Below, in pieces: positions 1 through 55,171 of a stretch of 55,171 bases of DNA. The stretch's first letter is position 1, and every line of letters starts with the position of its first letter. The notes beneath the pieces are model-generated. The model was not told the DNA's origin. It ran no database searches and worked only from the letters and a program-made list of their open reading frames with translations. The position numbers and the translations under genes were made by a program. Location of the stretch: positions 1-55,171 of the forward strand of contig JAFQXL010000002.1 of NCBI GenBank assembly GCA_017406985.1, in the 5' to 3' direction. The stretch comes from Candidatus Saccharimonadota bacterium. Lineage in GTDB: Bacteria > Patescibacteriota > Saccharimonadia > Saccharimonadales > Saccharimonadaceae.

Positions 1-58
1 GTCGATGATAACCATGGTAAGGATGAGGTCACCAGTTCAAACCTGGTAGATGGCTCCA
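1..58 (+). tRNA. tRNA-Thr(GGT), 3' part only
   Basis: From about position 13 the sequence reads as the 3' half of a tRNA: an ATGGTAA anticodon loop (anticodon GGT), GGATG stem strand, AGGTC variable region, an ACCAG-TTCAAAC-CTGGT T arm, and a 3' acceptor strand ending in CCA at 56-58. This closely resembles bacterial tRNA-Thr. The bases before the loop (1-12) do not complement GGATG properly, and the 5' half lies outside the window or is missing. It could be a truncated gene or the 3' exon of an interrupted one; the window edge prevents a decision. Confidence 0.55.
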
Positions 59-65
59 TTTTTTT

Positions 66-168
66 AGCTCAGTTGCTTGTCTGAGCGCGTTAGCGCGAGT
101 AGATAGAATATCGCGCATCCCGCGTAGCGAGGATGAGGTCACGAGTTCAAATCTCGTTCGCGGCTCCA
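66..168 (+). pseudogene. degenerate tRNA-like sequence
   Basis: A D-arm-like stretch (GCTC...GAGC, 67-88) and a perfect T arm (ACGAG-TTCAAAT-CTCGT) followed by an acceptor strand ending in CCA at 166-168 look like a tRNA. No matching 5' acceptor strand exists, since a T run occupies that place. About 29 extra bases separate the D arm from the anticodon region, and the CATCC/GGATG stem closes a 10-nt loop instead of 7. The 3' half is nearly the same as that of the upstream tRNA-Thr (GGATGAGGTCAC, TTCAAA, GGCTCCATTTTTT). It is probably a decayed or rearranged duplicate; an interrupted or misassembled tRNA is the alternative. Confidence 0.4.
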
Positions 169-180
169 TTTTTTATTAAG

Positions 181-1206
181 CTAATTTCTCGGTACTTCGC
201 CTTCTGGCTCAGATAATAACTTCTTCGATTTAATTTCGTAGCGCTTTCCGTTAACCGGCGAAATATAGTAGTCCTCGTTAATTAAATTAACGAACATCGT
301 TAAATCTTTATCGTCCTGGATAATAATCGAGCCGTCTGAATCGTCCGACATTAACTCAAGTTGCATCTCGTCACAATATTCAATTAACTGTTTCTGGCTC
401 ATTTCTTCCGCAATGTCGAGGTCGGCGAGCTTCTTTACAAGCGGTTTCTTATCTTGAAGAAGCGCATTTAAAGTTAAGCCTTCCGGGAAAGTCAATTTAT
501 ATTTTTCTTCAATCGCTTTCGCTTGCGCATCGGCGAGCATCTGTGTCTTAAAATCATATTGGAAAAGCGTCTCAAACTTAGACTGATTAAAGATCACGAC
601 ATTTTCTCCGATAATCGCGACTTGGTTATCTTCCGGCATCTTTAAAGCAATTTCCGCCGCAAACGGCTCGAAGCTCTCGCCGTTTAATTCCCAAGACGTC
701 GCTCCTTTAAGCGCAGAAGACGCCGCGATTCCTTTCGCGATATAAAAAGTCTTTGCCTCGCCGCTACCACTACCTCCGAGATAAGAAAACTTTGCAAGAA
801 TCCCTTTAATCTTCTTAAACTCCGAACCACTTCCGCCGTCGTTAAAATATTCAATATCTTTATATTCTTTCTCGATTAACTCAATTAAAGTTTTCGCGCG
901 AACGACATTCTCTAAATTTGTTCGATAAACGACATTTTTCTCACCGTCGCTCTTCTCATATTCGCGCTGTTCTAGACCTTTATCCGCCTCTTTCACGATA
1001 TATGAAACCGCTTCCATCATAAACATCGCTTTTACCGAAGCAGTTAATTTATCTGAATAGCGAACCTTAAACGGCGTATAATTTTTATTGAATAAAAACA
1101 GTTCGCAGGAAACGTTATTTTTATACTCGTCGATTTCGTTCGCCCACTGAAAAACATCAAAATCTGTAATTTTAGAAATTTCTGAATTAGTAATTTTATC
1201 TGCCAT
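181..1206 (-). CDS. KwaB-like (DUF4868) protein
   Basis: A 341-aa soluble protein with no signal peptide or membrane segment. The C-terminal half resembles the DUF4868 family, which includes KwaB of the Kiwa anti-phage system. Features pointing that way are 'VAIIGENVVIFNQSKFETLF' near residue 200, a following helical region with a 'KKLADLD' segment, and an ending with the 'NEDYYISPVNGKRYE' pattern. In Kiwa, KwaB works with the membrane protein KwaA; no KwaA-like gene is adjacent, so defence is only a suggestion. The start is supported by AGGAGG about 7 nt upstream. It is the last gene of a minus-strand set with the CYTH and RNase HI genes. The family call rests on remembered patterns and was not searched. 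Confidence 0.6.
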   Translation of the reverse strand: MADKITNSEISKITDFDVFQWANEIDEYKNNVSCELFLFNKNYTPFKVRYSDKLTASVKAMFMMEAVSYIVKEADKGLEQREYEKSDGEKNVVYRTNLENVVRAKTLIELIEKEYKDIEYFNDGGSGSEFKKIKGILAKFSYLGGSGSGEAKTFYIAKGIAASSALKGATSWELNGESFEPFAAEIALKMPEDNQVAIIGENVVIFNQSKFETLFQYDFKTQMLADAQAKAIEEKYKLTFPEGLTLNALLQDKKPLVKKLADLDIAEEMSQKQLIEYCDEMQLELMSDDSDGSIIIQDDKDLTMFVNLINEDYYISPVNGKRYEIKSKKLLSEPEGEVPRN

Positions 1207-1224
1207 AAAGCCTCCTTTAATTAA

Positions 1225-1764
1225 CTACATTTGTTCTGAATATGTATCGGCAACAACCGTCGAAGGATCTTGCCCAAATTGCGCAAACGTCGAAAGAATT
1301 TCATTTCTAACTTCCTCGACTTTATCGTTTTCTCCGAGCTCTGCCTCAATTTTAGCATAATATCCCGCAACTCCATCAACTTTATCGAGGAACATTTTTG
1401 TCCCTTTTCCTAAAACTAGCTCTTGGCGACGCGAAGAAACCTCGTTCTGCGCCTCGAAGCCGAGCTGAAGAATAATATTCGCCGCTTCAGAATAATCACG
1501 AATAATCGTTGTATCAATAATGTCGATGCCGGAATCCTCAATGTGCCTACGAAGCTCGAGTTCATATTTCGCTGGCCTATCTACTGCTTTCATTTCTGTT
1601 CTAAGAACTAGGCGAGGGAACGACGACTTTCTTTGATAATTTCTCGGGACATAAATCCGCTCGTGGCGCCAATACATCGGCGAAAAATCCATATCGATTT
1701 CCGACATCTTCTTTTCGAAATCGTCTCGATTCTTCAGTTTGCATTTAACAATAACTTTTTTCAT
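1225..1764 (-). CDS. CYTH-domain protein (class IV adenylate cyclase/ThTPase superfamily)
   Basis: A 179-aa protein with alternating charged strands typical of the CYTH tunnel fold: 'YELELRRHIED' near residue 70, a conserved 'LGFEAQNEVSSRRQELVL' strand, then 'MFLDKVDGVAGYYAKIEAEL'. CYTH enzymes hydrolyse or cyclise triphosphates (adenylate, thiamine triphosphate, tripolyphosphate). The N-terminal ExExK signature is degenerate here ('VIVKCKLKNR'), so catalysis cannot be assumed. Its ATG overlaps the TGA of the upstream rnhA by one base (TGATG) and has a strong AAGGAGG site, so the two are translated from one mRNA. The substrate is unknown. Confidence 0.7.
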   Translation of the reverse strand: MKKVIVKCKLKNRDDFEKKMSEIDMDFSPMYWRHERIYVPRNYQRKSSFPRLVLRTEMKAVDRPAKYELELRRHIEDSGIDIIDTTIIRDYSEAANIILQLGFEAQNEVSSRRQELVLGKGTKMFLDKVDGVAGYYAKIEAELGENDKVEEVRNEILSTFAQFGQDPSTVVADTYSEQM

Positions 1765-2204
1765 CAGACCTCCTTAATTTCTAAGTCTTTAAAAGTTTTT
1801 CTTTCTCTCGCATTATTCGCCCATTCGTCCGCTCGCTCATTTAGCTCTGTTCCAACATGTCCTCTTACCCAAACTATCTCGACTCCGCCTTTTTTATAAC
1901 GAAGATAAAGCCTCTTTACAAGGTCTAGATTTTGAATCGGACCTCTCGACTTTTTCCAGCCGTTATTTTCCCAAACCCTTGCCCATCGTTCTAAAACATT
2001 TTTCCAAAACTCCGAGTCAGTACGTATTTCTACTTCCGGAAACGCTTCCATCGCCGCCGATATTGCCTCCCCCTCCATTCGAATATTTGTTGTCCTGTCC
2101 GAACGACCTAAAATAATTGGCTCGCCGGATTCTTCATCGATAACTGAAAACCCTCCCGGCCCAGGATTAGGAGACGCACTCCCGTCAGTAAAAACTATTT
2201 TCAT
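1764..2204 (-). CDS. rnhA: ribonuclease HI
   Basis: A 146-aa protein of usual RNase HI length that degrades the RNA strand of RNA-DNA hybrids. The catalytic set is visible: Asp7 in 'FTDGSA', Glu44 in 'RMEGEA', Asp63 in 'RTDSEF', His116 in 'RGHVG' and Asp126 in 'ERADEWA'. It is first in a minus-strand operon with the CYTH and KwaB-like genes. The -10 box TAGAAT preceded by TGA ends exactly 6 nt before the ATG, with no ribosome-binding site, so the mRNA is probably leaderless. Confidence 0.95.
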   Translation of the reverse strand: MKIVFTDGSASPNPGPGGFSVIDEESGEPIILGRSDRTTNIRMEGEAISAAMEAFPEVEIRTDSEFWKNVLERWARVWENNGWKKSRGPIQNLDLVKRLYLRYKKGGVEIVWVRGHVGTELNERADEWANNARERKTFKDLEIKEV

Positions 2205-2301
2205 AACTATATTCTATCATACCTCGACAGAAAAAGAAAAGTATGATATAATTAAAGTATATAGGGTGGTTAATACTACTAATCTTACAAGGAGAAATTC
2301 C

Positions 2302-3231
2302 GTGAAAACATCAATGAAACGAGTTTCAGCGGCTGCATTAGCGCTGGGACTTTTAGTGTCAAATGTCGCTCTGGGGGGGGGAGCAGTTAGCGCCGCAACA
2401 GCACATAATATTGCTTTTGGTCCTAATGTAGGAGGGGGAACAACCACCCTCGGAACTACTGACGACTACGTAGCTTTTATTAACGAAAAACGCGCTGCGT
2501 TTGATGCCGCAGTTAACGCTCAGAAAACTGCGCTTGAAGCGTCTTATACTACAGTTACAATCAATAACGGTAACTCTTATGACGATCTCTTTGGCTCAAC
2601 TGATATAAATAATTTATATTATAATGAGCTCGGTTCGGTCTTCTCGACAGATGAGAATGAGACAATCTACGGCTTAAATACTTATTATATCGACTTCTCT
2701 GATGACGAAGTCGTTAACTCTATCGTAGTCAATGTCTCACTCCCAGCGGTCGGAACAACTGTCAATGCCGATACTGACGAGCCAATTATTACACTTGGTG
2801 AGCCAGATAAATACGAAGTCGCTTATACACAGTATAATAAAGGCCTTCCTTCTGAAGATCCTACTTATGACAACATGGCAGGAGTAACTTTCAAGATTAA
2901 TGAAGGCGAAAAATATTATGTCGAAGTATATATCGGCGCTAAAGCTGGTTATCGCTTTACTAGTGATACGACTATGACCGTTAACGGCGTAAATCGCAAA
3001 GAAGCTGGCTGGGGAACTTCGTTTTACGCCGAGCTTATCGCTGGCGGCTCGTCTTCGGATACAAGCGCTACGACCGCTTCGACCGTAGGCGCCCCAGACA
3101 CCGGTTCTTTCAGTATGGAAGCTGTTAACTCTATTTCCGACAACTCGCTCTTTATCACTGTCGCGACAATCATGATTGCGATGGCAGGAGCCTTCGTTGT
3201 CTCGAAACGCTTTAACGCGCAAGAAGCCTAA
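2302..3231 (+). CDS. secreted surface protein with C-terminal APDTG and membrane anchor
   Basis: A 309-aa protein from a GTG start at 2302, chosen because AAGGAG lies 7 nt upstream; an in-frame GTG at 2266 lacks such a site. It has an N-terminal signal peptide ('SAAALALGLLVSNVALG') and a Ser/Thr/Tyr-rich extracellular body containing a 'GAKAGYRFTSDTTMTVNG' stretch. The C-terminus has an APDTG motif (residues 264-268), then a hydrophobic segment and a short Lys/Arg-containing tail. That layout resembles an LPxTG sorting signal, but the motif-to-membrane spacer is about 15 residues and no sortase is in the window. A TGATATAAT promoter lies upstream and a terminator follows. Its function is unknown. 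Confidence 0.8.
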   Translation: MKTSMKRVSAAALALGLLVSNVALGGGAVSAATAHNIAFGPNVGGGTTTLGTTDDYVAFINEKRAAFDAAVNAQKTALEASYTTVTINNGNSYDDLFGSTDINNLYYNELGSVFSTDENETIYGLNTYYIDFSDDEVVNSIVVNVSLPAVGTTVNADTDEPIITLGEPDKYEVAYTQYNKGLPSEDPTYDNMAGVTFKINEGEKYYVEVYIGAKAGYRFTSDTTMTVNGVNRKEAGWGTSFYAELIAGGSSSDTSATTASTVGAPDTGSFSMEAVNSISDNSLFITVATIMIAMAGAFVVSKRFNAQEA

Positions 3232-3246
3232 AACTTAAACTTTTAA

Positions 3247-3275
3247 AAATCTCCTTGAAATATAGGAGATTTTTT
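3247..3275 (+). terminator. rho-independent terminator
   Basis: AAATCTCCT pairs with AGGAGATTT across an 8-nt loop and is followed by a T run, 15 bases after the stop of the APDTG surface protein gene. Confidence 0.8.
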
Positions 3276-3362
3276 ATATCAAAATAAGCATAAGCGTGTT
3301 ATAATAGAATAAATATATATGTTCTTAAATTTTGTGGGCAACACTAATAAGAAAGGAAATAA

Positions 3363-4346
3363 ATGAAAAAATGTGGAAAATGTGGCGCAGATAATACAGA
3401 TACTCTCGCTTTCTGTACTAATTGTGGCGCGCCGTTATTATCAAGTCCAGCTCCGGCTCCAACACCAACGCCGCCAGTCGAAACTCCAGAAGCTCCAGCG
3501 CCTCAAGCCGCTCCGGTTACTTCTGAACCAGTTATAGAAAACGCTCCGGAACCTCTTCCGGCTCCCGAAGTAACTCCGTCCGCTCCGGCGACTCCAAATC
3601 CAAATACAATCCCTACCCCGACTCCGGTTAATAACTCTACTCCAGCGACAAAACCAAAGAAAGATAATAAACTAATCTTAATTATTTTAATCGCGGCCGT
3701 CGCTATCGTCGGTATTATCGTTGCTATTATTATGATTATGTCGAGTAGCTCTTCGAGCCAGCCGACCGTTACGACTACCGCCTCTAGCTCGAATACAGCT
3801 TCCGAGGCTGAAGAATCTACTAGTGTCGTTACGAGTAGTACTTCTGCCGGAACTAATATTGTTCTCGGAGACTATACTTTAACTGCTCCAAAAAACTTTG
3901 ACTATGAAGTAAAAGACGGACAACTTTATCTCGGCGATTCTAGCGAAACTTGGATGGCGGCGCTTTCTTATGCTTCGAACATCTCTTACGCTCAAGTTTC
4001 TCCAAACCTCGAAGCGCTCGCTACTGAAGTTGGAAATCTCGGCGCGACCGTCTTAAAGAGTGGCGCGGATACTGCCGCCGGACAACAATATTCTTATATT
4101 GACTATACCGAAAATCAAGTTACTATTTCTATGGGCTTCTTCAAAGCTCCGAACGACTCGACTTTTATTGTCGAAGTAACTAACGGTTCCGCCGTCGCGG
4201 ATCACGGTCTCTTTACTGGAATTGCTCCGATTCTCGCTTCCGCTAAAGAAGCGACGACTTCGAAAGACTCCGATCCTTCCGTTAAAATCGGTAACGGTTT
4301 AATTAAAGATATGCATCTCGACATTACTTCGAGCATCGCTGAATAA
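3363..4346 (+). CDS. zinc-ribbon, single-pass membrane protein
   Basis: A 327-aa protein. An N-terminal zinc ribbon has Cys4, Cys7, Cys18 and Cys21 (CxxC...CxxC). A Pro/Ala/Thr-rich linker (about 25-98), one strong transmembrane segment (104-126), a Ser/Thr-rich stretch and a roughly 150-residue globular C-terminal domain follow. The ribbon should be cytosolic and the C-terminal domain outside, based on the basic residues before the membrane segment. This layout is common among poorly characterised envelope proteins of CPR bacteria. A TGTTATAAT promoter near 3297 gives a roughly 60-nt leader with an AAAGGA site. Its function is unknown. Confidence 0.8.
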   Translation: MKKCGKCGADNTDTLAFCTNCGAPLLSSPAPAPTPTPPVETPEAPAPQAAPVTSEPVIENAPEPLPAPEVTPSAPATPNPNTIPTPTPVNNSTPATKPKKDNKLILIILIAAVAIVGIIVAIIMIMSSSSSSQPTVTTTASSSNTASEAEESTSVVTSSTSAGTNIVLGDYTLTAPKNFDYEVKDGQLYLGDSSETWMAALSYASNISYAQVSPNLEALATEVGNLGATVLKSGADTAAGQQYSYIDYTENQVTISMGFFKAPNDSTFIVEVTNGSAVADHGLFTGIAPILASAKEATTSKDSDPSVKIGNGLIKDMHLDITSSIAE

Positions 4347-4356
4347 AAATTATAAG

Positions 4357-4382
4357 ATCCGCCTAAGTTTAGGCGGATTTTT
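4357..4382 (+). terminator. rho-independent terminator
   Basis: ATCCGCCTAA and TTAGGCGGAT form a 10-bp stem with a 2-base minimal loop followed by TTTTT, just after the zinc-ribbon gene. Confidence 0.85.
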
Positions 4383-4421
4383 CTATTCCGGTTACGTTTT
4401 TCGTGATATAATATATTTAAT

Positions 4422-7400
4422 ATGCCTGAAGAAGAATGGTCTGACGAAGAAGATTTTTCCCCTAATTCTGAGGGCGATAATGTTATCTCTTATTCTCGTT
4501 TTCAAGAAAAGGCTTCCGAGTGGGGAAACCGGATGCAAGAAAGAGCGAATAATCGTGAAGACGCAAAGAACTTCGCGAAGCTCGCAGAAAAAGGCGCTTC
4601 GAAAACCGGCTCCGCGACCGACTCTAAAGGGAGTAACTCTAGCTTCGCTTCTGCGGTTCAAGATGCGCGAAACGCCGAAAATAAATCAGGTTTCGCGAAT
4701 AATGTCCAAGGAAAAACTTTAGAACAAGTCGCCTCGAAATCGATGCCGGGCGGAAAAATGTTTGTAAACCAAGCAAAGAAGCTCGGCCCGCTCGGAACAA
4801 TCCTTTTAATTATCGGCGCGCTCGTCGGAATCTTTGCCGGAACCCAGAGCCTCGCTCCGTTCGGTCTCGTCGCGAACGGTCTCGATCAGTTTAATAATCT
4901 CAGAACTTCAATGAATAAGAGGACGACGTATTTTACGAGATTCTCGATGGACTCGTCTAGAAACGTCAAGGCGACTCGCGCAACAATCTTCGGCAAAGAA
5001 AAATTCAAGATTTCAAATAGTTTAAGCAAGAAACTCCAGAAAAATAATGTCTTCTATAAAGACGAAGGCGGAGTTAGATTTTTAGTTTATGAGGACGAAA
5101 AAACCGGAAAGAAATACGGTGTCGCCGCAAACGATGCTGACGCCGATAAAATTCCGAGCTCGGTCGAAGTTGAAATGTCCGACGGAACAACAAAAACAAT
5201 CGAAATCGACACTAAAGTAAAAATCGACGACGCAATGATTGACTCTGACGATTTTTCTAATGCTTTCGACAGAGGAACTAGAACTCTTAAAGGGCATATC
5301 GCCGGCTGGTTCGACGATTTATCAGGTGTAGTTCATGGTTGGCTATCAAATAGCAGAAACAGATTTAAAGACACCTCCGATGTGGCAGACGACGAAGAGA
5401 TAAAGACAAAAGCCAAAGCAAGTGGTATGAACGAGGATATAAAAGGAGACTCAAGTAGTTCAAAATACGAAGATGACGAACACCCCGTAAATAGAGGAAC
5501 CGACGAGGATCCAGATTGGTATAACCCGACAGAAACAACCGAATCGGACGGTGGAGTTAAAAAAGGCGATACCGTAGGAAAGAATCCTGATAGCCCCGAA
5601 GTTAGGGGAAAAATTGAAGATTCTCTTCGAACTAAAGTAAAATCTATTTCTGCAGCAGGCGCCCAAGTTGCAAACCTCGGCTGTACAATTATGAAAGTTT
5701 ATTCCGCGATTAACGCCGTAATTGCCGGTGTCCACATTGCAAACGTTATAAATTATATTACAGGTTTTCTTGAAGCGGTCCAAAGAACTCAAACCGGTGA
5801 CGCCGGAAAGAATGAACTCTCTTATTATATGACCGGGATGTCCAAGAAAGCTAATACTGTAGACAGCGACGGGAATGTTATTCGAGAGAATACCTCGTCT
5901 CTAGAATCTACGGCTTGGAATCAGTTCTTCAGCGACGGAACCGTCGTCGTCCAAGCAAGTGATCCTATCGCTGAAAAATACAATGTTGAGACAGTCTCGG
6001 CAAGATCTATTGCAAATAGTGGTAGTGTAGGCTATATCGCTTCACAAATCGCAGCTATTGGCGGTAGCGCAACTTCAGCCGTAGCAGCATATAGAAACTG
6101 CTTGTATATTGATATGGCGGCGGCGGCAAGTGGAGAAGTCCTAGATTTAGTACTTGCGTTCTTTACTGGTGGAATTGGCAACGTAATTAAAGATCTAATA
6201 GGGAGTTTAATTAAGGCTACCGTGTTAAATGCATTAGTTCTCGCCGTAATGGCTCTCTTTACGTCCGTAGTAGTTCCACATATCGCTCAATGGATGGCGA
6301 TGGATCTTATCTCTAATATGGCAGGAGAAGACGCGGCTTACGCTATTAACTCCGGTTTTAACATATACCTAGGAAAAGAGATGCAAGTCAGTTCCGGACT
6401 ACCGTCTACAGAAGACAATCTTATGGCACACTGGCGCGCACAACAAGAAGTAATCGCCGCGGAAGCAGAATATGAGCGGTCCGAAAAATCGCCTTTTGAT
6501 CCGACATCTAAGTATACATTCCTTGGCTCAATCGTAAACTCTCTCATGCCAATCGCAAACACTTGGAGTTCTCCATTAACTACAGTTTCAACCGCCATGT
6601 CAACAGTCGGAAACTCCTTTAAAAAACTCCTTCCAACCGCTAAAGCCGATGGCGAAGTCGTCTTCGAAACTTCCCTAAATTACGATTGTCCAAACCTAAA
6701 GAATATTGGTTTAGTCGGCGACGCCTTCTGTACTCCATATTTCGTTACAGAAATGGACACAATGGGTGAAGAGCCTTCGCAAATTATGGAAAATGTTATG
6801 ACTGACGAAGACAGAAACGGCGGAAACGGAAACTTTAACTGGGATAATGTTGACGACGCCGAACATAATGGGAACCCAGATATTAACAAGGGATCTGAAT
6901 TATCAAAATGGGTTGTCGCCTGTGCAGCAAGACAGTCTCAATTCGGAATAATCGATAGTAACGTTATGGATGCCGTATCCGGTTTGGTTCATACTGATAA
7001 TGCCACACTGAATGACATAGTTAACCAAGGCGTCGGAGTTATTCCGCTAGTCGGCGATCTAGTTCAAATGAAAGACGATGCCTTCCAGCTAGCTAATCTC
7101 GGATGGGGCTCGGGTGAAGAATGTTTAAGCGCTCAATCCATGAACTACTCCCGCTACTCTGAAGACCAAAGATTAATGGAATCCGCCGGTATTATCGAAC
7201 AATCTTCTGTCGCTAAGTTCTTAAATGAATATTACGAAGAAAATCCACTAGATAATTCTTACGAGGGGATTATTGCTAGATATTCTGGCTTAAGAAAAAG
7301 TGAAGTCGAAGAAACTTTAGCCTACATTGAATATTTCGACTTCATAGCTAATTATAATCCAACAACTTACGGTCCAGAAAAATATGAAGCACCAGACAAT

Positions 7401-7502
7401 ACTATTCATTTTGAAGAAACCGAAGTTATCGCTTCCGAGAACATCATCTTAAATAAATATATTGTCTATAGCGACGTCAGAAATAAAACTAAAATCGCAT
7501 AA
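4422..7502 (+). CDS. large multi-pass membrane protein, function unknown (possibly VirB6/TrbL-like)
   Basis: A 1026-aa protein. A charged N-terminal region (1-115) is followed by a hydrophobic segment around 121-150, a long soluble region with acidic low-complexity stretches, and a central cluster of membrane segments (roughly 430-460 and 545-640, including 'VLNALVLAVMALFTSVVVPH'). The C-terminal domain contains several cysteines. A long protein with a central block of hydrophobic helices fits the size and style of VirB6/TrbL-type secretion-channel proteins, and the window also carries a T4SS-type ATPase at 30 kb, but no family motif was recognised. The promoter is TGATATAAT with a 9-nt gap to the ATG, so the gene is probably leaderless. 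A terminator follows. Confidence 0.8.
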   Translation: MPEEEWSDEEDFSPNSEGDNVISYSRFQEKASEWGNRMQERANNREDAKNFAKLAEKGASKTGSATDSKGSNSSFASAVQDARNAENKSGFANNVQGKTLEQVASKSMPGGKMFVNQAKKLGPLGTILLIIGALVGIFAGTQSLAPFGLVANGLDQFNNLRTSMNKRTTYFTRFSMDSSRNVKATRATIFGKEKFKISNSLSKKLQKNNVFYKDEGGVRFLVYEDEKTGKKYGVAANDADADKIPSSVEVEMSDGTTKTIEIDTKVKIDDAMIDSDDFSNAFDRGTRTLKGHIAGWFDDLSGVVHGWLSNSRNRFKDTSDVADDEEIKTKAKASGMNEDIKGDSSSSKYEDDEHPVNRGTDEDPDWYNPTETTESDGGVKKGDTVGKNPDSPEVRGKIEDSLRTKVKSISAAGAQVANLGCTIMKVYSAINAVIAGVHIANVINYITGFLEAVQRTQTGDAGKNELSYYMTGMSKKANTVDSDGNVIRENTSSLESTAWNQFFSDGTVVVQASDPIAEKYNVETVSARSIANSGSVGYIASQIAAIGGSATSAVAAYRNCLYIDMAAAASGEVLDLVLAFFTGGIGNVIKDLIGSLIKATVLNALVLAVMALFTSVVVPHIAQWMAMDLISNMAGEDAAYAINSGFNIYLGKEMQVSSGLPSTEDNLMAHWRAQQEVIAAEAEYERSEKSPFDPTSKYTFLGSIVNSLMPIANTWSSPLTTVSTAMSTVGNSFKKLLPTAKADGEVVFETSLNYDCPNLKNIGLVGDAFCTPYFVTEMDTMGEEPSQIMENVMTDEDRNGGNGNFNWDNVDDAEHNGNPDINKGSELSKWVVACAARQSQFGIIDSNVMDAVSGLVHTDNATLNDIVNQGVGVIPLVGDLVQMKDDAFQLANLGWGSGEECLSAQSMNYSRYSEDQRLMESAGIIEQSSVAKFLNEYYEENPLDNSYEGIIARYSGLRKSEVEETLAYIEYFDFIANYNPTTYGPEKYEAPDNTIHFEETEVIASENIILNKYIVYSDVRNKTKIA

Positions 7503-7509
7503 AAATAGA

Positions 7510-7537
7510 GCGTCTCATAATGAGGCGCCCATTTTTT
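7510..7537 (+). terminator. rho-independent terminator
   Basis: GCGTCTCA and TGAGGCGC form an 8-bp stem with one G-T pair and a TAA loop, followed by six T, between two convergent genes. Confidence 0.7.
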
Positions 7538-7544
7538 AGAGGCC

Positions 7545-8270
7545 TTAATAGTTGGTTACACACATTGAAATAATATTTTCGTCGGCATACTGAAATGGAT
7601 TTTCCTCATCCGGGTATTGCTTGATTAGCCACATTAAGTGATCGAGTGCAATTATCGGACTCTCAAACCAAAAATTGTCATGCTGATCAATAACTACAAT
7701 ATGACTACCCTTAGACTCCATATCCCCCGATGCGCTAACAACTGGAAGATAGGAATGTATAGGCTGGCTTGCCGGATTAGATGGATCGTCCTTGAAATAC
7801 AGGAAAGAACTTCCGCTTCCAGCTATAGTTATTCTCCAATGTCCAATATTTGTTCTACAGAATACCATTTTTCCTTCTTCCGGATAGTCGATTACATCTG
7901 CTTTCTCGTCAAGATAGATAATCTTATCCGCTCCATTCATATACAGATATTCTTCCAAGTCAAAATAATCTTCGCCTTGCCAGAAATTATCTGCCGAGAT
8001 ATAGGTATCGCTCGCCGTCGGCGTCGTTTCCATTTCGACGTTTGCGTCGGAATAGTCTACGGTCGGCTCTTCGGAAGCCTCCTCATAAGTTTTAGCCTCC
8101 TCTTCGCGTTCCGCTAACTCCTCGTCGGTTGGAATCCCGCCTTGAACTTCGCCTTCGCCAGTATATTCAACCGGCTTCTCGGACGGAGTATTTTCGGTAG
8201 TTTTCTCGCCACAAGCCGTTAAAGCCATCGTTAACATAGTTACCATAAAAAGACAAAAATATTTCTTCAT
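7545..8270 (-). CDS. secreted lipoprotein, function unknown
   Basis: A 241-aa protein. The start is placed at the ATG at 8268-8270 because GGAGG lies upstream and the protein then begins with a typical lipoprotein signal peptide ending in the lipobox LTAC (Cys20). An acidic Glu-rich linker (about 25-85) leads to a globular domain of roughly 150 residues with 'GHWRITIAGSGSSFLYF' and a C-terminal tail. It should be lipid-anchored on the outer face of the membrane. No domain was recognised. It converges on the preceding gene. Confidence 0.75.
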   Translation of the reverse strand: MKKYFCLFMVTMLTMALTACGEKTTENTPSEKPVEYTGEGEVQGGIPTDEELAEREEEAKTYEEASEEPTVDYSDANVEMETTPTASDTYISADNFWQGEDYFDLEEYLYMNGADKIIYLDEKADVIDYPEEGKMVFCRTNIGHWRITIAGSGSSFLYFKDDPSNPASQPIHSYLPVVSASGDMESKGSHIVVIDQHDNFWFESPIIALDHLMWLIKQYPDEENPFQYADENIISMCVTNY

Positions 8271-8378
8271 AATAACACCTCCAAATTTTGATGTGCAATC
8301 AAGGCGTGAGTAACGCCCGGTTCTTCCTATATTATACAACTTTTTGTCTAAAAAATCAAGTTATGTTATACTGAAGAC

Positions 8379-9677
8379 ATGAATAAGAAGCCGAAGAAAA
8401 ACAAAAAAGATAAAAAACCTCTCTCAAAAAAGAAGAAAATCCTCATCTTTCTAATTATTTTCTTAGTTCTTGCCGGCGGCGCTGCTACCGCTTATTTTCT
8501 ATTTTTTAGAAACTCTGAAGAAACTGGCTCCGAGAACGGTAGCTCCGAAAGCATTAAAACCGTCTCGAAAAAGTTTTATGATAACTTAACCGGCGAGACG
8601 ATTAGCTATTCCGGAACTCAATATAACGCCGACGGCTCCGAAAAACTCGACGAAAATGGTCAGAAAATCGTCTATACCGAACTACAAGCGGAACAATATG
8701 CCGATAATAACAATACAAAAAGCATCTCTTGCGTACAAATCCCGAACGGAACCGACGCCCGTCCGCAGGTCGGGCTAACCGACGCGAAAATCGTCTTCGA
8801 GGCGATCGCCGAAGCCGGAATTACTCGCTTCGCCGCGATTTATCGCGGAAGTAACGACGCCGTAATCGGTCCGGTTCGAAGTCTTCGAATGTATTATCTC
8901 GAATGGGACGATCCTTTCGACTGTACAATCGTTCATGCCGGCGGGGAAGCAAACGCCTTAAATGCGGTTAAGTCTTATAAACATCTTTCTGAATCGAGAA
9001 CTTATATGTGGCGCGATTATTCCGGTTGGACCGCTCCGAATAACCTCTTTACTTCTGGCGAGCTTTTAGCTAAATTTAATACCGACAATAATTATAATAG
9101 CTCAAGTCCAAAAGTCTTCGCACGCATGACTCCGGACGAGTCAAACGAACAGCTTAAAGAAATCCGCGCCGAACAAAATACTGAAAATTCCGAAAACGCC
9201 GAAGAAACGACGAAAAAATATACCGCCGCGAATAATATCTATGTCCACGTTACGACCGCCGCAAACTATAACGTAAATTATACTTACGACTCGACTACTA
9301 ACACTTATCTCCGAAGCTATGAAGGAAGTTCCGGAAAACACATGGTTTATAGCTGTAAAAATCTCAATAAATCCGGCAATAATATTAAACCAAAACAAGA
9401 TTGTGAGTCGGTCCAAGTCGCACCAAAAGTTGTCGTCGTTATGAAAGTAAGCGAACAAACAAATCAGATTAACCATTATCGCGAAGACTTAACTACGACC
9501 GGCTCTGGCGACGCTTACATTTTCCAAAATGGAATTGTTGTCGAGGGAACATGGGAGAAAGAAAAAGTCTCGTCCCAGCTCGTCTTTAAAGATAAAAGCG
9601 GAAATATAATTAATCTCGCTCCGGGACAAACTTTCATTACCGCTATCGCCAAGTCTTACGGCTACGTTAAATATTAA
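8379..9677 (+). CDS. DUF3048 (YerB-type) membrane-anchored protein
   Basis: A 432-aa protein with a Lys-rich N-terminus, one transmembrane segment (21-43) and an extracellular DUF3048 domain. The conserved region includes 'RPQVGLTDAKIVFEAIAEAG', 'RFAAIYRG', 'GPVRSLRMYYLEW' and an 'IVHAGGEANAL' segment; the C-terminal part has 'PGQTFITAIAKSYG'. The family includes Bacillus YerB and has no firmly established biochemical role. The promoter is TGTTATACT, ending 6 nt before the ATG, so the gene appears leaderless. It is followed at 20 nt by the glycosyltransferase gene, which has its own -10 box. Confidence 0.85.
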   Translation: MNKKPKKNKKDKKPLSKKKKILIFLIIFLVLAGGAATAYFLFFRNSEETGSENGSSESIKTVSKKFYDNLTGETISYSGTQYNADGSEKLDENGQKIVYTELQAEQYADNNNTKSISCVQIPNGTDARPQVGLTDAKIVFEAIAEAGITRFAAIYRGSNDAVIGPVRSLRMYYLEWDDPFDCTIVHAGGEANALNAVKSYKHLSESRTYMWRDYSGWTAPNNLFTSGELLAKFNTDNNYNSSSPKVFARMTPDESNEQLKEIRAEQNTENSENAEETTKKYTAANNIYVHVTTAANYNVNYTYDSTTNTYLRSYEGSSGKHMVYSCKNLNKSGNNIKPKQDCESVQVAPKVVVVMKVSEQTNQINHYREDLTTTGSGDAYIFQNGIVVEGTWEKEKVSSQLVFKDKSGNIINLAPGQTFITAIAKSYGYVKY

Positions 9678-9697
9678 TTTTATGATAGAATAAAACT

Positions 9698-11272
9698 ATG
9701 TTACCTAAGCCTCTCAAAAAATTCAGTCTTGAAGATAAATATATTTTAGCTACCGTTTTTATTGTCGGAATTATCAATAACTTTTATTTTCTTATCTCAA
9801 ACGGCCTTTCTCCGGACGCCCTCTCCGCGAACCATACTCATATCGCCGACCTCTGGGAAACACAACTCGGCCGTTTCTCGCTCCAGATTTTCGATAACGC
9901 TCGTTTCGGTTTCGTTAATCAGCTTATTGTAGTTGTTTTTTCGCTCCTCTGTATCTCCGGCGCGATATTTTTAATCCGCCGGACTTTTAAAATTAAAAAT
10001 CTTCCGCTCCTTTTAATTTTATCCGCGCTTATTACCGTCGCTCCGCAGTTTACCGAAACTTATATGTATCTTTATTGCGCCGATTCTTATCTTTTCGCGT
10101 TCTTCCTAGCCTCGCTCGCCGTCTTCTCGATGTCGAGAATCGACAAACTTAAAAACAGTAAGCGTTTTTATCTTCTCGCGATTATCTCTTCCGCTCTTCT
10201 TTGTTCGCTTTATCAGGCTTATCTCGGCGTCCTCGTCGGGCTAGTTATCGCTTTTGCGCTCTACGAAATTATTACTTCCGATTTTAAATCCGCGTTTAAA
10301 CATTTTCTTAGAAATCTAATTCTTGTCGGAATCGGCGTCGTCGGCTATTATGTCGTCTTTAGAATTATTTGTAAACTTAATCATACAAAACCTTCCGCTT
10401 ATAAAGGCACAAACGCACTCGGTCTCGAAACGCTCCGCGCCCTTCCGGCGAATCTCGGAGGTGCCTTTACCGATTTTTATAATTTCTTCTTCGACGATAA
10501 GTCTATTATAAACAACAGTTTTTATAGTCGCCAAATTATCTATCTATTTCTTGCTCTTTTCTCGGCGCTCGGAATTTTCACTGTTTTAAAATCCGAAAAA
10601 CGCGAAAAAATTATTAAAATCGTTTCTGTAGTTATTCTTCTTTTAATTTTCCCGCTCGGCGTTAATATTATGAACTTAATCGCCTCCGGCACGAGAATTA
10701 ACCTCGTTACCGGCCCGGGGATTATCGTTACCGCCGTTTTATTTGCCGTTATCCTAAATACTCTTCCGAAAAATCTTTTTACTAAAGCTCTCGACCTCGG
10801 CTCGAAAACCGCTTTAATTGTTCTCGCTTGGACTTTTCTTCTTAGTAATATCGCGACTTATGTCGTTCGTGAAGACGAATATCAAGAGTTTAAAACGATT
10901 TCGAGCGATATTTATACTAAAGCAACTTCGCTCGAAGGCTATAAATCTAATATGCCGTTTCTCTTTAGCTACCTTATCGACACGACTACTTCCGAAGTAG
11001 ATCGAACAAACGGAATGGTCACTTTAAATAATATTTCTTGGGTGGCTTACGCCGGAGTTCAAAGATACGTTTCTTTCTATCAAAAATATTATGGAAAAAA
11101 TGTCGAACCTGCCGACGCCGAGACCTATGAAAAAATCGTAAAAACCGACGAATTTAAAAACATGTCAGTTTATCCTGACGCCGGCTCGATTAAAATTATC
11201 GACGAGACCGTCGTGATAAAAACCGCTGAAGAAAATTATCTACTTGAAGACGGGAGCGTTAGATTATGGTAA
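9698..11272 (+). CDS. GtrII-type membrane glucosyltransferase
   Basis: A 524-aa polytopic protein with about ten hydrophobic segments followed by a soluble C-terminal region of about 120 residues. The N-terminal part has the features of the GtrII family: a long loop with 'THIADLWETQLGRFSLQ', and 'YLYCADSYLFAFFLASLAV' after the third membrane segment. Such enzymes transfer glucose from a lipid-linked donor to surface polymers. The TGATAGAAT promoter ends 6 nt before the start (leaderless). Its end overlaps the start of the acyltransferase gene by 7 nt, so the two probably act together on a surface glycan. Confidence 0.75.
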   Translation: MLPKPLKKFSLEDKYILATVFIVGIINNFYFLISNGLSPDALSANHTHIADLWETQLGRFSLQIFDNARFGFVNQLIVVVFSLLCISGAIFLIRRTFKIKNLPLLLILSALITVAPQFTETYMYLYCADSYLFAFFLASLAVFSMSRIDKLKNSKRFYLLAIISSALLCSLYQAYLGVLVGLVIAFALYEIITSDFKSAFKHFLRNLILVGIGVVGYYVVFRIICKLNHTKPSAYKGTNALGLETLRALPANLGGAFTDFYNFFFDDKSIINNSFYSRQIIYLFLALFSALGIFTVLKSEKREKIIKIVSVVILLLIFPLGVNIMNLIASGTRINLVTGPGIIVTAVLFAVILNTLPKNLFTKALDLGSKTALIVLAWTFLLSNIATYVVREDEYQEFKTISSDIYTKATSLEGYKSNMPFLFSYLIDTTTSEVDRTNGMVTLNNISWVAYAGVQRYVSFYQKYYGKNVEPADAETYEKIVKTDEFKNMSVYPDAGSIKIIDETVVIKTAEENYLLEDGSVRLW

Positions 11273-12315
11273 AAACTAAACGCGACCTTAGCTATGAAGT
11301 TATTCGCGTTCTCGCGATGGTTTTAATCGTCTTAACCCACGAAATCGGCCCTTACCTCGGCGATAACCCTACTCTCTCTAGCTTTACTGAAGTTATTACC
11401 GTTGTCGGCGTAACGCTTTTCTTCCTCCTTTCCGGAAAATTCGCCTTTAAACTTAATCTTGAAGATAAATCGCTTTATAAAAAGTTTTACTGGAAAAAGT
11501 TTATCGGCTTAATCGTTCCAATGTTAATCTTCATGTTAATTAAAGAAGCGCATGTCCTCGTCTATAATAAAGGCCTCGAGCTCCATCCAAAGTTCTTCGC
11601 TCATCAGTTTCTCCTCGCCCTCTTTAACGGCTTTAATTATATGGAATATTGGTTCCTTTATATATTAATCGCGAACTTCCTCGCCGTCCCGTTTACCGCC
11701 CGTATGGTTCAAAACTTTAAAGACCGTGATAAAAAAGCTTTTCTAACTGTCGGCTTAATCCTCGGAACGATTACGACTTTTCTTCCGCATATTTTAGGCG
11801 TCAATTTTGAAATTAGTTATTACTTTATCGGCTATACTCTCCTCTTTTATTCCGGCTATTTTATCGAAGACCTATTTAAAACCGAAAAATCCAAAAAGAA
11901 ACTTTATCTCGTCGGGTTATTTAGTTTAATTATTACTTTAGTCCTCGTTCAGTTAAAAATTACGAACGGCTATAAATCGACCTCTCCGTTTTATTTCTTC
12001 TATAGCGTTGCGCTATTTATCGGCGTCCGCGAACTCTCTAAAAAATTCTTCGAGAAAAAGCCTCGCGAGCTTCTTGAAAAAGTTGTTCTCTTTATCGGAA
12101 AACATTCTCTCGCGGTCTATATGTTACACATGATAGTTCTATATTTTATTAACGACCTTATAACTTTCCCGAAAAATTTCTTTGGCTGGATTCTTAGCTC
12201 TTGTTTAGTGATTATCGCTTCGCTCGCCGTTTCTTGGATTTTAGACATAACGATTATAAAATGGGTTCAAAAATTATTTATCCGTGTCTTTAAACTCGAA
12301 AAAGTGTTAAAATAA
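11266..12315 (+). CDS. acyltransferase family 3 membrane protein
   Basis: A 349-aa protein with about ten transmembrane segments. The start 'RDLSYEVIRVLAMVLIVLTH' carries the Arg and His residues typical of acyltransferase family 3 (OafA/WecH-like) enzymes, which O-acylate sugars at the membrane. 'FFLLSGKFAF' and a C-terminal 'HSLAVYMLHMIVLYF' segment also fit. It overlaps the GtrII-like gene by 7 nt, implying coupled translation and a joint role in decorating cell-surface polysaccharide. The acyl group and acceptor cannot be read from the sequence. Confidence 0.85.
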   Translation: MVKTKRDLSYEVIRVLAMVLIVLTHEIGPYLGDNPTLSSFTEVITVVGVTLFFLLSGKFAFKLNLEDKSLYKKFYWKKFIGLIVPMLIFMLIKEAHVLVYNKGLELHPKFFAHQFLLALFNGFNYMEYWFLYILIANFLAVPFTARMVQNFKDRDKKAFLTVGLILGTITTFLPHILGVNFEISYYFIGYTLLFYSGYFIEDLFKTEKSKKKLYLVGLFSLIITLVLVQLKITNGYKSTSPFYFFYSVALFIGVRELSKKFFEKKPRELLEKVVLFIGKHSLAVYMLHMIVLYFINDLITFPKNFFGWILSSCLVIIASLAVSWILDITIIKWVQKLFIRVFKLEKVLK

Positions 12316-12319
12316 AATT

Positions 12320-12490
12320 ATGGAAGATAGTTCAAAAGATTTAGATAATTCATATAGCCTCGGCGTTCCGATTAAAGACGGCGCCCAAGATGTCGACGAC
12401 TTAAGCACGGTCGACGACGATGTCGTTAAACTCGACGAAGAACTCCTCGACGACTCAAACTATAACGATAACACGTTTGACTGTGACTAG
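12320..12490 (+). CDS. small acidic protein, unknown
   Basis: A 56-codon open frame with very high Asp/Glu content (many DD and DDD runs) and no hydrophobic segment. It begins 4 nt after the acyltransferase stop, and a TGTTAAAAT box ends exactly 6 nt before its ATG, the same leaderless arrangement as the annotated genes around it. Codon choice matches neighbours (GAC, CTC, GTC). It could be a real small protein or a chance open frame; the promoter spacing favours the former. Confidence 0.55.
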   Translation: MEDSSKDLDNSYSLGVPIKDGAQDVDDLSTVDDDVVKLDEELLDDSNYNDNTFDCD

Positions 12491-12501
12491 GGTATAAAAA
12501 A

Positions 12502-12578
12502 TGGTGACTCCTGCGGGAGTCGAACCCGCGATTTTCTGGATGAGAACCAGACGTCCTGGACCACTAGACGAAGGAGCC
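12502..12578 (-). tRNA. tRNA-Glu(CTC)
   Basis: The minus strand folds as a complete cloverleaf: acceptor GGCTCCT/AGGAGTC, a TCTGG/CCAGA anticodon stem enclosing TTCTCAT (anticodon CTC), T arm GCGGG-TTCGACT-CCCGC, discriminator A, and encoded CCA. It lies in the gap before der. Confidence 0.95.
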
Positions 12579-12657
12579 AACAAATATATCTTAACATTTT
12601 TTACTATTTTTTTCAACTCTTTTCAAACCATAAAAATTATGTTATAATAAATACACT

Positions 12658-14004
12658 ATGTCAAAGCAAAAAATCGTCGCTCTAATCGGCCAGACTAACG
12701 CCGGAAAATCGAGTCTCCTAAACCGCATGGCGCGAAAAAATATCGCGATTGTTGCGCGTGAAGAGGGAACGACTCGCGATAACGTCAGCGCAAAAATTGA
12801 CGACGCCTTTTTATTGATTGATACCGCCGGTTTGAAAAATCCGGAGGACGATTTTGAAGCTAGTATTCAGGAACAAATTAACGACGCCGTCGAAGTCGCC
12901 GATTTAATTCTTCTCGCGGTCGACTCGACTAAATATCTCGATCAAAAAGATAAAAATATCGCTAAAACTGCCTTAAAGTCGAAAAAGCCGGTCTTTCTTG
13001 TTTTAAATAAATCTGATCTCGGAGAATCTTTAGACGAAACGGAGTTCTTAAAACTCGGAATTAAACCCGTTAATACTTTTAGGACTTCCGCTACGACCGG
13101 ACAGGGCGTCGAAAATCTTAAAAACGCAATTAAGAAAACTTTAGATGTAAAGCCGAAAATAGAAGACGAAAAAGAACGCCCGATTAAACTCGCTTTAATT
13201 GGTCGTCCGAACGTCGGAAAATCTAGCCTCTTTAATAAACTCGCTAAAAAACAACAAGCCGTCGTTAGCTCAAGACAAGGAACGACTCGCGATATTAACC
13301 GCGTTGAAATTCGTTATAAAAACACGACGATCGAGATTCTCGATACTGCCGGCTTAAGAAAGCCGGGGAAGCGCGAAGTCGGAATCGAAAAGTTCTCTGC
13401 GCTTCGTACTCTTGCCGCAATCGAAGAAGCAGACATCTGCGCGCTTCTCGTCGACAGTACCGAGCCACATTCAAAACTTGACCAGTCTCTCGCCGGACAA
13501 ATTGTCGAAGCCGGAAAGGGAATTATCGTCGTTTTAACAAAAACCGATTTATTAAAAGATGGAACCGACGAGATTTTAGATAAACTCGAATATGACTTCG
13601 ATTTTCTTCCGTTCGCGCCGGTCTTAATTACGAGTTCTGAAACCGGAAAAAATGTTACGAAAATTTTCGACCTTATTCTTGAAATCGACGCGAGCCGCCA
13701 TACTGAAGTTAAAACTTCCGACTTAAATAAAATTCTCCGCGAAGCAATCACCTCCCATCCTCCAGCAGGCTTAAAAAATACTCACCCAAAGCCGAAATAT
13801 ATTGTCCAGACCGACATTACTCCGCCTTGGTTTGTTATCCATGGTCGCGAAATGGAGTTACTTCACTGGTCTTATAAACGCTATCTCGAGCGAAAAATCC
13901 GCGAAGTTTATCCTTTTGTCGGCACACCGATTAAATTCTCATATTACAATGACAGAACTCAAGGTAAGAGAAAAAAATATTCTAAAAAATCCCGCGATAA
14001 TTAG
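12658..14004 (+). CDS. der: GTPase Der, ribosome assembly
   Basis: A 448-aa protein of usual Der/EngA length with two tandem GTPase domains and a C-terminal KH-like domain. Domain 1 has the P-loop 'GQTNAGKSS' (11-19), 'GTTRD', 'DTAG' and 'NKSD' (117-120). Domain 2 has 'GRPNVGKSS' (182-190), 'GTTRD', 'DTAG' and 'TKTD' near 297. The KH domain ends in a Lys/Arg-rich tail. Der acts in assembly of the 50S subunit. The promoter TGTTATAAT lies 9 nt before the ATG, with no ribosome-binding site. Confidence 0.97.
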   Translation: MSKQKIVALIGQTNAGKSSLLNRMARKNIAIVAREEGTTRDNVSAKIDDAFLLIDTAGLKNPEDDFEASIQEQINDAVEVADLILLAVDSTKYLDQKDKNIAKTALKSKKPVFLVLNKSDLGESLDETEFLKLGIKPVNTFRTSATTGQGVENLKNAIKKTLDVKPKIEDEKERPIKLALIGRPNVGKSSLFNKLAKKQQAVVSSRQGTTRDINRVEIRYKNTTIEILDTAGLRKPGKREVGIEKFSALRTLAAIEEADICALLVDSTEPHSKLDQSLAGQIVEAGKGIIVVLTKTDLLKDGTDEILDKLEYDFDFLPFAPVLITSSETGKNVTKIFDLILEIDASRHTEVKTSDLNKILREAITSHPPAGLKNTHPKPKYIVQTDITPPWFVIHGREMELLHWSYKRYLERKIREVYPFVGTPIKFSYYNDRTQGKRKKYSKKSRDN

Positions 14005-14089
14005 TTTTTCTATGCTATACTATAAGTATGTGGTGGGCCGGTAAAACGGCTCATTTTCGTAGTACATTTCATTATAAGGAGGTTTGCCT

Positions 14090-16099
14090 ATGTCAAGACG
14101 AAAGAAAGGCAAGAAGTCGTATCCCTGCGGCCCTAATCGTAGAGAGATACAAAGCCGTGAAGCCAAAAAAGAGCTTCGAAATGCCCAATTTGGCGAAGTA
14201 GAAGAGAGTAGCGAGGAAATCGCCCAACAAGTCGATCGGGAACTCCGCGAGGAAGAATCCGTAAAACGCGAAGAAATATCGTCTTCTCGGCGTTGTTACG
14301 TTCTTGACACAAATTTAATTATCTCTTGTGTCGACATCCTCTATGATCCGGACGACGAAGATTGGCGCGAGCCGCTTGACTTTAAGCCGAGTCTCGATAA
14401 CGCTCATATTATCATTCCTCAGGTCGTTTTCGACGAGCTTGATAATATGAAAGGACAAGCTACTCAGCGTGGTATGATTGCGAGAATCGCTTTTGGTCGG
14501 TTGAAAAAGCTTTTTCCGAACTCCGGTCGAACAATTGGCGAAATTCTAAACTTAGAAAAGCCGATTCCTACCGGTTGGAAGAACCAGCTTATTTCAATTC
14601 TTCCGCTCCATCGTAACTTTAGTAACTGCTTACCTTATGTCCCGAAAGACGACGACAACGACGGAAAGATTGCTCTGACCGCGCTCGAAGCTTCAATGAT
14701 TCTTGAAGGACTTCCGATTGACGGAACCGCCGAGAATATTTTAGAGCGTAGTAATAAGAGTAGAGACGTTATCCTTTTAACGAACGACAATCCTCTGCTC
14801 TCTCGAGCAGACGCATATGCTGTTCGGGTTAAGTCTTACAGCTTTAAGCGCCGCCCGATTTATACCGGTGTCCGCGAGCTGACCGTTCCGGCGGAGATGT
14901 TTCATCGGCTTTACTACGGAGCTCCCGTAACTGAAGAAGAGTTCCGAGATTATATGCCGGACGAAACGCCTTTGATTGCGAATGAGTATCTTATTATGAC
15001 TCCCGAAGATGACAACTATCCTCTTTCTTACTTCGCAGATAGCGAAAAGTATGCTTCAGTCGCGCGCTTCCATAAGGAGAACGGAAAGATTTGTCCCTTG
15101 CGTAACGTCAAGAAGGAAGGAAAGGAACCGCCCAACCTTGGTATCGCGATTTATTACGATGCCTTAAACGATGACGATATCCAAGTCATTAATGTTACTG
15201 GTCCTGCCGGAACCGGTAAGACCTACAACGCTGTCCAACACGCTATTCGCGAGATGAAACGCGGTAGATTTATTAAAACCGTTATCATTTCGACCTTACC
15301 GGCGAAAAATCCGCTCGGTGCTCCCCCTGGAGGAGAAGATCGGAAAAAGGCTCCGCTCGTCGCTGCGATTAAAAGCGCAATTGCGTCTTTTCTTAGTAAT
15401 ACGCCCGAATTTAAACGTCGGCGCGAGATCTTAAAAAAATACGGCGATCAGGATCCCGACGATTTTGGCAATCAGGAAGAAGCGAGAGGAGAAACCTATG
15501 AAGAAAAAGGTAAGGGAAATTACCACAATAGTAGCCGGAGTAATGCTAATCGCACGCTCGGTAGTTTTACCGGAAGCTTTGACGACTTGGACTTTATGGG
15601 CGACTATTCCCCCGAAGATTTCGGCGACCAACATTCCCGAAAGAAAAAAGCTAAGAAGAAAAACCGAGGAGCCGAGAATCAAGACCCGTTCAAAGGTGCC
15701 GATTCGAAGATGAGCTACAGCGATCTTCTCGAGAAGCAGACGAACTACATCTTTAGTCGCTACTTTAGGTGTGAGCCTTTCGAGATGGTTCAAGGCCTTA
15801 ATCTCGAGGATACGCTCGTCATTATCGACGAGGCTCAGCGTCTGAAAATTGACGACGCCGATACGGCGCTCGCTCGTCCGGCAAAAGGCTCGAAGCTAAT
15901 TCTCTGTGGCGATATTCGTCAAATTCACGACAGCTCGGAAGAAAAACGTTATCAGAACGCAATTGTCTATTCCCGCGAGCTTTATTTCGACTGGGAAGGT
16001 TGTGCGAACGTTCGCTTAACCGAAAATACGCGTGGCGACATCGCTCGTGTAATGTCCGAGAATCGTCGGAAAGTCCGTCAGAAGATGGGCTTAATCTAG
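14090..16099 (+). CDS. PIN-PhoH family ATPase
   Basis: A 669-aa protein. The start at 14090 (ATG) has AAGGAGG 7 nt upstream. After a Lys/Arg-rich N-terminus comes a PIN nuclease domain, with 'RRCYVLDTNLIISC' and acidic residues in 'VVFDELDNMKG' and 'LLTNDNPLLSRA'. A PhoH-type helicase/ATPase domain follows, with P-loop 'GPAGTGKT', Walker B 'LVIIDEAQRL' and 'LILCGDIRQI'. Between P-loop and Walker B there is an inserted charged low-complexity stretch of about 110 residues (Lys/Asp/Gly/Asn rich) not usual for PhoH2/YlaK-type proteins. RNA cleavage or unwinding is the family expectation. A TGCTATACT promoter near 14012 gives a 60-nt leader with a GCCG/CGGC hairpin. Confidence 0.9.
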   Translation: MSRRKKGKKSYPCGPNRREIQSREAKKELRNAQFGEVEESSEEIAQQVDRELREEESVKREEISSSRRCYVLDTNLIISCVDILYDPDDEDWREPLDFKPSLDNAHIIIPQVVFDELDNMKGQATQRGMIARIAFGRLKKLFPNSGRTIGEILNLEKPIPTGWKNQLISILPLHRNFSNCLPYVPKDDDNDGKIALTALEASMILEGLPIDGTAENILERSNKSRDVILLTNDNPLLSRADAYAVRVKSYSFKRRPIYTGVRELTVPAEMFHRLYYGAPVTEEEFRDYMPDETPLIANEYLIMTPEDDNYPLSYFADSEKYASVARFHKENGKICPLRNVKKEGKEPPNLGIAIYYDALNDDDIQVINVTGPAGTGKTYNAVQHAIREMKRGRFIKTVIISTLPAKNPLGAPPGGEDRKKAPLVAAIKSAIASFLSNTPEFKRRREILKKYGDQDPDDFGNQEEARGETYEEKGKGNYHNSSRSNANRTLGSFTGSFDDLDFMGDYSPEDFGDQHSRKKKAKKKNRGAENQDPFKGADSKMSYSDLLEKQTNYIFSRYFRCEPFEMVQGLNLEDTLVIIDEAQRLKIDDADTALARPAKGSKLILCGDIRQIHDSSEEKRYQNAIVYSRELYFDWEGCANVRLTENTRGDIARVMSENRRKVRQKMGLI

Positions 16100-16122
16100 A
16101 AACTATAAACCTCAGTACTTTA

Positions 16123-16157
16123 GAAAGCTCGGTTTTTTTAATCGGGCTTTCTTTTTA
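16123..16157 (+). terminator. rho-independent terminator
   Basis: GAAAGCTCG pairs with CGGGCTTTC (one G-T) and is followed by TTTTT. It lies 23 bases past the PhoH-family gene. Confidence 0.7.
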
Positions 16158-16172
16158 TGCTAAAATAGATTT

Positions 16173-17210
16173 ATGGAAATATTATTTCAAATCTTAATTC
16201 TTATCGTCGGGTTCATTATTTTAATTAAAGGTGCCGACGTTTTTGTCGACGGCGCAAGCGCAACCGCCGAAAATTTTAAAGTCCCGAAAATGTTAATCGG
16301 CTTAACTATCGTCGCTTTCGGAACGAGCGCTCCGGAATTTGCCGTTTCGGTAAAATCGCTTCTTTCCGGAAATACCGAAATGCTCCTCGGAAACGTTATC
16401 GGTTCTAATATTTTAAACGTCCTTTTAATCATCGGTGTCGCCGCCTGCATAAAGCCGCTAGTCGTTAAAAATAATACCGTTAAAAAAGAACTCCCAATCA
16501 TAATTTTAATGACTTTAATGTTCGTAACCTTACTTTCCGATAGTATCTTTAATCCTGATGTTAGCGCGAGCTTCTCTCGCCAAGACGGTTTCGTTATCGT
16601 TATTGCGTTCTTAATCTTCGTCTATTATCTCGTTCAAATGAACCGCGCGAAAAAGACTTCCGAAGAGCTTAAAAAAGTTAATCAGACTATAGAACTTCTC
16701 AAAGGAACTGAAGAAAAAACTGTTGAGAAGAAAGAAGCTGAAGCTCCTTCAATGAAGCTCGGAAAAGCCTTAATTTTAACCGTTCTCGGAATCGGCGGAA
16801 TCGTTCTTGGTTCGAACTTCGTTGTCGACTCTGCTAGCAGTATCGCTTCGCTTCTCGGCGTCTCCGCAAGATTAATTTCTCTAACTATCGTCGCGCTCGG
16901 AACTTCTCTTCCGGAACTTGTTACTTCTATCGTCGCGACAAAAAAAGGCGAAGTCGACCTCGCGATTGGAAACGTCGTCGGCTCGAACATCTTTAATATT
17001 GGCGTCGTAACCGGAATTCCGGTCGCCTTAATTGGCGGAATCCCGAATTTTAGCTTTAGTGTTGTCGATATTATTATGTTACTCGGCTCCGCATTCCTTC
17101 TTTACGTCTTCGCTCGCGACGACCGAATTATTTCTCGTCGCGAAGGCGCCATCCTCTTAACTTTCTTTACTGTGTATTATGGCTACGTTGTTATATCTGG
17201 TCTAATCTGA
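16173..17210 (+). CDS. Ca2+/Na+ (CaCA family) antiporter
   Basis: A 345-aa protein with about ten membrane helices in two inverted halves. The alpha repeats are clear: 'GLTIVAFGTSAPEFAVS' with a following GN-G-SNI-N motif in the first half, and 'SLTIVALGTSLPELVTSI' with 'GNVVGSNIFNIG' in the second. This is the YrbG/K+-independent CaCA type, exporting cations by Na+ or H+ exchange at the cytoplasmic membrane. A charged cytosolic loop of about 45 residues separates the halves. The promoter is TGCTAAAAT, ending 6 nt before the start (leaderless). Confidence 0.92.
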   Translation: MEILFQILILIVGFIILIKGADVFVDGASATAENFKVPKMLIGLTIVAFGTSAPEFAVSVKSLLSGNTEMLLGNVIGSNILNVLLIIGVAACIKPLVVKNNTVKKELPIIILMTLMFVTLLSDSIFNPDVSASFSRQDGFVIVIAFLIFVYYLVQMNRAKKTSEELKKVNQTIELLKGTEEKTVEKKEAEAPSMKLGKALILTVLGIGGIVLGSNFVVDSASSIASLLGVSARLISLTIVALGTSLPELVTSIVATKKGEVDLAIGNVVGSNIFNIGVVTGIPVALIGGIPNFSFSVVDIIMLLGSAFLLYVFARDDRIISRREGAILLTFFTVYYGYVVISGLI

Positions 17211-17225
17211 TATAATAATTAAATA

Positions 17226-18239
17226 ATGATAATCCGCGAAAATGTAGAAATTTCTAGCCTCTCGACGATGAAAATCGGCGGAGTTGCTCGATATGTTTTT
17301 GAAATTGAAAAAACCGCGGATATTTCCGAAATTCTCCCGAAACTGGAAGAATTAGGACTTAAAAAATATTATTTTCTCGGCTCTGGCGCTAATACTTTCG
17401 CGACCGATGCCGGCTTCGACGGCGCCATTATCTTAAATAAAATTAAGGGAATTGAAGTTAAAGAAAAGGAAAATAAAGTTTTATTCCTCGCTTATGGTGG
17501 CGAAAACTGGGACGATTTCGTCGAAAAGACCGTCGAGCTCGGCTGTACTGGCGTTGAATGTCTCGCCGGAATTCCGGGGACGGTCGGCGCCGCTCCGGTT
17601 CAAAATATCGGCGCCTATGGACAAGAAGTTAAAGACTCGATTTCAGAGATTTATGTTTATGATATGAAAGAAAATAACTTTCTTCATTTAAAACCGGAAG
17701 ATTGTAATTTTTCTTATCGTCGCTCGATTTTTAACTCAAGTGAGCGCGGTCGCTATTTTATTTATGCAGTTGAGTTTATGCTCAAAAAAGGCGAGATGAA
17801 AACCGAGCTCTATCGGAGCCTTGCGACCTATCTAGAAGAAAAAAATATTTCTTCGCGCGAGCCAAAAGTTTTAGCAGACGCCGTCCGAAAAATTCGCGAC
17901 AAAAAACTCCCAAAGCCAGAAGAAGAGGCTTCGAGCGGAAGCTTCTTTAAAAATATTTATGTTGAAAGAGATAGAATCGCCGAGCTCGACGAGAGAGGAA
18001 TCCCTCATCACGGCACAAAAGTTAATACCGGTTGGTTAATCGAAAAAGCCGGTCTGCTCGGGAAAACTTTTTATGGCTTTCGAGTTTCCGAAAAAGCCGC
18101 GCTCGTTTTAATTAACGATAGCGCTAAAAGTTATAGTGACCTAAAAAAAGCCGTCGCCGAAATCTCGAAAATCGTCGAAGAAAAATTTGGTTTTAAATTA
18201 GAACAAGAGCCAAACGTAATAGGAAAAGAAAATGACTAA
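17226..18239 (+). CDS. murB: UDP-N-acetylenolpyruvoylglucosamine reductase
   Basis: A 337-aa FAD enzyme making UDP-MurNAc for murein. Motifs include 'STMKIGGVARYVFEI' and 'LGSGANTFATDAGFDGAI' (FAD), 'GIPGTVGAAPVQNIGAYGQE', 'SYRRSIFN' (catalytic region), 'SSGSFFKN' (proton-donor Ser) and the C-terminal 'NTGWLIEKAGL'. It lies outside the dcw cluster, which is elsewhere in the window. The promoter TGATATAAT has a 9-nt gap to the ATG. The 3' end overlaps folD by 8 nt. Confidence 0.95.
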   Translation: MIIRENVEISSLSTMKIGGVARYVFEIEKTADISEILPKLEELGLKKYYFLGSGANTFATDAGFDGAIILNKIKGIEVKEKENKVLFLAYGGENWDDFVEKTVELGCTGVECLAGIPGTVGAAPVQNIGAYGQEVKDSISEIYVYDMKENNFLHLKPEDCNFSYRRSIFNSSERGRYFIYAVEFMLKKGEMKTELYRSLATYLEEKNISSREPKVLADAVRKIRDKKLPKPEEEASSGSFFKNIYVERDRIAELDERGIPHHGTKVNTGWLIEKAGLLGKTFYGFRVSEKAALVLINDSAKSYSDLKKAVAEISKIVEEKFGFKLEQEPNVIGKEND

Positions 18240-19053
18240 AATTTTAGACGGAAAAGAACTTGCCGGTTTTATAAAAGAGCGCCAAAGTCGCTATGTAAAA
18301 ACTTTAAGGTCTAAAAAAATTAAGCCTTGTCTTTTAATTTTGCGCGATTCCGATAATCCGGTTATTTTAAAATATGTCGAACTAAAAAAACAATATGGCG
18401 AAGACATCGGCGTCAAAGTTATCGACGGCTTCTATCGAAATCTTTCAAAAGACATTATTAAAAAATATAACGAAGACAAGTCGATAAACGGGATTATTGT
18501 CCAGCTCCCTCTACTTGAAGATAAAAATACCGAAGAAATCGTCGGAGAAATCGCTCCCGAAAAAGATGTCGACGGTCTCGCGAATTATGAAAACAGGGAA
18601 GAAAATCGCGTTTTCGATTCGGCGACCGCAACCGCGATTAACTGGCTGCTCGCCGGACATAATATAAATCTCGAAGATAAAAAGATCGCGATTGTCGGGC
18701 GCGGAAAACTAGTCGGCGCTCCGCTAATTCGAATGTGGACAAATTCGGGTTATAGCCTCGAAGTTTTCCATCGCGGTTCCGACTTTAATAAATTAAAAGG
18801 TTTCGACATTATCGTTACCGCAACCGGAAATCCTCATCTTATTACGAGCGAAATGATTAAACCTGGCACCGTCGTTGTCGACGCCGGAACCGCGAGTGAA
18901 GGCGGACATCTCGTCGGTGATATAAACGACGAAATCCGAAATCGTGAAGATTTAACCGCGATTACCCCTAAATTCGGCGGCGTCGGCCCGCTTACCGTTT
19001 CCGTTCTTTTCGAAGACGTCTTAAAAGCCGCAGAAAATCAGTCAAAAGCTTAA
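18232..19053 (+). CDS. folD: methylenetetrahydrofolate dehydrogenase/cyclohydrolase
   Basis: A 273-aa bifunctional enzyme interconverting methylene- and formyl-tetrahydrofolate. Visible are 'YVELKKQYGEDIGV' (containing the YxxxK catalytic pattern), 'NGIIVQLPL', 'PEKDVDGL', the NAD(P)-binding 'IAIVGRGKLVGAPL' (usually GxSxxVG; here GRGKLVG) and 'KFGGVGPLTVSVL', a variant of the family PGGVGPMT. It begins inside the last codons of murB, so translation is coupled. The pairing of murB and folD has no obvious metabolic logic. Confidence 0.93.
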   Translation: MTKILDGKELAGFIKERQSRYVKTLRSKKIKPCLLILRDSDNPVILKYVELKKQYGEDIGVKVIDGFYRNLSKDIIKKYNEDKSINGIIVQLPLLEDKNTEEIVGEIAPEKDVDGLANYENREENRVFDSATATAINWLLAGHNINLEDKKIAIVGRGKLVGAPLIRMWTNSGYSLEVFHRGSDFNKLKGFDIIVTATGNPHLITSEMIKPGTVVVDAGTASEGGHLVGDINDEIRNREDLTAITPKFGGVGPLTVSVLFEDVLKAAENQSKA

Positions 19054-19074
19054 GAAATATGTTACAATTAAACT

Positions 19075-19458
19075 ATGTTAAGCGCAGGTTTAATTTCTTG
19101 GTGGTATAAAGACGGTTTTAAACTTTTTGCCGAGAAAATCTGGACTAAACTCGGCGATACGGTCGACTTTTTCTCGATTGGCTCGCTTCTTGGAACGCTC
19201 TTCGCTCCTTATCGCCAAATTTCCGCGAACGCTTCTGGAACTTCGATTGACGCTAAATTTATGGCCTTTCTAGACCGTTTAGTTTCGCGTCTCGTCGGCG
19301 GTGTCGCGCGAATCGGAATTATTATCTTTGGAATTATCGTTATATTTTTACAACTTATTGTTTCTTTAGTTAGTTTAATTTTCTGGCCGCTCCTACCGGT
19401 TATCCCGATTATTTGTATTTTCTTAAGCTTTTCTGGAGTAACGATATGGCTGAAATAA
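19075..19458 (+). CDS. small membrane protein, unknown
   Basis: A 127-aa protein whose C-terminal 60 residues are almost entirely hydrophobic (two long segments from about residue 75), preceded by an amphipathic region beginning 'GLISWWYKDGFKLFAEKIW'. The promoter TGTTACAAT ends 6 nt before the ATG (leaderless). It overlaps the start of the Clp-like ATPase by 13 nt and is followed by another membrane protein, so the three probably form one membrane-associated unit. No family was recognised. Confidence 0.75.
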   Translation: MLSAGLISWWYKDGFKLFAEKIWTKLGDTVDFFSIGSLLGTLFAPYRQISANASGTSIDAKFMAFLDRLVSRLVGGVARIGIIIFGIIVIFLQLIVSLVSLIFWPLLPVIPIICIFLSFSGVTIWLK

Positions 19459-21848
19459 ACCGTTATAATAAAAACTCTACTCGTGCGAAATATGCTCGGC
19501 TCGGTCGCGCGCTCGGCGTTCCGCTAATCTCTAAATTACTCTTTTTAATTTTTCTTTTAGCGCTAGTTTTCGGCGGGATTTTAGTCTTTTCTTGTAACTC
19601 GCTCGGTTGGCTCGCAATCGGCGTCGCGGATCTTCTTTTAGTCTTACTAATTTATATAAATCTTCTCTTTAAAAAAGTCCCGCTCGGGAAAACCGAAGAT
19701 ATAAACGATATTTTATCTAGTAATATTCTTTCTATCCTCGGAAGCGATCCTACTCCGAGTAAAATCGCAAAAAGCTTAATCGAAACTCGTTCTGGGCGTT
19801 TTCTCGCGCTCCGCTTCGGAATTATTCCGCGCCTCCTAGAAGGCGTCGCAAACGACCTTCCGGACGATATGACGCCGATTTTTAAAACTGCCCGAAAAAT
19901 CGCTAAAAAAATTAACGCGAGCCAAATTTCCGGCGGAATTATCGCAATTGCGATTATCGAAAATCATCCGAACTGCGAAGAAATTTTATCGCGCATGCGC
20001 CTCGACCTAAACGATTTATACGAGGGAATTACTTGGTATAATTATCTTCACGGCCTCGTTAAAAACTCAAAGAAAAAACGTCGCGACGGCGGAATCGCGC
20101 GAGACTTTACTTTTGGATTTACCCCGCTTCTTTCGCGTTTCGGACAAAACATTTCCGCTTCTCGAAGCGGAACAATGAAGACACAACTTTTCCGCGCCTC
20201 GAACCAAGAAGCTCTTACTCAGATGGTTGATATTTTCAGTAAATCCGGTCGTCAGAACGTCGCTTTAATCGGTCCAGACGGCTCCGGTCGCTCGACTATC
20301 GTTAATGCTTTTTCCGAGCTTCTTCTCGATGCTAACTCGAAAATCTCTAAGAATCTAAAATATCGTCAAATCTTTAAGCTCGACGCCGGCGCGCTCCTTA
20401 GCGGAACGACAAAACAAGGCGATATTGAACGTCTCGTTACCGAGCTTTTAAACGAGGCTTATTCCGCGAAAAATATTATTATTTACCTAAATAACGCGCA
20501 TCTTTTCTTCGAAGACGGCGTCGGCTCGGTTAATATTTCGAATCTCCTCCTTCCGGTGATTGAAGCTGGACGTCTTCGTATGATTTTAAGTCTCGACGAA
20601 CAAAAGTTCCTCGAAATTTCCGCGAAAAATCCGAGCTTCGCGAACGCCTTAAATAAAATCATGGTCGGTCCGAGCAGTGAAGAAGAAACGATTAAAATTA
20701 TGGAAGACCAGGTTCCGTTTCTCGAGTTTAAACATAAAGTTACCTTTACTTATTGGGCACTCAAAGAGGCTTATCGTCTCGGCGACCGTTACGTAAAAGA
20801 CCTCGCTATGCCGGGGAAAGCGATTCGCGTTCTCGAAGATTCCGCTAGATATGCTAAAGACGGTCTCGTTTTCGGCGAATCCGTCTCGGAAGCGATTGAA
20901 AAATCCGAGGGAATAAAGCTCCAGGCTTCGACCGATACTTTCGAAGAAAAAGATAAACTCTTAAACCTTGAAAACTTAATCCACGAGCGTATGATCGACC
21001 AAGAGCCGGCAGTCCACGCCGTCTCAGATGCGCTTCGTCGCGCGGCGACCGGCGTTCGAAACGAAAATAAGCCGATCGGAACTTATCTCTTCCTCGGCCC
21101 GACTGGCGTCGGGAAAACTGAACTAGCAAAAGCTCTCTCTAGCGTCTATTTTAACGGCGAGTCGGAAATTATCCGTATCGACATGAACGAATATGTCGAA
21201 AGTTCGGACGTAAATCGCTTAATCGCCGAAGGCTCAAGCGACGCAATGTCTCTTACCGCTCAAGTCCAAAAACACCCGTTCTCGGTCGTCCTCCTCGACG
21301 AAATCGAAAAGGCCTCGCCTCAAGTCTTAACGACCTTGCTTCAGATGCTTGACGAAGGAATTTTAAGAGATACAAAAAACCGCGAAATCTCTTTTCGCGA
21401 CGCAATTATTATCTGTACTTCGAACGCCGGCGCCGATATTATCCGCGAAAAAATTAGAAGCGGCGAAAATTACGAAACTTTAAGAAGTGAAATTATAAAT
21501 AGCCTAATCGAGAATCGCGATTTTAAGCCAGAGTTCTTAAACCGCTTCGACGAAATCTGTCTCTTTAAACCGCTTTCTAAAGACGATTTAATTAAGATTT
21601 GTGACCTCTTAATCGCTGGCGTTAATAAAACCCTCTCTCCTCAAAAAATCTCTGTTTCGCTCGAACCGGAAGCAAAAGAACTCTTAATCGAAGCCGGCTA
21701 TGATCCTTTACTTGGCGCACGCCCGATGCGTCGTATCGTTAGTAAAACCGTTGAAAATATCGTCGCTAAAGCGAGCTTAAGAGGAGAGATCTCGTCTGGC
21801 TCGACTTTGAATATTACTAAAGCTAAAATTGAGGAGGAATTAAAATGA
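19446..21848 (+). CDS. membrane-anchored Clp-type AAA+ ATPase
   Basis: An 800-aa protein from the ATG at 19446 (GGAG 7 nt upstream). It has two N-terminal transmembrane segments (about 30-76), a helical region resembling Clp N-domain repeats (about 90-205) and two AAA+ modules. The first is degenerate: P-loop 'GPDGSGRST' (276-284) has Arg for Lys, and the Walker B position reads 'IIIYLNNAH' with no Asp-Glu. The second is intact, with 'GPTGVGKTE' (551), 'VVLLDEIEKA' (Asp-Glu near 618) and a sensor 'TSNAG', plus a ClpB-type C-terminal small domain. It probably unfolds or remodels proteins at the membrane. No IGF/IGL loop for a ClpP partner was recognised. Its end overlaps the next gene by 4 nt. 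Confidence 0.9.
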   Translation: MAEINRYNKNSTRAKYARLGRALGVPLISKLLFLIFLLALVFGGILVFSCNSLGWLAIGVADLLLVLLIYINLLFKKVPLGKTEDINDILSSNILSILGSDPTPSKIAKSLIETRSGRFLALRFGIIPRLLEGVANDLPDDMTPIFKTARKIAKKINASQISGGIIAIAIIENHPNCEEILSRMRLDLNDLYEGITWYNYLHGLVKNSKKKRRDGGIARDFTFGFTPLLSRFGQNISASRSGTMKTQLFRASNQEALTQMVDIFSKSGRQNVALIGPDGSGRSTIVNAFSELLLDANSKISKNLKYRQIFKLDAGALLSGTTKQGDIERLVTELLNEAYSAKNIIIYLNNAHLFFEDGVGSVNISNLLLPVIEAGRLRMILSLDEQKFLEISAKNPSFANALNKIMVGPSSEEETIKIMEDQVPFLEFKHKVTFTYWALKEAYRLGDRYVKDLAMPGKAIRVLEDSARYAKDGLVFGESVSEAIEKSEGIKLQASTDTFEEKDKLLNLENLIHERMIDQEPAVHAVSDALRRAATGVRNENKPIGTYLFLGPTGVGKTELAKALSSVYFNGESEIIRIDMNEYVESSDVNRLIAEGSSDAMSLTAQVQKHPFSVVLLDEIEKASPQVLTTLLQMLDEGILRDTKNREISFRDAIIICTSNAGADIIREKIRSGENYETLRSEIINSLIENRDFKPEFLNRFDEICLFKPLSKDDLIKICDLLIAGVNKTLSPQKISVSLEPEAKELLIEAGYDPLLGARPMRRIVSKTVENIVAKASLRGEISSGSTLNITKAKIEEELK

Positions 21849-22420
21849 GACGCGCCGTTATTATCTTTATTATAACTTTTCTCGGCATTCTCTTTATGCA
21901 TAACATTACCGGTCTTGCCGGGATAAATCTAAACTTTTCTATCTCGAAATATGTCGGCCTCTCTTCGTTCTCGAGCGTCGCTTTTCTAATCTCGAACTCG
22001 ATTGTCGCCTATATTATCTGGCGCGAGCTCAGTAAAGTCTCTCTAAAAAAGTTTCAGCGTCGCTTAATCGCTTTTATTGTTATCTGTCTAATTGGTCTCT
22101 CGATTTGTCCAATCGGACTTTATGATTATATTGTTCCCGAACCGGTTATTCTCGGCCGAACTCCAATTTCATTCCTTCATGTCGTCTTCTCTCGCGCAAT
22201 GTTCGTCGCTATGGCGGGCTTTTCCGCTTACACTTTCTATCTAAACGACTTTAAACGAAAATATAAGAGTATAACGACAAAAGTCTCGCTCGCTTTCGTC
22301 GCGTATGCCGTAGCCTGTATCGCCTGTTATCTCTTCTTTCCGGATTTCTTCTGGAGTTTCGACTTAATTATTGAAAGTGTCTATCTTCTCGGCTTTTTCG
22401 CCGTCCTCCTAACACTCTAA
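21845..22420 (+). CDS. multi-pass membrane protein, unknown
   Basis: A 191-aa protein with about six hydrophobic segments and short basic loops ('KKFQRRLIAF', 'LNDFKRKYKSITTK'). It starts within the last codons of the Clp-like ATPase (ATGA overlap, with GAGGAG just upstream), so it is co-translated with it and could be its membrane partner or substrate. It resembles small DUF998-like integral proteins in layout only; no family was recognised. Confidence 0.75.
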   Translation: MRRAVIIFIITFLGILFMHNITGLAGINLNFSISKYVGLSSFSSVAFLISNSIVAYIIWRELSKVSLKKFQRRLIAFIVICLIGLSICPIGLYDYIVPEPVILGRTPISFLHVVFSRAMFVAMAGFSAYTFYLNDFKRKYKSITTKVSLAFVAYAVACIACYLFFPDFFWSFDLIIESVYLLGFFAVLLTL

Positions 22421-22423
22421 CTG

Positions 22424-22452
22424 TTGACAAAAACTATATAGTATGCTATAAT
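22424..22452 (+). promoter_or_regulatory. near-consensus sigma-70 promoter
   Basis: TTGACA (22424-22429), a 17-nt spacer ending in TGC, and TATAAT (22447-22452) give perfect -35, extended -10 and -10 elements. Transcription would begin near 22459, about 80 nt before pth, although pth has its own leaderless -10 box. The RNA would begin with the 10-bp hairpin at 22479-22502. Confidence 0.85.
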
Positions 22453-22478
22453 AAAAACATAAAGGTTAACCAACGCAG

Positions 22479-22502
22479 ATACACCTCTACCAAGAGGTGT
22501 AT
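22479..22502 (+). other. perfect 10-bp hairpin in pth upstream region
   Basis: ATACACCTCT and AGAGGTGTAT pair around an ACCA loop. It is followed by TTCCGTTTCTTG instead of a clean T run, so termination is possible but weak. It lies between a consensus promoter and the separate pth promoter. Confidence 0.6.
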
Positions 22503-22537
22503 TTCCGTTTCTTGAAGAAAAATGTTATAATAATTTT

Positions 22538-23053
22538 ATGAAACTAATTGTCGGCTTCGGAAATCCCGGAAATCAATATAACTTTACGCGCCATAACTTC
22601 GGTTTTCTCTCTCTTGATTTTTATTTTAAAATTAAAAACCTAAACTGGGAGAAAAACCCAAAATTTAACGCTCTTTGGAAAAAAGACGGCGATAAAATTT
22701 TTGTAAAGCCTCAAACTTTCTATAACGAAATCGGAACTAGTGTTCAGGCTTTTAAGAACTTCTATAAAGTCGAAAATAAGGATATTTTAGTTATCTGTGA
22801 CGATTTTAATCTCGATTTCGGGACGCTCCGCGAGCGCAAAAGGGGAAGCGCCGGCGGAAATAACGGCCTAAAATCAACTATCGAAAAACTCGGAACCGAA
22901 GATTTCCCACGTCTTCGCGTCGGAACAGCGAACGACGCCCTTCGCCGAAAAATCGGCGATACTGACTTCGTTCTCGGGAAATTTACCGAAGAAGAACGCG
23001 AAAAACTCCCTGAAATCCTTAAAGAAATCTCCGATAAAATCGATATTTTTTAG
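22538..23053 (+). CDS. pth: peptidyl-tRNA hydrolase
   Basis: A 171-aa enzyme releasing tRNA from stalled peptidyl-tRNA. The family residues are present: Asn9 in 'GFGNPG', catalytic His19 in 'TRHNFGF', Asn63 in 'KPQTFYNEIG' and the Asp88 region 'VICDDFNLDFG', with 'SAGGNNGLKS' and 'FPRLRVG' following. It is slightly shorter than the E. coli protein at the C-terminus. TGTTATAAT ends 6 nt before the ATG, so the gene is leaderless even though a second, stronger promoter lies further upstream. It converges on dprA. Confidence 0.95.
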   Translation: MKLIVGFGNPGNQYNFTRHNFGFLSLDFYFKIKNLNWEKNPKFNALWKKDGDKIFVKPQTFYNEIGTSVQAFKNFYKVENKDILVICDDFNLDFGTLRERKRGSAGGNNGLKSTIEKLGTEDFPRLRVGTANDALRRKIGDTDFVLGKFTEEEREKLPEILKEISDKIDIF

Positions 23054-23095
23054 ATATTGCCGAGCGAGAGTCGAAAAATGCCAAGATGGACGGTT

Positions 23096-24049
23096 TTAAT
23101 GAGAAATAACCCATTGATTATTATCTAAACTACGAATTACCCCTTTAATTTCTAGCGTCGTTACCGCCGCCATAAACCTCGACGCGTCGAATTCCGAATC
23201 GATAAACGACCGGATAAAGAGTAGAATCTCTTCATTATATCTAACTCCCGAATTAATCGCTTTAACGACTGCCTCTTCATCCGGATTGTCGATTAGCCTT
23301 TTCGAGGTTAAATTTTTAATAACCGACCGCTTCTTCGGTTTTTTAAATAATATCGCTAAAACATCGTCCGCCGAAAGATAAGCCGAAACTCCCTTATTAA
23401 ATAATCTGTTACACCCTCTCGACATCTGTCGATTTAAATCCCCAGGAACTGCAAAAACCGGTACCCCTTGAGAAAGTGCGTGTCCCGCCGTATTTAAAGA
23501 ACCCGACTTTATATCCGCCTCGACAACAATTACCGCATCCGCCACTCCCGAAATTAGCCGGTTTCGCTTTAAGAAACTATCTGTCTTCATCCGGCATTCT
23601 AATAAATCTCTCGGACCATATTCCGAAAAAACCGCCCCTCCAGATTTTAAAATCCGCGAAAAAAGCTCTCGATTTTGCGGCGGATAGCTATTTGTTATTT
23701 CTGTCCCGAGAAACGCAATCGTCTTCCCCTTGACCGAAAGCGCGCCCTTATGCGCCGCCGCGTCTATCCCCGCCGCTAACCCCGAAACAATAATAACTCC
23801 TCTCGAAGCTAGCTCCGCCGCCGCTTTATAGGCGATCGCCTCCCCGTAAGGCGTCATTTTTCTCGCCCCGACAATAGCCACCGTCTTCGGCCTCCCGACG
23901 CCCTCTTCCGGAAACCGCGTCGAGACCTCCGTCTCTCCATCAAATTCCGGAATTTCGCCCCAATAAAACAGTTTTTTCGGCTTATTTTCTAGATATTCTA
24001 ACCGCGCTAAATAGGGCGAATTTTTCGGCTCTACCTCTTTATATTCCAT
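23096..24049 (-). CDS. dprA: DNA processing protein DprA
   Basis: A 317-aa Rossmann-fold protein that loads RecA on incoming single-stranded DNA during transformation. Motifs include 'TVAIVGARKMTPYG', 'IVSGLAAGIDAAAHKGAL', 'TIAFLGTEI', 'FSEYGP', 'FLKRNRLISGVADAVIVVEA' and 'SGSLNTAGHALSQGVPVFAV'. The C-terminal region (about 240-317) has a winged-helix-like stretch. AAGGAG lies before the start. Its presence suggests natural DNA uptake, plausible for an organism with little nucleotide synthesis. Confidence 0.95.
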   Translation of the reverse strand: MEYKEVEPKNSPYLARLEYLENKPKKLFYWGEIPEFDGETEVSTRFPEEGVGRPKTVAIVGARKMTPYGEAIAYKAAAELASRGVIIVSGLAAGIDAAAHKGALSVKGKTIAFLGTEITNSYPPQNRELFSRILKSGGAVFSEYGPRDLLECRMKTDSFLKRNRLISGVADAVIVVEADIKSGSLNTAGHALSQGVPVFAVPGDLNRQMSRGCNRLFNKGVSAYLSADDVLAILFKKPKKRSVIKNLTSKRLIDNPDEEAVVKAINSGVRYNEEILLFIRSFIDSEFDASRFMAAVTTLEIKGVIRSLDNNQWVISH

Positions 24050-24111
24050 ACCATACTCCTTATGTTTATATTGTATAATAGTTGATTTTTTGAAATAAAG
24101 TCTAAAAAGTG

Positions 24112-24140
24112 TTGACTTTATTTTTCCGATATGGTATAAT
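24112..24140 (+). promoter_or_regulatory. promoter of structured RNA
   Basis: TTGACT (24112-24117), a 17-nt spacer ending in TGG, and TATAAT (24135-24140). No open frame follows; the transcript would run into the folded region 24147-24518. Confidence 0.8.
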
Positions 24141-24146
24141 AAAGAC

Positions 24147-24518
24147 AGTTAGAGGCTATAAGTGAATATGAAAATATCCCTACCTCTATACCGCACCTAA
24201 ATAAGTCATAATTTCTGGTATTATTATACCAGAAGTTGCGTGTTCTTAAAACCCTTTCGGCTCATAAATTGTCTTTTTCTATCGTTTATGAGAGATATAG
24301 TATTACCTCCACTATGAAAGGAATGTTTAAGAACATAGCAACCCCTATAACCGGCGGGCCCCAATTTGTGTGAGGTGGGTCACGCTTCCGGGGTTCTCCC
24401 GGTGTCACTAAAAAGAGATGTGTTATAGGGATTACAAAGAGCCTCTAGTTGGAGTTAAGAAAAATAGGCGATGCCCACCCTTGCCTAAGTTATCTTAGCT
24501 CCAACCAGAGGCTTTTTG
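24147..24518 (+). ncRNA. probable structured RNA, family unidentified
   Basis: A gene-free stretch of about 370 nt with its own promoter and a terminator. Visible long-range and local pairings are TGTTCTTAAA (24241) with TTTAAGAACA (24326), CTCATAAA (24261) with TTTATGAG (24285), TCTGGTAT with ATACCAGA around 24214-24233, CCCTATAAC (24343) with GTTATAGGG (24422), CCGGG/CCCGG around 24388-24402, and the terminal stem 24440-24460 with 24494-24512 ending in a T run. The 5' end (TAGAGGCT, 24150) can also pair with AGCCTCTA (24440), competing with the terminal stem. The hallmarks of RNase P RNA, tmRNA and SRP RNA were looked for and not found, but a divergent member is possible. No protein-coding frame is evident. 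Confidence 0.65.
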
Positions 24519-24544
24519 CTTTTTCTACAAAAACCTAGCGTAAG

Positions 24545-24580
24545 AAAAAGCCTTCAATCTCGCACGTTGAAGGCTTTTTT
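24545..24580. terminator. bidirectional terminator
   Basis: AAAAAGCCTTCAA and TTGAAGGCTTTTTT form a 13-bp stem flanked by A and T runs. It can end both the plus-strand RNA and the minus-strand secreted protein gene that stops at 24611. Confidence 0.85.
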
Positions 24581-24610
24581 GGACTTCTGGCGGTCCGAAA
24601 GGGAACTAAT

Positions 24611-25327
24611 TTATCTATCTGTATCGTAATCCGATATACTACTATAACTGTTCGTAACTGCCGTAACTAAAACCGAACCGTTATAAGTTCCTGCCGTTAA
24701 AGACGTATCGCCAGTCGCGCCGATTACTAAATTATTACACTCATAGTTAGTGCGCGCTACGCTATCGTCAGTCGTACAAGTCTTGCCGATAGTCGAGGCA
24801 GATTTATTAACCAAACGTGTTTTTACAGAAGACGTATTTACTGTTCCGTAAGCTTGAAGTGGATAGTAGGTCGAACCGTCCGAGCCCCACCCCCAAGTAT
24901 TATTAGTCGAGAATTTTCCGCCCGAAGAAATCGTCTGAGACGAAGAAATCGTTGAGAGATAAGACGAAGAAACTGTCTCGTGAGTTAATCTCGTGTTTCC
25001 GCCGTTCGTTCCGGTAATATAAACCGAATATCCCGAAGCATCGTTCGTCGAAACACCGATTATTCCCGTTCCCGAAGCGAACGTTCCGCTAGACGACGGA
25101 ACCGCCATACTAACGCTAATTTTATCTGGTGTAGCAAGCGAAATAACCGCCCCGACCGTTACTTCGACGGTCGTTGTGTCGCTACAAGTTGCTGCCGGAC
25201 AAGTATCCGCAAATGTGCTACTCGCCGCCCCGACTAAAACCGTCGAAGCTACAGCAGCTAGCCCTAAAACAGGCAAAGCGATAAGTTTATTACTTATCTT
25301 TCTGTGGTTTTTTATTTTATATCCCAC
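24611..25327 (-). CDS. secreted beta-rich surface protein
   Basis: A 238-aa protein assuming the GTG at 25325-25327 (AAGGGA upstream); other GTG/TTG codons lie further upstream, so the start is uncertain. A basic N-terminus and hydrophobic segment ('LIALPVLGLAAVASTVLVGA') form a signal peptide. The mature part is Ser/Thr/Gly-rich with a few Cys. Its pattern of a 'SMAVPSSSGTFASG' strand, 'GYSVYITGT', a 'NTWGWGSD' turn and a final 'AGTYNGSVLVTAV' strand also occurs, in the same order, in the N-terminal domain of the DGR target protein. The two probably share a surface-exposed domain. Its function is unknown. Confidence 0.75.
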   Translation of the reverse strand: MGYKIKNHRKISNKLIALPVLGLAAVASTVLVGAASSTFADTCPAATCSDTTTVEVTVGAVISLATPDKISVSMAVPSSSGTFASGTGIIGVSTNDASGYSVYITGTNGGNTRLTHETVSSSYLSTISSSQTISSGGKFSTNNTWGWGSDGSTYYPLQAYGTVNTSSVKTRLVNKSASTIGKTCTTDDSVARTNYECNNLVIGATGDTSLTAGTYNGSVLVTAVTNSYSSISDYDTDR

Positions 25328-25474
25328 GGTAATTTTCCCTTTCGTTGTCACCCCTCTAGTGACATTACCGCCAGAATAATCCAAACTCTATATTTAGTTT
25401 ACCACTAGCATTTCCAAAATGCAATACCTTTTTTGCTTGATTTTAAGCATAAATTATAATATATTATAAAAAGT

Positions 25475-27808
25475 ATGGCAAAAAACTTAGTAATCGTAGA
25501 AAGCCCTGCAAAGGCAAAAACTATCGAAAAATACCTTGGTAAAGAATTTAAGGTAATGTCTTCGGTCGGCCATATCCGTAAAGATACAAAAGTCGACGTT
25601 CATAATAATTTTGATGTTACCTATGAAATCGATCCGGATCATGCTTCGATTGTTCGCGATTTAAAGAAAGCTTCGAAAGAGGCTGATCTCGTCTGGCTCG
25701 CAACTGATGAAGACCGCGAGGGAGAGGCGATTTCTTGGCATCTTTTAGAGGTTTTAAAGCTTCCTAAAACAACAAAACGTATTACTTTTCATGAAATTAC
25801 CGAACCGGCTTTGAAAGAGGCAATTAAGAACCCCCGCGCTGTTAATATGGACATTGTCTCGTCTCAACAGGCTCGTCAGACGCTCGATATGCTCGTTGGT
25901 TATGATTTATCAGACATTGTTCGTAAAAAAGTTCCGGGCGCCAAATCTGCCGGCCGTGTCCAGTCTCCGGCGCTAAGATTAATCGTCGAAAGGGAACGAG
26001 AAATTGAAAAATTCGACTCTAAGTTTAGCTTTAAAGTTACTGGAAAATTCGCGAAAAACTCTCAAGATTTCGACGCTACCCTTGAAAAAGTCGCTTTAAA
26101 ATCTGAAGAAGACGTCGTGAAATTATTTACCGAGTTTAAAGATAAGACTTTTATAGTTTCGAGCGTCGATAAATCCGAGGGAACGAAGGCTAATCCGGTT
26201 CCGTTCTCGACCGCCGCTCTACAAATTGAAGCGAACTCGCGTCTTGGTTTTAGTTCTAAAACGACCATGAACGCCGCTCAGGCTCTCTATCAAGCCGGTT
26301 TAATCACTTATCATAGAACCGACTCTCTAAATCTCTCGAAACAGGCGCTAGGCAGCATAGCTGGCTATATCGAAAAAACTTTTGGAAAAGAATATCTCCA
26401 TGTTCGCCAGTTTAAAACTAAAGCCGCTTCCGCGCAAGAAGCACACGAGGCGATTCGCCCGACGAATATTGCGCTTGAGACAGCGGGGAAGAACGATTAC
26501 GAAAAACGGCTTTATAATTTAATTAGAGCTCGCACTCTCGCGACACAAATGAAAAACGCAAAAGTCGCGAAAACTAATATCGCGATTACTCCTTCCGGAA
26601 CTGATTATAAGTTTATCGCTAAAGGCGAAATCGTCATTTTCGACGGCTTTTTAAAGGTTTATGGAAATAGTAAAGATATAACTCTCCCTGATTTACATGA
26701 AGACGACGCCGTCGAAGCTAAAGAAATCTCCGCGAAACAAACTTTCGCGAAACCTCCTGCTCGTTATACTGAAGGTACGCTCGTTAAAAAGCTCGAAGAA
26801 CTCGGAATCGGTCGCCCTTCAACTTACGCAACAATTATGTCCGGAATCCAAATCCGTGGCTACGCTATAAAAGGCGAATCCGAAGGCGAAGAACGCGAGG
26901 TTTTAGTCTTTAAGTTAATCGACGGAAAATTCTCAAAAGAAACCGCTAAAGAAAAGTTCGGCTCGAATAAAGGAAAACTCGTCCCGACTCCGGTTGGAGA
27001 ACTCGTCTCGGATTTTCTCTGTGATAACTTCGACCAGATTGTCGACTATGATTTTACTGCCGGCGTAGAAAAGAAGCTAGATTTAATCGCCGAAGCGAAA
27101 TTAACTCGATTAAAAATGCTCCGTGATTTTTACGGTCCGTTCTCAAAGTTAGTCGGCGAAGGCGCGATGGCTAATCGTTATAACTCCTCGACCGAGCTCG
27201 GCGTCGATCCAAAAACAGGGAAGAAAGTCTACGCAAAAATCGGTCGGAATGGTGGTTTTATTCAGCTTGGCGAAAACGAAAAAGAAACTGGCGAGAAACC
27301 GCGTTTTGCTCCGCTCCCGCCAAGAACGACCGTAAAAACTGTAAAGTTAGAACAGGCTCTTTCTCAGCTCGCTCTTCCGGAACTTCCGCGTTCTCTCGGT
27401 TCGGCGAAAGACGGAACCGAGCTTATCGCCGCAAACGGTCCGTTCGGACCTTATCTAAAAGCTGGACAATATAATATTTCGCTTGATAAAAAAGATCCGG
27501 CTCAAAATCCTTATAAAATCGACCTCTCTACCGCCGAAGCGCTCTATAAGAAGAAAAAAGACAGTATTATCGCCGACTGGGGAGAAATTAAGATTATTGT
27601 CGGCCCTTACGGCCCATATATTAAAGGTCCTGCGATTAAACCGGCGAACGGTCGTGGTCGTGGTCGCCCGAATAACGCGAAGATTCCGTCCGACCTAGAT
27701 CCAAAGAAAATCACGCTCGAACAGGCGAAAGACTTACTTGAGAATAAACCAAAGTCAACCTCTCGCCACCCGAAACATACCCGTAAAAAGGCGACAAAAT
27801 CTAAGTAG
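25475..27808 (+). CDS. topA: DNA topoisomerase I
   Basis: A 777-aa type IA topoisomerase that relaxes negative supercoils. The Toprim domain has Glu9 ('IVESPAKAKTI') and Asp78/Asp80 in 'ATDEDREGEA'. The active-site Tyr279 lies in 'LITYHRTDS'. 'SAGRVQSPALRLIVERE' and 'EAHEAIRPT' are also typical. Instead of zinc fingers the C-terminus carries Toprim-associated repeats of the 'NGPFGPYLKAGQYNISL' type and ends in a Lys/Arg-rich tail. AT-rich -10-like boxes lie within 20 nt of the ATG, and no Shine-Dalgarno site is present. Confidence 0.97.
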   Translation: MAKNLVIVESPAKAKTIEKYLGKEFKVMSSVGHIRKDTKVDVHNNFDVTYEIDPDHASIVRDLKKASKEADLVWLATDEDREGEAISWHLLEVLKLPKTTKRITFHEITEPALKEAIKNPRAVNMDIVSSQQARQTLDMLVGYDLSDIVRKKVPGAKSAGRVQSPALRLIVEREREIEKFDSKFSFKVTGKFAKNSQDFDATLEKVALKSEEDVVKLFTEFKDKTFIVSSVDKSEGTKANPVPFSTAALQIEANSRLGFSSKTTMNAAQALYQAGLITYHRTDSLNLSKQALGSIAGYIEKTFGKEYLHVRQFKTKAASAQEAHEAIRPTNIALETAGKNDYEKRLYNLIRARTLATQMKNAKVAKTNIAITPSGTDYKFIAKGEIVIFDGFLKVYGNSKDITLPDLHEDDAVEAKEISAKQTFAKPPARYTEGTLVKKLEELGIGRPSTYATIMSGIQIRGYAIKGESEGEEREVLVFKLIDGKFSKETAKEKFGSNKGKLVPTPVGELVSDFLCDNFDQIVDYDFTAGVEKKLDLIAEAKLTRLKMLRDFYGPFSKLVGEGAMANRYNSSTELGVDPKTGKKVYAKIGRNGGFIQLGENEKETGEKPRFAPLPPRTTVKTVKLEQALSQLALPELPRSLGSAKDGTELIAANGPFGPYLKAGQYNISLDKKDPAQNPYKIDLSTAEALYKKKKDSIIADWGEIKIIVGPYGPYIKGPAIKPANGRGRGRPNNAKIPSDLDPKKITLEQAKDLLENKPKSTSRHPKHTRKKATKSK

Positions 27809-27843
27809 ATCTCGTATTATTGACATAATTTAATTTTTAAATT

Positions 27844-28299
27844 TTAGAGTTTATCATACGGTTCTACGACCGGAATTTGTAGAACGGTTCCAAAGCCGAG
27901 ACGGGAGCGAATTTTCGCACCTAAAATCGCAAACTTTTCTCTTTGTTCAAGATTCATTAAAACCGAAGTATCTTTAACCGAAACGCAATATTCAACCGGC
28001 GAAAGGTCAGTTAATTTATTTTTCTGAGTCGTCATCGAAATAACAATATTACCCTTTTCGTTACTTTTACAAGCAAAGTCGAAATATTGAGTCAAAATTT
28101 TCGCAACATCAGCATAATTTTCAACCTGATGATGACGACGTAGAACATCTAAATCGAGCGTATGTCCTGCGCGTTCAAGACGAATTGCATATTCATGATA
28201 AATCGGGTCGATAATATCAGAAAGATACATAAATTTTCGGTCAAAAACGCTATTATGAACCTTATTCGGATCTAATAATTTTAGGTAATCTTTTCCCAT
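27844..28299 (-). CDS. hypothetical protein, 151 aa
   Basis: A soluble 151-aa protein without signal peptide or membrane segment. The N-terminal half is helical ('DPIYHEYAIRLERAGHTLDL') and the C-terminal half alternates strands ('CVSVKDTSVLMNLEQREKFA'). A TGATATAAT box lies 10 nt before the ATG and no ribosome-binding site is seen. It stands alone on the minus strand between topA and a gene-free gap. No family was recognised. Confidence 0.7.
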   Translation of the reverse strand: MGKDYLKLLDPNKVHNSVFDRKFMYLSDIIDPIYHEYAIRLERAGHTLDLDVLRRHHQVENYADVAKILTQYFDFACKSNEKGNIVISMTTQKNKLTDLSPVEYCVSVKDTSVLMNLEQREKFAILGAKIRSRLGFGTVLQIPVVEPYDKL

Positions 28300-28346
28300 A
28301 GTTAGTTACATTATATCACATTTGACTTAAAAACAATAATTTGGGT

Positions 28347-28380
28347 AGGGATAGCTATGGGAGGAAAATTAGCTATCCCT
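28347..28380. other. 11-bp inverted repeat
   Basis: AGGGATAGCTA and TAGCTATCCCT pair perfectly around a 12-nt loop containing GGGAGGA. A T run occurs only 10 bases later, so it is either a weak terminator on the plus strand or an operator in the divergent gap. Confidence 0.5.
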
Positions 28381-28902
28381 TATTAGTAACTTTTTTTGTT
28401 TTGAAAGGATTTTCGACTCTCTTTGTGGAGGTATAAGAGCCGAATATGAAAGAAGAAAAACTACTCAATCTACTTTTAGGTCAGATGGTAAATCGAGCCA
28501 ATGTGCTCCCACCGCACGCGGAACTATATTTATTTTTAAAAATAAGTCAAGCATAAGCGAGCGAAAATTTCTTGATATTCTTAATTTAACAGATAGAAAT
28601 GTTGTAAATATTACAATAAAATCAGCTTAAAGCTAACGCTTATGGAAATATGCTTATACTTCAAAAATGCAACTTTTTTAATGTCCACCCCTGTTATTTT
28701 ATGAAAATAAGGTGCATTTTTTGATTTTAAGGCTCAAAATTAACAGGGGTAGCACATAAGCGTTTTGAGGCTAAAATTGTCCGTTAAAGTTATAAAACAA
28801 AACGCTCATGTATAAATTTTTATAATATTTTTTTGCACAAAAGTAAAAAATTGTGGTAGAATAGTAATAGAAGTTCAAAAATTTCAGTACTAGATGAGAT
28901 AT
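28381..28902 (+). other. gene-poor gap with repeated words and a possible decayed small ORF
   Basis: No convincing gene is present. One frame is open from 28373 to 28630 (about 85 codons) but has no ATG, GTG or TTG start, and an overlapping 36-codon ATG frame (28446-28556) lacks a well-placed ribosome-binding site. This may be a gene remnant. The gap also holds GCATAAGCG (28551), CGCTTATG (28637), ACCCCTGTTA (28687), TAACAGGGGT (28741) and ACATAAGCG (28754), words that recur in other gaps of this window. Confidence 0.4.
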
Positions 28903-28931
28903 TTGACATTAGCACAAAAATATGTTAATAT
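28903..28931 (+). promoter_or_regulatory. promoter of sigma4-HARE gene
   Basis: TTGACA (28903-28908), 17-nt spacer, TAATAT (28926-28931). A second candidate, TTGCAC...TGGTAGAAT, lies about 75 nt further upstream. An AACAGGGGT word follows at 28951 in the leader, where it could act as an operator. Confidence 0.65.
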
Positions 28932-28978
28932 AACATAAAATGATTTTATAAACAGGGGTGGAAATAAAGGAATAACTA

Positions 28979-30016
28979 ATGGAAAAAAACGCGGAAGTAA
29001 TCGCTAAAGCGATTGAAGGAAGCTTAAATATCATCGAACAAGACCGCGAGCGAGAGATTATCTCTCGTCGCTTTGGACTTACAACCGGGAGTAGGGAAAC
29101 ATTAGAGCAAATCGGTGAGATGCTCTCCATTACTCGAGAGCGTGTGAGACAGCTTGAAAAGGCGATTTTAATTCGCTTAAGAATCTCGGCCGAGGATAGT
29201 GTTATTCCGAACCTCGCCGGTGCTGAAAAAATCATTGTGCGAAATCTTACAGAGATGGGAAGAATTGCTCGCGTTTCCCAGCTCGCTAAAAAAATCTACG
29301 GCGATAAAGTTACCGAAAAACAAAAACTCGAACTCGCGTTTATCGGCGAAATCTCCTCGAACTTAACTATGATTGAAGAAAATGATAGTTATTATCAGTC
29401 TATCGGTATTGCCGACTATGGCGACGACGAAAAAGTTAAAGAAAAAGTCGATGAAATCGTTAAAATTATTAAGAAAAATAAGTCGCCAATGACGCTCGAC
29501 GAACTTGACAATAAGCTAAATTATGAGCATCCAGACCATATAAAAGCCGTTGCGTCTATATCTAAAAATCTCGCGACCTTAAATAGCCTCTGGGGACTTG
29601 CAAAATGGCCGACTGTTAATCCGAAAAATATTCGCGATAAAATCTATGTCGTTCTCGAAGAAAAAAGGGAACCGATGCATTTCGAAGACATCGCGAACGC
29701 AATTAAAGACTCTGATTTTCGCCGTAAAAACGTTACGATTCAAGCTATCCATAACGAACTGATTAAAGATTCTCGCTTCGTTCTAATCGGTCGCGGAATT
29801 TATGCGCTCGATTCATGGGGCTATAAAAAGGGAACTGTTAGTGAGACTATTTCCGATATTTTAAAACAAGCGAAAAAACCTCTAACTCGCGAACAAATCG
29901 TTAAACGCGTCCTCGCTATGAGAAAAGTTAAAGAGACGACTATCCTCCTAAATCTTCAGAATAAAAAATTATTCAAAAAAGTAGATAAAAATTCTTATAC
30001 TGTCGCAGAAATGTGA
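28979..30016 (+). CDS. sigma-region-4 / HARE-HTH transcription regulator
   Basis: A 345-aa protein. The N-terminal 65 residues match sigma-70 region 4, with 'EIISRRFGL' and the helix-turn-helix 'IGEMLSITRERVRQLEKAIL'. No region 2 is present, so it cannot act as a complete sigma factor. Further on, segments such as 'EPMHFEDIANAIKDSDF' and 'LIGRGIYALDSWGYKKGTV' fit HARE-HTH (RpoE-delta-like) winged-helix domains, with 'KPLTREQIVKRVL' near the end possibly a second copy. It probably binds promoter DNA or RNA polymerase. It precedes the T4SS-type ATPase by 15 nt and lies between two clusters of ACCCCTGTTA words that could be its targets (inference). Confidence 0.8.
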   Translation: MEKNAEVIAKAIEGSLNIIEQDREREIISRRFGLTTGSRETLEQIGEMLSITRERVRQLEKAILIRLRISAEDSVIPNLAGAEKIIVRNLTEMGRIARVSQLAKKIYGDKVTEKQKLELAFIGEISSNLTMIEENDSYYQSIGIADYGDDEKVKEKVDEIVKIIKKNKSPMTLDELDNKLNYEHPDHIKAVASISKNLATLNSLWGLAKWPTVNPKNIRDKIYVVLEEKREPMHFEDIANAIKDSDFRRKNVTIQAIHNELIKDSRFVLIGRGIYALDSWGYKKGTVSETISDILKQAKKPLTREQIVKRVLAMRKVKETTILLNLQNKKLFKKVDKNSYTVAEM

Positions 30017-30031
30017 TAAAATAAAAGGGTA

Positions 30032-33022
30032 ATGCTAGCAGGAATTATCCATTTTATCTTAATGCCAATTTTTTGGATACCGGTCCTCTGTATTTTGGGC
30101 TTTTTAACTTACCGAAATTATAAAAAAATCAACCGCTTAAAAGTTTTAAACGTCGATTCCGTCCTCTTAATGCTCGAAATCCCGAGAACAAACGATAAAA
30201 AAGAGCTCGCCGCGGAACAGATGTTCGCTTCGCTTCATGGAATTTTAAGAGATGCAACAGAACTTAAAAACTCCGGCGGAGTTCAGGAACACCTAAGCTT
30301 CGAAATCGTCTCTACCGGCGGGCAGATTCGTTTTTATGTTTGGACTCCGAAAATTCTCCAGAGTTTCGTCGAGGGACAAATCTATGCTCAATATCCAACT
30401 GTCCAGATTCATACCTGTAAAGAGGACTACGTCGAAGCTTCAAAAGAGAAACATAAAATCGCTTATTCCGCCGAACTCGGCTTGAATATGAATGAAGCTC
30501 TTCCAATTAAGACCTTTGATACTTTCGAGGTCGATCCACTCGCTGGAATTACTGGAACTCTCGCAAAACTCGGAACCGAAGAAAACGAGGAGCTCTGGAT
30601 TCAGATTTTAACTCGCCCGGTTTCCGACTCTTGGCATAAAGAAACTGATAAATGGATTACTTATATAAAATCTGGCGCGAAGAATTTTAATTTCTTCGGG
30701 ATTGACTGGGCTTGGTTCGTTCAGGCTATCGCCGCCCTCTCGAGACCTCCTGCCGGCGGGACAAAAAGCGAAGAAAAAATCGAGCTCTCTGACCGCGCGA
30801 AGAGTCAGGTTTCCGCCGCCGAAGAAAAGGCGACAAAGCTCGGCTATCAGGTTAAAATTCGCCTTGCTTATCTCGGCGAAACCGAAATAAACGCTAAATT
30901 AAATATGCAAGCTATTGTCGGAACCTTTAAACAGTTTAACTCGACAAATCTAAACGGTTTTAAACAGCTCGGCGGAAGCTTTAATAAGTCCGACCTCGAC
31001 GCTTATCGCCTAAGACAATTTACCGACTCTGGCTTTATTCTTAATATTTCCGAGCTCGCGAGCGTTTATCACTTACCTCATACTTCAGTCGAAACTCCGA
31101 ATATTGTCTGGGCGACTAGTAAAACCGCCGAACCGCCTTCGAAGCTCCCTCTAATTACCGGTCGTCCGGAAAACGACGAAAATATTTCCGCCTTCGGTTT
31201 AACTAATTTCCGCGGAATTAACCATCAGTTCGGGATGCTCCGCCGCGACCGTTCTCGTCACGTCTATATTATCGGTCAGACTGGCGCCGGTAAATCCGGA
31301 CTCCTTGAACTTTTCGCCCTCTCCGACACCTTTTATAATCAGGGTTATTGTATTATCGATCCGCACGGCGATTTCGCAATCGATAACCTCCGTTTCGTTC
31401 CGAAAAACCGCGTAAACGACGTCGTCTATTTTAACCCTGCCGATACTGGGTATCCGGTCGCCTTTAACCCGCTTGAGCTCTCCGACGCCTCGAGAAAGCC
31501 GAATGTCTGTTCCGAGGTTATCGGCGTCTTAAAACGTATGTTTGGCGATTCTTGGGGCCCACGCCTTGAGCATATCCTCCGCTATACCCTTCTCGCCCTT
31601 CTAGACCGTCCGGAAACGACTTTACTTGATATTTCTAGAATGTTAACTGATAAAGATTTCCGTAAAGAAACTCTCGACTACTGTCAAGACGTAACCGTTC
31701 TTCAATTCTGGAAACACGAATTCGGACAATGGAACGAAAAACAGGTTAACGAGTCAATCGCTCCGGTTTTAAATAAAGTCGGCGCCTTTACCGCAAACCC
31801 GATTATCCGAAATATTATCGGCCAGCCAAAATCGAGCTTTAACGTCCGTAAGATTATGGACGAAGGAAAGATTCTTGTCGTTAATCTCTCTAAAGGCCTA
31901 ATCGGAGAAGATAACGCTGGAATTTTAGGCGCTTTCCTCGTTACAAAGATTCAGCTCGCGGCAATGTCCCGTTCTGACATCCCTGACGTCGCTAATCGTC
32001 GCCCGTTCTATCTTTATGTTGACGAGTTTCAAAACTTCGCAACTGAATCTTTCGCGGTTATTCTCTCTGAAGCGCGTAAATATGGCCTTAATTTAACTGT
32101 CGCGAACCAGTATATCGCTCAAATGACCGACCAAGTTCGAGACGCAGTCTTCGGAAACGTCGGAACTACTATTTCCTTCCGTGTCTCCGCCGACGACGCT
32201 CCTCTTCTCGTAAAACAATTTGAGCCGACTTTCGAGGCTCAAGACCTCTTACAAATGAATAACCGTAACTTCGTTATCTCTATGATTATAAACGGCGAAA
32301 AAGTTCCGGCTTTCTCTGCTACCTCTCTTAATATCCCAGAGACTCCTCAAGATAACTTTAATGAGATTATAATCTCTTCGCGCGAAAAATATTCTCGTCC
32401 GCGCGCCGATGTCGAAGCCGAGATTAAAGAGACAATCGAACAGTCTGAAAAATACAAAAAAGAGCTTTCCGACTCTGGCCGTCTCGCCGGGGAACAGGGA
32501 ACTAAGAGCTCTTGGGGAAGTAACTATGGCGTCGAAAAAGCCCGCGTTTCAGAGGTCGAAGGCCCGAAACCGACCTTTATCGTTTCTCCGGAAAATCCTG
32601 CCGCTAGTATTAAAAAGGCTAAACTTTCTCCAAATAAAACCGTCGGGAAGGAAACTGTCGGCTTAAAAGATTTAAAGAAAATAATTGCTGAGAAAAAATC
32701 CGAAGAAAAAAGGGAAGAACCGCGCGTTTCCCTATCTGAAAAATTAGAAAAAGCGACCACTCCGAAGTCTAAGGAAACTATACTCGGAAACGAGACTAAT
32801 AAAAATCCTTTTAAAGAAGCCGAAAATAAAGCTCGTCGCAAAAATAGAAATAAGCGCAAAAAACACGCAATTAACTTCGCTTCTGATCTCCATGACGGTC
32901 AACCTGGCGTCGCTACGAGCCAAAACGTTCCTAAAGCACATAAAGACGGTCTTTATCAGAGTATCCACGGACAGGGAAATACCGACGGAACAGATAGCGG
33001 TTTCCTCTCAATCCATCACTAA
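30032..33022 (+). CDS. type IV secretion/conjugation-type ATPase (DUF87/TraG-like)
   Basis: A 996-aa protein. One N-terminal membrane segment (about 5-26) is followed by a roughly 380-residue domain and then a RecA-like ATPase with Walker A 'GQTGAGKSG' (415-423), 'CIIDPHGDFA', Walker B 'YLYVDEFQNF' and a 'TVANQYIAQM' segment, as in VirD4/TraG-TraD and HerA-type motors. The C-terminal 200 residues are highly charged and low complexity. Expected role: moving DNA or protein across the membrane. TGATAAAAT lies 9 nt before the ATG, suggesting an internal promoter behind the sigma4-HARE gene. Confidence 0.85.
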   Translation: MLAGIIHFILMPIFWIPVLCILGFLTYRNYKKINRLKVLNVDSVLLMLEIPRTNDKKELAAEQMFASLHGILRDATELKNSGGVQEHLSFEIVSTGGQIRFYVWTPKILQSFVEGQIYAQYPTVQIHTCKEDYVEASKEKHKIAYSAELGLNMNEALPIKTFDTFEVDPLAGITGTLAKLGTEENEELWIQILTRPVSDSWHKETDKWITYIKSGAKNFNFFGIDWAWFVQAIAALSRPPAGGTKSEEKIELSDRAKSQVSAAEEKATKLGYQVKIRLAYLGETEINAKLNMQAIVGTFKQFNSTNLNGFKQLGGSFNKSDLDAYRLRQFTDSGFILNISELASVYHLPHTSVETPNIVWATSKTAEPPSKLPLITGRPENDENISAFGLTNFRGINHQFGMLRRDRSRHVYIIGQTGAGKSGLLELFALSDTFYNQGYCIIDPHGDFAIDNLRFVPKNRVNDVVYFNPADTGYPVAFNPLELSDASRKPNVCSEVIGVLKRMFGDSWGPRLEHILRYTLLALLDRPETTLLDISRMLTDKDFRKETLDYCQDVTVLQFWKHEFGQWNEKQVNESIAPVLNKVGAFTANPIIRNIIGQPKSSFNVRKIMDEGKILVVNLSKGLIGEDNAGILGAFLVTKIQLAAMSRSDIPDVANRRPFYLYVDEFQNFATESFAVILSEARKYGLNLTVANQYIAQMTDQVRDAVFGNVGTTISFRVSADDAPLLVKQFEPTFEAQDLLQMNNRNFVISMIINGEKVPAFSATSLNIPETPQDNFNEIIISSREKYSRPRADVEAEIKETIEQSEKYKKELSDSGRLAGEQGTKSSWGSNYGVEKARVSEVEGPKPTFIVSPENPAASIKKAKLSPNKTVGKETVGLKDLKKIIAEKKSEEKREEPRVSLSEKLEKATTPKSKETILGNETNKNPFKEAENKARRKNRNKRKKHAINFASDLHDGQPGVATSQNVPKAHKDGLYQSIHGQGNTDGTDSGFLSIHH

Positions 33023-33041
33023 TCTCTAAAAATCTACTAAT

Positions 33042-33091
33042 TCCCCTCTGTTAACCCCTGTTAATTCTCTACCCCTGTTACACCCCTGTTA
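33042..33091 (+). repeat. tandem ACCCCTGTTA words
   Basis: Exact copies at 33054-33063, 33071-33080 and 33082-33091 and one variant (CCCCTCTGTTA) at 33042, just after the ATPase stop. Further exact copies occur at 33527 and, in the flank before the sigma4-HARE gene, at 28687 and 28741 (the latter inverted). Role unknown. Confidence 0.7.
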
Positions 33092-33267
33092 GTAGCTATC
33101 TAAGCTCAAAAAACTATAGAATACCACCACCGGCACATGCGAATTATATTTTAAAAACAAAAAATAAAATTTGAATTTAAAAATTTGAAAAATCGAAAAT
33201 ATCTCAAAAAACCCAGAAATACGAGCGGAAAATTGACAGAAAAGAGTTTTTTAGATAAAATAACTTT

Positions 33268-33508
33268 ACGACAAGCTCTTTAACAACGGTTAGTTAATCG
33301 TCTTTTCAAAAGATTTCCAATGTCGCACAATACCTATTTTACGACATAAGCATAAGCGAAATCCGACGATTAACTTATCGTCCTAGTCAGTTAAAAAATA
33401 GGGGATTACCCTTATAAACCCACTAACTATTGTAAAATTTCGTAAAAGTCCGCGTTAACCAGGTACATCCTTATAAAGCTCTTCTGACCCCTCGGAGAAG
33501 AGCTTTTT
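33268..33508 (+). ncRNA. probable structured RNA, family unidentified
   Basis: It has a strong promoter, TTGACA (33233), 17-nt spacer, TAAAAT (33256), and a strong terminator (AAAGCTCTTCT with AGAAGAGCTTT, then T5, 33475-33508), but no open frame between them. Pairings seen are GTTAATCGTC (33293) with GACGATTAAC (33365), and TTTACGA (33265) with TCGTAAA (33440). CCTATTTT (33333) with AAAATAGG (33395) crosses the first stem as a pseudoknot. It also contains GCATAAGCG at 33350. Size is about 240 nt. No known RNA family was recognised. Confidence 0.65.
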
Positions 33509-33760
33509 CCACAAAAATCCCCCTCCACCCCTGTTATCTGGTTTGACTTTCGTGAAATTTCCTTGTGAAATCTCGATTTTTACCCTAAATTTCACAAATT
33601 TTCGCTAAAATTCTGGATTTTTTAATTCCCCTCTTCCCTCTTTATTTTACCCTTTTTGCGCCTAACATTAGCCGAAACTTGAACTTTAATTCTCTTCAAA
33701 AAATCCCCCCTCTTCCCTCTAAACCGAACAAAAACCGAACTATATTAGCAAGCGAAAGCG
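33509..33760 (+). other. gene-free pyrimidine-rich gap
   Basis: Between the terminator of the predicted RNA and sbcB. It holds one ACCCCTGTTA word (33527) and a TTCGTGAAATTTCC...TTGTGAAATCT near-repeat with a TTTCACAAA complement; no gene was seen. Confidence 0.5.
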
Positions 33761-35203
33761 CTATTGCCCCAGTGACTGATACCAAAGCACCAAATCCTCA
33801 AGAACGCCAGGCTCCATCGAATCCTGTAACTTCTCTAGCTCAGCAACAAACTTCTTCTCTTGCTCCTGTAACCTCGCCATCCTATATCGCGTCCACTTTT
33901 TCTCTTCTTCTTCAGAAAGGCTATTCGGAAAATTACGCCCCTTATAATGTAATAATAGCTCGGAAAGTCGCGGGTCCTCAAACATCGGTTCGTAGTCCGC
34001 TAACCCGCTCGCGTCGCGCTCTCGAATATCTTTCATTTTTATCTTATCCGAATTCGGAACGAACCCCTCATAAAGCTGTCCGTCGACGTCCGAATCCGTC
34101 TCAAATTCTTCCGCTCGCTTCTCAAATTCGCTCCGCATCCTCTCGGAAAACTCCGGATGTTCTAATAAGGTCTTTAAGTTTCTCGAAACAGCTTCAAGAC
34201 TCAACCCGATTTTTTCCCACCCCGTAGTTCCCTTTTGTTTCGGATTCGCAAGGTCACCCGAATCGGCCGTAGAAGCCGAATCTAAAACCTGAATCGGCGC
34301 TACCGCCGGACACTTATTTAACGCTAGCTCTTTTACAATCGGGTTCCAATAAAACTCGTCTGCCTCTTTCTCTTCCTCAAGTAACTCTTCTAAATTATAC
34401 CGAAGGTCGAACACCAAAACGTTCCCGTTTTTCGAGCTCGTAAACGGAAAAACTACCGTCGTGTTCATAAAAACGCTCGAATATCTTCCCGAAGAATGAA
34501 CAAACATCTGTTTATTTTCCAAATTTACGAGCCGCGAAACTTCCTTTTTCCCGCGGATTTTAAATAAGAAATTATAGAGCTTCGGTTGTTTTTCTGAAAT
34601 CATTTTCGCAACCGAGATTAACGCCTCGACGTCCGAAAGCGCATCGTGTGCATGAGAATGAACAATCCCGTTCTCGCGCGTTAAATTCTCAAGTCGATTA
34701 TTCGGTTTATAAAACTTCTCGCCGTCACGTTCTACTTCTGTTACTGGCCACTTAATTCCCTCCGGTCGAAGCGCCCGCGTCATTCGAACAACGTCGAGCA
34801 GATCCCAGCGACTTCGCCCGTCTTTCCATTGCCATTCATAAGAATCATAAAAATTCCGATAAAACGTATATCTCATGTGCTCGTCGTCAAACCTTACCGA
34901 GTTATATCCAACCTCAATCGTCCCAGGCGTAAAAATCTCCGACGTAACATATTTACAAAATTCCGGCTCAGAAAGCCCGTCCATTAACGTCATCTGTGGC
35001 GTAATTCCGGTAACGTTTATCGCCCCAGGACTCGGAAGTGTATCGTCCGGAAACTTCACTAAAATATTTACCGGCTCGCCAATCTGATTAAAATTTAAGT
35101 CCGTTCGAATCCCCGCAAACTGCATAATCCGGTCGTTTTTCGGCGAAAGCCCCGACGTCTCAAAATCATAAAAGAAAAATGTCGGTTCAAAATCTATATC
35201 CAT
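33761..35203 (-). CDS. sbcB: exodeoxyribonuclease I
   Basis: A 480-aa 3'-5' single-strand DNA exonuclease of the DEDDh type. Asp13/Glu15 lie in 'FYDFETSG', followed by 'GYNSVRFDDEHMRYTFYRNF', a characteristic ExoI segment, and the His/Asp pair in 'HDALSDVEA'. The C-terminal half corresponds to the SH3-like and helical ExoI domains, with 'RYRMARLQEQEKKFVAEL'. It acts in recombination and repair. The start has TGCTAAAAT ending 6 nt upstream (leaderless). Confidence 0.93.
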   Translation of the reverse strand: MDIDFEPTFFFYDFETSGLSPKNDRIMQFAGIRTDLNFNQIGEPVNILVKFPDDTLPSPGAINVTGITPQMTLMDGLSEPEFCKYVTSEIFTPGTIEVGYNSVRFDDEHMRYTFYRNFYDSYEWQWKDGRSRWDLLDVVRMTRALRPEGIKWPVTEVERDGEKFYKPNNRLENLTRENGIVHSHAHDALSDVEALISVAKMISEKQPKLYNFLFKIRGKKEVSRLVNLENKQMFVHSSGRYSSVFMNTTVVFPFTSSKNGNVLVFDLRYNLEELLEEEKEADEFYWNPIVKELALNKCPAVAPIQVLDSASTADSGDLANPKQKGTTGWEKIGLSLEAVSRNLKTLLEHPEFSERMRSEFEKRAEEFETDSDVDGQLYEGFVPNSDKIKMKDIRERDASGLADYEPMFEDPRLSELLLHYKGRNFPNSLSEEEEKKWTRYRMARLQEQEKKFVAELEKLQDSMEPGVLEDLVLWYQSLGQ

Positions 35204-35220
35204 ATTTCTATTTTAGCATA

Positions 35221-35255
35221 AAAAATAGCCCCGTCGAGATAAACTCGGCGAGGCT
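35221..35255 (-). terminator. rho-independent terminator
   Basis: On the minus strand AGCCTCGCCGAG pairs with CTCGACGGGGCT and is followed by a T-rich run. It ends the 35261-35890 gene. Confidence 0.75.
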
Positions 35256-35260
35256 TTAAA

Positions 35261-35890
35261 TTATTGGGGGCTAAGCTTACCAAAGCAGATAACGTTTTTC
35301 GCCGCTGCTTTTCTGGCTCTCCGCATATTCTCGTAATACTCTTCCCTGAAAAATCTGTTGACTACTTCCTCGATTTCTTTCTCGTTTACCTGTCTAAGAT
35401 AAACAATTAACATCTCGGTATAGTCACCAGTTTCCCTGTTCTCAAGTTTTACCCGCTTTAAAACCCTCCCCCTCGGCTTTATCGCGTTAAAGAGTTCTTC
35501 GTTGTCTCCTGCCAATTTCTTGGTTTCAATATACCAGTCGTCGTCCAGATCGGAATCTACCGGAATTACCAGGTATTTCTTTACGAAATCCGTATCCGAC
35601 GACGTTAGTATATACTGGTTCTTAAAGACTGTTCGATTAACGCTAATAACTCTTTCCTCGAGAATCCTGTCGTATTCTTTCCCTAAAAATCCGTCGAGAA
35701 CTGCCTCGAGCTTCATCTCAGGCGCAATACTCAGGTTCCAGATCGCAAGCTGAACACTTTGATCGATATACGCAACCGTATAAACAATTACGATAATCGA
35801 CAGGAATAAAATCCCAATCAGTGCCCAACTCTGTGCCGGCGTAAGCGGTAAAAGAGTTCCATTCGATACCTTTTCCATAAATTCGTTCAT
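35261..35890 (-). CDS. single-pass membrane protein, unknown
   Basis: A 209-aa protein from the ATG at 35888-35890 (GGAGG upstream; an in-frame start five codons earlier lies inside that site). One membrane segment near residues 23-44 ('SWALIGILFLSIIVIVYTV') is followed by a roughly 160-residue charged domain with mixed strands and helices, ending in a basic helix ('EEYYENMRRARKAAAKN'). A consensus promoter lies upstream. No family was recognised. Confidence 0.75.
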   Translation of the reverse strand: MNEFMEKVSNGTLLPLTPAQSWALIGILFLSIIVIVYTVAYIDQSVQLAIWNLSIAPEMKLEAVLDGFLGKEYDRILEERVISVNRTVFKNQYILTSSDTDFVKKYLVIPVDSDLDDDWYIETKKLAGDNEELFNAIKPRGRVLKRVKLENRETGDYTEMLIVYLRQVNEKEIEEVVNRFFREEYYENMRRARKAAAKNVICFGKLSPQ

Positions 35891-35976
35891 TTTTTCTACC
35901 TCCAATAATGAAATGTTCTAGAGGGCTTCGCCTTCCGCTATTAGCTTCCGACTTTACCTCCGTGTGCAATACCTAT

Positions 35977-36005
35977 ATTATACCAAAAAACGCTAAATTT
36001 GTCAA
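35977..36005 (-). promoter_or_regulatory. consensus promoter
   Basis: On the minus strand: TTGACA (36005-36000), 17-nt spacer ending in TGG, TATAAT (35982-35977). The leader to the 35261-35890 gene is about 80 nt and contains a GGCGAAGCC-type hairpin. Confidence 0.8.
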
Positions 36006-36048
36006 TAGTTGCGCATTCTCTAATCTGTGATATAATAAATAATAGGTT

Positions 36049-36124
36049 GGCTCTGTAGCTCAGCTGGTAGAGCAGAGGCCTGAAGAGCCTTGTGTCACTG
36101 GTTCAAGTCCAGTCGGAGCCACCA
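36049..36124 (+). tRNA. tRNA-Phe(GAA)
   Basis: Full cloverleaf: acceptor GGCTCTG/CGGAGCC, D arm GCTC-AGCTGGTA-GAGC, anticodon stem GAGGC/GCCTT around CTGAAGA (anticodon GAA), T arm ACTGG-TTCAAGT-CCAGT, discriminator A, encoded CCA. TGATATAAT lies 12 nt upstream. Confidence 0.96.
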
Positions 36125-36132
36125 TAAAATTA

Positions 36133-36240
36133 TAATTCGCAGAGAAAATCACTCAGATTGGTGTTTTCTCGGTTCGAAGCGCTATTACTGATAGAGCGAG
36201 AACCGAAAAACGCCGAGCTGAGTGATTTTAATGCGAATTA
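36133..36240 (+). repeat. long hairpin element, copy A
   Basis: The whole 108-nt segment is one imperfect hairpin: TAATTCGCA with TGCGAATTA, AAAATCACTCAG with CTGAGTGATTTT, then GGTGTTTT/AAAAACGCC, CGGTTC/GAACCG and GCGCTAT/ATAGAGC around a TACTG loop. It sits directly after tRNA-Phe, and its last bases include the stop codon of the FtsL-like gene on the other strand. It matches the hairpin at 54416-54496 with many paired compensatory changes. Confidence 0.75.
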
Positions 36241-36639
36241 TTCCGCCGTTCCCTCCGCAGTCGCACTCTCCATCCTCGCCGCGACCGCCGAATTATTCGA
36301 ATTTGCGATTGAAGTTAAGCGCGCTTTCTCGACCGCTAAATCTTCCTTTCTCGCTTCTAAATCATCAATCTCCGCGTTAAGCCCGGAAAGCTGATAGTCA
36401 TACCCTGTCGCCTTTGCGCTCTGGTCGACATAAATTAGTCCAAGATTTAAGAGTAACATGAAGAAAACTCCGATTAGAGCGAACTTCCCAATTCGCCCGT
36501 TTCCGGAAAATCTAACCGTGTTTCGATTTCGAGAAAAACCTGTCGAAAACGCACCAAAATCTCCGTATGAACGGCCAGAGTTTTCCCGCCATTCTTGAGC
36601 CGATGCTCTTCGTTTTGCTGTATAGGTTCCGTTTCGCAT
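36238..36639 (-). CDS. FtsL/DivIC-like cell-division protein
   Basis: A 133-aa bitopic protein with a cytosolic N-terminus rich in Arg/Ser, one membrane segment (51-70) and a predicted coiled coil (about 82-112, 'LNAEIDDLEARKEDLAVEKA'). Size, topology and position downstream of rsmH match FtsL, which recruits the septal synthase with FtsQ and DivIC. Sequence alone is too weak to separate FtsL from DivIC. A 21-codon frame and hairpins separate it from rsmH. Its stop codon lies in the 108-nt hairpin element. Confidence 0.7.
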   Translation of the reverse strand: MRNGTYTAKRRASAQEWRENSGRSYGDFGAFSTGFSRNRNTVRFSGNGRIGKFALIGVFFMLLLNLGLIYVDQSAKATGYDYQLSGLNAEIDDLEARKEDLAVEKARLTSIANSNNSAVAARMESATAEGTAE

Positions 36640-36890
36640 TTTTCCTCGCTTAATTTTTATTTTTATATCAATGTCCCCAAACGGGGTAAAATTTCTTATT
36701 CATAGGCCGAGGTACTCTTCTAGCCGCACCACCGCATCGCTAGAAGGAGCCCTCGGGAAGGTCATATATTTTAAAACACTCTATAAACTCAAAAGGAGTG
36801 GGTCGAACTTTGTTCGTCTCCGAACGCCGTCCGATATTAGGGCGCCAAAAATAAGGATAAAGACGCCCTAGGGTAACTACAGTTCAAAGA
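36640..36890 (-). other. structured leader between micro-ORF and FtsL-like gene
   Basis: No gene seen. On the minus strand, a TAGGGCGTC/GGCGCCCTA hairpin (36838-36870) directly follows the micro-ORF, and a second stem, TTCTAGC with GCTAGAAG, lies near 36715-36745 within CCTC/GAGG flanks. The arrangement could control read-through into the FtsL-like gene. Confidence 0.45.
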
Positions 36891-36956
36891 TTAACGGAAG
36901 TGAACTTTGATCTGCTCAGCACGAGAGTTGCTTTTAACTACGATTTGCTTTGGCAT
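36891..36956 (-). CDS. 21-aa basic micro-ORF
   Basis: ATG at 36956 with a strong GGAGG site 5 nt upstream, encoding 21 residues (starts 'MPKQIVVKSN', ends 'VHFR') and stopping at TAA. The peptide is basic, without a signal sequence. Codons (GCT, CGT, CAG, ATC) differ somewhat from neighbouring genes. It lies between rsmH and the FtsL-like gene and is followed at once by a stable hairpin. It could be a leader peptide or a small protein; no family was recognised. Confidence 0.5.
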   Translation of the reverse strand: MPKQIVVKSNSRAEQIKVHFR

Positions 36957-37038
36957 ATTGCCTCCTTTTATTTTTTATTTTTCGATGGGCGACGCCCTTC
37001 GGAAAAAATTTTTAATTTTTATTTTATCAATCCAAAGC

Positions 37039-37938
37039 CTAGCTGCGCTTTTTATAAACTCGAAGTTTAGCGCTAGAAGCTCTGGGGTTGATAACTAACT
37101 CCAGTTCTCCGGCAGTTATTGGACTTTTAGTTAAGACTTCAAACTCAGATTCATATCCAAGTGAAGAAACCTCTTTAAAATACCTCTTTACTAGTCTATC
37201 TTCAAGCGAGTGGAAAGTAATTATTCCGACTCTCCCGCCCGGGTTTAAAAGTTTCGGAAGAAGAGGTAAAGTCTTTTCGATAAGAGAAAGTTCGTCGTTT
37301 ACGGCGATTCTAATCGCCTGGAAAACTTGCGTCGCCGGATGTTTCCCGTGCCAACGTGTTCCTTTTGATTTCGAAATCCGCCCGTTAAACGCAATTGCGT
37401 TCGCTAATTCTAAAGTCGAATTAAACGGTCGTCCTTCGACGATAATTCTCGCATGCTTCTTCGCGAGTCCAGGTTTCTCTTCGCCATATTTAACGAAAAT
37501 CTCCTCTAGTTCCCTCGGATGCCACTTATTGATAATAGAAGAAGCGTCTAATTTCTGGCTCTTATCCATTCTCATATCAAGCGGACCGTCAGAAAGGAAC
37601 GAAAAACCTCGCTCAGCTTTATCGATCTGCGGAGATGAAACTCCAAAATCCGCCAAAATCACATCAAAAGTCTTTCCACACTCGATTAAGAGTTGCGTAG
37701 CGTTATAAAAGTTATCGTGGATTATCTGAACTTCACTCGAAACGTTCTTCGTTAGATAATCGATTGAAAATTCGTCTCTATCTACTAGAGTCGCACCTTT
37801 ATAATTCTGCGTAACCGCCAAAATCTTCTTCGCATGTCCTGCATATCCTGCCGTGAGATCTAAATATGTCTCACCCAGCTTCGGTTGCAAAAATGCGACG
37901 ACTTCCGATAATAATACTGGTTTATGGAGTTCTTCCAT
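37039..37938 (-). CDS. rsmH: 16S rRNA m4C1402 methyltransferase
   Basis: A 299-aa SAM-dependent enzyme (MraW) that methylates C1402 of 16S rRNA. Evident are 'HKPVLLSEVVAFL', the SAM loop 'YLDLTAGYAGHAKKIL' (usually DGTxGxGGH), 'DVILADFGVSSPQIDKAERG', 'GPLDMRMD', 'ATQVFQAIRIAVNDEL' and 'IITFHSLEDRLVKRYF'. TGATATAAT lies 7 nt before the start. As in other dcw clusters it precedes the FtsL-like gene, but here the genes ordinarily next to them are separated from it by the DGR. Confidence 0.96.
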   Translation of the reverse strand: MEELHKPVLLSEVVAFLQPKLGETYLDLTAGYAGHAKKILAVTQNYKGATLVDRDEFSIDYLTKNVSSEVQIIHDNFYNATQLLIECGKTFDVILADFGVSSPQIDKAERGFSFLSDGPLDMRMDKSQKLDASSIINKWHPRELEEIFVKYGEEKPGLAKKHARIIVEGRPFNSTLELANAIAFNGRISKSKGTRWHGKHPATQVFQAIRIAVNDELSLIEKTLPLLPKLLNPGGRVGIITFHSLEDRLVKRYFKEVSSLGYESEFEVLTKSPITAGELELVINPRASSAKLRVYKKRS

Positions 37939-38506
37939 ACCTTATATTATATCATAAGGTGTTGTTGTTTGAGCCCGGTCAACTAGAAACTTTAACATTT
38001 TTGTTTTTATATAATTTTTGTTTAAGTTCTATACAATAAATACTATAATTTTCTGCCCGCTTGCGCTTTAGACTTATGGATTATAGTAGTTGAGAGATTA
38101 TTGTGTAGGGTTGTCTTTTGAGTTAATTGGGAGGTTTTTTGTGATAGATGTACTGAGGGCTTTGATGACGTGTTTCCTCAAACGCGTGTAAAAGCTCCTA
38201 GTTGACCGACCTCAAACGCTTTTAATGTGCCAAAAAGAATTTCCTTTCACCCCGTCAATTCTTTTTCGACAGACGAATAACTTCGTAGTCTAGCTCGTTT
38301 TGGTTATTCTTCGCCTGTTCTTTCATGTTTTATTCTTTTTGTTTGTGGTTTTTATTAGGTTGTCCACTAACTTAAGTATAAACATTTTCAAAAACTTTTG
38401 CAAGTACTTTTTTCAAGATTTTTTAACATTTTTCCTTCCCCCTCCAACTTTTCCACATCTACCCCTGTTCGCTTGTGGAAATTTCCCAAAATCAAGTTCA
38501 TTCTGC
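37939..38506 (+). other. gene-free AT-rich gap with long-range inverted repeat
   Basis: No gene seen. GGTCAACTAG near 37977 and CTAGTTGACC near 38193 are perfect complements about 205 nt apart. ACTATAAT and ATTATAGT pair inside them. CCTCAAACGC occurs twice (near 38177 and 38211) as a direct repeat. ACCCCTGTTC at 38461 is close to the recurrent ACCCCTGTTA word. The segment lies between rsmH and the DGR and may contain an RNA or the scar of an insertion. Confidence 0.45.
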
Positions 38507-38534
38507 AAATTTGTGGCAGATTTGCCACAAATTT
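38507..38534. terminator. 12-bp perfect stem, terminator or operator
   Basis: AAATTTGTGGCA and TGCCACAAATTT pair around GATT and are followed by TT and then TAATAA on the plus strand. The symmetric AT-rich base would allow termination in both directions. It lies just before the putative template-RNA promoter. Confidence 0.5.
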
Positions 38535-38551
38535 TTAATAACCATAAGCGT

Positions 38552-38557
38552 TATAAT
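38552..38557 (+). promoter_or_regulatory. candidate -10 box for the DGR template RNA
   Basis: TATAAT in CATAAGCGTTATAATATA. No good -35 hexamer or TG extension is seen, so strength is uncertain. It is the best -10 match on the strand from which the template RNA must be read, about 180 nt before the TR. Confidence 0.4.
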
Positions 38558-38563
38558 ATATGT

Positions 38564-38737
38564 GGGGGAACTCGCCCAGGAGCTATAGACACCTCCTCGC
38601 CGAGTAGAAAAGGCTCAAAAGCGCCCTATCTTATATACTTTTATGCGATAGGCAAATACTAATACTTATTATCTACGGATAATCTGTGATTTTAAAGACG
38701 CTTTCACTTTTTGCGGGAAGTTAATTCTGCCAGCGTA
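38564..38737 (+). ncRNA. structured leader of the DGR template RNA
   Basis: Three local hairpins precede the TR: ACTCG...CGAGT enclosing AGGAG/CTCCT (38569-38604), CCTATC/GATAGG (38623-38652) and TTATC-TACG-GATAA (near 38669-38683). They lie between the candidate promoter and the TR, where other DGRs carry structured RNA needed for reverse transcription. No open frame exists here. Assignment to the DGR is by position. Confidence 0.5.
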
Positions 38738-38917
38738 TTGTTTACTCTGGGAATCACAACAACAGTGGTACCAATGTGAACAACCAGGGTTCCAACGGCA
38801 ACTGGTGGTCATCTACAGCGAACAATACCACCAACCGCTACAGAACATACATCAACTCTAGCAACGCGAATGCCACCAACAACAACAATCGCAGGAACGG
38901 GAACTCCGTCCGCTGCG
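38738..38917 (+). repeat. DGR template repeat (TR)
   Basis: 180 bp aligning without gaps to the variable repeat (reverse strand 41146-40967). There are 21 differences, all at adenines of the TR (10 A>G, 9 A>T, 2 A>C), and none at the roughly 120 other bases. In the frame of the target, 16 codons differ: 15 are AAC/AAT in the TR and one is AGA. The last 14 bases before the end are identical and GC-rich, as expected of the initiation region. The TR lies 39 nt past the RT stop codon and on the opposite strand to RT and target. It reads as an open frame only because it copies coding sequence. Confidence 0.95.
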
Positions 38918-38956
38918 CTATCTTCTCCCAGCGCCTTTACTTTCCCCCTTTAAAGT

Positions 38957-40069
38957 TTAAAACCGATATTCATTCCCGAATTTATCAAACATCTTTTTAG
39001 TAAACTTTTTACTATTCATATGTTTCATATGCCCTAAATGTGAAGTAATGCTTTCTACCGAATTATACCCAATCCCGAACTTATATAACCCCTTATAAAA
39101 GTTTCGTTTTAATCTCTTTCCGGGGACAATCGAATTAGGATAAACTACTACTCCCATAAACGGAACTCCTTTCTTGACTTCTTGAATATACCTCTTTTTC
39201 GGATGTAGGGTTAAGCCGATTCTCTTCAAAAATTCGTCAATCTTTTTTAAATCTTCTAAAGCCTTTTTATATTCTTCACCCGATACAACAATATAAAAAT
39301 CGTCGACATATCTTCCATAATGTTTATATCCGAGTTCTATCGTTACATATCTGTCCAACAAGTCCAAATAAATATTCGACAAAAGTTGACTCGAAAGATT
39401 CCCAATTACGATTCCCTGCCCAGGCGGCTGACAAAATAGACTCTTATTGTCCGGCAATCCATCCCATTCATGAACCGAACCTCTCCGTCGAACTTCCGCC
39501 GTCGGATCGTCAAAGATAATTTCTCGCCAAAGATACTTAATTAAATTTCTCTTCCATTCTAGTGCTTCCCCTTTAAACTGTTGGTCTAATCCCCAGCAAG
39601 CTCGCTCGAAAATCGCTTTTCTCTGTAAACTCATAAAATACCCTTGTATATCTAGTTTTATTACATATGCTTCTTTTGTCCCGTGTCTTGACACTGAATT
39701 TACATGGTGGCGTAACCTATCTATCGCAAAGAACGTCCCTTTGTCCTTTCGACAAGAATACGAGTCATAAATAAAATGTCTGTCCCACCATTCCGCAACC
39801 TGATTATAAATAAAATGATGGACAACTCTATCTCGGAAAGGCGCCGCAAAAATCTCTCTCATAACCGGATCATAAGTAATAAATGCAATTCCTCTTCCAG
39901 GTTTATATCGATGATTCATAATGTCATCTCGAAGTGTCATTAAATTTTCCATATAATTTAACTCAAAATTATGCTCGTCTGAAGTCGAACGTTTATTCTT
40001 CCTCGCATCAAGATAAGCATAAAATAATTCCCTTAATAGCCACTCGTCTATTTTATTCTCGACAGACAT
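38957..40069 (-). CDS. DGR reverse transcriptase
   Basis: A 370-aa reverse transcriptase. The catalytic motifs are Asp140 in 'VIKLDIQGYF' and 'YVDD' (254-257) in 'HYGRYVDDFYIVVSG'. Motif 4 reads 'GIVIGNLSSQLLSNIYL', the IGxxxSQ form that marks DGR enzymes in place of the QGxxxSP of group II intron and retroviral types. No maturase or endonuclease domain follows, and the length is typical for DGRs. It copies TR RNA with errors at adenines to produce cDNA that replaces the VR. Its start overlaps the upstream accessory gene by 22 nt. Confidence 0.95.
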   Translation of the reverse strand: MSVENKIDEWLLRELFYAYLDARKNKRSTSDEHNFELNYMENLMTLRDDIMNHRYKPGRGIAFITYDPVMREIFAAPFRDRVVHHFIYNQVAEWWDRHFIYDSYSCRKDKGTFFAIDRLRHHVNSVSRHGTKEAYVIKLDIQGYFMSLQRKAIFERACWGLDQQFKGEALEWKRNLIKYLWREIIFDDPTAEVRRRGSVHEWDGLPDNKSLFCQPPGQGIVIGNLSSQLLSNIYLDLLDRYVTIELGYKHYGRYVDDFYIVVSGEEYKKALEDLKKIDEFLKRIGLTLHPKKRYIQEVKKGVPFMGVVVYPNSIVPGKRLKRNFYKGLYKFGIGYNSVESITSHLGHMKHMNSKKFTKKMFDKFGNEYRF

Positions 40070-40851
40070 CTTTCCGCATCCTTTCTTAAATTTTCAATTG
40101 ATTTTAAAAGCCTAAAAATTCTCTCCGGCTCGGCTAACCTTAACTCGGAGATAATAATCGTTTGAGACGTCATCCATTTTGTATTAACTAAAATCTTTTC
40201 TAAATATTCCTTCTCTTCCATTCCTACTCCGTTCGCCATCATACTATATTCCCTAACCATCCAACTCGCTCTCTCAAGCATCGGATTTGCCACGACCTCT
40301 CGAATATACGGCTCAATTCGTTTTGTATATGTATATAGCGTTTCAAGCAGTTCTCTTTCGGATTTAAAGAGTAACGGGTGAATCTGTTTTGGAAGAACGA
40401 TACTGTTAATTTTTTCCCACTCAAGCTCTCTCGCCTTCTTTAGTCTCTCAATATCGTCTTTTGTGTATCTCTTACCAATATTAAAAATTTTATATTCTTC
40501 TTGCGTATCGAGATAATAAATTTTATTCGCTTCAAGTTTTGCCTCAAGGTCATAAATACTTTTTATATTTACTACACCCTCTTCCGAACGACATTCAAAA
40601 TCGCTATCTTCCATCAGTTTTGAAGCATATTTTATTCTCTTTGCAATGTCATAGTGAAAAATTAAAGCCGAATTCCCGATCATCTTCCACCAGTTTTTCT
40701 TTTCGTGGATTACAAAAAGTTTCGAAAAATTTTCTTTTTCGCGCTCAAGCGCGAAGGCTTTAATTTTAAAATATTCCTCTCGCTGTTTTCTACCTTTTTC
40801 GCCGGCTTTAGTTCTTTCTGTTTTCGAAGCTCTATTTTTCGCTTTCTCCAT
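40048..40851 (-). CDS. DGR accessory protein, Avd-like C-terminus, enlarged
   Basis: A 267-aa protein from the ATG at 40851 (a TTG three codons upstream is less likely). The N-terminal 60 residues are very Lys/Arg/Glu-rich, the middle is mixed, and the last about 110 residues form long helices ('LLETLYTYTKRIEPYIREVV' through 'LRLAEPERIFRLLKSIENLR'). In other DGRs Avd is a basic four-helix-bundle protein of about 120 residues that binds RT and template RNA. Position between target and RT and the helical C-terminus suggest the same role with an added N-terminal region. The family call is tentative, as no Avd signature was recognised with certainty. Confidence 0.65.
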   Translation of the reverse strand: MEKAKNRASKTERTKAGEKGRKQREEYFKIKAFALEREKENFSKLFVIHEKKNWWKMIGNSALIFHYDIAKRIKYASKLMEDSDFECRSEEGVVNIKSIYDLEAKLEANKIYYLDTQEEYKIFNIGKRYTKDDIERLKKARELEWEKINSIVLPKQIHPLLFKSERELLETLYTYTKRIEPYIREVVANPMLERASWMVREYSMMANGVGMEEKEYLEKILVNTKWMTSQTIIISELRLAEPERIFRLLKSIENLRKDAERCLSRIK

Positions 40852-40941
40852 TTTATGCAACTTTCTTTTTATTTTTCTTTAGAACAGTCTCCTGCGTCTT
40901 TACATTTTCCGTTTGAGCCCCAGGCTCTGGGAGGAAGATAG

Positions 40942-40964
40942 GCGCGCTAGCATAGCTAGCGCGC
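40942..40964 (-). other. hairpin/cruciform next to the DGR variable repeat
   Basis: GCGCGCTAGC and GCTAGCGCGC form a perfect 10-bp stem around a 3-nt loop, starting 2 bp past the end of the VR and spanning the target stop codon. In the Bordetella phage DGR such a DNA hairpin just downstream of the VR is needed for efficient target recognition. The TR has no equivalent. Confidence 0.85.
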
Positions 40965-43034
40965 GACGCAGCGGACGGAGTACCCGTTCCTGCGATAGTT
41001 GCCGAGGGTGGCATCCGCGTTGCTAGAGGCGATGTATGTACTGTAGCGGTAGGTGGTACCGCTCGCTGTAGATGACCACCAGTAGCCGTTGGAACCCTGG
41101 TTGTACACAACGGTACCACTGCTGCTGTGATACCCAGAGTAAACAAAGTTAAGTGGAGAGCTTCGCATAATCGTCGAGCCAGCGGCGTCATTAGTAACGT
41201 TATAAGCCGAAAGAAGCGCAGCATATTCAGATTGCGACGGGAGTTTCCAGTTTAGAGGACAGACCGAATGAGACGCTTCAGTCGAGTTGCTCGAACCGGT
41301 AACCGTTCCCGCAGAAGCCGCAGCATAGTTATAATAAACCCCATAGCTCGTATTACCCGTATCATAAACCATTGCCGAATCATAACTTGAAGTCCAAGAA
41401 GAGATTGATGCCGGAAGAGCAAAGTCAGATGAAACATCCGAATCGGCACTCGTAAGCGTTCTCGAACCGATAAGCCTTAAGTTATCCGTCATCCAACACT
41501 TTCCATCTTCCGCCTTTAAGACGGTATAAGACTTACTATCGCGCGAGTCGGTTAAGGATTTCGTCGTCCCCTTAGCAGTCGCCGAACAAATCGAACTTGT
41601 CATAGCCTGCATTGTCGAGATACTCGAAATATCTTGTGCGGCCGTCGTAAACGTAAACGAACAAGTCGAAGCAGAATCCTTTGAGTTATTATTTATCGTT
41701 ACTGTCTGTGCCGAAGTCGCGCTCGTTCCCGTAGTCATACCTGTAATCGTATAGCCGTTCGTACAAGAACCTGCCGAAAGATAATATCCACTACTCGGAG
41801 TTACAGTTAAGGTTGTCGTCCCGCCATAGCTAACAGTCGCCGAAGACGTTACCGAGCCGCCAGTCCCTGCGCTCCCGGTTACGGTATAAGTTTTTGCTGT
41901 CCACTTCGCATACCAAGTTGAGTTCGCCGTATACCCCTTCGCCGCGTTAATTCCGTCCGTAGTCGCATAGCCACTCGCTGTAATATATTGTGTTCCCGTT
42001 CCGTCGCTCCCAGAATAATACCCTCCGAACGTATAGCCCGTTTTTACCGGAATCGTAATCGCATTCGCTGAAGTCGTCATCACATTAGCGCGTGCAGAAT
42101 CGAGATACAAATTAGTATTATAAGTAGTATAAACTGTCGCTGTGTTTTGAGTTGTCGCAGAGTTTCCGTTTAAGGTAATCGAGTAATTATTCGCGGTCCA
42201 CTGCGCCGTAAGCGTATCCGTTATAAGGTTACTCGGGTTGACATCGACGCTCGTCTCGTCTCCAGTAAAGCTATAAGAACCGTTTGTCCACCCAGCAAAG
42301 GTATAACCGGTTTTTTGAGGCTTGTAGTTAGAGAGGTTGATTAGAGAGCCGTAATCGAGAGTCTGGTCGTTATAATTATAGGAAGAATTAATAATAGTTC
42401 CGCCGTCAGGATCAAATTTTAGAGTATAGGCATCACAGGTCGACGGAAGCGAAACGGTATAGACGACGTCGTTCGTATAATTTCCAGACGGAAGGTCGCT
42501 ATTAGTCTTTACTCCGTAGACGACGTCGAAATATGAAGAAGAAGCCGAGCTTGTGCTAAAAAGGGCTACCGGGGACGCTGAAGCGGGCACGGGCGAAAAG
42601 CTATTTCCACTATCTTTCGAAAAACCCCAAGTGTTATCCGTCAGCGCGGTCCCGGTGCTAATTGTAGGAATGGTTTTTGTACCAGAATCAGACCCGGTAC
42701 GCGTCAAACTTGTACTTGAACTAGAAGAAGCAAGCGTCACACTAAAGCCAGAAGGACAAGTATTTGTATAGTTAATGCGGTTTGTAGAGGTATAAACAGC
42801 CTGCGAAGCGGTAGGAGTAACCGGAATAGAAACAGTATCGTCGCTAGAAATCGACGCAGAATAAGAACCAACAGAAACAGAAGCGGTAGTTGTTGTCGCT
42901 TCAGACGGTAAATAACCTGCGATAATACAGGTAATTACAAATGTAGATATTAAAAAGAATGAAAAGATAGCGAGGGCAGTCATAACCCTAGTTATCGAAA
43001 AAGAGTTTATTTTTGTGCGTGGAAAGGCTTTCAT
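40956..43034 (-). CDS. DGR target: secreted InlB-repeat/FISUMP (C-type-lectin-like) protein
   Basis: A 692-aa protein. It has an N-terminal signal/anchor segment (about 17-40), a Ser/Thr-rich beta domain with the 'NTWGFSKD' turn shared with the 24611-25327 protein, and three Listeria-Bacteroides (InlB B) repeats at about 205-385 ('GYTFAGWTNGSYSF', 'GYTFGGYYSGSDGTG', each followed by an AQW/AKW strand). A third type of beta repeat follows, then a FISUMP-type domain from about residue 475 ('CWMTDNLRLIG', 'CPLNWKLPSQSEYAAL', 'GYWWSSTASG', ending 'YSVRCVAR'). VR residues are 630-690; diversified positions are mainly Tyr, Ser and Gly. It probably displays variable ligand-binding surfaces outside the cell. 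A TGATATAAT promoter, a 55-nt leader and an AGGAG site precede it. Confidence 0.93.
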   Translation of the reverse strand: MKAFPRTKINSFSITRVMTALAIFSFFLISTFVITCIIAGYLPSEATTTTASVSVGSYSASISSDDTVSIPVTPTASQAVYTSTNRINYTNTCPSGFSVTLASSSSSTSLTRTGSDSGTKTIPTISTGTALTDNTWGFSKDSGNSFSPVPASASPVALFSTSSASSSYFDVVYGVKTNSDLPSGNYTNDVVYTVSLPSTCDAYTLKFDPDGGTIINSSYNYNDQTLDYGSLINLSNYKPQKTGYTFAGWTNGSYSFTGDETSVDVNPSNLITDTLTAQWTANNYSITLNGNSATTQNTATVYTTYNTNLYLDSARANVMTTSANAITIPVKTGYTFGGYYSGSDGTGTQYITASGYATTDGINAAKGYTANSTWYAKWTAKTYTVTGSAGTGGSVTSSATVSYGGTTTLTVTPSSGYYLSAGSCTNGYTITGMTTGTSATSAQTVTINNNSKDSASTCSFTFTTAAQDISSISTMQAMTSSICSATAKGTTKSLTDSRDSKSYTVLKAEDGKCWMTDNLRLIGSRTLTSADSDVSSDFALPASISSWTSSYDSAMVYDTGNTSYGVYYNYAAASAGTVTGSSNSTEASHSVCPLNWKLPSQSEYAALLSAYNVTNDAAGSTIMRSSPLNFVYSGYHSSSGTVVYNQGSNGYWWSSTASGTTYRYSTYIASSNADATLGNYRRNGYSVRCVAR
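40967..41146 (-). repeat. DGR variable repeat (VR)
   Basis: The last 60 or so codons of the target. It aligns over 180 bp with the TR, with changes only at TR adenines. Trp-Trp, Asn-Gly and the terminal Arg-Cys codons are invariant because they contain no template adenine or an unchanged one. It ends 2 bp before the 10-bp hairpin. Confidence 0.95.
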
Positions 43035-43095
43035 ATTACTCCTATTAGTTGTTATTTAAAGGTTCGTTTAGTTTTATTCCTCCATACTTGTTATG

Positions 43096-43101
43096 ATTAT
43101 A
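43096..43101 (-). promoter_or_regulatory. extended -10 promoter of the DGR target
   Basis: Minus strand TGATATAAT. The start would be near 43089, leaving a 55-nt leader that has a translatable ATG-GAG-GAA-TAA and then the real AGGAG site. The target therefore has its own promoter and does not depend on the murein genes upstream. Confidence 0.7.
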
Positions 43102-43149
43102 TCACAAACCCAATTTTTTTTACAAGTTTTTTCTAAAAAATTGTTATGT

Positions 43150-43683
43150 TTATTTATAATACGCTCTGCCCGCTATCCTAATATCAACATACGAAGCGGT
43201 CTTCCCTCTCTCATCTAAATATTTAATCATTCTCGTCGCATCTTCCGCCGTCTCCGCCGCGCTCCTATCTATCTGACACTTATAAAATTCCGTTCTCCCC
43301 TCGAGATAAATATCTACTTCACGCGTTTTCCCCGCCGGAACAATCGCTTTTATAACCTTATATCCATAATCTTTAAAATCCGCTTCCGCCATTCCGACGA
43401 ACTCTTTAATTTTATCTGTTACATATCCCGTTCCGCCTTCGTCGACAATCTCGACCGTCGGTGTATATTCTACTGTCTCCGTCGGCGTCGTCTCCGCTTT
43501 TTTATGTTTATAAAGCCCCGTGACAATAATTCCTATCGTTATAACGATAATAAGCGCTAAAATCACGAAGAAAATCGCAATCGAAAATTTCTTGCGTTTC
43601 TCCTCCTTTTTTCGCGACATCATTCGCTCGGATTCAGAAATCGCTTTCTCGCGCTCACCCTTTATCGTCTTTCCGATTCGCAT
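43150..43683 (-). CDS. FtsQ/DivIB-like membrane protein
   Basis: A 177-aa protein with a basic cytosolic N-terminus, one membrane segment (about 34-57), a Thr/Glu linker and an extracellular domain ending in 'YVDIRIAGRAYYK', which resembles the C-terminal beta strand of FtsQ/DivIB ('DLRxxxRxYxK'). It is shorter than usual FtsQ, and no clear POTRA domain precedes the strand region. Its ATG directly abuts the murG stop (TAG-ATG), the position FtsQ takes in many dcw clusters. It is the last murein/division gene before the DGR. Confidence 0.55.
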   Translation of the reverse strand: MRIGKTIKGEREKAISESERMMSRKKEEKRKKFSIAIFFVILALIIVITIGIIVTGLYKHKKAETTPTETVEYTPTVEIVDEGGTGYVTDKIKEFVGMAEADFKDYGYKVIKAIVPAGKTREVDIYLEGRTEFYKCQIDRSAAETAEDATRMIKYLDERGKTASYVDIRIAGRAYYK

Positions 43684-44919
43684 CTATTCTACCCCGACCT
43701 CAATCAAAATATCCGCCAGTCTCTCCGCCGCGTCGGTTTTCGCCTCTACGTGAAGATTAGACGCTAGCTCTTCCCTCTTTTTCGGGCTTCTAATTAACGT
43801 TTTTATCGCCTCGAGTAGTTTTTCTGGCTTCTCCATCATTTCGCTATCCGGAACAACCATAACCGCTCCGAGTCGCTCTAATCTTTCCGCGTTTCTAGAC
43901 TGATGATCCCCAGGTAGTTTTTCATACGGAACTAAAATTACCGGCTTCGATAAAACCGCCAGCTCCGCAATCGTCGTCGCCCCCGCTCGCGAAACGACTA
44001 CGTCCGCCGCCCCGAGCAGTTCTTGCATCGTCGGCGAAAAGTTCCAAAGTCTAAAGTTCGACTGTAACTTTGCCTTATCCCATTCTTCATATTTCTTTAG
44101 ATCGACCATGTCTTCATAGTGTTTTCTTCCGGCGACTAGCCCGACCGACGAAAACTTTAAAATCTCTGGTAAAATCTCTCTAGTCGCTAGATTTATATGT
44201 TCCGCCCCTTGCGAACCGCCCGTAATCATTACTAACGGCTTCTCCGGATTAAACCCAGCAGAACGCTTTAATTGTTTCTGAGACGACGCCGAAGTTTTCT
44301 TATATTCCGCCGCAATCGGAATCCCTACCCATACCCAGTTTTCTCGTCCGGCAATTCCCTTATCGAACGGCATCCCCATCGCTACGACTCTTGCCCGTTT
44401 CATTAAAATTCGGTTCGCTAGTCCCGCGACTGCGTCCGACTCGTGAATTACATAAGGGATTTTAAAGAGTTTCGCGATTATCCCGACCGGAAGCCCGACA
44501 AATCCGCCTTTTAGAAAAATCACGTCTGGACGATTCGCCTTCGAGACTAATCTAAAGAAAGACTGAAAAAGCCCGCCGAAAAAACCAAAAAACCCAAAAA
44601 GGTTTCCAAAAGTTACGTCTCTTAAGGTTTTTGCTCCGTCCGCAAAATAATTTTCTAAAGTTAATCCTGAATATCTATGAAATTTCCCTGCCGAGACTTT
44701 TCGGACTTTAATATAAGGATTCTTCTTCGAGCCGAGTTTATCTTCCTCTCCCCAATGAACTCCTATTTCCGTTGTAATCTTTACAACATTTTTATAATAT
44801 TTCTTATCCGTCCAAAACTCAATTTTCGTCCTCGGGCGTTTTTCTAAAACTTCTCGAACTACCGCTACCGCCGGCGTAATATGTCCTCCAGAACCGCCCC
44901 CTACAACTAGGATTTTCAT
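43684..44919 (-). CDS. murG: UDP-GlcNAc:lipid I GlcNAc transferase
   Basis: A 411-aa GT-B glycosyltransferase making lipid II at the inner face of the membrane. It has the Gly-rich loop 'VVGGGSGGHITPAVAVV', 'VIFLKGGFVGLPVGI', 'YVIHESDAVAGLANRIL', 'LVMITGGSQGAEHIN', 'VVSRAGATTIAELAVLSKP' and 'DHQSRNAERL'. It is about 50 residues longer than E. coli MurG, with an extra hydrophobic segment near residues 105-125 ('FGFFGFFGGLFQSFF') that may strengthen membrane binding. It overlaps ftsW by 4 nt. Confidence 0.95.
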   Translation of the reverse strand: MKILVVGGGSGGHITPAVAVVREVLEKRPRTKIEFWTDKKYYKNVVKITTEIGVHWGEEDKLGSKKNPYIKVRKVSAGKFHRYSGLTLENYFADGAKTLRDVTFGNLFGFFGFFGGLFQSFFRLVSKANRPDVIFLKGGFVGLPVGIIAKLFKIPYVIHESDAVAGLANRILMKRARVVAMGMPFDKGIAGRENWVWVGIPIAAEYKKTSASSQKQLKRSAGFNPEKPLVMITGGSQGAEHINLATREILPEILKFSSVGLVAGRKHYEDMVDLKKYEEWDKAKLQSNFRLWNFSPTMQELLGAADVVVSRAGATTIAELAVLSKPVILVPYEKLPGDHQSRNAERLERLGAVMVVPDSEMMEKPEKLLEAIKTLIRSPKKREELASNLHVEAKTDAAERLADILIEVGVE

Positions 44920-46151
44920 CTTCTCCTCCTATAGGTATAATTATTTGTCTCAAATCTCGAAACCGTTGTCTTCTCCGGTTCTCTCTCATTATCGATAACT
45001 ACTTCTCTTGAAGTATATCCTGAAAGCTGATAAACTAGCCCGAGCGCTCCCGCCACCGCCATCATACTCGTCCCACCGTAGCTAAGAAGCGGTAAAGTAA
45101 TCCCGGTAAGCGGCGTAATCCCCGTCATCGACATAATATTTACCACAAGATGTGTCATTATCCAAGCGAACACCCCGACGACGATTAAACTATTTTGAAA
45201 GTCGCGCGAATAATCCGAAACCTTTAAAACTCTAAATAATAGCCAAGCGAACAGGAATAATAAAGCGACTAGCCCGACAAACCCGAACATCTCCCCTAAA
45301 ATCGCGAAGACCGAATCGTTAATCGATTCTGGAAGATAACCCGTCGCTTGAACCGAGTTCCCGATTCCCACCCCGAACAGCCCTCCTGTCCCGATCGCGA
45401 TTAGCGCATTTTCGATATGATATGCGTCACCATCTTCCTCTTCTTCATTCACCGAAAAACCGAGATAAGTAAAGAGGCGTTCGCGCCTATGTCCCGACGT
45501 CATAATCGCTCCTACGCCTAAAATTAAAACCGCTAGAACGATTAGAAGAAAGCTCTTAACCGAAACTCCCGAAACGAATAAAATCGAAAGCGCAATCGTT
45601 ATAATCGGTAGTCCCGAGCCTAAATCTTTCTGAATTACGACGACGAATAAAAGCGATAGCCCGACCGATAAAACATATCTCGTTAAGAACTTCATATTTT
45701 TCAGTAGTTCCCCACCCTCGGCTTTATATTTCGAAAAAATCGTCGCGAGATAAAGAATAATCGAGAATTTTAAAAACTCCGCCGGCTGGACCGAGATTCC
45801 CATAATCGAGAACCATCTACAAGCCCCTAGCTCACATCTCGCAATCGGTAGATTCGTAAACTGCGCTACCGCAAGTATTGCACAAAGCCCGAGCGAAATT
45901 ATTAAAGCAGCTTTCGCATATTTTACAATTCTCTGATATTCGATTTTATTAAATAAATAGAACACTCCGAGCGCAAGCCCGACCGATAAAAGCTGATGCA
46001 GAAAGAAATAACTATCCGAATAGTTCGAGCCATAAGTCGCGTTTAAAAAGTTTGCCCTTGTCGGACCAATCGTATACATAACAAGGAGACCTACAATCAT
46101 TAAAATAACCGTAAGCACTATAATCGAGACGTCTCCTTTATGTTTTCGCAA
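44916..46151 (-). CDS. ftsW: septal peptidoglycan polymerase FtsW (SEDS family)
   Basis: A 411-aa SEDS glycosyltransferase with about ten membrane helices. Family segments include 'QPAEFLKFSIILYLA', 'VVVIQKDLGSGLPI', the catalytic-loop region 'GNSVQATGYLPESINDSVFA' and 'GITLPLLSYGGTSMM'. It polymerises lipid II with the transpeptidase encoded upstream. The start is TTG with AGGAGG close upstream. The charged C-terminal tail is cytosolic. Confidence 0.95.
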   Translation of the reverse strand: MRKHKGDVSIIVLTVILMIVGLLVMYTIGPTRANFLNATYGSNYSDSYFFLHQLLSVGLALGVFYLFNKIEYQRIVKYAKAALIISLGLCAILAVAQFTNLPIARCELGACRWFSIMGISVQPAEFLKFSIILYLATIFSKYKAEGGELLKNMKFLTRYVLSVGLSLLFVVVIQKDLGSGLPIITIALSILFVSGVSVKSFLLIVLAVLILGVGAIMTSGHRRERLFTYLGFSVNEEEEDGDAYHIENALIAIGTGGLFGVGIGNSVQATGYLPESINDSVFAILGEMFGFVGLVALLFLFAWLLFRVLKVSDYSRDFQNSLIVVGVFAWIMTHLVVNIMSMTGITPLTGITLPLLSYGGTSMMAVAGALGLVYQLSGYTSREVVIDNEREPEKTTVSRFETNNYTYRRRR

Positions 46152-46170
46152 CTTACCTCCTTTTTAAAAT

Positions 46171-47214
46171 CTAGCCTTTAGACACAATTCCGCTTGTCAT
46201 TGCTACGAATACTCCGATAATCGCAAACACCCCCGCAATAATCCAAAAGCGCATCACGATTTTCGCTTCTCCCCAGCCGATCGCTTCCAGATGATGGTGA
46301 ATCGGCGCCGAAATAAAAATCTTTCGATGGAAAAACTTTTTCGAAATCATTTGAATTAAGCTTGAGCCCGCCTCGACGACGAGCAAAACTCCGATAATCG
46401 GAAGAAGAAATAGTGAATTCGTCATCATTGCGACTACCCCAAGTCCAGAGCCTAACGCGAACGAGCCAACATCCCCCATCATAAACCTCGCCGGCGGAAC
46501 ATTAAACCAGACGTATGAAAGGAGCCATCCTACGACCGTCATACAAAACGCAAATAGCTGAACCTGTCCGCGAAATAGCGCGATTATTCCGAACGCCCCA
46601 TAGGCGATCATCATTAGCCCTCCGGCCAGCCCGTCTAGCCCGTCCGAAATATTTGTCGCGTTCGACGTCGCGACGACCGAAAACGCGAACACTAGCATCA
46701 TTAACGCTCCGCCGATATTTATATCCCCGACATACGGAATATGGATTCCTGTCCAGCCTAATTTATAAACAAAATACCAGCCAAGCCCTAGTCCAATCAT
46801 TGTAATCATAAAGAACTTTACCGGCGCGCGCAGTCCCGCCGCGCCTTTTCCCGTTCCGAACACGTTAATTAAATCGTCAATAAATCCGACCACTCCCCCG
46901 CCTAAAAATCCTGCAAGCGGAAGCCAAGTTTCCGCTCTATTCCAGTTACAAGCATAAGTAACAACAAGAACAACAATAATCCCGACCAACCCCGCCATCG
47001 TCGGAAAAACACGTTTAAATTTATGCGCATGAAGTTTCGTCATAATCGGGAGCGCATCCCCCGTCGCAGTCGTCTTTTTTTGTTTCTTCCACCATTTATT
47101 TTTATACGCAAAATGTGTATAAACCGGCGTTAAAAACATTGCCAGTAAAAAGGCTCCGAGCGCTAAGATTAGCCCAAAGAACGTTTCTTGCGAAGTTGAG
47201 CCACTATTAAACAT
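46171..47214 (-). CDS. mraY: phospho-MurNAc-pentapeptide transferase
   Basis: A 347-aa polytopic enzyme transferring MurNAc-pentapeptide to undecaprenyl phosphate to form lipid I. Motifs: 'FIDDLINVFGTGKGAAGLR' (cytosolic Asp pair), 'ATSNATNISDGLDGLAGG', 'FMMGDVGSFALG' and 'APIHHHLEAIGWGEAKIVMR'. Its own TGATACAAT ends 6 nt before the ATG, so it can be transcribed as a leaderless message independently of the transpeptidase gene. Confidence 0.97.
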   Translation of the reverse strand: MFNSGSTSQETFFGLILALGAFLLAMFLTPVYTHFAYKNKWWKKQKKTTATGDALPIMTKLHAHKFKRVFPTMAGLVGIIVVLVVTYACNWNRAETWLPLAGFLGGGVVGFIDDLINVFGTGKGAAGLRAPVKFFMITMIGLGLGWYFVYKLGWTGIHIPYVGDINIGGALMMLVFAFSVVATSNATNISDGLDGLAGGLMMIAYGAFGIIALFRGQVQLFAFCMTVVGWLLSYVWFNVPPARFMMGDVGSFALGSGLGVVAMMTNSLFLLPIIGVLLVVEAGSSLIQMISKKFFHRKIFISAPIHHHLEAIGWGEAKIVMRFWIIAGVFAIIGVFVAMTSGIVSKG

Positions 47215-47237
47215 ACCTTAATTGTATCACTTAGCGT

Positions 47238-48977
47238 TTAATTTGTCATCCTTAAATAATCTATCATAAAACTCGATAGCTCGTCGAAAATCGGTTTTGC
47301 GTGCGTTCCTCCGTCCATCGCTTTCCCCTCTTCCCAGATTTTCGTTACGATTATGTATTCCGGCTCGGAATCTTCCGACGTCGCTCCGAACCCCGCATAA
47401 GTTCCTACCGTTTCGTCCATTACATACGCCCCGTCGCGAATCGCCTGCGCCGTTCCGGTCTTTCCGCCGATATAAAGCCCCTTGTCATATCCTGCTGAAT
47501 TTTTAAATAAGTTTCTCGCCGTAACTAACATTTTTCTCATTGTCTTCGAAGTTTCTCGCGAGATTACTTCGTGGTCTGCGGGCGCATATTCGTTCGCTTT
47601 AAACTCCCCGTCGACCATCTCTCCTCGAACTACCGTCGGTTTAAAATATTCTCCGCCATTCACTACCGCCGCATAAGCCGCCGCGATTTGAAGCGCCGTA
47701 ATATTAAGCCCTTGTCCAAAAGTCATATTCGCATAGCGCGCGTTCGTTCCGCTTTCATGATCCGGCGGAATAATAATTCCTGAACTCTCCGCGATTTCTA
47801 TCCCCGTATTTTTCCCGAGCCAAAACTTATTATAATAATAGTCAAATAATCTCTCTTTTCCGACCGTCGTAATTTCTGTTTCCGAATCTCCGAGCAGTCT
47901 TAAAGCTTGCGTTGAACCGGTGTTTAAGGAATAATTTAAAGCCGTCTGCATCGTTATATTCCCCGTATGTCCTTTCGACAAGTTATTTATCGGCCACCCG
48001 TCGACAATCGTCTGATCCGTATTATTATATTTCGTATCCGGCGTCATTTTCCCCATGTCGATCGCCGCCGACATTGCAAACGTCTTACAAACTGAAGCCG
48101 GCTCATAAGCGTCCATCGTCGCGTTCGTCTGGAAGACTGCCGCGTCTTCGACTTTTCCATAGTTCTCCGCGTCATAATTCGGCGTACTCGCAATCGCCCA
48201 GATTTCCCCGTTCTTCGGGTCCATTACGATTACCGTTCCGTTATTAACTTTAAATTCTTTTGTCTTCGCTTCGAGGATTTGTTCCGCTTTATTTTGGATA
48301 TTTCTATCAATCGACAAAACGACGTTTTTTCCGTCTTTCGCCGGAATTTTTACGTTATCGTCGCCAATCGTCAAAGGAATATTATTAACGTCTTTAACCG
48401 TCTTTAAAACTCCATTTTCTCCCGCTAAAATATCGTTCAGCGCTCCCTCAACGCCATATTGTCCTTTCCCTTCCGCATTAACAAACCCGAGTAATCCACT
48501 CGCCATCGTCCCCTCCGGATAAACTCGTTTCGTCGTCCCCTGTAAGAAAACCCCTGAAAGTTCTTCGTCTTTAATTTTCTGCGCAATTTTATAAGGGACG
48601 TTTCTCGCTACGACATAATATCTCGTTATATTATCAGAAAAAACTTTATTAAAGTCCGCCGTTATATAACTTCCCGCTTCTACTTTCAAGAATTTTTCAA
48701 TTTCCTCTCTCGAATTTTTTGAAACTTGCGGATCTAAAATTACGCTCCAGACTTTTTCGTTTAAAACAATCGGAACCGGCTCGTCTCCGTCCATTACATA
48801 GATTTCTCCGCGTTTCGCCACGATTGTATTTTGCATCGTGTGTTGCGTTTCCGCTTTTGCGACATATTCGTCGTGTTTAATCACTTGGATTTTAAAAAGC
48901 TGAACGACAATCAAGGTCATAGCCGCGACAAATACGACTCTAAGCCAGTTTGAACGAAGCTTCAAAAAGTCTTTCAT
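47238..48977 (-). CDS. ftsI: peptidoglycan transpeptidase, FtsI/PBP2 type
   Basis: A 579-aa class B penicillin-binding protein. One N-terminal membrane anchor (about 12-28) precedes a dimerisation/pedestal domain. The transpeptidase domain has 'EPASVCKTF' (active-site SxxK), 'YSLNTGS' (SxN) and 'GGKTGTAQ' (KTG). It crosslinks septal murein and works with FtsW. The TGATAAAAT promoter ends 6 nt before the ATG (leaderless). In canonical dcw clusters ftsL and rsmH lie just upstream; here they are 11 kb away on the same strand. Confidence 0.94.
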   Translation of the reverse strand: MKDFLKLRSNWLRVVFVAAMTLIVVQLFKIQVIKHDEYVAKAETQHTMQNTIVAKRGEIYVMDGDEPVPIVLNEKVWSVILDPQVSKNSREEIEKFLKVEAGSYITADFNKVFSDNITRYYVVARNVPYKIAQKIKDEELSGVFLQGTTKRVYPEGTMASGLLGFVNAEGKGQYGVEGALNDILAGENGVLKTVKDVNNIPLTIGDDNVKIPAKDGKNVVLSIDRNIQNKAEQILEAKTKEFKVNNGTVIVMDPKNGEIWAIASTPNYDAENYGKVEDAAVFQTNATMDAYEPASVCKTFAMSAAIDMGKMTPDTKYNNTDQTIVDGWPINNLSKGHTGNITMQTALNYSLNTGSTQALRLLGDSETEITTVGKERLFDYYYNKFWLGKNTGIEIAESSGIIIPPDHESGTNARYANMTFGQGLNITALQIAAAYAAVVNGGEYFKPTVVRGEMVDGEFKANEYAPADHEVISRETSKTMRKMLVTARNLFKNSAGYDKGLYIGGKTGTAQAIRDGAYVMDETVGTYAGFGATSEDSEPEYIIVTKIWEEGKAMDGGTHAKPIFDELSSFMIDYLRMTN

Positions 48978-49000
48978 ATCCCTATTTTATCACAAAATAG

Positions 49001-49729
49001 TTATTCTGCGTTCAAGAGGTCTTGATTCTGTGAATAATAAAGGACATAATATTGGTTCATTAACTCGTTATATTCATCGACTTTCTTTGTATATTCTTCT
49101 CCAGGATCAACTGCCATAATAAACTTAAGCGGCGAGTTTTTTCCTCCGCAAATTTCTTTCGTCTCTCCATAAGCCAGCTCTCCAGGAATTGCAATCTCGC
49201 GCACTCCACCAATCTTCATTCCGAGAACTCCGTCTTCCCATCCTTGGACGAATTCGCTTTCTCCCGAGGTATAAGAAAGCGGGTCAATTAGTGCGGTCGG
49301 ATTCTCCCAGCTATCAAACGACGAGTCAAAGACGCTCTCGTCCGCACACCAGCCGATATAATAGCTATAATAAGAAGTCTCGCTCGTAATTTCCGCGCCG
49401 CTTCCAATTTCTAAGTCCTCTGTCGTTAGTCCAGAATTATTTACCGACGTCGCATTATAAGAGCGGACTCTCGAACGATAATTACTAAACTTTCCATAAT
49501 AAGTATCCGAAAATCCTTTTACCATTGTCTCGAGTTCGTTTCTCTTCGCCGTTAATTCTTCTTCTACTTTTGTTAATTCTTTCGAAACCTGTTCGTTTTT
49601 ACTCTTCGATTTTTCGTTCGATAAAACGATTAGCGCATAAACCGCGACCGTCGAGAATAAAAGTAAAAACGCAATAATCCCGATTATAATTCTCTGTTGC
49701 CACGAAGTTTTTAACTGTTTCTGATCCAT
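49001..49729 (-). CDS. membrane-anchored FKBP-type prolyl isomerase
   Basis: A 242-aa protein with one membrane segment (about 13-34), a coiled-coil stretch (about 38-68, Lys/Glu-rich) and an extracellular FKBP domain ('FVQGWEDGVLGMKIGGVREI', 'IPGELAYGE', 'PLKFIMAVD'). It probably assists folding of exported proteins. A helical Tyr/Asn-rich C-terminus follows. AGGAGG precedes the ATG. It sits between the pheS/pheT pair and the murein genes. Confidence 0.88.
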   Translation of the reverse strand: MDQKQLKTSWQQRIIIGIIAFLLLFSTVAVYALIVLSNEKSKSKNEQVSKELTKVEEELTAKRNELETMVKGFSDTYYGKFSNYRSRVRSYNATSVNNSGLTTEDLEIGSGAEITSETSYYSYYIGWCADESVFDSSFDSWENPTALIDPLSYTSGESEFVQGWEDGVLGMKIGGVREIAIPGELAYGETKEICGGKNSPLKFIMAVDPGEEYTKKVDEYNELMNQYYVLYYSQNQDLLNAE

Positions 49730-49752
49730 AATACCTCCTTTAACTTCTAGAT

Positions 49753-52224
49753 TTAAACTGTCAAAGCTCCTAGTCCCGAAGTTTTCTTTTCAATACTTTT
49801 CATTATATCAGAGATTTCGCTAGATTCTAGAGTTTTCTCCGTATTTGAGAATGAAATATGGAACGAAATATTTTTCGAACTCTTATCTATTCCCTGATAA
49901 ATCGAAACCGGCGCGAGTTTATAAACGAGTTTTTCTTCTTTTCCTAACGCCTCTAAAATCGCTTTCTCTAATGCGCCATATTCCATTTCTGCTTTCACTT
50001 TCAAAGTTAAATCTCGCTCAACAAACGGGAATTTCGAAAGCTTTAAGTCCTTCACAATATTTCTCGGAACATCTACGACTTCGTCTAAATTAATTTCGAA
50101 TCCTGCTGCTTCTTTAACTTTAAAACCTCTAAGAACTCTCTGTTTAATCTCTCCGACGACTCCGATTGTCTCGCCCGAAAGCATAACTTTCGCCGAACGA
50201 ACACGCTCGAAATATGGAAATTCTTTGACGTTATTTTCTTCAAGTTTAAATTCAAGATTTAATCTCTTTCCAAGTTCTTCTAATTTATTTTTCGCGTCAT
50301 AAAAATCTCCGGTCGAAATTAACGCTAAATGATTTTCGATTTCTGGAACTTTTTCTTCCGTTAATCCTAATTTTTTCGAAGTTACTTGATTAAATTCATA
50401 AAGCGTAAAATCTTTATATCCGCTTCTAATATTCTCATACATTTTATCGATTAAGCTCGGAATAATCGACTGTCTAAAGACTTGTAGCTCCGGCGAAATC
50501 GAGTTAACAATCTCATAAGACTCGCTAAAGTCTTCGCCGACTTTTTCTTGTAAATCTTTCGAAACAAACGAATAAGTTAAAACTTCGTTCGCACCGATTC
50601 TATCTGATAAAATCCCGCGGATTTCTCGTTTTAAGTCAAATAATTTATTTCTATCCGCGCCGATAAACGGACGAAGTGGTAAGTTCATCGGAATATTATC
50701 ATATCCTCGAAGTCTTCCGACCTCCTCGATTATGTCTTCTTTAATATGAATATCTGTTCGCCAGTTCGGAGCGATAACTTTAATTAAATCGTCTTCTCCG
50801 GACATTACTTTAAATCCGACATTTTCTAACGTCTCGGTTACTTCTAGAGCGGTATATTTCGTTCCGAGTAAGTCATTAATGTCTTTAAGATATAACTCAA
50901 CCGAAATATCATCTTCCGCAAAAGTTTCCGAAACTTCAAAATCGACAATATCTTTTGGAGTTTTTAAAAGCATCGCCGCGCATCTCGCTAAAGCCGGAAC
51001 TGTTCCCGCTTCTGGCTGTCCTTTCGTAAATCTAGTAATCGCTTCGGAGAAAATTCCGTGCGCCATCTGCATTTTTCGCTCATGAATAAGGCTAAATGTC
51101 GCCGACTCTAAAATTACTTTCTTCGTATTTTCGTCGATTTCGGTCTCTTCCCCGCCCATCGCTCCCGCGAGCGCGACCGGCGTTTCGTTTGAACAAATTA
51201 CGATGTCATCTTTCTCGACTAGCTCAATCTCTTTCCTGTCGAGAAGTTTTAGCTTCTCACCTTTTTTCGCCGCACGAACAACGATTTTCGGCTCGTCTAA
51301 CCCGCCGACTTTCACGAATTTATCATAGTCGAACGCGTGTAACGGCTGTCCCGTCAGAAGCATCGTTATATTCGTCGCGTCGACGATTTTCGAGATTTTT
51401 CTCATTCCCGCTTTCGCCAAGAATACGTCGTCTAGAGTTAAATATTCGTTTATTTCTAACGCATTTTTTAATCCCGCTCCCGAAACTTCAAAAACTCCGG
51501 CGGTATATCTCGGACAGAGCTTCGTATCTTCTACTTCTACCCAAACTTTTTCCGCATCCGAAACATTTTCCGAAAGCTCGTCCGCCGAAAGCGTCGTCGT
51601 AATATCTAGATTTCCGAATTTTACGGTCGGTTCTTTAAATTTAATTCCTAAAATCCCCGCGACTTCTCTCGCAAATCCAATTAATCCGAACGTGTCCGGT
51701 CGATGTGTTAAAGATTTATTTTCAATATCTAAAATAATATCGTTTAGCCCGAACTTTTCCGCGAAATCGTCTCCCGCTTTCGCAAATTTCGGATCAATTT
51801 CAACAATTCCCGAATGGTCGTCGCCAAGGTCGATTTCGTCGAGTCCCGCGAGCATTCCGTTACTTTCATGTCCGCGCATTTTTCGAACTCCGAGTTCAAA
51901 ATTCTCTCCGCCGTAAGTTTGCGGAACAATACAACCTGGTCTTAGCCAAACTGCGAGCATTCCTTTTCTTACGTTCGGCGCGCCGCAGACAACTTGAACT
52001 AAATCTTTCTCGCCCGCGTTAATCTGACATAAGTGAAGATGTGTCTCCGGAATTGCTTCACAAGAAACGACCTCAACAATTTTAATTCCCTTGTATTTCT
52101 TCGAAAGGTCAATCGTTCCTTCGACTTCGACCAGTCTCGAACCAATTAACTTTACCAATTCTTCCGTAGAAACTTCCGCCGGAATTTTAACTAATTTCTT
52201 AATCTCATTTAAACTAACTAACAT
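49753..52224 (-). CDS. pheT: phenylalanyl-tRNA synthetase beta subunit
   Basis: An 823-aa subunit of usual length. It has an N-terminal tRNA-binding OB domain ('VVCGAPNVRKGMLAVWLRPG'), a B3/B4 editing domain ('RYTAGVFEVSG', 'LLTGQPLHAFDYDK'), B5 ('DDLIKVIAPNWRTDIHIKED'), the catalytic-like core and a C-terminal anticodon-binding fold ('FPFVERDLTLKV'). It forms the alpha2beta2 enzyme with PheS. Its ATG overlaps the pheS TAA by one base, with GGAGG upstream. Confidence 0.97.
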   Translation of the reverse strand: MLVSLNEIKKLVKIPAEVSTEELVKLIGSRLVEVEGTIDLSKKYKGIKIVEVVSCEAIPETHLHLCQINAGEKDLVQVVCGAPNVRKGMLAVWLRPGCIVPQTYGGENFELGVRKMRGHESNGMLAGLDEIDLGDDHSGIVEIDPKFAKAGDDFAEKFGLNDIILDIENKSLTHRPDTFGLIGFAREVAGILGIKFKEPTVKFGNLDITTTLSADELSENVSDAEKVWVEVEDTKLCPRYTAGVFEVSGAGLKNALEINEYLTLDDVFLAKAGMRKISKIVDATNITMLLTGQPLHAFDYDKFVKVGGLDEPKIVVRAAKKGEKLKLLDRKEIELVEKDDIVICSNETPVALAGAMGGEETEIDENTKKVILESATFSLIHERKMQMAHGIFSEAITRFTKGQPEAGTVPALARCAAMLLKTPKDIVDFEVSETFAEDDISVELYLKDINDLLGTKYTALEVTETLENVGFKVMSGEDDLIKVIAPNWRTDIHIKEDIIEEVGRLRGYDNIPMNLPLRPFIGADRNKLFDLKREIRGILSDRIGANEVLTYSFVSKDLQEKVGEDFSESYEIVNSISPELQVFRQSIIPSLIDKMYENIRSGYKDFTLYEFNQVTSKKLGLTEEKVPEIENHLALISTGDFYDAKNKLEELGKRLNLEFKLEENNVKEFPYFERVRSAKVMLSGETIGVVGEIKQRVLRGFKVKEAAGFEINLDEVVDVPRNIVKDLKLSKFPFVERDLTLKVKAEMEYGALEKAILEALGKEEKLVYKLAPVSIYQGIDKSSKNISFHISFSNTEKTLESSEISDIMKSIEKKTSGLGALTV

Positions 52225-53171
52225 TAAAATTCCTCCAAGAAGTTAAGTTTTCCGCTCTCAAAATAGCGCACGTCGTTTAACATATATTTCATCATCACAA
52301 GTCGGTCAATTCCCCCTCCCCAAGCAAAGCCTTTATAGTGTTCCGAATCGATTCCGGCGGCTTTTAAGACGTTCGGGTGAATCATTCCGCATCCAAGAAG
52401 CTCAAGCCAGCCGTCGCCTTTTCCGCCGAGCGATTTCGGCTTCTCGACGAGAAGCTCAAAACTCGGTTCCGTAAACGGGAAATATCCCGGCTGTGTCTTA
52501 ATTTTTAGACTCTGTCCGTAGTAAGTTTCGAAGAAGTTTTTAAAGATTCCGAGGAGTTCTCCCATGTTCGCTTCTTTCGCAACATAAATCCCTTCACATT
52601 GATAAAAGGTGTGTTCATGTGTCGGATCGACGTCTTCGTTTCGAAAGACTCGCCCCGGAATTACGACCGCGATTTGTCCGCCGTTTTCAAGGCGCGATTT
52701 ATAAGCCGAAAGCGCGCGGTTTTGCATCGCCGACGTATGCGCAATCGGGATAAATCCTTCGCTCGTCCTAAACGTATCATAGCCGTCTCTCGCCGGATGT
52801 CCTTTTGAGAAATTTAAAGAATCGAACATATGGAACTCGTCGTCGAGTTGTCTCGGTTCCATTACATTAAAGCCCATCGCTTGATAAATATCGACGACAT
52901 GGTCAAGCTCGGTCATAAGCGGATGTTTCGAACCTCTAGTTTTGAACTCATTTTTTTTCGAGTTAATATCAAACGGCGCAGTTATATCGAGCGGTTCGGC
53001 TTTCGCGTCTTCCGCTGCCTCTTCGGCTCGCTTAATTTTCGCTAAAATCTCTTGCTTCTTTTTATTCATTTCAATGCCAAAAGCCTTGCGCTCTTCGACC
53101 GCAATCGTTTTAATTTTGGCATACTCTTGATTAAGCTCTTTGAGCTTTTCTTTCAACTTCTCAATTTCCAT
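52224..53171 (-). CDS. pheS: phenylalanyl-tRNA synthetase alpha subunit
   Basis: A 315-aa class II synthetase subunit. An N-terminal coiled coil (about 1-50) precedes motif 2 ('GRVFRNEDVDPTHEHTFYQC'), 'FPFTEPSFE' and motif 3 ('GFAWGGGIDRLVMMKY'). It is slightly shorter than the E. coli protein because the N-terminal arm is reduced. TGGTATAAT lies 8 nt before the ATG. Confidence 0.97.
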   Translation of the reverse strand: MEIEKLKEKLKELNQEYAKIKTIAVEERKAFGIEMNKKKQEILAKIKRAEEAAEDAKAEPLDITAPFDINSKKNEFKTRGSKHPLMTELDHVVDIYQAMGFNVMEPRQLDDEFHMFDSLNFSKGHPARDGYDTFRTSEGFIPIAHTSAMQNRALSAYKSRLENGGQIAVVIPGRVFRNEDVDPTHEHTFYQCEGIYVAKEANMGELLGIFKNFFETYYGQSLKIKTQPGYFPFTEPSFELLVEKPKSLGGKGDGWLELLGCGMIHPNVLKAAGIDSEHYKGFAWGGGIDRLVMMKYMLNDVRYFESGKLNFLEEF

Positions 53172-53211
53172 TACTTATAATTATACCACATAAGTAATGT
53201 TTTTACTCAAA

Positions 53212-54357
53212 CTATTCTAATTCTATCGTAACTTGATTAATACCAGTCGTTTTAAGCTGTTTTCTAATCTCACTTTTAATATTAACCGGATTTTCGATAC
53301 TACCCTCAATCAGCGTCCCGTCAATAACCTTCCCATCTACTTTCACAACCATCGTCGCGCAAAGTTTTTTTCCGTCCATCGACCATAAATGAATGTCCGA
53401 AACATCGACAACGTGCGGAATCGCGAGAACTTGATATTTTACAATATCGACCGAGCTTCCTTCTGGAACTTTCTCTAAGAACAACTCTAAAACGCGTTTA
53501 AACGCATTAAAGCTCGTCCCGATCAGATAAATCGAAATACAAATCGACATCAAAGGATCGAGCCAATACCATTTCGAAATCATCATTAAAATCGTTCCGA
53601 ATAAGACGATTACCCAACCGATTACGTCTTCTAAAATAATCCCGTTAACCGAACCCGTCGTAATCGACTTTAGGACATTAAACCGACCGTTTTCCGTTCT
53701 GAACGTCGCTAGCGTGTTTAAGACTAGCCCGATAATCGAAAGGATTAACATAACTGTTAAGTTTACTTCTGTCGGATTAATCATTCGAAGAACCGAAATA
53801 TAAATCATAAACGACGCCCCAACTACAAGGATAACCGTCGTTACAAAAACTCCTAAGACCGAAAATCTCGAATATCCATAAGTGTAGGTTTTGTCTGGAC
53901 CGTGTTTCGCTTTACGCTCAAAATAGGTCGAAAACCCAAGCGAAATCGCATCTCCGAGGTCATGAATCGCATCGCTCATAATCGCCGCCGAGCCAGAAAG
54001 CGCCCCGCCAATAAACTCAAAAATCGAGAAGAAGAAGTTAACGACTAATCCGATAAAAACTTTTTCGGAAATCCCCTTTTTCTTCAAAAATTTCTTAAAA
54101 GTTCGTTTTTCCCTGCTAATTCTCGCGTTAGTATTCGCCGAAATCTCCGCTTTAATCTGTTCTAGGCGTTTCGCCTGTTCTTCAAGTTCACGAAGCGCAT
54201 CTTCTTGGCGATTTTTCAAATCTTTAATCTTCGTCTCACGCAAAGTTTTTAGTTCATTTTTCGCGCTTTTCGCCGCCTTTTTCGCCTCTTTTTTAGTCTT
54301 CTTCTCAAGGAGCTTTACGCGCTCTTTCAAGTCTTTATCTATCTCACCCTTTACCAT
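53212..54357 (-). CDS. cation diffusion facilitator (metal efflux)
   Basis: A 381-aa protein. The first 100 residues are a highly charged Lys/Glu coiled coil not typical of the family. Six membrane segments and a C-terminal cytosolic domain ('VDVSDIHLWSMDGKKLCATM') follow. The first metal-site motif is intact ('SDAIHDLGD', HxxxD), but the TM5 motif that usually reads HxxxD appears as 'IILED', keeping Asp and losing His, so metal choice may differ from zinc. The TGATATAAT promoter ends 6 nt before the ATG (leaderless). Confidence 0.9.
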   Translation of the reverse strand: MVKGEIDKDLKERVKLLEKKTKKEAKKAAKSAKNELKTLRETKIKDLKNRQEDALRELEEQAKRLEQIKAEISANTNARISREKRTFKKFLKKKGISEKVFIGLVVNFFFSIFEFIGGALSGSAAIMSDAIHDLGDAISLGFSTYFERKAKHGPDKTYTYGYSRFSVLGVFVTTVILVVGASFMIYISVLRMINPTEVNLTVMLILSIIGLVLNTLATFRTENGRFNVLKSITTGSVNGIILEDVIGWVIVLFGTILMMISKWYWLDPLMSICISIYLIGTSFNAFKRVLELFLEKVPEGSSVDIVKYQVLAIPHVVDVSDIHLWSMDGKKLCATMVVKVDGKVIDGTLIEGSIENPVNIKSEIRKQLKTTGINQVTIELE

Positions 54358-54415
54358 AAGTTCATTATATCATATATACAACAAAAAAGAGCTAAAAACG
54401 CTCACTTTTTATCAG

Positions 54416-54496
54416 AATCGTCTAGATTAGTAGTTTCTCGGTCTGAAGCGCGGTTATTGACCGAGCGAAGACCGAAAACTGCTAAAATAGACGATT
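54416..54496 (+). repeat. long hairpin element, copy B
   Basis: AATCGTCTA with TAGACGATT, TAGTAGTTT with AAACTGCTA, CGGTCT with AGACCG and GCGCGGT with ACCGAGC form one 81-nt hairpin with a TATTG loop. It lies downstream of the 5S rRNA terminator. It aligns with copy A (36133-36240), with paired base changes in most stems and conserved GAAGCGC and GAGCGA on the two sides of the upper stem. Confidence 0.75.
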
Positions 54497-54505
54497 TAGA
54501 TGTGA

Positions 54506-54539
54506 ATAAAAAACGAGGGTTGGCCTTTAGGGCCAACCC
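54506..54539 (-). terminator. rRNA operon terminator
   Basis: On the minus strand GGGTTGGCC and GGCCAACCC form a 9-bp GC-rich stem followed by TCGTTTTTT, immediately after 5S rRNA. Confidence 0.9.
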
Positions 54540-54551
54540 GCTCGTATAAAA

Positions 54552-54655
54552 TGGCACCTTGCTAGTTTCCCGCTAATGCAGTATAATCGCCGCTACTGGG
54601 CTTGACTTCTGTGTTCGGAATGTAAACAGGTATTTCCCCAGCGCTATGGGCACCA
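54552..54655 (-). rRNA. 5S ribosomal RNA
   Basis: The minus strand carries the 5S landmarks: closing stem TGGTGCC/GGTGCCA (two G-U pairs), CCATAGCGCTGGGGAAATACC, 'CATTCCGAACACAGAAGTCAAG', AGTAGCGGCGAT and the final AGCAAGGTGCCA. Length is about 104 nt, on the short side for bacteria. It lies downstream of 23S rRNA. Confidence 0.93.
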
Positions 54656-54884
54656 ATTACGCCCCTTAAAGTAGATTCTCTGAAGATCGAGGATCGATAA
54701 CAAAGCGCATCCATTCAGTTATCAGAACAGCACCTAAACTTTAATTTGCGAGTATTGATGTCCATAAGGTGTTCAACAATGTAAATAAACTTACACTCGG
54801 TTCTAGTTTAATCCAGCACCGATTGCTAATTAAGTATATCAAACTATTTAAGCTAATGCAAGCATAAGCCTAAATAGTTTGAGC
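54656..54884 (-). other. 23S-5S spacer with long inverted repeat
   Basis: About 230 nt with no gene. It includes AAACTATTTA (54841) and TAAATAGTTT (54871), extending to about 20-nt arms with three mismatches, just past the 23S 3' end: a probable rRNA-processing stem or pause site. It contains GCATAAGCC, close to the GCATAAGCG word of other gaps. Confidence 0.55.
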
Positions 54885-55171
54885 ATAAAAAGGCAATGAC
54901 TCTATTAGTATGCTTCGGCTCCACACGTTGCCGTGCTTTCACCTTGCACCTATCAACCAGATCTTCTTTCTGGGAGTTCATAGGGAATTCTTATCTTGGA
55001 GTGGGCTTCGCGCTTAATATGCTTTCAGCGCTTATCTCTTCCGAACATAGCTACTCGGCAATGCAGCAGGTGGCCACAACCGATACACTAGAGGTTCGTC
55101 CACCCTGGTCCTCTCGTACTAGGGGCAGATCTCCTCAAAATTCCTAACGATCATGCCGGATATAAACCGAA
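54885..55171 (-). rRNA. 23S ribosomal RNA, 3' end (partial)
   Basis: The minus strand shows the conserved 3' region of 23S rRNA, including the sarcin-ricin loop (AGTACGAGAGGACC, near 55110-55123) and the helices after it, ending near 54885-54890. The rest lies beyond the window. With 5S downstream it follows the usual 23S-5S order. Confidence 0.93.

Follow-up and report, generated by a model that had tools for sequence, protein, structure and literature searches.

Two questions are raised by the window analysed here: whether a reverse transcriptase (RT) gene, a pair of closely matching repeats and a gene for a secreted protein in a Saccharibacterium make up a diversity-generating retroelement (DGR), and how the template of such an element is supplied when it lies on the strand opposite to the RT. 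The window is the whole stretch of 55,171 nucleotides (positions 1-55,171 of contig JAFQXL010000002.1, assembly GCA_017406985.1, Candidatus Saccharimonadota bacterium), and the features of the locus are collected in Table 1. In the established DGR mechanism, a template repeat (TR) is copied by adenine-directed mutagenic reverse transcription, and a variable repeat (VR) is then replaced. An earlier note, made from the sequence of the window, had described a complete DGR, with target, accessory gene, RT and TR all present, that probably varies a ligand-binding surface of a secreted InlB-repeat/FISUMP protein in a small episymbiont-like bacterium. Our analysis confirms a genuine DGR in a Saccharibacterium: the parts of the locus are intact, and TR/VR statistics, RT phylogeny and relatives among ruminant-gut Saccharibacteria all support the description. 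Beyond this, we consider it likely that the element represents a functional-looking, Saccharibacteria-specific DGR that combines a TR RNA gene on the opposite strand, bearing a structured 5′ domain, with a two-domain accessory protein and an RT.

Table 1. Positions, strands and supporting evidence for the parts of the DGR locus in the window
Feature	Position	Strand	Remarks
TATAAT, candidate -10 box for separate transcription of the TR RNA	38552-38557	+	exact motif
Conserved leader RNA domain	38617-38705	+	held-out covariance-model match, E 0.009 in 779 kb; covariation
TR (template repeat)	38738-38917	+	opposite strand to RT; ends ~40 bp from RT stop codon
DGR RT, 370 aa	38957-40069	-	RVT_1, PHROG 1423, RT tree
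Accessory gene, 270 aa, two domains	40048-40860	-	overlaps RT start by 22 bp
Accessory C-terminal domain, residues 158-270	40051-40389	-	Avd-like four-helix bundle (hhalign and Foldseek)
Accessory N-terminal domain, residues 20-130	40471-40803	-	MutS-domain-I-like fold (AF2 and VIA-align)
IMH-like segment, CTATCTTCCTCCCAGAGCC	40923-40941	-	3′ of hairpin; by sequence
10-bp perfect inverted repeat, 3-nt loop	40942-40964		GCGCGCTAGC-ATA-GCTAGCGCGC
Target gene, 692 aa	40956-43034	-	PF09603, PF09479 and TIGR02145 matches
VR (variable repeat)	40967-41146	-	target codons ~630-689; gap-free match to TR

The adenine-specific pattern that the earlier note had read from the two repeats was borne out in full. 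TR and VR align over 180 bp with 0 gaps and 21 mismatches, all 21 of which fall at TR adenines (60 adenines in the TR); the chance of 21/21 mismatches at A is about 6e-12 (hypergeometric). The changes from TR to VR comprise 10 A>G, 9 A>T and 2 A>C. Nearly all altered codons had been said to be AAC or AAT, and this holds for 15 of 16, each of them able to encode 15 amino acids but never a stop. The odd one out is AGA at codon 665, from which TGA is reachable. A search with the TR through the 731-kb genome returned the VR and two trivial short matches, nothing else, with one of the short matches adjoining the RT of a second DGR in the same genome.

The concentration of changed adenines in AAC/AAT codons (20/40, versus 1/20 elsewhere, p 0.0005) might also be read as the product of a sequence duplication without mutagenic retrohoming, in which selection created the bias towards A. 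This reading is contradicted clade-wide by the 51 TR/VR pairs that we pooled, in which 1049 of 1090 mismatches are at A; the A-specific differences extend to third codon positions and noncoding parts, and a DGR RT adjoins the repeats, leaving duplication exceedingly improbable. First and second positions of AAY codons were changed in 62% and 37% of cases, versus 15% and 12% elsewhere, suggesting that AAY codons are favoured by selection or by RT context.

The VR sits in the C-terminal FISUMP domain of the target, where the Fib_succ_major match lies. Matches to Fib_succ_major (PF09603, 7.1e-13), Flg_new (List_Bact_rpt; PF09479, 6e-8) and TIGR02145 agree with the earlier reading of the target as a secreted InlB-repeat/FISUMP protein, and its N-terminus, read by eye, has a membrane/secretion segment followed by an InlB-type List_Bact repeat. 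Judged from its sequence, the FISUMP variable domain is C-type-lectin-like, and the varied surface may serve in ligand binding. The target at locus L037, with no obvious secretion signal, has a long non-repeat N-terminus and the same SVRCVA motif at its end, and is possibly a cytosolic DGR target.

Directly 3′ of the VR, a perfect inverted repeat overlaps the target stop codon and is followed by an IMH-like segment that almost equals the 3′ flank of the TR (38918-38935, CTATCTTCTCCCAGCGCC). The TR lacks this hairpin, and the VR side carries a 25-bp hairpin insertion relative to the TR, before the IMH-like segment. Hairpins of at least 7 bp at the VR end were found at 13 of 47 clade loci, versus 1.6 expected. 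Such an insertion would fit a decayed element, in which the hairpin parts the IMH from the repeat and the TR/VR differences are the record of past mutagenesis in a DGR now defunct. We regard this as very unlikely, given that the RT, accessory and target reading frames are intact, the VR is open, all parts are kept, and there are zero non-A mismatches between TR and VR. From these sequence features the window DGR is probably active.

The RT carries both motifs named in the earlier note, IGNLSSQ and YVDD, and matches RVT_1 and PHROG 1423 (4.7e-79). Its membership of the DGR clade, on which the earlier note had made its reading depend, was tested with a tree (IQ-TREE, PMSF LG+C20) that had group II introns as outgroup. 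The window RT falls inside the DGR RTs, where it belongs to a Saccharibacteria clade of 36 rows supported at 100/100 and sister to the canonical phage DGRs. Inverted DGRs of gammaproteobacteria (L161, L164, L166) form a separate 100/100 clade, with canonical DGRs between the two. Matching RTs were present in 39 of 100 related genomes, nearly all in the window's genus and frequently with two or three copies each, and RT relatives include Saccharibacteria from sheep and goat ileum. Ruminant-gut Saccharibacteria, with genomes of roughly 0.7 Mb, often have one to four DGRs per genome. A second inverted-type DGR, L035, is found in the window's own genome (G000): its RT (C3:63981-65060) is 56% identical to that of the window, and it comes with a separate TR/VR pair and a FISUMP-like target. 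RT matches at L054, L087, L088 and L089 (genomes G040, G014, G013 and G057) break near query residues 166-176 with the frame still open, which points to some 30 or more inserted residues in these RTs. The window DGR lies between rsmH/mraW and murG-ftsW-mraY in the dcw cell-wall/division cluster (36238-47214), and the same dcw genes flank at least seven other clade loci (L054, L060, L062, L059, L064, L087, L088), which suggests an old chromosomal site.

In the window, the TR is on the plus strand, and the RT, accessory gene, VR and target are all on the minus strand. Scanning for A-specific repeats gave 47 independent clade loci with a TR, and at 46 of these the TR is opposite to the RT strand. 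At 44 of the 46 inverted loci the RT gene has the TR immediately on its 3′ side; at L053 and L061 the inverted TR lies beyond the accessory gene. L084 is the sole clade locus with TR and RT on the same strand, and the leader covariance model R2, described below, has no match there. Within the inverted clade, the target is found on either strand, usually that of the RT. As a control we took 80 relatives from IMG/VR, among which a TR was detectable in 72, on the RT strand in 72/72 and upstream in 71; in the nearest RT outgroups, from other Saccharibacteria families (L264-L267), the TR is likewise on the RT strand. Since canonical phage DGRs separate the gammaproteobacterial inverted DGRs from this clade in the tree, the inversion in the Saccharibacteria clade probably arose apart from theirs. 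At four distant Saccharibacteria DGRs (L278 and L280-L282; RT 28-31% identical), the TR is on the opposite strand at the 5′ side of the RT, apparently another inversion.

The inverted TR is preceded by a conserved RNA fold, which in the window ends 33 nt 5′ of the TR and consists of P1, hairpin P2 and a long hairpin P3 with a UACG cap, after which P1 closes. Folding of the 215 nt before the TR gave a recurring arrangement, a P1 that encloses P2 (1 nt after P1) and a long P3, with an additional small hairpin between P2 and P3 in some leaders. A descriptor of this arrangement, tuned on some of the same loci, was found in 16/40 leaders versus 2.6 +/- 1.6 in dinucleotide-shuffled sequences, and hairpins capped by a Y-A-N-G tetraloop in 13/41 versus 0.8 +/- 0.8. 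An initial, looser descriptor (32/40 versus about 22 shuffled) was tightened. Conservation could not be read from a MAFFT alignment of the full set of leaders; the descriptor succeeded instead, together with a covariance model (R1) that was built on three loci and found others at the expected place. In a 12-sequence alignment (A9), 93% of cells are paired and two-sided change occurs in 22/23 pairs (0/500 shuffles), with a covariation of 0.78 versus 0.24 when shuffled and 0.06-0.16 with slid partners; because A9 had been fitted to the structure of the model, its P1 and P3 counts lean towards it. Searched over 779 kb, model R2 matched almost exclusively TR leaders on the TR strand, including the held-out window, L077, L065, L088, L050 and L044. 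Its best off-target match (window 28665-28719, minus strand, E 0.14) is probably due to chance. Among extracted leaders, 25/44 were matched at E<0.03, 25/25 on the TR strand, and ~40% of leaders had no clear covariance-model match. Taken by itself, the window leader has no unusual stability (z -0.81), and Rfam covariance models (e.g. RT-n motifs) gave no credible match to it or to 20 leaders. A whole-genome search with R2 gave no matches even in the window's own genome, where a match is known, indicating that the first pass of such a search misses matches of this kind.

The exact TATAAT of Table 1 has counterparts 130-300 nt before the TR in 20/43 leaders, versus 3.05 expected from mononucleotide shuffles; a consensus scan found no full sigma-70 promoter and no terminator on the plus strand near the window leader. 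Leader and TR together look like an RNA gene in its own right, which has a structured domain ahead of the TR and may be transcribed separately. An ordinary DGR whose TR happens to be inverted, with a leader fold unrelated to DGR function (it might, for instance, serve the convergent RT gene as attenuator or terminator), is in our judgement unlikely. Inverted DGRs are indeed known (PMC3521204), and terminator-like hairpins occur near the 3′ end of the TR, although at part of the loci only, and a terminator after the TR was dropped as a general feature. The fold itself, however, covaries, lies 5′ of the TR on the TR strand in every one of the 25 covariance-model matches, and stays with the TR at L061, where the TR is not 3′ of the RT.

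The proposed RNA gene is accompanied by a two-domain accessory protein, homologues of which lie beside nearly every clade RT, with the reading frame called beside the RT spanning only the Avd part at L066 and L070. The whole accessory protein has no assignment in Pfam, NCBIfam or PHROG. Aligned with a profile of 11 Avds (hhalign), its C-terminal domain covered the whole profile (probability 90.5, E 1.3e-6). The model of this domain, a four-helix bundle, matched 4dwl/8ub7 in Foldseek with TMt 0.78-0.79, and a structural comparison gave Z 12.6 to 8ub7_C. It resembles Avd both from BPP-1 and as seen in the DGR RNP, though helical bundles reach high values by chance. By profile and model comparison, then, the C-terminal domain is Avd-like. 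The N-terminal domain, modelled alone with AF2 (pLDDT 81.7), had MutS/MSH domain I in all of the top 16 rows of VIA-align (Z 6.7-8.1); Foldseek alone ranked RRMs and others first. When MutS domain I was sought by sequence alone, the outcome was negative or weak, the best member matching PF01624 (MutS_I) at E 0.071. The domain is predicted to be MutS-domain-I-like, a relation that rests on fold (Z up to 8.1). A search of 25 related genomes for a MutS that could serve as a local control found none. Accessories of both kinds, MSL (MutS_I, PF01624) and Avd (PF22296), are known from DGRs (PMC10053308), and both folds are recognised in the window accessory, joined in one protein.

A model can be proposed from these observations. 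The TR would be carried on its own RNA gene, transcribed independently from the strand opposite the accessory-RT operon, and accessory protein and RT would be co-translated. The two would bind the leader fold, such that the leader-TR RNA is recognised via its 5′ domain; the RT would copy the TR with errors at adenines, the cDNA would replace the VR in the secreted FISUMP protein, and the stem-loop beside the VR may help targeting. For the stricter form of the model, in which an autonomous noncoding RNA gene provides the template and a three- or four-way-junction domain at its 5′ end, not a 3′ spacer, recruits the RT and the MutS-I/Avd fusion, our confidence is evenly balanced.

Comparison with known systems places the window DGR near the BPP-1 element (brt, Avd/bbp7, TR, Mtd VR), with which it shares A-specific TR-to-VR differences, an Avd-like accessory, an RT of the same clade (28% identity) and an inverted repeat just 3′ of the VR. 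In contrast to BPP-1, the window TR is on the opposite strand and 3′ of the RT, the accessory has an extra MutS-I-like domain, the target is a secreted FISUMP protein, and the structured RNA lies 5′ of the TR, whereas the functional spacer of BPP-1 is 3′ of the TR (PMC12875486). No 3′ spacer resembling that of BPP-1 is obvious in the present type. Inverted DGRs of Vibrio, Shewanella and Photobacterium (DiGReF Group 4), to which L161, L164 and L166 are alike, have TR, VR and target together on the strand that does not carry the RT (PMC3521204). The TR is opposite the RT in both types, but the window type differs in RT clade and accessory, and its target is usually on the RT strand, the TR alone being inverted. 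Patescibacteria DGR clade 2 (Roux 2021, PMC8144416) consists, like the window DGR, of cellular DGRs in CPR hosts. In the open-access literature we found no description of the present inverted-TR/leader arrangement, which is weak evidence.

A separate, structured template RNA gene would mean that a DGR need not supply its template together with its enzyme. To our knowledge, the DGR mechanism is known from a single phage element, whose template RNA, spacer and RT are transcribed as one unit. If the template RNA is indeed autonomous, the Saccharibacteria DGRs would assemble their RNP and prime cDNA on a different architecture, and the leader-TR module could change place and orientation with respect to the protein genes. 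The leader covariation data hint at what the RT/accessory complex may recognise, and the arrangement suggests that templates for targeted mutagenesis could be supplied in trans. For the organisms themselves, the collection indicates that ruminant-gut Saccharibacteria, with their tiny genomes, often keep DGRs aimed at surface proteins, several of them in the cell-wall/division cluster.
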